From: a virus
Direction: 5' to 3' (one strand)
Virus record (IMG/VR): IMGVR_UViG_3300033997_000237
Coordinates: 1 to 21,929 of that record
Length of the DNA: 21,929 nt
The notes under the pieces are model-generated. The model was not told where the DNA came from and did no database searches. It saw only the letters and a program-made list of their open reading frames with translations. Numbering within the stretch: position 1 is the stretch's first letter; the number at the start of each line of letters is the position of its first letter. Both the position numbers and the translations under genes were made by a program. This document shows positions 1 through 21,929 of the stretch, piece after piece.

Positions 1-457
1 CGACACAGTGGTCATTGGCCAGGGACAGGATCTCGTTCCGCTCAGCCAGAAGGCGCTGGTACTCGTGATCATTGCCGGACCGGTGGGCGCGCTTGGCCTT
101 CTCCATCACCACGGCGGCCCGGCGGCGCTCCTTGTCATAGTGAGGGTGGCAAAGCACCAGGTGATCCAGCTGCTCAGGCAGCGGGCGGCGCAGCAGGATT
201 GCCATGGCCATACCACCGGCCTCGTCGCTGTCCAGCGTGGCGCTGAAGTGCGTCAGCAGCGACGCAAGGGCTTGTTCATCCCCCAGGTGGTCTGCCATCA
301 GGAACTGGAGCCCCTGGGGGTTGTTCTTTGCAGCAACCTGCAGGGCGCCGATAAACTCGTTCCGGCCCAGAGCATTGAACTGCCTGCCGGCGGCGGGCTC
401 ATGGAGCGCCCCCTTCGGCGAGAATAGGCGCAGAGCCATTTCGATAGCATGGGTCAT
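1..457 (-). CDS. Phage antitermination protein Q-like, C-terminus beyond window
   Basis: This open frame starts at an ATG at 457 and runs off the left edge after about 152 codons, so only the N-terminal part is visible. The start overlaps the upstream stop by ATGA and is preceded by two tandem AGGACC-type leaders. The N-terminus carries FSPKG near residues 12-16, then a helical segment resembling the 82/Qin-type antitermination family (PF03589), whose members begin with a Y/FSPKS motif. The zinc-binding centre of that family would lie in the missing part. If correct, it modifies RNA polymerase at the late promoter to read through terminators into lysis and morphogenesis genes. Its place at the distal end of the replication/nin-like operon is where lambda keeps Q. 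The family call rests on remembered sequence pattern and position, so it is moderate. Confidence 0.55.
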   Translation of the reverse strand, partial: MTHAIEMALRLFSPKGALHEPAAGRQFNALGRNEFIGALQVAAKNNPQGLQFLMADHLGDEQALASLLTHFSATLDSDEAGGMAMAILLRRPLPEQLDHLVLCHPHYDKERRRAAVVMEKAKRAHRSGNDHEYQRLLAERNEILSLANDHCV

Positions 458-876
458 GGTTTGGTCCTCTGGTCTGGGTCCTGGTTGAAGGCGGCAAGCA
501 GCCAGGCACGAAGCTGGCCGGATTTGATGTGTTCCGGGGTAACCTCCAGCACGGTCCACCCGAGCAAGGTGGCCTCGTTCATCTTTGCCCGGTCCTCTAC
601 GAACCCCCTCCCCCGGGTGTGCCGGCCACCGGAGTGGATCCCGCCGTGGACCTCAAGGGCGAGCTTCTGCTCCTCCCAGGCGTAGTCGAAGCGCCATTTG
701 CGCTTGGGGTGAAACAACAGCTCGGTGGCGGGGTCAGGTAGGCCGACCAGCTGGGTCAGCACCTTGCTGTGCAGGGTGTCCACCTGCTGCGCCTTCTTGA
801 CCCTGTTCACCACGGCCTTGGCTTTCGGATTGTTGCCGAGCAGGCGGCTGACATCGATAGCAGAGAGGTGGATCAT
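454..876 (-). CDS. PD-(D/E)XK endonuclease, Vsr/DUF559-like
   Basis: A 140-residue protein with a compact nuclease core in its second half: WRFDYAW (D64), LALEVHGG (E75), then GGRH, FVEDRAKMN (D95, K98, N100) and GWTVLEVT. This D...ExV...K/N layout is that of small PD-(D/E)XK nucleases related to Vsr and DUF559. The N-terminal 50 residues are helical and may contact DNA or a partner. In phages, such genes in the nin-like region often stand in for junction resolvases (RusA, NinG), which are otherwise absent here, so processing of recombination intermediates is the likely job (inference). ATG overlaps the preceding stop by ATGA. Its last codons (DPDQRTKP) are written by the leader repeat of the next gene. 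Confidence 0.7.
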   Translation of the reverse strand: MIHLSAIDVSRLLGNNPKAKAVVNRVKKAQQVDTLHSKVLTQLVGLPDPATELLFHPKRKWRFDYAWEEQKLALEVHGGIHSGGRHTRGRGFVEDRAKMNEATLLGWTVLEVTPEHIKSGQLRAWLLAAFNQDPDQRTKP

Positions 877-1112
877 TCGAGATGCGCCTCCATGAAGCTG
901 GCCTTGGCGTTCTCCAGCTGCCCGATGAGGGAGAAAGGCTGATAGCCGTTCGCCCAGGCGCGCGAGCAGGAGTAATCGCTGTTGACCGTCACGATGAGGC
1001 AGTTGATGACCTCTCCGCGCTTGGCGCTCTCGAGTATCTGTTCAAGGGTGGAGACGACATTGATGCCGCTCTCCTTGCTCACCTCTGTGAGGCTGATGAC
1101 CTTGTCGCTCAT
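873..1112 (-). CDS. Small phage protein, unknown function (79 aa)
   Basis: A 79-residue protein beginning MSDKVISLTEV. The start is fixed by an ATGA overlap with the Ref-like gene, and its stop overlaps the nuclease start in the same way, so it is translationally coupled on both sides. A hydrophobic strand (VINCLIVTVNSD) followed by CSRAWANGYQPFSLIGQLENAK suggests a small alpha/beta fold. No signal peptide or membrane segment is visible. I do not recognise it with certainty. Similar short proteins occur next to ninB and ref in prophages, so a role connected with DNA metabolism is plausible but unproven. Confidence 0.7.
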   Translation of the reverse strand: MSDKVISLTEVSKESGINVVSTLEQILESAKRGEVINCLIVTVNSDYSCSRAWANGYQPFSLIGQLENAKASFMEAHLE

Positions 1113-1426
1113 GCCGCCCTCCCGATGGTGTTCTTGCGCAGCTCGGCCACTTCCCGGGCTACCTGCTCCAGCAGATCCTCCTCGCTGCCGTGCTCCTGCT
1201 GCCAGGTGCGCGGGGCGGCGTGAAATCCGGTTGGGTAGCAAGCGCGGTGGTGCCTGGGGCACAGTGGCAGCACTCTGGTGTGCTCGGCGCGCTGGGCCAT
1301 ACCAGACCCAGAGCGCACATGATGGATTTCCGCTGGCGTGGCGCCATGCCCGGCATTGCGGCAGGCGATGCAGCCAAGAGAGCTCACATCGTCCAACCAC
1401 TGCTTATCCGCCTTGGTCTTGCTCAT
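1109..1426 (-). CDS. Ref-like HNH recombination-enhancement nuclease
   Basis: A 105-residue protein with a treble-clef/HNH cysteine-histidine pattern: C19xxC22, HH35-36 in AEIHHVRSGSG, CPRHH at 56-60, and H69 and H79 in the final finger. This matches the Ref family known from phage P1, where Ref is a RecA-dependent HNH endonuclease that cuts at displacement loops and stimulates recombination. The present protein is shorter than P1 Ref and lacks its long basic N-terminal tail, as is usual for the lambdoid versions next to ninB. It overlaps NinB by ATGA at its start and the next gene at its stop. The function is known for P1 and inferred here. Confidence 0.8.
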   Translation of the reverse strand: MSKTKADKQWLDDVSSLGCIACRNAGHGATPAEIHHVRSGSGMAQRAEHTRVLPLCPRHHRACYPTGFHAAPRTWQQEHGSEEDLLEQVAREVAELRKNTIGRAA

Positions 1427-1860
1427 GCAGCCCTCCCGTATGCCGCCACCCAGTCAAAGCCGCGGCGGGATTCATCCCCGAACTTCACGCCCTGCTCAGC
1501 GCCGAAGGACTGCGCCAACTCGATGAGATCGCGCATCTCGCGCACTGTCATCCGCGATGTTGACTTGCCCAGCACCACGAAGCCGTTGCCGTCGATGTTC
1601 GGCACTACGTCCTGCTGGTACAGGGCCGCGCTGAGCACATGCTTCCAGTCCTCCTTGGCGAGCTTGCGGCCGTGCCAGACCACCTGCTCGGCGATGTCGG
1701 TCATGACTGCCCAGAACAGAGCGTTCTGGGCAAGACTCCGGGTCATCTCCTTGATTTCGAGGACCAGCGGCTTGTCCTGGTCAACCGGCAGACTTGCTAC
1801 CAGCTGGCAGGCGCGGGCGCGGATTTCAGGGCTGCGCAGGAAGTGCTTTGGATAGCTCAT
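1423..1860 (-). CDS. ninB: NinB recombination mediator
   Basis: A 145-residue protein of normal NinB length, with the family core: LPLVLEIKEMTRSLAQNALFWAVM-like segment at about 30-53 (KEMTRSLAQNALFWA visible), WHGRKLAKEDWKHVLSAAL and a C-terminal MRDLIELAQSFGAEQGVKF helix. NinB (lambda Orf) is a DNA-binding recombination mediator that can replace RecFOR by helping RecA or annealases onto SSB-coated DNA. Start and stop both overlap neighbours by ATGA. Its company (Ref-like nuclease, PD-(D/E)XK nuclease, RecE/RecT on the other operon) fits a phage-encoded recombination set. Confidence 0.9.
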   Translation of the reverse strand: MSYPKHFLRSPEIRARACQLVASLPVDQDKPLVLEIKEMTRSLAQNALFWAVMTDIAEQVVWHGRKLAKEDWKHVLSAALYQQDVVPNIDGNGFVVLGKSTSRMTVREMRDLIELAQSFGAEQGVKFGDESRRGFDWVAAYGRAA

Positions 1861-2537
1861 GCCACACCCCGCTCAGAAGACTCAACGATTTCCACGATCC
1901 TCTCAAAGAGTCGGGTATCAACGTCATCTATCTCTGCCTTCAGGGAGTAAACGTGCTCTAGCTTTGCATTCCTGTACGCATCATATGCGCTTTGCGGGTT
2001 GTCAAAATAACCCAAGTGCTTTCGCTTGCCACGCGCAGTAAGCTCCGCACGAAACATCTGCTTTCCGGAGTTAAAGTGAACCCCAAGCGGCCATTTGCCA
2101 CGCCCTGCTCGGTGATCGACGGTCAGGAGATTTAGCCATTGCGGAACATAAACACATGCATCTGGCCCGTAAATCTTGTTTCCAGGCTTCAGGAGGTCTT
2201 TGTCTAGATGCCAATCTCTGGTGTGATTTTTTCCCCACCAGGATAGGAAGTTGGTAAACACAGTCCACTCTGCGCACACATGCACATCGGAATATGTTTG
2301 ATTTTTTTTCTTTTCTTTCTGGCTCAACGAGCGCTTCAGAACACCTATCCATGCTGTGTAGGCAGGGTGGGATACTCGCTTGCCATCAACAACAATTTGC
2401 GTGATAAACGGCGCGTCGTTTATTCCTGCACCATGTACCGGCTTACGCCGCGCAAGCGCATTCGCGCTAGGCTTGGTGCTTTCCAAAACGTCGATGAAGT
2501 CATATGGATTAACGGTTTTCACCGCTTGCTTGGTCAT
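1857..2537 (-). CDS. HNH-like/AP2 domain phage endonuclease
   Basis: A 226-residue protein with two recognisable parts. Residues 55-140 match the phage pattern AWxxVLxR...VHVCAEWxxFxNFLSWW...WHLDKDLLKPGNKIYGPDACxxVP, a degenerate HNH-related module of homing-type endonucleases. Residues 145-198 (RGKWPLGVHF...KHLGYFDNPQSAYDAYRNAK) form an AP2-type three-strand-plus-helix DNA-binding domain. Base composition is visibly richer in A and T than in flanking genes, including a run of AAA/AAG codons at about residues 74-79, so lateral insertion is likely. It is free-standing and interrupts the replication-to-NinB order. Two AGGACC leaders, 30 bp apart, precede its ATG. Whether it still cuts DNA or is only a DNA-binding protein cannot be told from sequence. 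Confidence 0.75.
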   Translation of the reverse strand: MTKQAVKTVNPYDFIDVLESTKPSANALARRKPVHGAGINDAPFITQIVVDGKRVSHPAYTAWIGVLKRSLSQKEKKKNQTYSDVHVCAEWTVFTNFLSWWGKNHTRDWHLDKDLLKPGNKIYGPDACVYVPQWLNLLTVDHRAGRGKWPLGVHFNSGKQMFRAELTARGKRKHLGYFDNPQSAYDAYRNAKLEHVYSLKAEIDDVDTRLFERIVEIVESSERGVA

Positions 2538-2613
2538 GGTCTAGGTCCTTTGGTCAAACTGCCGGGTGGTCTAGGTCCGGCACTGGCAATGGTACGGGGC
2601 GCTACCCCCTGTG
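2538..2613 (-). repeat. Tandem leader elements plus GC hairpin
   Basis: On the minus strand this gap holds a 12-bp element ending in GGACCTAGACC twice, at 2568-2579 and 2538-2549, exactly 30 bp apart. The second copy abuts the ATG of the HNH/AP2 gene. Between them lies ACCACCCGGCA (2560-2570), also seen elsewhere next to the leader. Upstream is a short hairpin, GGGG/CCCC around CGCTA (2596-2608). This is the clearest example of the recurring leader discussed in the findings. Confidence 0.7.
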
Positions 2614-2916
2614 TCACTGGTTGGCAAGGCCCTCCCCTTCGAAGTTATCCACAGCTCCAAACGAAGCATCACACCGCAACACCAGCACTGGCGCGGCTCT
2701 CAGCCGTGCGGCTTCCTCCGCCACTCGATCCGGCGTCGTGCTCTGCACCAGCCAATGCCCTGCGCCACGCCGCTGGTCGGTGTATCCCAGCGCATCGATC
2801 TCGTCGGCCACCTCCAACAGCACCCGCTCCCCACTCCAGCCACGAATGGCCGGGTAAATCACAACTCGGCAGAATTTTGCCTCGCGCACAGCGGCGATCA
2901 CGTCTTGGTTGAACAT
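2614..2916 (-). CDS. Hypothetical phage protein (100 aa)
   Basis: A 100-residue protein beginning MFNQDVIAAVREAKFCRVVIYPAI. It has a good Shine-Dalgarno (GGGAGGA) seven bases upstream of ATG 2916, two bases after the stop of the P-like gene. The pattern of beta strand, helix (LLEVADEIDALGY) and strand suggests a small alpha/beta domain, with a helical middle (PDRVAEEAARLRAAPVLVLR). No catalytic motif or membrane segment is evident. Position after the replication genes is compatible with a nin-region accessory role. I do not recognise the family. Confidence 0.7.
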   Translation of the reverse strand: MFNQDVIAAVREAKFCRVVIYPAIRGWSGERVLLEVADEIDALGYTDQRRGAGHWLVQSTTPDRVAEEAARLRAAPVLVLRCDASFGAVDNFEGEGLANQ

Positions 2917-2918
2917 TC

Positions 2919-3404
2919 CTAAATCCTCCCTGTGATGGTGTAACCACGCTGACGGCGTTCGGTGGTAATCCTCTCCAGCTCAACCTGGACGGCATCGCTC
3001 GTCACCACGCCATCACGCTGCAGCACGGTAACGGTCGCCACCATCTCGCACGCCCGGATGGATATCGCCAGCTTGGATGATGCGACCGGAGCGGCGGCAG
3101 GAAGTCGGCGCAGTATCTCTGCCCGTACTTCTGCCGGACGCGGGGCGAACTGGCGCTCCACATCGGCCGCCATGTCCTGCACCACCTCCCGGATCTGGGC
3201 TGGAGTGAACCCGCGCAGCACGCCACCCCAAGCCAACGCCACACCGCGGGCATTGGCATCCAGCTGGTTGGCGCTGGCAGGCCAACTCCCGGCCATCAGC
3301 GGCAGCAGCTCCTCAGCGATGAATGCGGCCATGCGGGCGCTCATGGCGGGTGCATCCTGGTTGGCTGGCAGTGCGGTCACGTTAGAGGGGAGTGTCGTCG
3401 TCAT
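2919..3404 (-). CDS. Replication protein P-like (helicase loader candidate)
   Basis: A 161-residue protein when started at ATG 3404 (MTTTLPSNV), which overlaps the end of the initiator gene by 23 bases. A longer frame to 3458 is open but its first 18 residues look like a shadow of the initiator gene. Residues 39-92 run GSWPASANQLD...LAWGGVLRGFTPAQI...FAPRPAEV, parallel to the lambda P segment with TFPAS...WVLAF...ITTMEQV...PFLPSPGQF. Lambda P captures host DnaB helicase and brings it to O at ori. The order O-like then P-like is that of lambda. The resemblance is short and low, so this is a position-supported inference. Confidence 0.6.
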   Translation of the reverse strand: MTTTLPSNVTALPANQDAPAMSARMAAFIAEELLPLMAGSWPASANQLDANARGVALAWGGVLRGFTPAQIREVVQDMAADVERQFAPRPAEVRAEILRRLPAAAPVASSKLAISIRACEMVATVTVLQRDGVVTSDAVQVELERITTERRQRGYTITGRI

Positions 3405-4416
3405 AGCTGACAGATCCCGATTCGATGAGACTGCGCGCCTGCTGCTGGGCGGCGGCAATGTTGGACATCGGCTTGCGCTTACCCTCGAAGCCCTCCCACT
3501 CGCCGTTCAGACAGCGCGGGCGACCGATCTGAACCCAGCGTTGGGCGCCAGCCAGGTACCCGGCGAACTTCTGCGGCGCAAACAGGGTCATTGGCCGCAG
3601 GTATTCGGCCATTTTCAGGTTTGCGGACCAGTGCTCGCGCTTGAAGTCGATCACCAGTTGCAGATCGGCCACGGAGTAGCCCTCCGCCAGTCTGGCGTTG
3701 ATGTTCTGCAGGGTGGTTGGCTTGGCCTGATAGCGGCGATTGCATGCGGCGTTGAGGTGGTTCAGCACAGCCAGAGAATCCGCTGATGGCTCTGCCGTTT
3801 TTTTAGCCGGTTTTGTTTCGTCAGAAACAGAACAAGAGATCTGTTTATTATCTTCAGAGTTTATATTGTTATTAATGATAAGATCTTCGGCATGATACTC
3901 CGCACCTAACTCCGCGCCGCTGAGTTGGCGATCACCCTCTAACCCTATATCTGGTGCACTCTCAAACTCCGCGCCATACTCCGCGCTAAAGTGTTGCGAA
4001 ACTCCGCGCTGATAAGCATCGAAATTCAGCAAGCTGATGATGGTGTAACCGCTCTTGCCCTGCTTTGTCGTCCTGCTGATCGCCCCTTCCCCCTCGAAAT
4101 GGTCCAGCGCCCGGCGAGCCTGATCCTCAGACACGCCACACGCTTTTCCGAGCGAACGAGCAGAGCAAGCCAGTTGGCCTCGATGAATGGTGAGGCGGTT
4201 GCTATTGAAGGTGACTTCACGGCTCTCGTAGGCCGCATCCAGCAGCAAATGCAGCCACACGGACTTCTTGGCTACATCCTTGTACCAGGGGGCATTCAGC
4301 ATCGACGAGTAAGCGAGGCGGAAGCCATTGCGGGCATTTTCGCTCACGTTGCTACCTCTGCTGATAGGTTTGGAAATGGGGGCGCCTGCCCCCGGGAATT
4401 TGATAACGGTGTTCAT
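3382..4416 (-). CDS. Phage replication initiator, O-like (Phg_2220_C domain)
   Basis: A 344-residue protein. Residues 40-135 form a winged-helix DNA-binding domain (RGQLACSARSLGKACGVSEDQARRALDHFE...GYTIISLLNFDAYQ), as in phage O-type initiators. Residues 140-210 are a low-complexity linker with repeated GAE(Y/L/F) and an Asn-rich stretch. Residues 213-296 match the conserved phage C-terminal domain (VLNHLNAACNRRY...LAEGY...DFKREHW...YLRPMTLFAPQKFAGYL), which in related phages accompanies replication initiation. The linker DNA is itself the origin candidate. The start overlaps the methyltransferase stop by ATGA. Function as origin-binding initiator is inferred from the domains and the iterons within the gene. 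Confidence 0.8.
   Translation of the reverse strand: MNTVIKFPGAGAPISKPISRGSNVSENARNGFRLAYSSMLNAPWYKDVAKKSVWLHLLLDAAYESREVTFNSNRLTIHRGQLACSARSLGKACGVSEDQARRALDHFEGEGAISRTTKQGKSGYTIISLLNFDAYQRGVSQHFSAEYGAEFESAPDIGLEGDRQLSGAELGAEYHAEDLIINNNINSEDNKQISCSVSDETKPAKKTAEPSADSLAVLNHLNAACNRRYQAKPTTLQNINARLAEGYSVADLQLVIDFKREHWSANLKMAEYLRPMTLFAPQKFAGYLAGAQRWVQIGRPRCLNGEWEGFEGKRKPMSNIAAAQQQARSLIESGSVSYDDDTPL
3830..4009. other. Putative phage replication origin: iterons plus AT-rich region
   Basis: Inside the initiator gene, five direct copies of ACTCCGCGC (one with A for G) begin at 3897, 3909, 3966, 3978 and 4001. Two pairs are spaced 12 bp apart. Immediately beside them, 3830-3896 is strikingly AT-rich for this GC-rich window, with stretches such as TTTATTATC and TTATATTGTTATTAATG. 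Iterons for the initiator next to an unwinding region, placed in the middle of the initiator gene, is the arrangement of lambda ori in gene O. The repeats are also read as protein (GAEY, GAEL, GAEF), so codon-level repetition is an alternative. The AT-rich flank argues for an origin. Confidence 0.65.
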
Positions 4417-6035
4417 GCTGCCTCCTCATCGACAGCGGGAAGGTCGATTTCTGACAGGTGGAGGTCAATGCGCCGACCAATGAACTCCATGCACGGTCTC
4501 GCCATGGAGTTGCCGATCGCCTTGTAGCGCGGGCCGTCTGCGGCCATCCGGTGCGCATCGTCATCAGGCATGTCTGGGAAGTGGCGGCGCAAATAGGCCA
4601 ACTCATCTGCAATAAGCTTGTTGCGCTTAGCAGACGGGATCATCGTGTGGTTGTCTGGAAACCCCTGCAGGCGCTCGCACTCTACTGGGGTAAGGCGGCG
4701 AACTGCCATGCCTACCATCGCAGCAGGATAACCCTGCCCTACCTTTCCACCTCCGCTTGAGAGTGCTCCCGTTATTTTCCCATCCCCTCCCTCAAGGCGA
4801 ACCTCTTGGCGGCTGTTCTCTGCGAAGGCAACTGCCGGCGGACACCCTGCATTCGCATGGCTGCCTGCATGTCCGCCAGCTCGCAGTGTCGGAGACATGT
4901 CCTCAGACGCATCACCGCCACAGTCCTTGGAGCTGAACGCTATCGGCACAATAGGCTGCCCTCTCCCGGTGCCATCCTCACTTGCGTCGAAGTCCTCAGC
5001 TGTAAGCGTGTGGGTGATGTTGCCAGTGACGCAAGGCGCATTCTCTCGCACCAGTTCATCCCAGTTATTGGCGGCGAAGATGACGCGCTGGTCGTGGTCT
5101 TTGATGCTGCTGTATTTTGCTAAAACGGCATTCTCCTGCCCCTGATTGCGGCCCAGCGTGTGTGCCAGCTCTACGTTGGTGTCAGGGTCTTGGGTGCCGT
5201 GGACAACCATCGTCTCAGTTTCATAGTCGATGCGGCCCATACCTCCAGCATTGAGGCAATGGGAAATGTGCCCGGTACTGGTAGCAAGAGGTATCAGGTG
5301 TCCTGCTTGTCCTTGGTTGTCGTCTGCGCCACACGTTCCAACACCGTTTGCAGTAAGGGCGGCAACTGCCTTCCCCGCTTCTCGGCTCGGCGCAGAATCC
5401 CGGCGCACGCCTTCGCACTCAAAAAGAACTTTTGCGGGATCGAACCCTTCTCGAGCACTTGCGACAACGAACACACGGCGGCGGCGTTGGGCCACTCCGA
5501 AATATTGGGCATCGAGGATCCGCCACGCGATTGCTCTTTGGGGGCCAAGCACACAACCAGCGTTTTCCCATCTGCGCCCTGGAGGGACGAGCTCGCAATC
5601 TTCCCCTGCAAGGAAGCCAAGGAATGCGCCAAAAGCGTTGTCTTTTGACGAGAGGACGCCTGGGACGTTTTCCCAGACGGTGATGCAGGGAACATCTCCA
5701 GCTGCTGCTCGTTTTTGATCAATGGCATTGGCAAGCTCCACGTACTTGATAGTCAGAAAACCACGGTCATCAGCCAGCCCCTCGCGGGCACCGGCAACGG
5801 AAAACGCCTGGCATGGCGTTCCGCCGACAAGGATGTCGGGAGCCACGACATCCCCCTTGAGGACAGCGGTAGCAATCTTGGTCATATCGCCAAGGTTGGT
5901 GACATGCGGCCAGTGGTGCGCCAGTACCGCGCTCGGGAACGGCTCAATCTCGGCGAACCACGCAGGGTTCCAGCCAAGCGGCTCCCAAGCCAGCGAGGCG
6001 GCTTCAATGCCGCTGCATACGCTTCCATAAATCAT
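4413..6035 (-). CDS. DNA cytosine-C5 methyltransferase
   Basis: A 540-residue C5 DNA methyltransferase that transfers methyl from S-adenosylmethionine to cytosine. Motifs in order: GSVCSGIEAAS (4-14, motif I), GGTPCQAFSVAG (71-82, motif IV with catalytic C75), ENVPG (122-126, VI), QRRRRVFVVA (183-192, VIII), RRLTPVECERLQGFP (446-460, IX) and GNSMA (508-512, X). The start ATG at 6035 gives MIYGSVCSG and overlaps the upstream stop by ATGA. An upstream ATG at 6074 would add 13 atypical residues. The region 215-440 is a very long target-recognition section made of repeated modules (ALTANGVG, HTLGRNQG, HTLTAEDF, PTLRAGGH, GALSSGGG). No partner restriction gene is present, so protection of phage DNA from host restriction is likely. 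Confidence 0.93.
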   Translation of the reverse strand: MIYGSVCSGIEAASLAWEPLGWNPAWFAEIEPFPSAVLAHHWPHVTNLGDMTKIATAVLKGDVVAPDILVGGTPCQAFSVAGAREGLADDRGFLTIKYVELANAIDQKRAAAGDVPCITVWENVPGVLSSKDNAFGAFLGFLAGEDCELVPPGRRWENAGCVLGPQRAIAWRILDAQYFGVAQRRRRVFVVASAREGFDPAKVLFECEGVRRDSAPSREAGKAVAALTANGVGTCGADDNQGQAGHLIPLATSTGHISHCLNAGGMGRIDYETETMVVHGTQDPDTNVELAHTLGRNQGQENAVLAKYSSIKDHDQRVIFAANNWDELVRENAPCVTGNITHTLTAEDFDASEDGTGRGQPIVPIAFSSKDCGGDASEDMSPTLRAGGHAGSHANAGCPPAVAFAENSRQEVRLEGGDGKITGALSSGGGKVGQGYPAAMVGMAVRRLTPVECERLQGFPDNHTMIPSAKRNKLIADELAYLRRHFPDMPDDDAHRMAADGPRYKAIGNSMARPCMEFIGRRIDLHLSEIDLPAVDEEAA

Positions 6036-6196
6036 GCCACCACCCCCTGCTCGGTGTAGGCGCAGGCCTGGCACTCAAAGGCGCTGTCATTGGTGCCGGA
6101 CTGCAGCTCACTGCCGCACTGCGGGCAATGGTCGAGGTCATGCGGCAAAGAATGCGGCAAGGGGTGGCCCTCACGGGCCTGGGTAGAATTGGTCAT
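6032..6196 (-). CDS. Small zinc-ribbon protein (54 aa)
   Basis: A 54-residue frame beginning MTNSTQAREG. It is preceded by an AGGACCCAACA leader ending at the ATG, and its stop overlaps the methyltransferase start by ATGA. It carries CPQCG at 24-28 and CQAC at 42-45, a four-cysteine zinc ribbon, after a His/Pro-rich N-terminus (HPLPHSLPHDLDH). Such phage zinc ribbons usually bind nucleic acid or a protein partner, and no more specific role can be read. Tight coupling to the methyltransferase may matter for expression of that gene. Confidence 0.75.
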   Translation of the reverse strand: MTNSTQAREGHPLPHSLPHDLDHCPQCGSELQSGTNDSAFECQACAYTEQGVVA

Positions 6197-6245
6197 TGTT
6201 GGGTCCTGTTATGTTGCTGCCCGGTGGTGAGGCGGGCCAAGGAAA

Positions 6246-6464
6246 TTAGGCGCTAGGCTGGTTCTCGGCGCGTTCAAGGGTGCGAGCCTCAAGCTCGCGG
6301 GCCAGGCGCAGGGCCTGGCGGTCAGTGCCGGCGGCATGAGCGGTCGAGATCAGCGGCTCATCGAGATAGAGAGCCAGCTCGTGCATGACTGATTTCAGGA
6401 TGATGTTGTCGCGATCGCTGACGTGCTGGGATGCAGGGCGCGGTGGACGGAGTTGCATGATCAT
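6246..6464 (-). CDS. Hypothetical phage protein (72 aa)
   Basis: A 72-residue protein beginning MIMQLRPPRP with a strong GGGAGG Shine-Dalgarno six bases before ATG 6464. A second ATG two codons on (6458) is an equally possible start. The rest is predicted helical: VSDRDNIILKSVMHELALYLDEP followed by TDRQALRLARELEARTLERAE. No cysteines, membrane segment or catalytic motif. It lies four bases after the stop of the RHH-like gene and is probably cotranslated. Function unknown. Confidence 0.65.
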   Translation of the reverse strand: MIMQLRPPRPASQHVSDRDNIILKSVMHELALYLDEPLISTAHAAGTDRQALRLARELEARTLERAENQPSA

Positions 6465-6467
6465 GGG

Positions 6468-6857
6468 TTACCTCCCGAGGACGAAGTTGATGAGTTTTTG
6501 CAGGGGGCGCAGTGGGCGCTCCTCGTTGTAGGCGGCCTCGTCTTCCTGGCTGAACTGGAGCAGGCCGCGCTCGGGCAGACCGGAGCCATCCAGGATCTCC
6601 TCGACGGTCACGGGCGGGAATCCCTGCTCGAGCAGGCTTCGATTGGCCCGTTTGACGGCCCTCGCCAATATGTTGGGCTCGTGCTGAGATATGGCCTTGA
6701 GCAGGATCAGCAATGAAGCGCGCGCAAATGCGGTTTCAGTCATGCCACACTCGGCGCCGACTTCTTGCCATACCTGGCGCTGGGCCGGGGTGCCGCGCAC
6801 CCGCAGCGGGGAGCGGGTGCTCATATTTTCATGATCGGGGAGCGTTACTCTTCCCAT
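6468..6857 (-). CDS. Hypothetical phage protein, possible ribbon-helix-helix (129 aa)
   Basis: A 129-residue protein. ATG 6857 is chosen because the AGGACCAACCCC leader abuts it. An internal ATG at 6824 (MSTRSPLRVRG) is an alternative. Residues 18-50 read PLRVRGTPAQRQVWQEVGAECGMTETAFARASLL, with the strand-helix-helix spacing of RHH/MobC-type DNA-binding proteins (RVxxTxxQxxxWxxxAxxxGM). The remainder is helical. A role as a small early DNA-binding regulator next to the Rha gene is possible, but the resemblance is only pattern-level. Confidence 0.6.
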   Translation of the reverse strand: MGRVTLPDHENMSTRSPLRVRGTPAQRQVWQEVGAECGMTETAFARASLLILLKAISQHEPNILARAVKRANRSLLEQGFPPVTVEEILDGSGLPERGLLQFSQEDEAAYNEERPLRPLQKLINFVLGR

Positions 6858-6898
6858 GGGGTTGGTCCTCTATGTTGGATAGAAAAGCGGGCCGGTGG

Positions 6899-7600
6899 TC
6901 AGGCGGCGATGGGCTTCAAATAGCCAAGGTCGATCAGGCGTCGGGTCAGCCACTGCTGACCTTTGCCGGTCACCATGGGCGTGAAGGTGGGGACGGTCTC
7001 ATCGTTGTGGGTGCGGGTGCCCTCCTTGACGGTGAAGTACCCACGCTCGATGTAGTCCTGAAACGGCAGGTTGTGCCGGTTCCCGCCGCTCATCAAGATG
7101 CGATGATCGCGCAACGCCCGAAACAGCACGTTCTGGCCGAGCCCGACAGCGCGGGCGTAGTTGCCGATATTGACGCCCTTGTCGTCACCGGCAACGCGAT
7201 CGGCAAATGCCACCTTGGGCGCCTGCACTGCCAGCAGGTGGTTTTTCTGTTCCACCTCCAGCGCAAGGCGTCCGGCCTCAAGCAGCGCGGCGGCATAGGT
7301 CTGCGGGATCTGCGGCCCCTGCTGGGATTCCAGCTCCTGCCAGCGCTTGATGATCGCCATCCGCAGGGCGGCACTGTAGCCAGCAACCAGGCAGAGGGAT
7401 TCTTCCTTGGTCAGCAAAAGGCACGGCTGGGTGCGACCTCTGCCGTCTTTGTAATCGGCTGGCTTTTCAGCCGATTGAATTTCGACCAGCATTTTGCGGA
7501 TATCGGCCAGAACGTTCTTGTGCTCTTTCCCTGTCAGTTCAGCGATCTCAACGCTGCTCATGGTCTGGTCGTTGTTGTTGATAAGGCTCAGATTGGTCAT
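6899..7600 (-). CDS. Rha-family phage regulatory protein with KilA-C-like domain
   Basis: A 233-residue protein. Residues 13-95 match the Rha (pRha) domain: SSVEIAELTGKEHKNVLADIRKML...YKDGRGRTQPCLLLTKEESLCLVAGYSAALRMAIIKRWQELE. Residues 120-230 form a KilA-C/ANT antirepressor-type domain (VGLGQNVLFRALRDHRILM...NLPFQDYIERGYFTVKEGT...VTGKGQQWLTRRLIDLGYL). These proteins are early phage regulators or antirepressors. In P22-type phages, a Rha protein interferes with growth in hosts lacking integration host factor. The start is set by the AGGACCCAAGACC leader touching ATG 7600. It is second in the minus-strand operon, where its product would act soon after induction. Confidence 0.88.
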   Translation of the reverse strand: MTNLSLINNNDQTMSSVEIAELTGKEHKNVLADIRKMLVEIQSAEKPADYKDGRGRTQPCLLLTKEESLCLVAGYSAALRMAIIKRWQELESQQGPQIPQTYAAALLEAGRLALEVEQKNHLLAVQAPKVAFADRVAGDDKGVNIGNYARAVGLGQNVLFRALRDHRILMSGGNRHNLPFQDYIERGYFTVKEGTRTHNDETVPTFTPMVTGKGQQWLTRRLIDLGYLKPIAA

Positions 7601-7633
7601 GGTCTTGGGTCCTGTGGATGGTTGGGCGACTGG

Positions 7634-7864
7634 TTAGGCCGCTTGGTTGGGTTGATAACGACCGGCAGCCCTCACCTCATCAGGCGAATAAGTCCCGCCA
7701 GACAGGTCGCTGATGATCTCGGAGTAATTCGTCTCCCCGGTAAATTCAGTGCGGGGAAGACAGTCGCGAGCCAGCCACTTGTATACCGCGCGCGGGCTAA
7801 TCTTCGCCGCCTTGGCGATATGGATGACTCCGCAATGGGAGATAATGGTCTTGAACGATGACAT
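7634..7864 (-). CDS. Cro-like / YdaS-family repressor
   Basis: A 76-residue protein with a helix-turn-helix at about 11-35 (GVIHIAKAAKISPRAVYKWLARDCLP), then RTEFTGETNYSEIIS and YSPDEVR, the layout of YdaS/Cro-type proteins encoded opposite a CI repressor. It should bind the same operators as CI and shut off CI during lytic growth. AAGGAGG at 7871-7877 is placed six bases before ATG 7864, and a promoter with the correct spacing lies upstream in the divergent gap. In the E. coli Rac prophage, YdaS has been called a toxin; here the promoter-proximal place favours the Cro role. Confidence 0.8.
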   Translation of the reverse strand: MSSFKTIISHCGVIHIAKAAKISPRAVYKWLARDCLPRTEFTGETNYSEIISDLSGGTYSPDEVRAAGRYQPNQAA

Positions 7865-7887
7865 GATATGCCTCCTTGATGTACTCG

Positions 7888-7910
7888 CAGTTCATAATAA
7901 ACGTGAACTG
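7888..7910. promoter_or_regulatory. Operator candidate: 23-bp inverted repeat over the PR -10 box
   Basis: Perfect 7-bp arms CAGTTCA (7888-7894) and TGAACTG (7904-7910) flank a 9-bp AT-rich centre. The repeat covers the -10 box of the minus-strand promoter, the expected place for a CI/Cro operator. Confidence 0.65.
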
Positions 7911-7922
7911 ATTGAGACTCAA
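7894..7922 (-). promoter_or_regulatory. Promoter for the cro-like operon (PR equivalent)
   Basis: On the minus strand, TTGAGT (complement of 7917-7922) and TATTAT (complement of 7894-7899) are separated by exactly 17 bp, and the start codon of the cro-like gene follows 30 bases later with a strong Shine-Dalgarno. Each box differs from the sigma-70 consensus by only one base. The -10 box sits inside the inverted repeat described next, so repressor binding would block it. Confidence 0.75.
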
Positions 7923-7939
7923 GATATCGTTACGATTGA
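7912..7939. promoter_or_regulatory. Second operator candidate and possible CI promoter
   Basis: Two perfect 11-bp palindromes are adjacent: TTGAGACTCAA (7912-7922), which overlaps the minus-strand -35 box, and ATCGTTACGAT (7926-7936). They do not share the arms of the 23-bp repeat, so they may serve Cro or a different protein. On the plus strand TACGAT (7931-7936) could be a -10 box placing transcription start at or next to the CI ATG. The matching -35 (CTGATT, 7908-7913) is weak, which fits a PRM-type promoter needing activation. Confidence 0.4.
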
Positions 7940-7943
7940 ACCC

Positions 7944-8621
7944 ATGGTACAAACTAACGATGAAAGGGCAGCCTTCGCCCAGCGACTCCAAAAAGCAGCT
8001 AACGCTGCTGGCCTGCCAAGTCGTGGCCGAGGCGCAAAAATAGCCCAACACCTCGGGGTCACCCCAAAGGCCGTCAGCAAATATTTTAATGCTGAGGCCA
8101 TCCCTGCGCGTGACACCATGATCGCCCTGGCCAACATGCTCGGGGTGTCGGTTTCCTGGCTTCAATACGGTGAATCGGAATTGGAGTTAATGACCCGCAC
8201 ACCGCAGCGGCTGATCCCAGTGCTCGATTACGTTCAGGCGGGCGCCTGGACGGAGGCTTGCGGGGCCACTGATATTGATGGCAGCACCGAATACATCTAT
8301 GCGGATCCACGAATGGGGAAAAATGCGTTTGCCCTGCGCGTCAAAGGCGACAGCATGTTGCCAGAGATCCGCCCCGGCGATGTTGTGCTCATTGACCCAG
8401 ACGCAAGCCCCCGCCCCGGGGAGTTTGTGGTTGCCAAGAACGGCAACGGCGAGGCCACGATCAAACAATACCGCCCACGCGGAGTGAATGATAAGGGTCA
8501 GGAGTGGTTCGAGCTGGCACCGCTCAATGATGTATTCCCAACCATGAGATCAGACCTGCAAACGATCCAGTTGATTGGCGTCGTGGTGGAGCATCGGCGC
8601 AGCACCAGAAAGGCGTTATAA
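7944..8621 (+). CDS. cI: CI-type phage repressor (HTH + S24 peptidase)
   Basis: A 225-residue LexA-like repressor from ATG 7944. Residues 8-76 hold an HTH (GRGAKIAQHLGVTPKAVSKYFNAEAIPARDTMIALANMLGVSVSWL). The C-terminal S24 domain has the Ala-Gly cleavage site in VQAG (A99-G100), catalytic Ser137 in KGDSMLP and Lys174 in EATIKQY. It should hold the prophage silent and self-cleave when RecA is activated by DNA damage. No Shine-Dalgarno is visible upstream, so the message may be leaderless, as lambda cI is when made from PRM. The frame is open further upstream to 7749, but that part overlaps the cro-like gene and operators and lacks repressor features. Confidence 0.92.
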   Translation: MVQTNDERAAFAQRLQKAANAAGLPSRGRGAKIAQHLGVTPKAVSKYFNAEAIPARDTMIALANMLGVSVSWLQYGESELELMTRTPQRLIPVLDYVQAGAWTEACGATDIDGSTEYIYADPRMGKNAFALRVKGDSMLPEIRPGDVVLIDPDASPRPGEFVVAKNGNGEATIKQYRPRGVNDKGQEWFELAPLNDVFPTMRSDLQTIQLIGVVVEHRRSTRKAL

Positions 8622-8639
8622 GCAATAGGGAGGAACCCC

Positions 8640-9344
8640 ATGCAGATGGAAGACGTGCTCACGCTATTGGGTTTGGCAGGGGGTATTTACTGGCTGGTCA
8701 ACAACCGAACAAAAGCCAGCACACGCGAAACAATCACCGAGCGGAAAACAATACTCACTGACTCGGGCTCAATCACCTACGAACGCCAGCGGGAAATAGA
8801 CTCCAAGCAGATGGCGATCATGCGAGAGGGGGTACGTCAGTTTGAAAAAAGCAAAAACGTCACCCCCGTCAATACCGAGCCCCAGCAAGCGATAATCAAC
8901 CGCGACACGGCCACCCATCTCACCGCTATCGCCAGCACAAAGGCCAATATCCCGGTGGCAACCCACAAACCTATCCAGCAACAACCCATTGAGCGGCCTG
9001 CCCCTCAACCACCAACGACAGTAACCCGCACAACCTACAGCGTGATTGATGAACCCCCAGCCAAGGGTGTTGTGATCGAGGCGATAAAAACTACCCCACA
9101 ATCAGTCAAACGCTGCCCTAAGTGCCGGAAAACCAAGCCCACCCCTTCGTTCCGCTCCAACTCAAACACCCCGGACGGCCTGACAAAATGGTGTATCGAC
9201 TGCATGACCTCGCCAGGCGAAGAGCGCCATTATAAGATTTGCCCTAAGTGCGGTATGCGCCGCCTGAAAACAAACTTTGAAGAAAATAAGAACAGGCCTG
9301 ATAAGCTAACCAAATGGTGCCGTTACTGTCTGAATCGCAAGTAG
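8640..9344 (+). CDS. Membrane-anchored protein with two zinc-finger repeats (CI-linked moron)
   Basis: A 234-residue protein starting 18 bases after cI with Shine-Dalgarno GGGAGG. Residues 6-20 (VLTLLGLAGGIYWLV) are a short hydrophobic N-terminal anchor. A charged helical stretch (25-72) follows, then a Pro/Thr/Gln-rich linker (75-155) likely disordered. The C-terminus has two copies of one module: CPKCRKTK...F...DGLTKWCIDC (159-188) and CPKCGMRRLKTNF...DKLTKWCRYC (201-230), each with two CxxC pairs for one zinc. Such fingers occur at the front of some phage HNH proteins, but no HNH follows here. Codon use is less GC-rich than in the recombination genes. Being cotranscribed with cI and closed by a terminator, it is probably made in the lysogen, as superinfection-exclusion or defence morons are. 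Function is unknown. Confidence 0.75.
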   Translation: MQMEDVLTLLGLAGGIYWLVNNRTKASTRETITERKTILTDSGSITYERQREIDSKQMAIMREGVRQFEKSKNVTPVNTEPQQAIINRDTATHLTAIASTKANIPVATHKPIQQQPIERPAPQPPTTVTRTTYSVIDEPPAKGVVIEAIKTTPQSVKRCPKCRKTKPTPSFRSNSNTPDGLTKWCIDCMTSPGEERHYKICPKCGMRRLKTNFEENKNRPDKLTKWCRYCLNRK

Positions 9345-9357
9345 CCACGACCCCACC

Positions 9358-9383
9358 AAAAGCCGCGCAATGCGGCTTTTTTT
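9358..9383 (+). terminator. Rho-independent terminator of the cI operon
   Basis: A perfect 9-bp stem AAAAGCCGC / GCGGCTTTT (9358-9366, 9372-9380) with loop GCAAT, followed by more T residues to 9383. It lies 14 bases after the stop of the zinc-finger protein and separates lysogenic transcription from the next operon. Confidence 0.9.
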
Positions 9384-9689
9384 ATGCCCGCAGAAAAGCG
9401 CCCACAGAAAGAGCGAAAAAAAACTTGCATTAAATGAACCGCTAGTACACCATAAACCACATCAGGTACACGTTGTACTGAGCACCACCAGGGCGACAGC
9501 ATCGACCGGTAGCCAGACGTAACAAATTCAGTACCACCCGGCAACAGGACCCAGCCCCAACCAGGGCAGCAGTGAAGCGCCTGACCAGCGCGTAAGAACG
9601 ACAAAGCCCGCACAAGGCGGGCTTCGAAGGACCGGGTACCACCCGGTCAGTGAAAGCCGAGGGACCAACCCCAGCAATCAGGACCCAGC
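9384..9689 (+). promoter_or_regulatory. Leader of the recombination operon (PL-equivalent region)
   Basis: No gene longer than a few codons is convincing here. TTGCAT at 9425-9430 is a possible -35 box, but no good -10 follows at 17 bp, so the promoter is not securely placed. A 13-bp palindrome with arms GTACA/TGTAC around CGT lies at 9466-9478, with a related GTACAC at 9445-9450, a likely operator. GTACCACCCGG occurs twice (about 9531 and 9635). Two adjacent hairpins follow: AAGCCCGC/GCGGGCTT (9604-9624) and GACCGGGT/ACCCGGTC (9630-9648). AGGACC-type leaders lie at 9546-9555, about 9661-9670 and 9680-9689, and only the last touches a start codon. Confidence 0.5.
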
Positions 9690-9749
9690 ATGACGAATCA
9701 ACTGGGAATTAGCGAGGACCACCCGCTAACAACGGAGACTGTATCATGA
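9690..9749 (+). CDS. Possible 19-codon leader peptide
   Basis: ATG 9690 directly follows an AGGACCCAGC leader. The frame gives MTNQLGISEDHPLTTETVS and stops by ATGA overlap with the next gene. The leader plus the overlap suggest real translation, perhaps to couple the 81-residue protein. At 19 residues, coding status is uncertain. Confidence 0.4.
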   Translation: MTNQLGISEDHPLTTETVS

Positions 9750-9991
9750 CCAGACGCCTTTTTTCCAGAGCCGCGAAAAGCGCCGACCAGATCGTTGCCG
9801 CCATCGCCGACCGCCTGAACGGCAACGCCGCCCGCCGCCGAACCATCAAGCAACGCTTGACGGTTGCCATGATGGCCACCGAGCGGCACCAGATTGTTGC
9901 AGCCCGCGCAGCCCAGAAGCGCACCAACGGCCTCACCACGAGTAACAACCTTCTCAAATGGCGCGCTGAGTTCCACCGCCACTCAGTCTGA
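9746..9991 (+). CDS. Small basic protein, first gene of the PL-type operon (81 aa)
   Basis: An 81-residue, strongly basic protein (MTRRLFSRAAKSADQ at the N-terminus, then NAARRRTIKQR and ARAAQKRTN). It is predicted to be mostly helical with no membrane segment. It is the first substantial gene after the leader, the place lambda reserves for the N antiterminator, and an rRNA-type boxA begins about 100 bases after its stop. An arginine-rich RNA-binding antiterminator is therefore one reading, but N proteins share little sequence and the basic stretch is not at the very N-terminus. I do not recognise a family. Start fixed by ATGA overlap and GGAG eight bases upstream. Confidence 0.6.
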   Translation: MTRRLFSRAAKSADQIVAAIADRLNGNAARRRTIKQRLTVAMMATERHQIVAARAAQKRTNGLTTSNNLLKWRAEFHRHSV

Positions 9992-10030
9992 TATCCCGGG
10001 TCTGGCGCTTCCCTGATAGCGCCGTAGCCA

Positions 10031-10543
10031 AAGCCTCTTTCTCAAGCACCGCAAGGATGCTTTGGCTTCGCTCACGCCAAATTCGGCTGGGCCTGCTCTT
10101 TAACAACCTGGAACCGGCTCACAACCACCAATCCCGATGCCGGTAGGGATGCGCCGATACCCCGTTAAAACCGGAAAGCGGCGTGTGAAAGTGAACGATT
10201 TATCACTCGACTATTGCGACATCAACACAACAGGGAGTGCGAACGATGTAACCGACAGCCGTTAGAAGCGGCCAATCCATGCGCCAGTAATGATGGCGCC
10301 CCGAGTTCTCCGCGTGGGAAACCAGCTTTGCATCTGGTTAGGGTCAATAAACCAAGTGGCATGGGTAGAGCAGTCCACAAATCTGGGGTGGACACCTGTT
10401 ATTAGCGGCGATAGCGCGACAGCACGGACGGCTTACCAGAAGGCGCCGGATGACGTAACCGGCAACCCGCTGGCAACAGCGGGTATCCCAAGGCGGCTCC
10501 GGTGGAGCTGGCAACACCATAGCGTCGAAGCTGTGGCCGCCTT
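10031..10543 (+). ncRNA. Structured leader RNA with rRNA-type boxA (candidate antitermination RNA)
   Basis: About 580 bases separate the 81-residue gene from the next supported start. TGCTCTTTAACAA at 10094-10106 is the boxA of bacterial rRNA leaders, the NusB/S10 recruitment site. Upstream, AAGCACC-GCAA-GG(A)TGCTT (10044-10062) forms a GNRA-loop hairpin inside a larger stem AAGCC/GGCTT (10031-10035, 10064-10068). Downstream come GCGCCA/TGGCGC (10281-10299), AACCAG/CTGGTT (10320-10339), GTCCAC/GTGGAC (10373-10393), GCCGG/CCGGC (10445-10463), ACCCGCTG-GCAA-CAGCGGGT (10465-10484) and AAGGCGGC/GCCGCCTT (10490-10543). Every arm listed is perfect except the bulged A in the first. Frames at 10214 and 10290 lack a ribosome site. 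Role (nut-like, put-like or a separate small RNA) is inference. Confidence 0.5.
10094..10106 (+). promoter_or_regulatory. boxA antitermination element
   Basis: TGCTCTTTAACAA is identical to the core boxA of enterobacterial rRNA operons. It is on the coding strand of the operon, between the first gene and the recombination genes, and follows a GNRA-loop hairpin, the boxB-boxA order of rRNA leaders. Confidence 0.75.
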
Positions 10544-10570
10544 CGGATAAACCACCACAGGACCCAGACC

Positions 10571-10762
10571 ATGAAAAATCTGACCGAAGCCCAGGTGATG
10601 GGCTTTCGCGGCGCGATGGTGCCACCCACCCGCCGCAAATATGACGTAGATGCCGCCCCATCCGCCGAGCAAAAGCGGATGGCCAAGACCAAAGCCACTA
10701 CCCGCCGCGCCATCGAGAAGTATCACGAAGCGCTCGCCCTCCGTCGTGAAATGGAGCTCTAG
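10571..10762 (+). CDS. Small hypothetical protein (63 aa)
   Basis: A 63-residue basic protein beginning MKNLTEAQVMGFRG. AGGACCCAGACC (10559-10570) abuts its ATG. It contains a charged helical C-terminal half (EQKRMAKTKATTRRAIEKYHEALALRREMEL) and no recognisable motif. It is the first gene after the structured leader RNA and ends two bases before the next ATG. Its function is unknown. Small basic genes of this kind are common ahead of recET in prophages. Confidence 0.65.
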   Translation: MKNLTEAQVMGFRGAMVPPTRRKYDVDAAPSAEQKRMAKTKATTRRAIEKYHEALALRREMEL

Positions 10763-10764
10763 CC

Positions 10765-11130
10765 ATGACCAATGAAACCACCCTGCTCGCCCTGCTGGAG
10801 AGCCAGGAGGCCGAGGCCAACGCCAAGGCCGAGTGGGTCGCCGAGTGGATCGCGGCCAACCGTCCCCTGCTACTGGCCGGGGAACTCGATACCGACCTGT
10901 CCACCCTGCTGGCCGAGGTGAACCACGACCAGGGCCTGCAGCTCAACCAGGCGATGTTCCTGCTGATGACCGAGGGCGATCCTGCCCCGCTGATGCAGCT
11001 CACCAAGCAGTTGATGGACGCTGCCCTGGCCGCCCTGGCCAAGGAAGCATGGGGTTATCACCTCGCCGCCCTGCACGACGCCATGAGCGAGGACCAATGG
11101 GAGCAGTACCAGCACAGGAGTGCAGCATGA
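10765..11130 (+). CDS. Hypothetical acidic helical phage protein (121 aa)
   Basis: A 121-residue, acidic, apparently all-helical protein (MTNETTLLALLESQEAEANAKAEW...). There are no cysteines, HTH or membrane segment. It starts two bases after the previous stop and ends with an ATGA overlap into the next gene, so the three small genes ahead of recE form a coupled block. I do not recognise the family. An accessory role for the exonuclease/annealase pair is only a guess from position. Confidence 0.65.
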   Translation: MTNETTLLALLESQEAEANAKAEWVAEWIAANRPLLLAGELDTDLSTLLAEVNHDQGLQLNQAMFLLMTEGDPAPLMQLTKQLMDAALAALAKEAWGYHLAALHDAMSEDQWEQYQHRSAA

Positions 11131-11522
11131 AAACCACAGAAACGGGCATTTTAACGCTGGTGCGAGATCACGCCTTCTGGGCCGATGAGGTTAGCAGGCT
11201 AAAGGCGCTGGGTTCTGATGCTTATTCTCGGTGCAAAAGCGTTGATACAGCTGGGGAGGGAAGTAACTTTCACTCCTTTGGCACTCCATGCCTCGAGACG
11301 GTTGTGAATGAATACCGGTCACTAAAACAAGACCCTTACGAATGCATTGAGTTCGAAGAGTTCTATCGGGAGTGCGTCGATAAGGATGAGGTTTGTTGCT
11401 GGTGCCAGAAAGTGCGCGAGTACAAATTGAAGCGAGTCAGGGCGAGGGTGAGGCTTGGCCAAATTAGAAGCGCCATCACTCGCATAGGTCGCAGACTGAC
11501 AGCAGAAGGAGGTCCACTATGA
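11127..11522 (+). CDS. Hypothetical phage protein with Cys cluster (131 aa)
   Basis: A 131-residue protein from ATG 11127 (MKTTETGILTL), set by the ATGA overlap with the previous gene. A longer frame to 10833 is a shadow. The central part has ECVDKDEVCCWCQKVREYK with several cysteines (89-93), followed by a very basic helix (LKRVRARVRLGQIRSAITRIGRR), the look of a nucleic-acid-binding tail. The first two thirds are visibly less GC-rich than the neighbours, suggesting separate acquisition. The stop overlaps recE by ATGA. Function unknown. Confidence 0.7.
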   Translation: MKTTETGILTLVRDHAFWADEVSRLKALGSDAYSRCKSVDTAGEGSNFHSFGTPCLETVVNEYRSLKQDPYECIEFEEFYRECVDKDEVCCWCQKVREYKLKRVRARVRLGQIRSAITRIGRRLTAEGGPL

Positions 11523-12364
11523 ACGCCATCGCCGACACCTCCGCCGCGCACCCGCTGGGTCGGGTGTTCGGCCTCTCCAACGAGGAGTACCACGCAGGCC
11601 CCGGGGTCAGCAAAAGCCAGCTCGACCAGATCGCCGAGAGCCCGGCAACTTACATCTGGGCCAAGAATGCCCCGCTCGACCAGGAGAAACTCAAGGCCTT
11701 CGACATGGGCAGCGCCATCCACTGCCTGCTGCTGGAGCCCGACGAGTTCAAAGACCGCTTCATCATCGCCCCACCGTTCAACCGCCGCACCAATGCCGGC
11801 AAGGCAGAAGAGGCCGAGTTCCTGGCCAGCTGCGCAGAGCTGGGCAAGACGGTGATGGATGCCGAGGAGGGACGCAAGCTCTACCTAATGCGCGACAGCG
11901 TGATGGCCCACCCGGACGCACGCTGGCTGCTGGAGCAGGAAGGGCACAGCGAGGCCTCCTTCTACTGGATTGACCCCCAGACCCAGGAGCTGTGCCGGAT
12001 CCGCCCCGACCGCCACCTGAGCAATCACCCCATCATGATCGACGTGAAGTCGGTGGACGATATGGGGCGCTTCGAGCGCCATGTCGAGGACTTCCGCTAC
12101 CACGTGCAGGATGCCATGTACTCCGAAGGCTTCCACCGGGTGATGGGCGAGGAGCCGGAATTCGTCTTTCTGGCTGTCAGCACCAGCGTGAACTGTGGCC
12201 GCTACCCGGTGCGGGTGCGCCCCCTGACGGATGACTGGAAGGATGCAGGCAAGGACCTGTTCCGCCGCGACCTCCATCGCTTCCACGACTGCCGGGTCAA
12301 CAACGACTGGCACGACTTCAAACCCCTCCAGCGCCCAGCCTGGGCGACAAGGAAAGCAGCATGA
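11519..12364 (+). CDS. RecE-like exodeoxyribonuclease VIII (PD-(D/E)XK)
   Basis: A 281-residue protein matching the C-terminal nuclease domain of RecE. Visible elements: LSNEEYHAGPGVSKSQLDQI (19-38), FDMGSAIHCLLLEP with H68 (61-74), E145 in SEASFYW, CRIRPDR with D164, IMIDVKSVDD with D175 and K177, and the YHVQDAMYSEGF helix with H195 and Q197. It digests the 5' strand of double-stranded ends, leaving 3' tails for the RecT partner next door. It lacks the long N-terminal extension of Rac RecE, as is normal for compact phage forms. Translational coupling by ATGA exists on both sides. Confidence 0.92.
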   Translation: MNAIADTSAAHPLGRVFGLSNEEYHAGPGVSKSQLDQIAESPATYIWAKNAPLDQEKLKAFDMGSAIHCLLLEPDEFKDRFIIAPPFNRRTNAGKAEEAEFLASCAELGKTVMDAEEGRKLYLMRDSVMAHPDARWLLEQEGHSEASFYWIDPQTQELCRIRPDRHLSNHPIMIDVKSVDDMGRFERHVEDFRYHVQDAMYSEGFHRVMGEEPEFVFLAVSTSVNCGRYPVRVRPLTDDWKDAGKDLFRRDLHRFHDCRVNNDWHDFKPLQRPAWATRKAA

Positions 12365-13338
12365 GCAACATCACCAGCCTCAAACAGCAGGCGGCCGATA
12401 ACTTCGCCGCCCAGTTCCCCATCCTCGTCCAGCGTGGCATCGACGAGCCGACCTGGAACGCCCTGTGCAACACCATCTACCCGGGTGCCAACCCCGATTC
12501 GGTGGTCATGGCCATCGACTACTGCAAGGCGCGCGGCCTGGACATCCTGCTCAAGCCGGTCCACCTCGTCCCCATGCAGGTGACCGATGCCCGCACCAAG
12601 GAGAAGGTATGGCGTGATGTGCCGATACCCGGGATCGGCATGTACCGGATCCAGGCCGATCGCTCCGGCAACTACGCAGGTGCCGACGAACCCGTGTTCG
12701 GGCCGGATGTGACCGAGGAGTTCCAAGACCCCTACAACCAGAGCGCCAAGATCAAGGTCACCTACCCGCAGTGGTGCAAGTACACCGTCTACAAGATGGT
12801 CAATGGCCAGCGGGTTGCCTTCCGCGCCATGGAACGCTGGAAGGAAAACTACGCCACCCAGAGCGGCAAGACCGAATGCCCCAACGCCATGTGGCGCAAG
12901 CGATCCTACGCCCAACTCGCCAAGTGCACCGAGGCGCAGGCGCTGCGCAAGGCCTGGCCGGAGATCGGCAGCGAGCCCATCGCCGAGGAGATGGAGGGCA
13001 AGGAGATCATCATCAACGAGATCCCAGGCAACCAGCCACAGCAGACTTCCCCAGCGAAGAGCCGCACCCTGGATGCCATCCGCAGCCAGAGCACCGAATC
13101 GGTCACCCTGGAACATGAGCAGATGGCCGAACCCGCCCAAGCGGACCACGCCAACGCCTACGCCGACCACTGTGCCGCCATAGAGGGATCCAGCGATACC
13201 GCCGAGTGGCAGCAGGCCTACACCACCGCCTGGACCTGGGCCAACGAAACCGGCGACCAGAACATCATCGCAGGTATCAAGCAGATCGCCGGCGAGCGCA
13301 AGAAGCAGCTCAGTGCCGGGAACGGCGCCCAGCAATAA
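12361..13338 (+). CDS. RecT/Bet-family single-strand annealing protein
   Basis: A 325-residue phage recombination protein of the Redbeta/RecT superfamily. The core covers residues 20-215: FPILVQRGIDEPTWNALCNTIYPGA, MAIDYCKARGLDILLKPVHLVPM, IPGIGMYRIQADRSGNYAG, AKIKVTYPQWCKYTVYKMVNGQRVAF and MWRKRSYAQLAKCTEAQALRKAWPE. The C-terminal 100 residues are a flexible linker and a short helical domain, where relatives contact host SSB or the exonuclease. It anneals complementary strands produced by the RecE-like enzyme, whose stop overlaps its start by ATGA. A terminator-like hairpin lies just after its stop. Confidence 0.93.
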   Translation: MSNITSLKQQAADNFAAQFPILVQRGIDEPTWNALCNTIYPGANPDSVVMAIDYCKARGLDILLKPVHLVPMQVTDARTKEKVWRDVPIPGIGMYRIQADRSGNYAGADEPVFGPDVTEEFQDPYNQSAKIKVTYPQWCKYTVYKMVNGQRVAFRAMERWKENYATQSGKTECPNAMWRKRSYAQLAKCTEAQALRKAWPEIGSEPIAEEMEGKEIIINEIPGNQPQQTSPAKSRTLDAIRSQSTESVTLEHEQMAEPAQADHANAYADHCAAIEGSSDTAEWQQAYTTAWTWANETGDQNIIAGIKQIAGERKKQLSAGNGAQQ

Positions 13339-13343
13339 CCAAC

Positions 13344-13368
13344 AAGGCCCGCTCACTGCGGGCCTTTT
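13344..13368 (+). terminator. Intercistronic terminator-like hairpin after the annealase gene
   Basis: AAGGCCCGC / GCGGGCCTT (13344-13352, 13358-13366) with loop TCACT, then TTTT in total at 13365-13368. It sits inside the operon, eight bases before the next AGGACC leader, so it could attenuate downstream transcription unless polymerase is antiterminated. Confidence 0.7.
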
Positions 13369-13387
13369 CAATCCCAAGGACCCCACC

Positions 13388-14491
13388 ATGACCGAACAAG
13401 CCACTGTCGAAAAGACCAAAGCAGACAACACCCAAGCCCAGCTGGTTGTCATCGAACCCACCACCGCCGTCGCCCTGTTCACCGAGGGCCAGGGCGTGGC
13501 TGAACTGCTGGCCGATATCCGCCAGAAGGCAACCAGCCTGGTGCCCGACATTACCACCCCCAAGGGGCGCAAGGAGATCGCCAGCGTCGCCCATGCCGTT
13601 GCCCGCACCAAGACCTACCTGGACGGGCTCGGCAAAGAGCTGACCGACCAGTACAAGGAGATCCCCAAGCGCATCGACGCCAACCGCAAAACCCTGCGCG
13701 ACACCCTGGACACCTTGAAAGACGAGGTGCGCGCCCCGCTCACCCAGTACGAAGCGGCAGAGGAGGCCCGGGTGGCAGCACTGCAATCCCGACTGGCCCG
13801 CCTCAATGAACTGGGATCCTCTGCCAGCATCGAGATCGCCGCCGCCGACCTGCAGGTCATGCTGCAGGAGGTCGAGCAGAACGCCATGGACGACACCTGG
13901 CAAGAGCTGCTGCCCCAGGCGACCGTCGCCAAGGAGCTCGCAGCCAAGCGCCTCGGCGAGGCCCTGGCTGCCCGCCTGAAGTACGAAGCCGAGCAGGCCG
14001 AGCTGGAGCAACTGCGCCAGAAGCAGGCCGAACAGGATCGCATCGACCGCGAGCGCCTGATAGCCGAGCAGGCGGCGGAGCAAGCCCGCCGGGAGGAAGA
14101 GAATCGCCAGCGCCTGGAGCGTGAAGCCGCCCAGCACCGCGAGCAGGAGGCCCAACGCCAAGCCCAGGTGGCACAGCAGGCTGCAGAGCAGGCCCGGCGT
14201 GATTCCGAAGCCGCCGAGCTGGCCCGCCAGCAGGCCGAAGCAAACGCTGCACGCCAGGCGGAAGAGGCCGCCGCCCGGGCAGCAGAGCAGGAACGTCAGC
14301 GCATCGCCGACGAGCAGCGCCAGAAAGCCGCAGAGGATGCTGCGCGCTCCGCCGACATGGAGCACCGCCGCACCATCAACAACGCCATCCTGATGGACCT
14401 GATGGGCCTAGGGATCGATGAGGGGAAAGCCATCAACCTCATCAAGCACATCGCCAGCAACAAGATCGACCATCTGACCATCAACTACTGA
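13388..14491 (+). CDS. Coiled-coil phage protein (367 aa)
   Basis: A 367-residue protein from ATG 13388, which directly follows AGGACCCCACC. An upstream ATG at 13313 lies in the previous gene and hairpin. Residues 20-170 are a helical head (VIEPTTAVALFTEGQGVAELLADIRQKA...TYLDGLGKELTDQYKEIPKRID). Residues 200-335 are a long Ala/Glu/Gln/Arg-rich coiled coil. The tail (HRRTINNAILMDLMGLGID...IDHLTINY) ends in the TINY/SINY terminus common to a family of phage proteins located by recombination genes. Function is not established. Position after RecET suggests a role in DNA processing or as a scaffold. Repetitive GCC/GAG/CAG codons give strong shadow frames on both strands. Confidence 0.8.
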   Translation: MTEQATVEKTKADNTQAQLVVIEPTTAVALFTEGQGVAELLADIRQKATSLVPDITTPKGRKEIASVAHAVARTKTYLDGLGKELTDQYKEIPKRIDANRKTLRDTLDTLKDEVRAPLTQYEAAEEARVAALQSRLARLNELGSSASIEIAAADLQVMLQEVEQNAMDDTWQELLPQATVAKELAAKRLGEALAARLKYEAEQAELEQLRQKQAEQDRIDRERLIAEQAAEQARREEENRQRLEREAAQHREQEAQRQAQVAQQAAEQARRDSEAAELARQQAEANAARQAEEAAARAAEQERQRIADEQRQKAAEDAARSADMEHRRTINNAILMDLMGLGIDEGKAINLIKHIASNKIDHLTINY

Positions 14492-14497
14492 TCACCC

Positions 14498-14516
14498 GCC
14501 CCGCCGCCAACGGGGC
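14498..14516 (+). terminator. Intercistronic GC hairpin
   Basis: GCCCCG / CGGGGC with loop CCGCCAA, seven bases after the coiled-coil gene and just before the next AGGACCAACC leader. No T tract follows, so an RNA-stabilising or pausing role is as likely as termination. Confidence 0.45.
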
Positions 14517-14540
14517 CCTTGCACTCCCAGAGGACCAACC

Positions 14541-15758
14541 ATGACCACGCTGAACCCCAGCGAGGCGACCAGTCTCGCCCTGAACACCCTCACCAGCCAG
14601 ATCCGCAACATCCTGCTGATGCCGGACGCCCCGGCCAAGGCCGCCATCGGCAGCTTCGAAACCCTGCTCAACGCCAACCTGACCATGATCAGCGAGGCGG
14701 CCAACGCCCACATCGACGAGTTCAACACCCTGATCGGCGAGCTGGAAGGCCGGGATGGCGAGCTGCTCACCCAGGCTGCCCTGGTCAGCGAGCTGCGCCA
14801 GCAGGTTGCTGAAGCCGAGCAGCGCATCGTTGCCGCACGGCAAGAAGGCGCCGCCGAGCTGGAAGCCAAAGCAGGCGAGCTCTACAAGGCGCAGCGCGCC
14901 CTGAACGAGATTGAGGCCAAATTCAGCGCCCTGCAATTCACCTCCCGCCAGACCGATCGCCAGCTGGCTGACCTCAAGGCCATGGACCCGGCAGGAATGA
15001 AGCGCCGCATCAAGGAGAAAAACGACCAGCTGGAGCTTCAGCGCACCGCGATCGCCAAGCACAAGAGCAATGAGGCCGCCTACCGCGCCGAGGTGCTGAA
15101 ACTCGAGCGCCGCATCAAAGACCTGCTGGATGCCATCAACGAGCAGGATCGTGAGCTGGAAAGCCGCCACGGCGTCATCATGGAGCTCGAGATCTGCCGT
15201 GATGCCAAGCTGGTCTGGTTCAAGCACCTTGCCAAGACCTACAAGGGCGAGGACGGCACGCTCTGGAATGTCTACCTGGTGGATCACGGCCTGCAGTCAA
15301 ACCTCCCCTACCTCATCAATGACCTCAACTGGAAGCTGCACGCCATGAAATCCGATGGCTCCGGATGCTCGGTCATGCTGAGCCAGTGGATGAACCCCAT
15401 CTACCCGACGCCTTATGGTGCCGGGGCCCCGGACGACATGACTCAGGACATCTTCGCCTTCATGCAGGAGGCACTGGAGCAGAGTCACCCCCACCTGCAA
15501 CCCCGCACCGAATGGGCCAAGACAGTCAGCATCCATGAATGCGGCCTGCCGCCGCGCACCATCAAGCCGCTGGAGGAGGCCGGAATCGACACCCTCTACA
15601 AGGTGATGAGCCACCAGGGGAACAAGCTGGACAAGGTGAAGGGGATCGGCCAGAAGCTGGTAGGCCAGATCGTCTACGCCTGCGAGCTCAAGGTGAAGCT
15701 GTGGGAGGAGCAGTTCGCCGCCAGCAAGCAGGAAGAGCAACACCAGGAGGCAGCATGA
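14541..15758 (+). CDS. Coiled-coil protein with HhH / RNAP alpha-CTD-like tail (405 aa)
   Basis: A 405-residue protein; AGGACCAACC abuts its ATG. Residues 50-215 are mainly coiled coil (LVSELRQQVAEAEQRIVAAR, KLERRIKDLLDAINEQDREL). A globular part follows (225-330) with WNVYLVDHGLQSNLPYLIN and MTQDIFAFMQEALE. Residues 335-383 (GLPPRTIKPLEEAGIDTLYKVM...KLDKVKGIGQKLVGQIVYA) have the LxxRTxxxLxxAGIxTLxxL...LxxxxGxGxKxxxxI pattern of the RNA polymerase alpha C-terminal domain and other helix-hairpin-helix folds, so DNA binding is likely. A structural-maintenance-like or recombination-accessory role is only inference. The stop overlaps the next gene by ATGA. Confidence 0.75.
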   Translation: MTTLNPSEATSLALNTLTSQIRNILLMPDAPAKAAIGSFETLLNANLTMISEAANAHIDEFNTLIGELEGRDGELLTQAALVSELRQQVAEAEQRIVAARQEGAAELEAKAGELYKAQRALNEIEAKFSALQFTSRQTDRQLADLKAMDPAGMKRRIKEKNDQLELQRTAIAKHKSNEAAYRAEVLKLERRIKDLLDAINEQDRELESRHGVIMELEICRDAKLVWFKHLAKTYKGEDGTLWNVYLVDHGLQSNLPYLINDLNWKLHAMKSDGSGCSVMLSQWMNPIYPTPYGAGAPDDMTQDIFAFMQEALEQSHPHLQPRTEWAKTVSIHECGLPPRTIKPLEEAGIDTLYKVMSHQGNKLDKVKGIGQKLVGQIVYACELKVKLWEEQFAASKQEEQHQEAA

Positions 15759-15895
15759 GCCTCTACCGCCACCGCGGCATGGTGCAAGACCGCAAGACGA
15801 AACAGCTACTCCAACAACGCCAGCGAAAACGCGACGAGATAGAGCGCCGCCAGCTGGCCAGCCAGCTTGGCATCGACCCCAAGGAGGTGCGCTGA
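15755..15895 (+). CDS. Small basic protein (46 aa)
   Basis: A 46-residue very basic protein (MSLYRHRGMV then RKTKQLLQQRQRKRDEIERRQL) with start overlapping the previous stop by ATGA and stop overlapping the methyltransferase ATG by one base (TGATG). It ends SQLGIDPKEVR. Helical and Arg/Gln-rich, it may bind nucleic acid or bridge its neighbours. No family recognised. The double coupling makes it a credible gene. Confidence 0.65.
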   Translation: MSLYRHRGMVQDRKTKQLLQQRQRKRDEIERRQLASQLGIDPKEVR

Positions 15896-16497
15896 TGGCG
15901 ATCCTGATTGATAGCGGCACACCGGCCAGCGACAAGAACTTTTGGGCCACAACATGGGAGTGCTTCGCAGATGCCCAAGCACTCTATGGTCGGCGTTTCG
16001 AGTGCGATGTTGCCGCCGAACCACTCACTGCCAAGTGCAGCCGCTACTTCACCAGCCACCTGCTGCTTGATAAGTTGCTGGACTACCGCACCCGGGAAGA
16101 TGTACGAGCCCAGATTCGTGAGGCCGAGCAGGCTGGCACGGTCTGTATCGGCATCGACAGCCTCAACCTTGACTGGCCAGAGCACTGGTGGTGTAACCCG
16201 CCGTTCGACCTGAAACCTGAGTTCATCACCCAGGCCCGCCAGCAGCAAGCCAATGGCAGGCCAGGGATGATGCTGCTGCCATACGAGCCGCTGACAACAT
16301 GGTGGCGCCGCTTGCTGGCCGAGGATGTGATCATCTACGAGCCGGATGGCCGTTATCAGTTCTACGAGCGCGATGGCGCAACCAGAAAGAGCGGAGCCAA
16401 CTTCGGTTGCGCCCTGATTGCCTTCCCCACCATGAAAGTGGGTGCATCCCCTCGCATCCCCTTTGTGCGCGGCATTGGCTCTAAGCGCGCGGCCTGA
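15895..16497 (+). CDS. Phage DNA N6-adenine methyltransferase (PF05869-type)
   Basis: A 200-residue enzyme of the phage Dam family. FECDVAAEPLTAKC (36-48) supplies the cofactor-side acidic residue, and WWCNPPFD (98-105) is the catalytic NPPF motif that marks adenine-N6 enzymes. LPYEPLTTWW (about 128-137) and YQFYERDGATRKSGANFG continue the family pattern. It methylates adenine in duplex DNA, probably GATC-like sites as for characterised relatives, to protect phage DNA or influence regulation. It is full length for the family and starts by one-base overlap with the 46-residue gene. Together with the C5 enzyme the phage carries two orphan methyltransferases. Confidence 0.88.
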   Translation: MAILIDSGTPASDKNFWATTWECFADAQALYGRRFECDVAAEPLTAKCSRYFTSHLLLDKLLDYRTREDVRAQIREAEQAGTVCIGIDSLNLDWPEHWWCNPPFDLKPEFITQARQQQANGRPGMMLLPYEPLTTWWRRLLAEDVIIYEPDGRYQFYERDGATRKSGANFGCALIAFPTMKVGASPRIPFVRGIGSKRAA

Positions 16498-16509
16498 TAC
16501 CACCAATCC

Positions 16510-16540
16510 ATCCACCGCCAGCCATACAGAAACGGTGGAT
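16510..16540 (+). terminator. Intercistronic hairpin
   Basis: Perfect 8-bp arms ATCCACCG (16510-16517) and CGGTGGAT (16533-16540) around a 15-base loop, after the methyltransferase and directly before the next AGGACC leader. There is no T tract, so it is called a hairpin of uncertain role. Confidence 0.4.
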
Positions 16541-16555
16541 AAGTCGAGGACCCCC

Positions 16556-16735
16556 ATGAAAGCCACGGAAAACCCCTACTGCGGTGCAGTAGTCATCGGG
16601 TTGGGCGTCGTCATGCCCGATCCCAAGCAGCCAGGCAAGTTCGTTCTGCCTGGCGGCATCACCTGCGACCGGCAAACCGCCGAGGCCGCAGCCAAGAAGA
16701 TCCACGACCTGCAGGCCAAGAAAGCCCGCAACTAA
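16556..16735 (+). CDS. Small hypothetical protein (59 aa)
   Basis: A 59-residue protein from ATG 16556, directly after AGGACCCCC. It reads MKATENPYCGAVVIGLGVVM, then PGKFVLPGGITCDRQTAEAAAKKIHDLQAKK. The pattern of strands followed by a short helix is that of a small phage domain of unknown role. An upstream frame to 16442 lies in the methyltransferase gene and is rejected. It is followed 20 bases later by the RdgC fusion gene. Confidence 0.7.
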   Translation: MKATENPYCGAVVIGLGVVMPDPKQPGKFVLPGGITCDRQTAEAAAKKIHDLQAKKARN

Positions 16736-16755
16736 CCGACCAAAGGACCCAGACC

Positions 16756-17907
16756 ATGAACCATTCCGTTATCAAATCCGCCAGCATCTACAGTGCCAAG
16801 CTCCCAGCCATCGCAGCAATGCGCGAACACCTGGCCGAGCTCTCCTTCACTCCGCTCACTGAAAATCAGCTCAGCTGCGCCGGGTTCGAGAACAACCTGG
16901 TGACCGGCGAGCTTGTTACCAACCTGCCAGGCGTCGGCTACGCATTCGTCGTGCGCCAAGACACTAAGCTCATTCCGACCAAGATCGTCAACCGCAAGCT
17001 CAAAGAGCGCGTTGATGCGCTGATCAGCTCCGGTCTGCGGGAGAAGGTTACTCGCAAAGAGAAACTGGCCATGAAGGACCAATTGATTGTTGAGATGGCC
17101 GCCACGGCTGAATATGAAACCACGCTCATCCACGCCCTGTACGACCAGAGCAACGAGTTGCTGTACCTCAACACCACCACCAAGCGCCCGCTCAAGGTGG
17201 TCATGCACCTGCTGGTGAAGTGCATGGGCTCCCTCAAGACCCAGACCATCCACATCGACGACATCAAGATGGGGATCAGCAACCGCCTGAAAGACTACCT
17301 GACCGATAGTGCAGAGCGCCCGGAAGCGCTCGGCCCCTTCTCCCCGCTCCAGTTCGTCAAGCTCAAGTCTGCCGACACCGCGCAAGAGATGGTGACCTTC
17401 AAGGGCATGGATCTCAACGGGGATCGCGCATCCGATGTGGTTTCCCTGCTGGAAGCTGGCTACCAGGTGGAAGAGCTGGAACTGTGGCACGAACCCATCA
17501 GCTTCAAGCTAAACAGCGATTTCAGCCTGCGCGCCATCACCATTCCGGATTACGACTCTGATGATGATGCCGATGACTACGCCCACCACTGGCGCCAGTG
17601 CAACGCTGCGAACCTCATCCTGCTGTCGAAGGCCATCACCGACCTCTGCACCATGATGGACTACCAAGCCCCGGCAGAGGAGAAAGCGGCATGTGAAGCA
17701 GTTCCGGCAGATCAAGACCAGCTTTATCAAGATGCCGTTGAATTCGTAATGGAGTCAGGCAGGGCTTCTGTCAGTGCAATCCAGCGTAATTTCAGGATTG
17801 GATACAACCGCGCAGCGTGGCTTGTTGAAGCCATGGAGACCAGGGGCATCATAAGTACGCCCGACTCGCAGGGTCTCCGGAAAGTCATTGCCGGAGGTGC
17901 CGCATGA
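16756..17907 (+). CDS. rdgC: RdgC fused to a C-terminal FtsK gamma domain
   Basis: A 383-residue protein; AGGACCCAGACC (16744-16755) abuts its ATG. Residues 1-302 correspond to RdgC (normally about 300 residues), the ring-forming DNA-binding protein that restrains RecA. Matching features are the AFT/SFTPLTENQ region, the repeated helical segment KEKLAMKDQLIVEMAATA, and the long acidic C-terminal part. After a short linker (303-320), residues 321-380 (DQLYQDAVEFVMESGRASVSAIQ, then RNFRIGYNRAAWLVEAMETRG) are a clear FtsK gamma winged helix, the domain that reads KOPS DNA and activates XerCD at dif. The fusion would couple RecA control to an FtsK-type DNA-recognition head. The domain calls are firm; the joint function is inference. 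Stop overlaps the next gene by ATGA. Confidence 0.88.
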   Translation: MNHSVIKSASIYSAKLPAIAAMREHLAELSFTPLTENQLSCAGFENNLVTGELVTNLPGVGYAFVVRQDTKLIPTKIVNRKLKERVDALISSGLREKVTRKEKLAMKDQLIVEMAATAEYETTLIHALYDQSNELLYLNTTTKRPLKVVMHLLVKCMGSLKTQTIHIDDIKMGISNRLKDYLTDSAERPEALGPFSPLQFVKLKSADTAQEMVTFKGMDLNGDRASDVVSLLEAGYQVEELELWHEPISFKLNSDFSLRAITIPDYDSDDDADDYAHHWRQCNAANLILLSKAITDLCTMMDYQAPAEEKAACEAVPADQDQLYQDAVEFVMESGRASVSAIQRNFRIGYNRAAWLVEAMETRGIISTPDSQGLRKVIAGGAA

Positions 17908-18248
17908 CCGACCTCACCATAACCGACACCAAGGACGTCTGGGTGGTTTACACCAACACCGACCTCACCGAGGGGCGTGGGCATCAGCACCCGATCCACG
18001 TCTGCGGATCAGCATCCACCGCCGCACGCATGGCGACACGCAAGGGCGTCCAGGGGAGCGACGCCAACGTCAGCAAGGAGATCGCCGTGAAGGTGCGCGG
18101 CAGTTGGCTGGCGCCGGTGAGCATCATCGAGCCCAACGACGCAGATCGCCGCGCTGACGCGCTCAACGCCGAGCGCCTGCGGGTGATGGACAAGGCCCGG
18201 GCCGCTGGCCTGACGGACGACGAAATCAGAATGCTGGGGGATGTATGA
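17904..18248 (+). CDS. Hypothetical phage protein (114 aa)
   Basis: A 114-residue protein starting by ATGA overlap with the RdgC fusion. The first half alternates strands (VWVVYTNTDLTEGRGHQHP, ATRKGVQGSDANVSKEIAVKVRGSWLAPVSII). The second half is a charged helix ending GLTDDEIRMLGDV. The fold resembles small accessory proteins seen in many prophage early operons, but I do not recognise a named family. It overlaps the following gene by ATGA. Confidence 0.7.
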   Translation: MTDLTITDTKDVWVVYTNTDLTEGRGHQHPIHVCGSASTAARMATRKGVQGSDANVSKEIAVKVRGSWLAPVSIIEPNDADRRADALNAERLRVMDKARAAGLTDDEIRMLGDV

Positions 18249-19009
18249 ACGAACACACCAAGGGCCTGCTGCGGGTGGGCCATTCCGGGGCGGTTGTGGC
18301 AGACCACCCCGTCCCAGAAATGAGCGGCAGCGATGCCGTCGAATACTACGGCGGCCACTTGGTCGCCGAGTCAGTCACCGCCGCCAATGCCCGGCGGCTG
18401 GCAGCTTGCTGGAATGCCTGCGACGGTTTCACCACCGAAGAACTAGAAGCTCACACCGGGCCTCGCCTGCTGCGCGCTCGCCTTGAGGGTGCATTCGCTA
18501 GAATCGACGAGCTGCTTAGCGAACGGAATCGGGTTGGCATTGATATCAGTAGTGCCATTCTCTCCGGCATCGTCCCAGACCGTCACCCTCTGCGCTCGCG
18601 ACTGGAGTTGCTGGCCAATCACCACAAGCGTGAACTGGAACTGGCTGAGCAACTCAAGGATGCCACCCGGCAGATAGCTGCATTGGCTGACCCGCTTCGC
18701 GATGCTAATCAGTACATAGAAGAATCGATCCCAAGCTGCATATCGGAGTATCACAGAGGATGCGATTTGACAGATCGTATCAATGCCGCGCTGGCTGGAT
18801 CTGCGCAAACCACGCCGAAGCCTGGGTGCGGTTGTCGAACCTGTCACCCGCTAACCATAAACGATATGCGCTTCGTAATATGCCCAGACTGTGGCAACAA
18901 GCGCTGCCCGCGGGCCAGTGACCACCGTAACGCTTGTACTGGCAGCAATGAAGCAGGCCAGGCAGGTAGTAGCGCGTTCGCAGCCGCACCAACGCAGCCA
19001 AGGAGGTGA
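18245..19009 (+). CDS. Ea22-like phage protein with C-terminal zinc cluster (254 aa)
   Basis: A 254-residue protein. The N-terminus (KGLLRVGHSGAVVADHP...HLVAESVTAANARRLAACWNACDGFTTEELE) is the segment common to Ea22-type and related phage proteins. The middle is helical. The C-terminus has CxCxxC (195-200) and then VICPDCGNKRCPRASDHRNAC followed by GSNEAGQAGS, the Cys/His motif (C213, C216, C221, H227, C231) with the SNExGQxGS tail shared by many lambdoid accessory proteins. It likely binds zinc; function is unknown. A run of 18.5-18.9 kb is less GC-rich than its flanks, suggesting mosaic exchange within the gene. Confidence 0.75.
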   Translation: MNEHTKGLLRVGHSGAVVADHPVPEMSGSDAVEYYGGHLVAESVTAANARRLAACWNACDGFTTEELEAHTGPRLLRARLEGAFARIDELLSERNRVGIDISSAILSGIVPDRHPLRSRLELLANHHKRELELAEQLKDATRQIAALADPLRDANQYIEESIPSCISEYHRGCDLTDRINAALAGSAQTTPKPGCGCRTCHPLTINDMRFVICPDCGNKRCPRASDHRNACTGSNEAGQAGSSAFAAAPTQPRR

Positions 19010-19012
19010 GCC

Positions 19013-19231
19013 GTGCGCTTCAGAGCCCCCATCATCCAGCCCGGCCTGACCCGCACCGAAGCCGAAGAAACCCGCGCCAGATACCTCCGCATTAACCCCG
19101 GCGCCCGGGTCACCATCGACAGCCAACCCGACAACCCACAGCTCAAGACCCTGATAGCCCACCTCCCTGTCCTGCCCATCCGGCAGGTGCTGGCACCGGG
19201 CTTTATCGGGTACCGCGGCTGGCGGGCATAA
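19013..19231 (+). CDS. Small hypothetical protein, GTG start (72 aa)
   Basis: A 72-residue protein with GTG start at 19013 and an excellent AGGAGG six bases upstream, three bases after the previous stop. Sequence MRFRAPIIQPGLTRTEAEETRARYLRINPGARV, then a C-terminal hydrophobic/aromatic end (VLAPGFIGYRGWRA). No motif recognised. It closes this transcriptional block, with a terminator-like hairpin immediately after. Confidence 0.65.
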   Translation: MRFRAPIIQPGLTRTEAEETRARYLRINPGARVTIDSQPDNPQLKTLIAHLPVLPIRQVLAPGFIGYRGWRA

Positions 19232-19235
19232 CCAG

Positions 19236-19262
19236 AGCCCCGGCCAGTCCGGGGCTTTCTAT
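19236..19262 (+). terminator. Intercistronic terminator-like hairpin
   Basis: AGCCCCGG / CCGGGGCT (19236-19243, 19249-19256) with loop CCAGT, followed by TTCTATTT. It stands five bases after a stop codon and shortly before the next AGGACCAACC leader, repeating the arrangement seen after the annealase gene. Confidence 0.7.
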
Positions 19263-19275
19263 TTAAGGACCAACC

Positions 19276-19587
19276 ATGGCGAAAATCTACATAGCCGGGC
19301 CTATCTCAGGCCTGCCGAACTTCAACCGCGACGCCTTCAATGCCGAGGCGCACCGCCTGCTTGGCCTGGGCCATGTGGCCCTAAACCCGGCGATCCTGCC
19401 GGATGGGCTGGAGCAACACGAACACATGGCCATCTGCATCGAGATGGTCAAGATGGCAGATCAGCTGGTCATGCTGCCTGGCTGGGAGCGCAGCGCCGGC
19501 GCCAGAGCAGAGCACGCCCTGGCCATCAAGCTCGGCAAGGCCATAATCCTCCCCGTGCCGCACTTGGCTGACGAGGTGGCGGCATGA
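19276..19587 (+). CDS. DUF4406 protein (nucleoside deoxyribosyltransferase-like fold)
   Basis: A 103-residue protein. YIAGPISGLPNFNRDAF (5-21) carries the GPxxG nucleotide-binding loop, HVALNPAILPDG follows, and the C-terminal PGWERSAGARAEHALA (68-83) contains the Glu expected near the active site of the nucleoside 2-deoxyribosyltransferase superfamily. DUF4406 genes are frequent in tailed phages. A role in nucleotide or NAD-type metabolite handling is suspected but not proven. Start follows AGGACCAACC, and stop overlaps the tiny membrane peptide gene by ATGA, which suggests coupled production. Confidence 0.85.
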   Translation: MAKIYIAGPISGLPNFNRDAFNAEAHRLLGLGHVALNPAILPDGLEQHEHMAICIEMVKMADQLVMLPGWERSAGARAEHALAIKLGKAIILPVPHLADEVAA

Positions 19588-19673
19588 CCAGACAGCGGGC
19601 CGCCGGGCTCGCCATCCTGGCCATTAACATTCTGGCCGTCATTGTGGCGGCCGCACTGATTGGAAGGTGGTAG
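19584..19673 (+). CDS. Tiny single-span membrane peptide (29 aa)
   Basis: A 29-residue frame, MTRQRAAGLAILAINILAV followed by IVAAALIGRW, starts by ATGA overlap with the DUF4406 stop and ends two bases before the next ATG. One positively charged end followed by about 20 hydrophobic residues makes a single membrane span with its N-terminus probably in the cytoplasm. Perfect fit between two genes supports it. It could be a membrane effector or a small exclusion peptide, but nothing in the sequence decides. Confidence 0.6.
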   Translation: MTRQRAAGLAILAINILAVIVAAALIGRW

Positions 19674-19675
19674 GC

Positions 19676-19990
19676 ATGAGCGGAAAAGAATATCCACTCG
19701 ACGTTTACGACGTCAGTTGTGATAGGCAGCGCATTTTCATGTCTCGCGGCCATCACGACATCCATGAGTTTATGAGGGCTGTGCGGGCTGATGGATATGA
19801 CTGCTTCCTCTGCGTTCCAGAGTATCGCTGGGTTAAGGTTGTTCCAGACTCGACAGGTGAGCACAGCCACATCTTCGCCTTCGTCAAAGAAGGCACTCGT
19901 GGCGCCTTCCCGGCAACCTACTCATGGGAGGCGCACAAAGACGAAACCTACGAGGCAAAACACCCGGCTACATCATCTGCCGCTGATTAA
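19676..19990 (+). CDS. Hypothetical phage protein (104 aa)
   Basis: A 104-residue protein from ATG 19676 (MSGKEYPLDVYDVSCD). An in-frame ATG at 19667 is within the membrane peptide gene. Aromatic-rich small alpha/beta protein (RQRIFMSRGHHDIHEFMRAVRADGYDCF, EYRWVKVVPD, HIFAFVKEGT). No catalytic motif certain. It is cotranscribed with DUF4406 and the membrane peptide. Function unknown. Less GC-rich than its neighbours. Confidence 0.65.
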   Translation: MSGKEYPLDVYDVSCDRQRIFMSRGHHDIHEFMRAVRADGYDCFLCVPEYRWVKVVPDSTGEHSHIFAFVKEGTRGAFPATYSWEAHKDETYEAKHPATSSAAD

Positions 19991-20046
19991 CGGCCCTTCC
20001 TTCAATCCACCCAGCGCCCCATCCTCTGGGACAGGAGGGCCACGCC

Positions 20047-20457
20047 ATGCAGCAACTTCAACTGACCATCGACCAGGACAGCCAGCTTCTCAACGAGCTG
20101 GTCAGCGCCGTGCGCTCCCCCACCCTTTCCCGATCGGCCAAGCTCGCCGAGATCGGCCGCATCCTGGCGCACTTCGACCTGCCCATCGAAGCGCCCCGGG
20201 TTGCCGGCCAGCTCTGGAGCGCCACCGAGTTGGGCAGGGAGCTGGGGGTCAGCGCCCAGGCCATCGGCAGGCTGGCCAACCAGCACAACCTGAAAATCAC
20301 CGAACTGGGTGAATACCGCCTTGACCAGGCGGCAAACTCCCGCAAGCAAGTTCAAACCTTTTACTACAACCAGCTCGGGCGTCACCGGCTCGAGTCTCTT
20401 TTAAACGCGAGGACCAAACCATGCAGCAATTTGTCTACCCCTGCGCCAAGTGGGTAA
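20047..20457 (+). CDS. HTH-containing hypothetical protein (136 aa)
   Basis: A 136-residue protein with GGAGGG 13-17 bases upstream of ATG 20047. Residues 57-95 (QLWSATELGRELGVSAQAIGRLANQHNLKITELGEYRLD) form a helix-turn-helix of the type found in phage accessory regulators. The end overlaps the excisionase gene by 37 bases, and the leader for that gene is read here as NARTKP. A DNA-binding regulator of excision or early transcription is likely (inference). Confidence 0.7.
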   Translation: MQQLQLTIDQDSQLLNELVSAVRSPTLSRSAKLAEIGRILAHFDLPIEAPRVAGQLWSATELGRELGVSAQAIGRLANQHNLKITELGEYRLDQAANSRKQVQTFYYNQLGRHRLESLLNARTKPCSNLSTPAPSG

Positions 20458-20627
20458 GGCCAAAGCTTTTCGCTGCCCTAACCGGCATGTCAGAGAAGGC
20501 AGCCGAAGGGCGCCGCCTGAAAGGAGATTGGCCAGAGGGCCTGGTGTGGCGCCGCGCCCCTGACAACCAGATTCGTTACAACGTTGCGGAGTATGACAAG
20601 TGGGTAGAGTCAAGCATGATGATCTAG
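20421..20627 (+). CDS. xis: Excisionase
   Basis: A 68-residue protein (MQQFVYPCAKWVRPKLFAALTGMSEKAAEGRRLKG, then WPEGLVWRRAPDNQIRYNVAEYDKWVE). This WxxxxLFAxLTGxS...RxxGxWxEGxxW pattern and the N-to-C order winged-helix then YDKW are those of the lambdoid excisionase family. It bends attachment-site DNA so that the integrase excises rather than integrates. It starts right after AGGACCAAACC, lies directly upstream of the integrase, and its stop overlaps one of two candidate integrase starts. Confidence 0.85.
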   Translation: MQQFVYPCAKWVRPKLFAALTGMSEKAAEGRRLKGDWPEGLVWRRAPDNQIRYNVAEYDKWVESSMMI

Positions 20628-21874
20628 TGGCTGGCGTCACCGGATTAGAAGTTCATGGCAAAAAACTGCGCATCAACTTCACCTATAAAGGCGTCAGGTG
20701 CCGGGAGGTCTTGGACCTCCCCATCACAAAAGCGAACGTGAAATTCGCCGCCAACAAGCTGGCCACAATAAAGCATGAGATCGCCATCAACACCTTCAAC
20801 TACGCCTCCCATTTTCCAAACAGCGGAACGGCGGAAAAGTTCGGCCCGGTAAGAAAGCGCCATCAACTGGGGAGTGCCTGCGCCGAGTTCTGGAAACTGC
20901 TGGAGCCAACTCTCAAGCCGACCACCAGAAAGATTTACCCCTGCGGGTTCAAGTCCTGTCTTGCTATTCTCGGCCCTGAGAGGGACATGGCAAGCTTGAA
21001 GCCAAAGGATCTCGAGCGGCTGCGCAACGAACTGATGGCGCAACTGCGGCCTGCCACGGTGAACACCTATCTGAAACGCTTCTGCCAGTTTCTGCTCTGG
21101 TGCGAGCGAAACGATATCATGAAAGATGCCGGCAAGATGTTGGCTGGATTCAAGCTGGTATCCTCCAGCAACGGATCACCTGCCGACCCGCTCGAATATT
21201 CAGAGTACCTGCTGGCGCTGGATGCCTGCACCCACGTTCAGCACCGGCGCATGATCACCGTATCCGTTTATACCGGCCTGCGCCCCGGTGAGCTTCGCGC
21301 TCTGGCGTGGGAAGATATCGACTTCGAAAAGCGGACGATCACGGTAAGGCGCAGTGTCGGCCCGGGTGGCGACTACTTCAAGTTGCCAAAGACCGGCTTG
21401 GTCAGGGTGGTGGACATGCAGCCCCCTGTAATAGAGGCGCTATCTGGTCAGCGTGAGCTCACTTACTCGAGAAAGCCGGTAGTGATCAGCGTTGACCAGG
21501 AGGTTGGCAAGGAAACCATCTCCGTTAGGCCGGTGTTCTCTCCAAAACTGACCTCGACGTTTGAGCACAACTCTGGAGACTGGTTCACCCAGTCTGGATT
21601 TGTGACCATGTGGGTTCGGGTGGTCGAACGATCCGGGATCCGCTATCGCCGTCTTTACCAACTTCGGCATACTTTCGCCAGCTGGAATTTGACATCGCAC
21701 GGAAACCTCGCTTATATCGCCGACCAGATGGGACACGCAGATCTTGAAATGCTTCAGTCCGTTTACGGGAAGTGGATCGCGTCAGCCAGCAAATCGGAGG
21801 CTGCGCGGATCTGGGAACTGATGACGTCAAAAGGCCATTTTGCCCCAACAACGCCCCAAGAAAACGGCGGATAA
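20600..21874 (+). CDS. int: Tyrosine integrase
   Basis: A 424-residue tyrosine recombinase with an N-terminal arm-type DNA-binding domain (about 15-60, the GVT...GKKLRINFTYKGVRCREVLDLP pattern of the DUF3596 family), a SAM-like core-binding domain (85-190) and a catalytic domain. Catalytic residues: R228 in TGLRPGELRAL, K264 in LPKTG, R356 in YQLRHTFAS, H379 in MGHADLEML and Y389 in SVYGKW. The box II histidine position is tyrosine (Y353), a frequent variant. GTG 20600 has GGAG eight bases upstream. GTG 20627, overlapping the excisionase stop, is an alternative that would remove nine residues. The integration site is expected just beyond the 3' end. Confidence 0.93.
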   Translation: MGRVKHDDLVAGVTGLEVHGKKLRINFTYKGVRCREVLDLPITKANVKFAANKLATIKHEIAINTFNYASHFPNSGTAEKFGPVRKRHQLGSACAEFWKLLEPTLKPTTRKIYPCGFKSCLAILGPERDMASLKPKDLERLRNELMAQLRPATVNTYLKRFCQFLLWCERNDIMKDAGKMLAGFKLVSSSNGSPADPLEYSEYLLALDACTHVQHRRMITVSVYTGLRPGELRALAWEDIDFEKRTITVRRSVGPGGDYFKLPKTGLVRVVDMQPPVIEALSGQRELTYSRKPVVISVDQEVGKETISVRPVFSPKLTSTFEHNSGDWFTQSGFVTMWVRVVERSGIRYRRLYQLRHTFASWNLTSHGNLAYIADQMGHADLEMLQSVYGKWIASASKSEAARIWELMTSKGHFAPTTPQENGG

Positions 21875-21929
21875 ATATAAGGCATTGTTTTTAAAGTGGT
21901 AAAAACTTACATCTACTACCCCGGCATGG
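21875..21929. other. Tail after integrase; attachment site not identified
   Basis: AT-rich compared with the rest of the window (GGCATTG, then GTTTTTAAAGTGG and AAAAACTTACA). No gene or clear hairpin. An attachment site would be expected here or shortly beyond, but no core repeat can be shown from one end. Confidence 0.3.

What the first reader, a model, noticed from the sequence alone, without database searches (positions are those of the whole stretch)
10031..10543. A 500-nt chain of perfect hairpins with rRNA-type boxA ahead of the recombination genes
Between the 81-residue protein and the next credible gene there is no convincing ORF, but there is an exact rRNA boxA (10094-10106) preceded by a GCAA-loop hairpin, and at least six further stems with perfect arms, two of which have or contain GCAA loops. 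Lambda uses nutL with N, and HK022 uses put RNA without a protein. This layout looks like a larger antitermination leader or an independent structured RNA. The several internal terminator-like hairpins downstream would need antitermination for full expression.
Basis: partly seen in the sequence, partly recalled or inferred. Interest (0 to 1): 0.65.

Follow-up and report, generated by a model that had tools for sequence, protein, structure and literature searches.

The report
boxA–pseudoknot RNA heading mobile-element operons
A roughly 100-nucleotide folded RNA, starting with the same signal that ribosomal RNA genes use to keep transcription going, sits at the head of early operons in many prophages and of conjugation operons in integrative elements and plasmids of enteric bacteria and Aeromonas; it looks like an undescribed device that helps mobile DNA express long operons.

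Summary
The exact rRNA boxA and the hairpins are real, but they are not one 500-nt RNA. The core is a compact module at 10095-10195: boxA, then a pseudoknot and further helices. The fold is supported by covariation, and the pseudoknot keeps pairing through at least five unrelated sequence solutions. Upstream (9998-10093) lie three covarying hairpins found only in Aeromonas phages. Downstream (10197-10550) is a cargo slot of 145-2149 nt in relatives.

The module occurs in about 100 viral contigs, 14 of 37 Aeromonas species, 27 of 295 genomes of the enterobacterial family, and 206 of 5426 complete E. coli genomes. It has no Rfam match; phiARM81mr is the only relative found among 50,697 phage records.

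It heads two unrelated operon types: prophage early operons with recE/recT, and virB conjugation operons of yersiniabactin-type ICEs, a colibactin-linked element and plasmids. No protein was found shared between these settings. In enterobacterial phages a near-consensus promoter ends 27-36 nt before boxA. In 19 of 94 phage loci intrinsic terminators lie between the RNA and the rec genes.

Best reading, inferred and not shown: a cis-acting processive antitermination leader that uses host Nus factors.

The parts
10095..10195 (+). Core module: boxA plus pseudoknotted RNA (about 100 nt)
   Evidence: Covariance model match 81.9 bits, E 4.2e-17 (the window is one of the 39 sequences the model was built from); covariation.
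10094..10106 (+). boxA, TGCTCTTTAACAA, identical to the rRNA boxA
   Evidence: Sequence, only match in the window, conserved in 39 of 39 contigs found without using boxA.
10114..10143 (+). Pseudoknot helix: CCGGC 10114-10118 with GCCGG 10139-10143 in the loop of the next hairpin
   Evidence: Complementary in at least five unrelated versions; 0 of 1000 permutations reach it; helix 1.
10131..10150 (+). Hairpin ATCCC/GGGAT whose loop forms the pseudoknot
   Evidence: Helix 3: 93.6% of cells paired, 4 of 6 pairs with changes on both sides.
10151..10184 (+). Helix GCGCCG/CGGCGT enclosing the hairpin CCG/CGG with the conserved stretch CCCGTTNAAANCGGAA
   Evidence: Helices 4 and 5; predicted on its own.
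10119..10194 (+). Closing helix TCAC 10119-10122 with GTGA 10191-10194
   Evidence: Helix 2 (97.4% paired, mostly invariant so little covariation).
9998..10093 (+). Aeromonas-phage extension: three hairpins before boxA (10004-10023, 10026-10067, 10070-10092)
   Evidence: 97.6% of cells paired, 40 double-change cells against 9.7 in shuffles.
10197..10550 (+). Variable cargo slot (145-2149 nt in relatives); here holds noncoding filler
10257..10463 (+). Separate noncoding module, also in lambda-like Aeromonas phages next to the terminase genes
10464..10550 (+). Hairpin pair including CCCGCTG-GCAA-CAGCGGG
   Evidence: z -4.7, conserved in relatives.
9746..9991 (+). 81-aa basic protein (pI 12) with a GN.ARRR..KQR stretch; possible RNA-binding partner
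   Evidence: no family match.
7749..8621 (+). CI-type repressor
10571..10762 (+). 63-aa protein, first conserved gene after the slot
11519..12364 (+). Exonuclease (DUF3799, PD-(D/E)XK) of the early operon
12361..13338 (+). RecT recombinase

Best explanation
10095-10195 is a member of a new family of structured leader RNAs that most likely work as cis-acting processive antitermination signals relying on host factors. Shown by sequence: the boxA, the pseudoknotted fold, the position at the 5' end of long operons, and the spread across phages, ICEs and plasmids. Inferred: the nascent boxA is bound by NusB/NusE(S10) and brings in the Nus complex. The pseudoknot domain, still attached, holds or completes the modified RNA polymerase, in the way put RNA docks on the polymerase. 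The polymerase then reads through Rho sites, and in some phages intrinsic terminators, inside the operon. In Aeromonas phages this would let swapped-in cargo genes and the exo/recT genes behind them be expressed from one leftward promoter.
For: Exact rRNA boxA; when the element is found by its 3' loop alone, 39 of 39 contigs have boxA, 38 exact and one as GCTCTTTAATA; E. coli variants also stay within the published functional consensus GYTCTTTAANA (PMC5725501). Covarying pseudoknotted fold. Promoter with 10-11 of 12 consensus bases ending 27-36 nt before boxA in 35 of 36 recET loci that lack the 81-aa gene. Head position in two unrelated kinds of long operon: recE/recT early operons (94 distinct places) and virB conjugation operons (25). 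No terminator or RBS switch seen in the element, and no linked protein found common to both settings. Intrinsic terminators on the sense strand between element and rec genes in 19 of 94 phage loci; sense terminators within 3 kb 50 against about 6 in shuffles.
Against: No functional data. The window itself and nearly all virB operons show no excess of intrinsic terminators, so there only Rho or pausing could be the target. boxA can also repress (suhB). The pseudoknot is only about 3 bp in the main ICE lineage. ICE copies lack a recognisable sigma-70 promoter just upstream. Only one copy per phage, whereas lambda and HK022 have one on each early operon.
Confidence: 0.65

Rival explanations
1. 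A Nus-factor repression element like suhB: boxA recruits the Nus complex to block translation of the first gene and provoke Rho termination, keeping the mobile element silent.
For: suhB and a Citrobacter toxin gene are regulated by Nus factors through boxA (PMC5725501); one E. coli prophage copy lies ahead of a toxin-antitoxin pair.
Against: [quoted passage not shown] here boxA is usually more than 100 nt from the first gene, with a conserved fold in between that repression does not need. Early phage operons must be expressed strongly.
Confidence: 0.13
2. A nut site: an element-encoded N-like protein (for example the 81-aa protein) binds a hairpin and works with boxA.
For: The 81-aa protein is very basic with a stretch like N arginine-rich motifs, sits next to the leader, and Aeromonas phages have extra covarying hairpins with GNRA-like loops before boxA.
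Against: The protein was found only in the Aeromonas phage setting; enterobacterial phages, ICEs and plasmids carry the RNA without it. It may be an add-on in Aeromonas only.
Confidence: 0.12
3. A stable small RNA acting in trans, released from the leader.
For: Compact fold; other small RNAs occur at this place in Rac (KilS in K-12).
Against: Always in the sense orientation at an operon head, no terminator after the module, and boxA would be unexplained.
Confidence: 0.06
4. A riboswitch or attenuator of the operon.
For: Pseudoknotted 5'-UTR RNA with conserved loop nucleotides.
Against: No terminator/antiterminator pair or RBS-sequestering arm in the sequences read; gene contexts share no metabolite; a near-invariant boxA would be unexplained.
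Confidence: 0.03

Closest known systems
rrn antitermination leader (boxB-boxA-boxC; NusA/B/E/G, SuhB, S4)
   Same: Identical boxA; promoter-proximal; no phage protein needed.
   Different: Pseudoknot domain after boxA instead of boxC and the leader-trailer strand; rRNA leaders in the same genomes are not matched by the model, since genomes give only one or a few matches.
HK022 put RNA
   Same: Structured RNA at the head of a phage early operon that is thought to act with no phage protein.
   Different: No match of the model in HK022 24-36 kb. From my own knowledge put is two stem-loops without boxA and occurs on both early operons.
lambda-type nut site with N (also mEp021 Gp17)
   Same: boxA in the early operon leader.
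   Different: No boxB directly after boxA; no N gene common to the carriers; one site only.
conAn (Gram-positive conjugation operons) and EAR
   Same: RNA at the head of a conjugation or long operon; conAn2 is an RNA antiterminator (PMC8955417).
   Different: conAn needs the protein ConAn1 and is in Firmicutes; no sequence relation was tested, and Rfam shows none for EAR.
suhB-type boxA regulation
   Same: boxA in an mRNA leader.
   Different: boxA next to the RBS and used for repression; no structured domain reported.
RfaH/ops
   Same: Host antitermination used by Gram-negative conjugation operons (PMC8955417 names ops in RP4).
   Different: Signal here is a nascent RNA with boxA, not the ops DNA element.

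Membership tests
Processive antitermination RNA (functional class) | Reads through terminators at a distance in cis | not testable with these tools
   Needs a reporter or in vitro transcription.
Processive antitermination RNA (functional class) | Promoter-proximal in a long operon | tested here: met
   recET and virB operons.
Processive antitermination RNA (functional class) | Terminators inside the operon | tested here: inconclusive
   19 of 94 phage loci yes; this window and most virB operons no.
Conserved structured RNA family | Covariation beyond shuffled and slid controls | tested here: met
   module; upstream hairpins; pseudoknot permutation.
Any Rfam 15 family | Match at gathering score | tested here: not met
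   None in the window or in 19 relatives; only a weak HgcC match at E 0.09.
HK022 put | Same RNA in HK022 | tested here: not met
   No model match in HK022 24-36 kb.
lambda nut/N system | N-like protein encoded by the element and a boxB hairpin after boxA | tested here: not met
   No common gene in the carriers; a pseudoknot, not boxB, follows boxA. The 81-aa protein in Aeromonas phages leaves the question open there.
NusB/NusE boxA site | Consensus GYTCTTTAANA | tested here: met
   consensus from PMC5725501. One exception, L060 GCTCCTTAACA.
rrn leader | boxC and rRNA downstream | tested here: not met
   No Rfam rRNA match in the window; protein genes follow.

The most novel reading that the evidence does not exclude
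A previously undescribed RNA family that by itself, with host Nus factors only, turns RNA polymerase into a processive termination-resistant form, and that has been shared between temperate phages, ICEs (including the yersiniabactin ICE and a colibactin-linked element) and conjugative plasmids of Enterobacterales and Aeromonas as a portable switch for expressing long foreign operons.
Probability: 0.5. Interest if true: 0.87.

Novelty: new variant of a known kind. Interest (0 to 1): 0.77.

Why it matters
RNA-only processive antiterminators are very few (put and EAR are the standard examples named in PMC8955417). A widespread, covariation-supported family that joins the rRNA boxA to a pseudoknot would give a new test case for how a nascent RNA remodels RNA polymerase. 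It could also explain how virB conjugation operons and swapped phage cargo escape polarity and Rho, which bears on the spread of ICEs in E. coli and Klebsiella. The element is small and, if it works, should work in ordinary laboratory E. coli, so the question is directly testable.

Tried and rejected
A single 500-nt RNA: rejected, because relatives have other DNA at 10197-10550. Coding at 10290-10550: rejected for 10257-10463 by frame-breaking indels and no family match. Known Rfam RNA: none. The K-12 small RNA KilS as a homologue: rejected, different sequence lying upstream of the element's place. A second copy at the rightward promoter: none in the window or in the phage records tested. An attenuator: no terminator after the element noticed in the sequences read. 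Minimum free energy alone is a poor guide here: the 203-nt leader has z -1.2 although its helices covary. Close relatives in the phage collection, with three diverse members as queries: only phiARM81mr, and none with a fourth. Three genome hits outside the two groups (Ignavibacteria, Clostridia, Flavobacterium; L224, L230, L245) were dropped as chance by inspection of the sequence, not by the model. Paper searches for this element found nothing, but only open-licence papers are held.

Full report
What the window is. The window is a virus record most like the Aeromonas temperate phage phiARM81mr (94% identity over 70% of its length). On the + strand it runs CI-type repressor (7749-8621; HTH plus S24 peptidase), a 234-aa protein, a basic 81-aa protein (9746-9991), the region of the finding, a 63-aa protein (10571), then an exonuclease with DUF3799 (11519) and RecT (12361). 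This is the layout of a lambda-like leftward early operon.

The observation. The boxA at 10094-10106 is exact and is the only match in the window. Thirty-nine distinct leaders from relatives, located by BLAST with the whole boxA region in loci fetched through protein matches, show boxA unchanged except in one (L060), with several stems that change in step. The 500-nt span is not one unit. Similarity among relatives runs from before the 81-aa gene to about 10197 and resumes near 10550; between them is a slot of 145 to 2149 nt. The window's own filler comprises 10197-10279, a separate noncoding module around 10257-10463 that is absent from phiARM81mr and others, and a stable hairpin pair at 10464-10550.

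The core RNA. Searching viral contigs for boxA followed at a set distance by CCCGT...CGGAA gave 104 stretches, which with the earlier loci resolve into 75 distinct modules, many in phages unlike the window. A 39-sequence alignment (A1) supports five helices. One is a pseudoknot between a strand just after boxA and the loop of the next hairpin. Overall 88.7% of cells pair, against 27-43% when the partner strand is slid, with 91 double-change cells against 24.6 in shuffles. The pseudoknot is CCGGC/GCCGG here and GGGC/GCCC, CTGCA/TGCAG, GGCACA/TGTGCC, GGGAAA/TTTCCC or GGCT/AGCC elsewhere; none of 1000 permutations of loops among sequences reached the observed complementarity. In the largest ICE lineage it shrinks to about three pairs, a weakness I cannot explain. 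Shuffles do not correct for shared ancestry, but these solutions are unrelated in sequence.

boxA is part of it. Two scans using only the 3' loop motif found 39 contigs. Thirty-eight were already known to carry the exact boxA, and the other (L357) carries GCTCTTTAATA. E. coli copies vary only to GCTCTTTAATA and GTTCTTTAATA. These are the positions tolerated by the published consensus GYTCTTTAANA (PMC5725501). That study looked for boxA within 50 nt of annotated gene starts and so would miss most of these.

Where it occurs. In named genomes the pattern hit Aeromonas and a range of Enterobacterales; three other hits appear to lack the fold and are taken as chance. With the covariance model, 14 of 37 Aeromonas species, 27 of 295 genomes of the enterobacterial family, 8 of 394 of the order and 2 of 349 of the phylum have it (the larger samples were scored with stricter filters). 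Of 5426 complete E. coli genomes, 206 carry it. It is absent from HK022 24-36 kb and from the K-12 Rac region.

What it heads. Of 148 distinct places, 94 have recE/recT-type genes downstream, 25 have virB-type conjugation genes, and 29 are mostly short or other phage contexts. The virB-type cases include the yersiniabactin ICE of E. coli, an element next to the colibactin genes that keeps only part of the conjugation genes, another E. coli element and a Pantoea conjugative plasmid. Two E. coli Rac-like prophages carry it ahead of a toxin-antitoxin pair, kilR, recE and recT. In enterobacterial prophages it lies about 140-300 nt after a repressor-like gene (L116 had no Pfam match there), with DUF3799 and RecT proteins downstream in those checked. 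In 35 of 36 recET loci without the 81-aa gene, a promoter matching 10-11 of 12 consensus bases ends 27-36 nt before boxA, so the RNA should be at the 5' end of the transcript. In ICEs no such promoter is seen.

How it probably works. Given the rRNA boxA, the promoter-proximal position, the long operons and no shared protein, the likeliest mechanism is a Nus-dependent processive antitermination leader, with the pseudoknot playing a stabilising or polymerase-docking part. In phages, clear intrinsic terminators sit on the sense strand between the RNA and the rec genes at 19 of 94 loci, and sense terminators within 3 kb number 50 against about 6 in shuffles, with 36 on the other strand. The virB operons and this window lack them, so there the target would be Rho or pausing. 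The step from structure and position to function is inference. boxA also represses at suhB, and that rival is kept at 0.13.

The Aeromonas extension. 9998-10093 adds three covarying hairpins before boxA in Aeromonas phages, next to the basic 81-aa protein, whose conserved GN.ARR stretch recalls N proteins (resemblance from memory, a lead only). This may be an add-on that strengthens the leader; it is not needed to explain the common module.

Novelty. No Rfam family matches, the collection of 50,697 phage records yields only phiARM81mr with the queries used, and the paper searches found no description. The kind of device is known (put, EAR, nut, conAn), so I file it as a new variant of a known kind, with a new RNA family as the concrete claim.

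Noticed in passing
window 10257-10463; L113 4499-4702; L114 6001-6205: A noncoding module of about 205 nt shared at 79-80% identity between this early-operon slot and the late region (between an unnamed gene and the terminase genes) of lambda-like Aeromonas phages; four predicted pairs show two-sided changes. Function unknown.
   Followed up: partly
window 10246-10251; L114 just before 6001: A minimal start-stop reading frame (ATG-TAA; ATG ACC ATT TAG in L114) with a Shine-Dalgarno-like GGAG directly precedes that module.
   Followed up: no
window 10464-10550: Very stable hairpin pair (z -4.7) conserved in many relatives at the end of the cargo slot.
   Followed up: partly
window 10197-10550 and the same slot in L002-L071: A cargo slot right after the leader, 145-2149 nt in relatives; a place to look for accessory genes, some of them followed by canonical terminators.
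   Followed up: partly
T4SS copies, e.g. L219, L227, L233, L240, L243, L249: A GGACG-N6-CGTCC-like palindrome lies shortly before boxA in the conjugation-operon copies, a possible activator site.
   Followed up: no
L073-L094 (several of the roughly 40-kb phage contigs): A different leader at the same place: exact boxA followed by a CACCGC-GATGAT-GCGGTG hairpin, like a classical nut boxA-boxB.
   Followed up: no
window 9746-9991: Basic 81-aa protein (pI 12) in the position of lambda N with a conserved GN.ARRR..KQR stretch; divergent forms read SGNKARRARLHRR. Possible unrecognised N-like protein.
   Followed up: partly
L264 7406-7503 (K-12 Rac) and L260 7600-8104: K-12 Rac has the small RNA KilS between sieB and kilR; some E. 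coli Rac-like prophages keep this region and have an extra segment with the boxA-pseudoknot RNA, a toxin-antitoxin pair and a Rha gene inserted before kilR.
   Followed up: partly

What the first reader, a model, noticed from the sequence alone, without database searches (positions are those of the whole stretch)
16756..17907. RdgC joined to an FtsK gamma (KOPS-reading) domain in one prophage protein
The first about 300 residues are a full-length RdgC and the last 60 are an FtsK gamma winged helix with the invariant FRIGYNRAA core. RdgC forms rings on DNA that oppose RecA. FtsK gamma reads KOPS (GGGNAGGG) and switches on XerCD at dif. Both parts are known separately; the combination would place a RecA-restraining ring at a DNA address used in chromosome segregation, or let the phage interfere with host FtsK-dimer-resolution. 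It lies in the same operon as RecE/RecT. By eye, KOPS-like octamers occur on the minus strand at 606-613, 2630-2637, 4084-4091 and 4732-4739 and on the plus strand at 11253-11260 and 20232-20239, that is, each directed with transcription. This was not an exhaustive count and GC content alone may explain it.
Basis: partly seen in the sequence, partly recalled or inferred. Interest (0 to 1): 0.75.

Follow-up and report, generated by a model that had tools for sequence, protein, structure and literature searches.

The report
Phage RdgC with FtsK gamma tail
A prophage gene joins a DNA-encircling, RecA-restraining protein to the small domain that the cell-division motor FtsK uses to read DNA; the join recurs in many phages as a swappable tail, but in this copy a residue that reads the usual DNA address is replaced, so the tail probably does something other than read that address.

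Summary
The fusion is real: ORF 16756-17907 (383 aa) holds a complete RdgC (Pfam E 1.7e-32) and an FtsK gamma winged helix (E 3.6e-24), with a low-confidence linker in an otherwise confident model (pLDDT 90.1). It is not unique: 94 distinct RdgC-gamma ORFs were seen, and 33 of 80 loci from an RdgC-only query carry gamma. The tail is portable: sister phages with 91-99% identical RdgC lack 213 bp, and the window's gamma DNA is 84-86% identical to that of a phage type whose RdgC is about 25% identical. Gamma is under purifying selection.

The KOPS reading is weak. R1300, which E. coli FtsK needs for normal KOPS reading, is Trp here (FtsK 71 of 72 Arg; RdgC-gamma 58 of 90 Arg, 20 Trp, 8 His). The six KOPS octamers are not above chance, and KOPS strand polarity also occurs in gamma-less sisters. 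The XerD-contact residues are intact.

Best reading: a ring protein with an added winged-helix DNA-address domain of changed specificity (0.5). Bold alternative: a KOPS-blind Xer activator (0.15). My literature searches found no paper describing the fusion.

The parts
16756..17907 (+). rdgC-gamma fusion gene, 383 aa, stop included
   Evidence: ORF; Pfam RdgC + FtsK_gamma; AlphaFold2 model pLDDT 90.1
16771..17652 (+). RdgC domain, residues 6-299
   Evidence: PF04381 E 1.7e-32; phrog_724 E 7.8e-70; Foldseek 2owl_A E 1.9e-21, TM 0.85 by target
17653..17709 (+). linker, residues 300-318
   Evidence: pLDDT below 50 at residues 310-314
17692..17904 (+). 213-bp segment present here and absent from sister phages whose RdgC stops after residue 312
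   Evidence: 312-aa against 383-aa ORFs, near-identical next gene in L005, L007, L009, L013, L015
17710..17889 (+). FtsK gamma winged-helix domain, residues 319-378
   Evidence: PF09397 E 3.6e-24; Foldseek 2ve9_B rmsd 0.6, TM 0.94 by target
17782..17811 (+). residues 343-352 QRNFRIGYNR = E. coli FtsK 1288-1297, the XerD-contact and DNA-contact loop
   Evidence: alignment table; contacts and 9-aa activating peptide from PMC5052618 passages
17818..17820 (+). codon of Trp355, the position of E. coli FtsK R1300 (KOPS reading)
   Evidence: role of R1300 from PMC2680272 and PMC2533119 passages
11519..12364 (+). RecE-like exonuclease (DUF3799), same-strand module
   Evidence: PF12684 E 1.6e-23; phrog_412 exonuclease VIII E 1.1e-100
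12361..13338 (+). RecT annealing protein
   Evidence: PF03837 E 1.1e-23
15895..16497 (+). DNA N-6-adenine methyltransferase (Dam)
   Evidence: PF05869 E 2e-17
17904..18248 (+). next gene, ATGA overlap with the fusion stop; unknown function
   Evidence: same gene follows the 312-aa RdgC in gamma-less sisters

Best explanation
The protein is a phage recombination-module RdgC (a dimeric ring that encloses DNA and restrains RecA, inferred from the family) that carries on a flexible linker a portable winged-helix DNA-binding domain taken from the FtsK gamma family. Most likely the tail gives the otherwise non-specific ring a preferred DNA site and orientation for binding or loading. In about two thirds of the known fusions the tail still has the FtsK-type base-reading residues and could read KOPS; in the window's copy the reading residue R1300 is Trp, so it probably reads a changed or relaxed site on phage or host DNA. 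Shown: the two domains, the fold, the recurrence, the cassette transfer, the purifying selection, the Arg-to-Trp change. Inferred: ring formation, RecA restraint, DNA binding by the tail, the altered site.
For: Domains, confident fold with a low-confidence linker. Gamma is recurrent on phage RdgC: 94 distinct ORFs; 9 changes of gamma state on a tree of 73 representatives, at least 6 forced by well-supported branches. Cassette behaviour: clean 213-bp presence/absence; gamma DNA 84-86% identical over 159-174 bp between rdgC genes whose products are about 25% identical. dN 0.020 / dS 0.120 (against L004) and 0.082 / 0.644 (against L062) in gamma. The other partners of phage gamma that Pfam could name are DNA-handling proteins: NA37/NdpA, an H-NS C-terminal domain, a primase-like protein, and a small terminase in PMC8190038 (passages); a DNA address suits all of these. 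The DNA/XerD contact loop QR...IGYN is nearly invariant, while position 1300 changes to Trp or His in lineages spread over the tree.
Against: No target site was found: an 8-mer contrast of fused against gamma-less phages gave nothing that held in the window. The conserved loop contacts XerD as well as DNA, so its conservation does not separate the two roles (PMC5052618). Close sisters do without the tail. No experiment shows DNA binding by any phage RdgC-gamma.
Confidence: 0.5

Rival explanations
1. Xer reading: the tail is a KOPS-blind but Xer-competent gamma. RdgC-gamma lowers RecA crossing-over and at the same time activates host XerCD at dif without FtsK, so that chromosome (or phage) dimers are avoided and resolved by one protein, or Xer is mis-fired during infection.
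For: E. coli FtsK Q1288, R1289, R1292, I1293, G1294, N1296 (XerD contacts) are all identical in the window; the 9-aa activating peptide RQFRIGYNR is RNFRIGYNR here. FtsK with R1300A, E1303A, E1306A fails to read KOPS yet activates Xer (PMC2680272), and gamma fused to XerC or XerD activates without the motor (PMC5052618). Aeromonas XerD keeps E119, Q123, E183, E184, W188, H257.
Against: The same loop contacts DNA, so its conservation is expected anyway; gamma on primase, terminase or NdpA makes no obvious Xer sense. No clear dif-like site in the phage stretches: best 17 of 22 arm matches in 4 of 79 pieces with a hit, shuffles up to 16; window 13. Aeromonas XerD has I127V and Y187H. Tethering to RdgC does not bring gamma to XerD.
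Confidence: 0.15
2. One reading: gamma delivers the RdgC ring to canonical KOPS (GGGNAGGG).
For: 58 of 90 RdgC-gamma tails keep R1300 and 88 of 90 keep E1303. Around rdgC in 37 Arg-type representative loci KOPS on the opposite strand is 18 against 8.9 expected, with the reversed control 7 against 6.1; Trp-type 0 against 1.5, gamma-less 4 against 2.7. Before merging near-copies: 41 opposite, 12 same, control 9 and 12, in 61 Arg-type loci.
Against: The window's tail has Trp at 1300. Whole genomes: Arg-type 48 against 37.9 expected (rank 14 of 56 arrangements), Trp-type 33 against 31.7, gamma-less 65 against 56.0. Polarity is as strong in gamma-less sisters (9 same, 56 opposite), as expected if host FtsK shapes prophage DNA. 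R1300A alone keeps residual KOPS reading in FtsK (PMC2680272), so Trp does not prove blindness. The excess is one of many strand-by-class tests.
Confidence: 0.12
3. The tail only adds non-specific DNA affinity or solubility and is a mobile passenger with no address function.
For: Close sisters lack it; 47 of 80 loci of the RdgC-only query lack it.
Against: Purifying selection, near-invariant contact loop, repeated occurrence on RdgC.
Confidence: 0.15

Closest known systems
RdgC (PF04381; E. coli RdgC, PDB 2owl/2owy)
   Same: Whole domain and fold; phage form belongs to phrog_724.
   Different: Carries a C-terminal FtsK gamma domain; about 20% identity to E. coli RdgC in the structural alignment.
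FtsK gamma domain (PF09397; PDB 2ve8, 2ve9, 2j5p)
   Same: Same winged helix, 0.6 A rmsd to KOPS-bound P. aeruginosa gamma, 56% identity; XerD-contact residues as in E. coli.
   Different: No motor domain; on RdgC; R1300 replaced by Trp.
Gamma-domain small terminase of Bacillus phages Sam46/Sam112 (PMC8190038, passages seen)
   Same: FtsK gamma fused to a phage DNA-handling protein; host-derived gamma; function unknown.
   Different: Partner is TerS, gamma at the N-terminus, Gram-positive hosts. That paper calls the role of single gamma genes in phages unknown.
Unpublished deposits: Vibrio phages of the D60 type, Pseudomonas phage PA8, Vibrio phage ST2-1pr, Achromobacter phage CF418P1
   Same: RdgC-gamma architecture.
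   Different: Annotated as RdgC, 'exonuclease recombination-associated' or 'DNA translocase'; the gamma tail is not named in the rows seen; most have Arg at 1300, CF418P1 Ser, K243 Glu.

Membership tests
RdgC (PF04381) | Profile match over the curated cut-off across the domain | tested here: met
   113.4 bits, cut-off 25, profile 3-289 of 298
RdgC (PF04381) | RdgC fold of the toroidal protein | tested here: met
   Foldseek 2owl_A E 1.9e-21, TM 0.85 by target length
RdgC (PF04381) | Ring-shaped dimer, DNA binding, RecA inhibition | not testable with these tools
   Only a monomer was modelled; no assay
FtsK gamma domain (PF09397) | Profile match and winged-helix fold | tested here: met
   84.7 bits, cut-off 30.6; 2ve9_B rmsd 0.6
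FtsK gamma as KOPS reader | N1296, R1300, E1303 present | tested here: not met
   N and E kept, R1300 is Trp; role from PMC2533119 and PMC2680272 passages
FtsK gamma as KOPS reader | KOPS over-represented in the DNA it serves | tested here: not met
   Window 6 against 4.59; fused sister genomes 18 against reversed control 19
FtsK gamma as Xer activator | XerD-contact residues Q1288, R1289, R1292, I1293, G1294, N1296 | tested here: met
   6 of 6 identical to E. coli FtsK (contact table in PMC5052618)
FtsK gamma as Xer activator | Activation of XerCD-dif recombination | not testable with these tools
   Needs a plasmid resolution assay
FtsK/SpoIIIE translocase | RecA-like motor domain | tested here: not met
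   Only RdgC and FtsK_gamma match in Pfam

The most novel reading that the evidence does not exclude
RdgC-gamma is a phage-borne, FtsK-independent Xer controller: the ring suppresses RecA crossing-over while a KOPS-blind gamma with an intact XerD surface fires XerCD at host dif, so one protein both prevents and resolves dimers; the Trp/His forms are tails that have shed KOPS reading to keep only this role.
Probability: 0.15. Interest if true: 0.85.

Novelty: new variant of a known kind. Interest (0 to 1): 0.55.

Why it matters
FtsK gamma is known as part of a motor. Here it appears as a swappable tail on phage DNA-handling proteins, most often on RdgC in the set seen, with natural variants at a KOPS-reading residue and natural with/without pairs in otherwise near-identical phages. 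That makes two open questions directly testable: what single gamma domains do in phages (called unknown in PMC8190038), and whether DNA reading and XerD activation by gamma can be separated by evolution. It would also give RdgC, a non-specific DNA ring of poorly understood role, a possible site-directed form.

Tried and rejected
KOPS as the explanation of the window: count and polarity not special. A local KOPS excess near Arg-type rdgC-gamma genes is kept as suggestive only: many tests, related loci, host polarity as confounder.

A phage-specific site for the Trp-type tail: 6- to 8-mer contrast of three fused Trp-type genomes against five gamma-less ones; the best 8-mer is absent from the window, and another top word is a palindrome probably shaped by restriction avoidance. 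Rejected.

dif-like sites in the phages: four pieces scored 17 of 22, shuffles reached 16; nothing convincing.

Repeats behind two loci rich in KOPS: only weak short families. Frameshift or assembly artefact: unlikely, three other records. Gamma moved elsewhere in gamma-less sisters: none found in the stretches of six genomes that I fetched, which are incomplete for some.

Mistake mended: one search printed residue numbers two too low; one search has the right ones. In one search the genome G195 was counted without an rdgC hit in the fetched piece; its strand was taken as + from L014.

Full report
Observation. The ORF 16756-17907 reads through 383 codons. Pfam finds RdgC at residues 6-299 (E 1.7e-32) and FtsK_gamma at 319-378 (E 3.6e-24), both over their cut-offs; NCBIfam and PHROGs agree, and PDB sequences give FtsK gamma (2ve8, 2ve9, 2j5o, 2j5p) and RdgC (2owl, 2owy). 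An AlphaFold2 model from 41 rows has mean pLDDT 90.1, with residues 310-314 under 50; Foldseek puts the first part on 2owl (E 1.9e-21) and the tail on KOPS-bound gamma 2ve9 (rmsd 0.6). In the viral structure library the top match, W6AT81 (388 aa), aligns over 392 columns.

Surroundings. The window is a 21,929-base IMG/VR virus record. On the same strand upstream lie RecE-like, RecT, two unnamed genes, a Dam-type methyltransferase and a small ORF that ends 20 bases before the fusion. Close relatives come from Aeromonas where a name is given: phage phiARM81mr, A. enteropelogenes and A. salmonicida. That the window is an Aeromonas prophage is therefore inferred.

Presence and absence. A protein query of IMG/VR gave 15 loci. 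Three carry the 383-aa fusion (L002, L003 at 100%, L004 at 96%); twelve stop at residue 312 with 91-99% identity over the shared part, and so does phiARM81mr. In five of the twelve the next gene is near-identical to the window's, so the difference is a clean 213-bp segment. Among 37 Aeromonas species genomes, three have a phage-type RdgC at 37% identity or more: two without gamma, one a different, gamma-bearing type.

Recurrence. In the 186 loci held, 171 ORFs had gamma; 128 of these also had RdgC (94 distinct sequences, window included, near-copies not merged), 43 had another or no partner, and 18 RdgC ORFs had no gamma. Most of these loci came from scans that select gamma, so the share is not a frequency. 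On a tree of 73 representatives gamma state changes 9 times, at least 6 forced by well-supported branches. Some deep branches are long, and gamma-bearing rows are over-sampled, so gain and loss cannot be told apart everywhere.

Cassette transfer. The window's gamma is 83.9% and 85.5% identical in DNA over 174 and 159 bp to that of L062 and L051, while the RdgC parts are 24-25% identical in protein over 239 residues. The window's gamma is 81-83% identical in protein to those two, and 56% to Aeromonas FtsK gamma. So the tail most likely came from another phage's rdgC rather than directly from the host. In L147, the RdgC sister of Pseudomonas phage PA8, RdgC has no tail and the next ORF, an NA37/NdpA nucleoid protein, carries gamma instead; L141 shows the same arrangement. 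Gamma evolves under purifying selection: dN 0.020, dS 0.120 against L004; dN 0.082, dS 0.644 against L062.

Residues. FtsK reference: 72 gammas (2 Aeromonas, 30 best-scoring and 40 further ones that I picked from the listing of 176 gammaproteobacterial genomes with a match), all in open frames of 663 aa or more. Against 90 distinct RdgC-gamma tails (E. coli numbering): Q1288 72/72 and 90/90; R1289 72/72 and 87/90; R or K1292 71/72 and 90/90; G1294, Y1295, N1296 complete in both; I1293 60 I and 12 V against 90 I; R1300 71/72 Arg against 58 Arg, 20 Trp, 8 His, 4 other; E1303 72/72 and 88/90; E1306 72/72 against 73 Glu, 17 Gln. Of 41 distinct gammas with other or no partner, 37 have Arg at 1300, none Trp or His (this set was found with gamma patterns). 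In an alignment of 46 fusions the only invariant columns are G43 and Q343, R344, I348, G349, Y350, N351. On the RdgC tree Trp appears in 4 separate places and His in 5, but the window's and L051's Trp share one gamma by transfer, so the number of independent origins of Trp is uncertain.

[quoted passage not shown] the triple R1300A, E1303A, E1306A does not read KOPS (PMC2680272); N1296, R1300, E1303 are the KOPS residues tested in V. cholerae (PMC2533119). XerD is contacted by Q1288, R1289, R1292, I1293, G1294, N1296; the same surface binds KOPS DNA; the peptide 1289-1297 RQFRIGYNR on XerC activates recombination, less well than whole gamma (PMC5052618). The window has RNFRIGYNR. Aeromonas XerD keeps E119, Q123, E183, E184, W188, H257, with I127V and Y187H (numbering by my count along the alignment).

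KOPS. Window: 6 sites, 4.59 expected. Whole records, KOPS against the reversed motif: 18 and 19 in two fused relatives, 88 and 102 in nine gamma-less ones. Order-3 Markov expectation on fetched stretches: Arg-type 48 against 37.9 (13 phages), Trp-type 33 against 31.7 (5), His-type 11 against 6.2 (2), CF418P1 (Ser) 13 against 6.5, K243 (Glu) 3 against 1.1, gamma-less 65 against 56.0 (6); rank among 56 arrangements 14, 37, 6 and 29 for Arg, Trp, His and none. Strand polarity is as marked without gamma (9 same, 56 opposite) as with it, which fits host-driven polarity of acquired DNA; the abstract opening of PMC5993296 in a search listing argues along that line, and a study of temperate phages is recalled only. 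Within 3 kb of rdgC, 37 Arg-type representatives have 18 opposite-strand KOPS against 8.9 expected, Trp-type 0 against 1.5, gamma-less 4 against 2.7: suggestive that Arg-type tails may matter for KOPS, not proof.

Mechanism. I commit to an added DNA-address domain of changed specificity on a RecA-restraining ring (0.5). The other partners seen for gamma in phages are DNA-handling proteins where Pfam or PHROGs could name them (PMC8190038), which favours DNA over Xer as the common target. The Xer reading keeps 0.15 because its surface is intact and because loss of KOPS reading with kept Xer activity is a known separable state in FtsK.

Literature. Searches of the held library: RdgC with 'FtsK gamma' 0 papers; 'FtsK gamma', phage, prophage 4; RdgC, FtsK, phage, fusion 1, a V. 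cholerae SOS study seen as a listing only; FtsK_gamma 20, seen as a listing; RdgC, phage, prophage 18, seen as a listing apart from passages of two. None was seen to describe RdgC-gamma; most were not opened, and subscription papers are not held.

Noticed in passing
L147:1942-4192 and L141:1789-4183: Gamma-less rdgC directly followed by an NA37/NdpA nucleoid-protein gene that carries the FtsK gamma tail, where the sister phage PA8 has the tail on rdgC.
   Followed up: partly
L179:3401-4342: FtsK gamma joined to an H-NS C-terminal DNA-binding domain in one phage ORF (Pfam).
   Followed up: no
L148:2816-5959: FtsK gamma in the middle of a 1048-aa primase-like protein (Toprim_3, DUF5906).
   Followed up: no
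L025, L112, L130, L161: phrog_6576, a family of unknown function in phage contigs (L025 is a Pseudomonas phage), contains an FtsK gamma domain with KOPS-type residues.
   Followed up: partly
L038, L042 and other Arg-type loci: KOPS octamers on the strand opposite to rdgC-gamma are about twice the Markov expectation near the gene (18 against 8.9 in 37 representatives); not seen in Trp-type loci.
   Followed up: partly
L180:2648-4225: RdgC and gamma lie in two adjacent ORFs here, while its sister L176 has them in one; the gene looks broken or split.
   Followed up: no
window:13313-14491: The homologous position in phage phiARM81mr is annotated 'integrase'; Pfam and PHROGs (phrog_1376, unknown function) give no support for that here.
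   Followed up: no
L019, L020, L023, L024: A single-strand binding protein gene is annotated within 4 kb of rdgC-gamma in 4 of the 7 named fused phages fetched.
   Followed up: no
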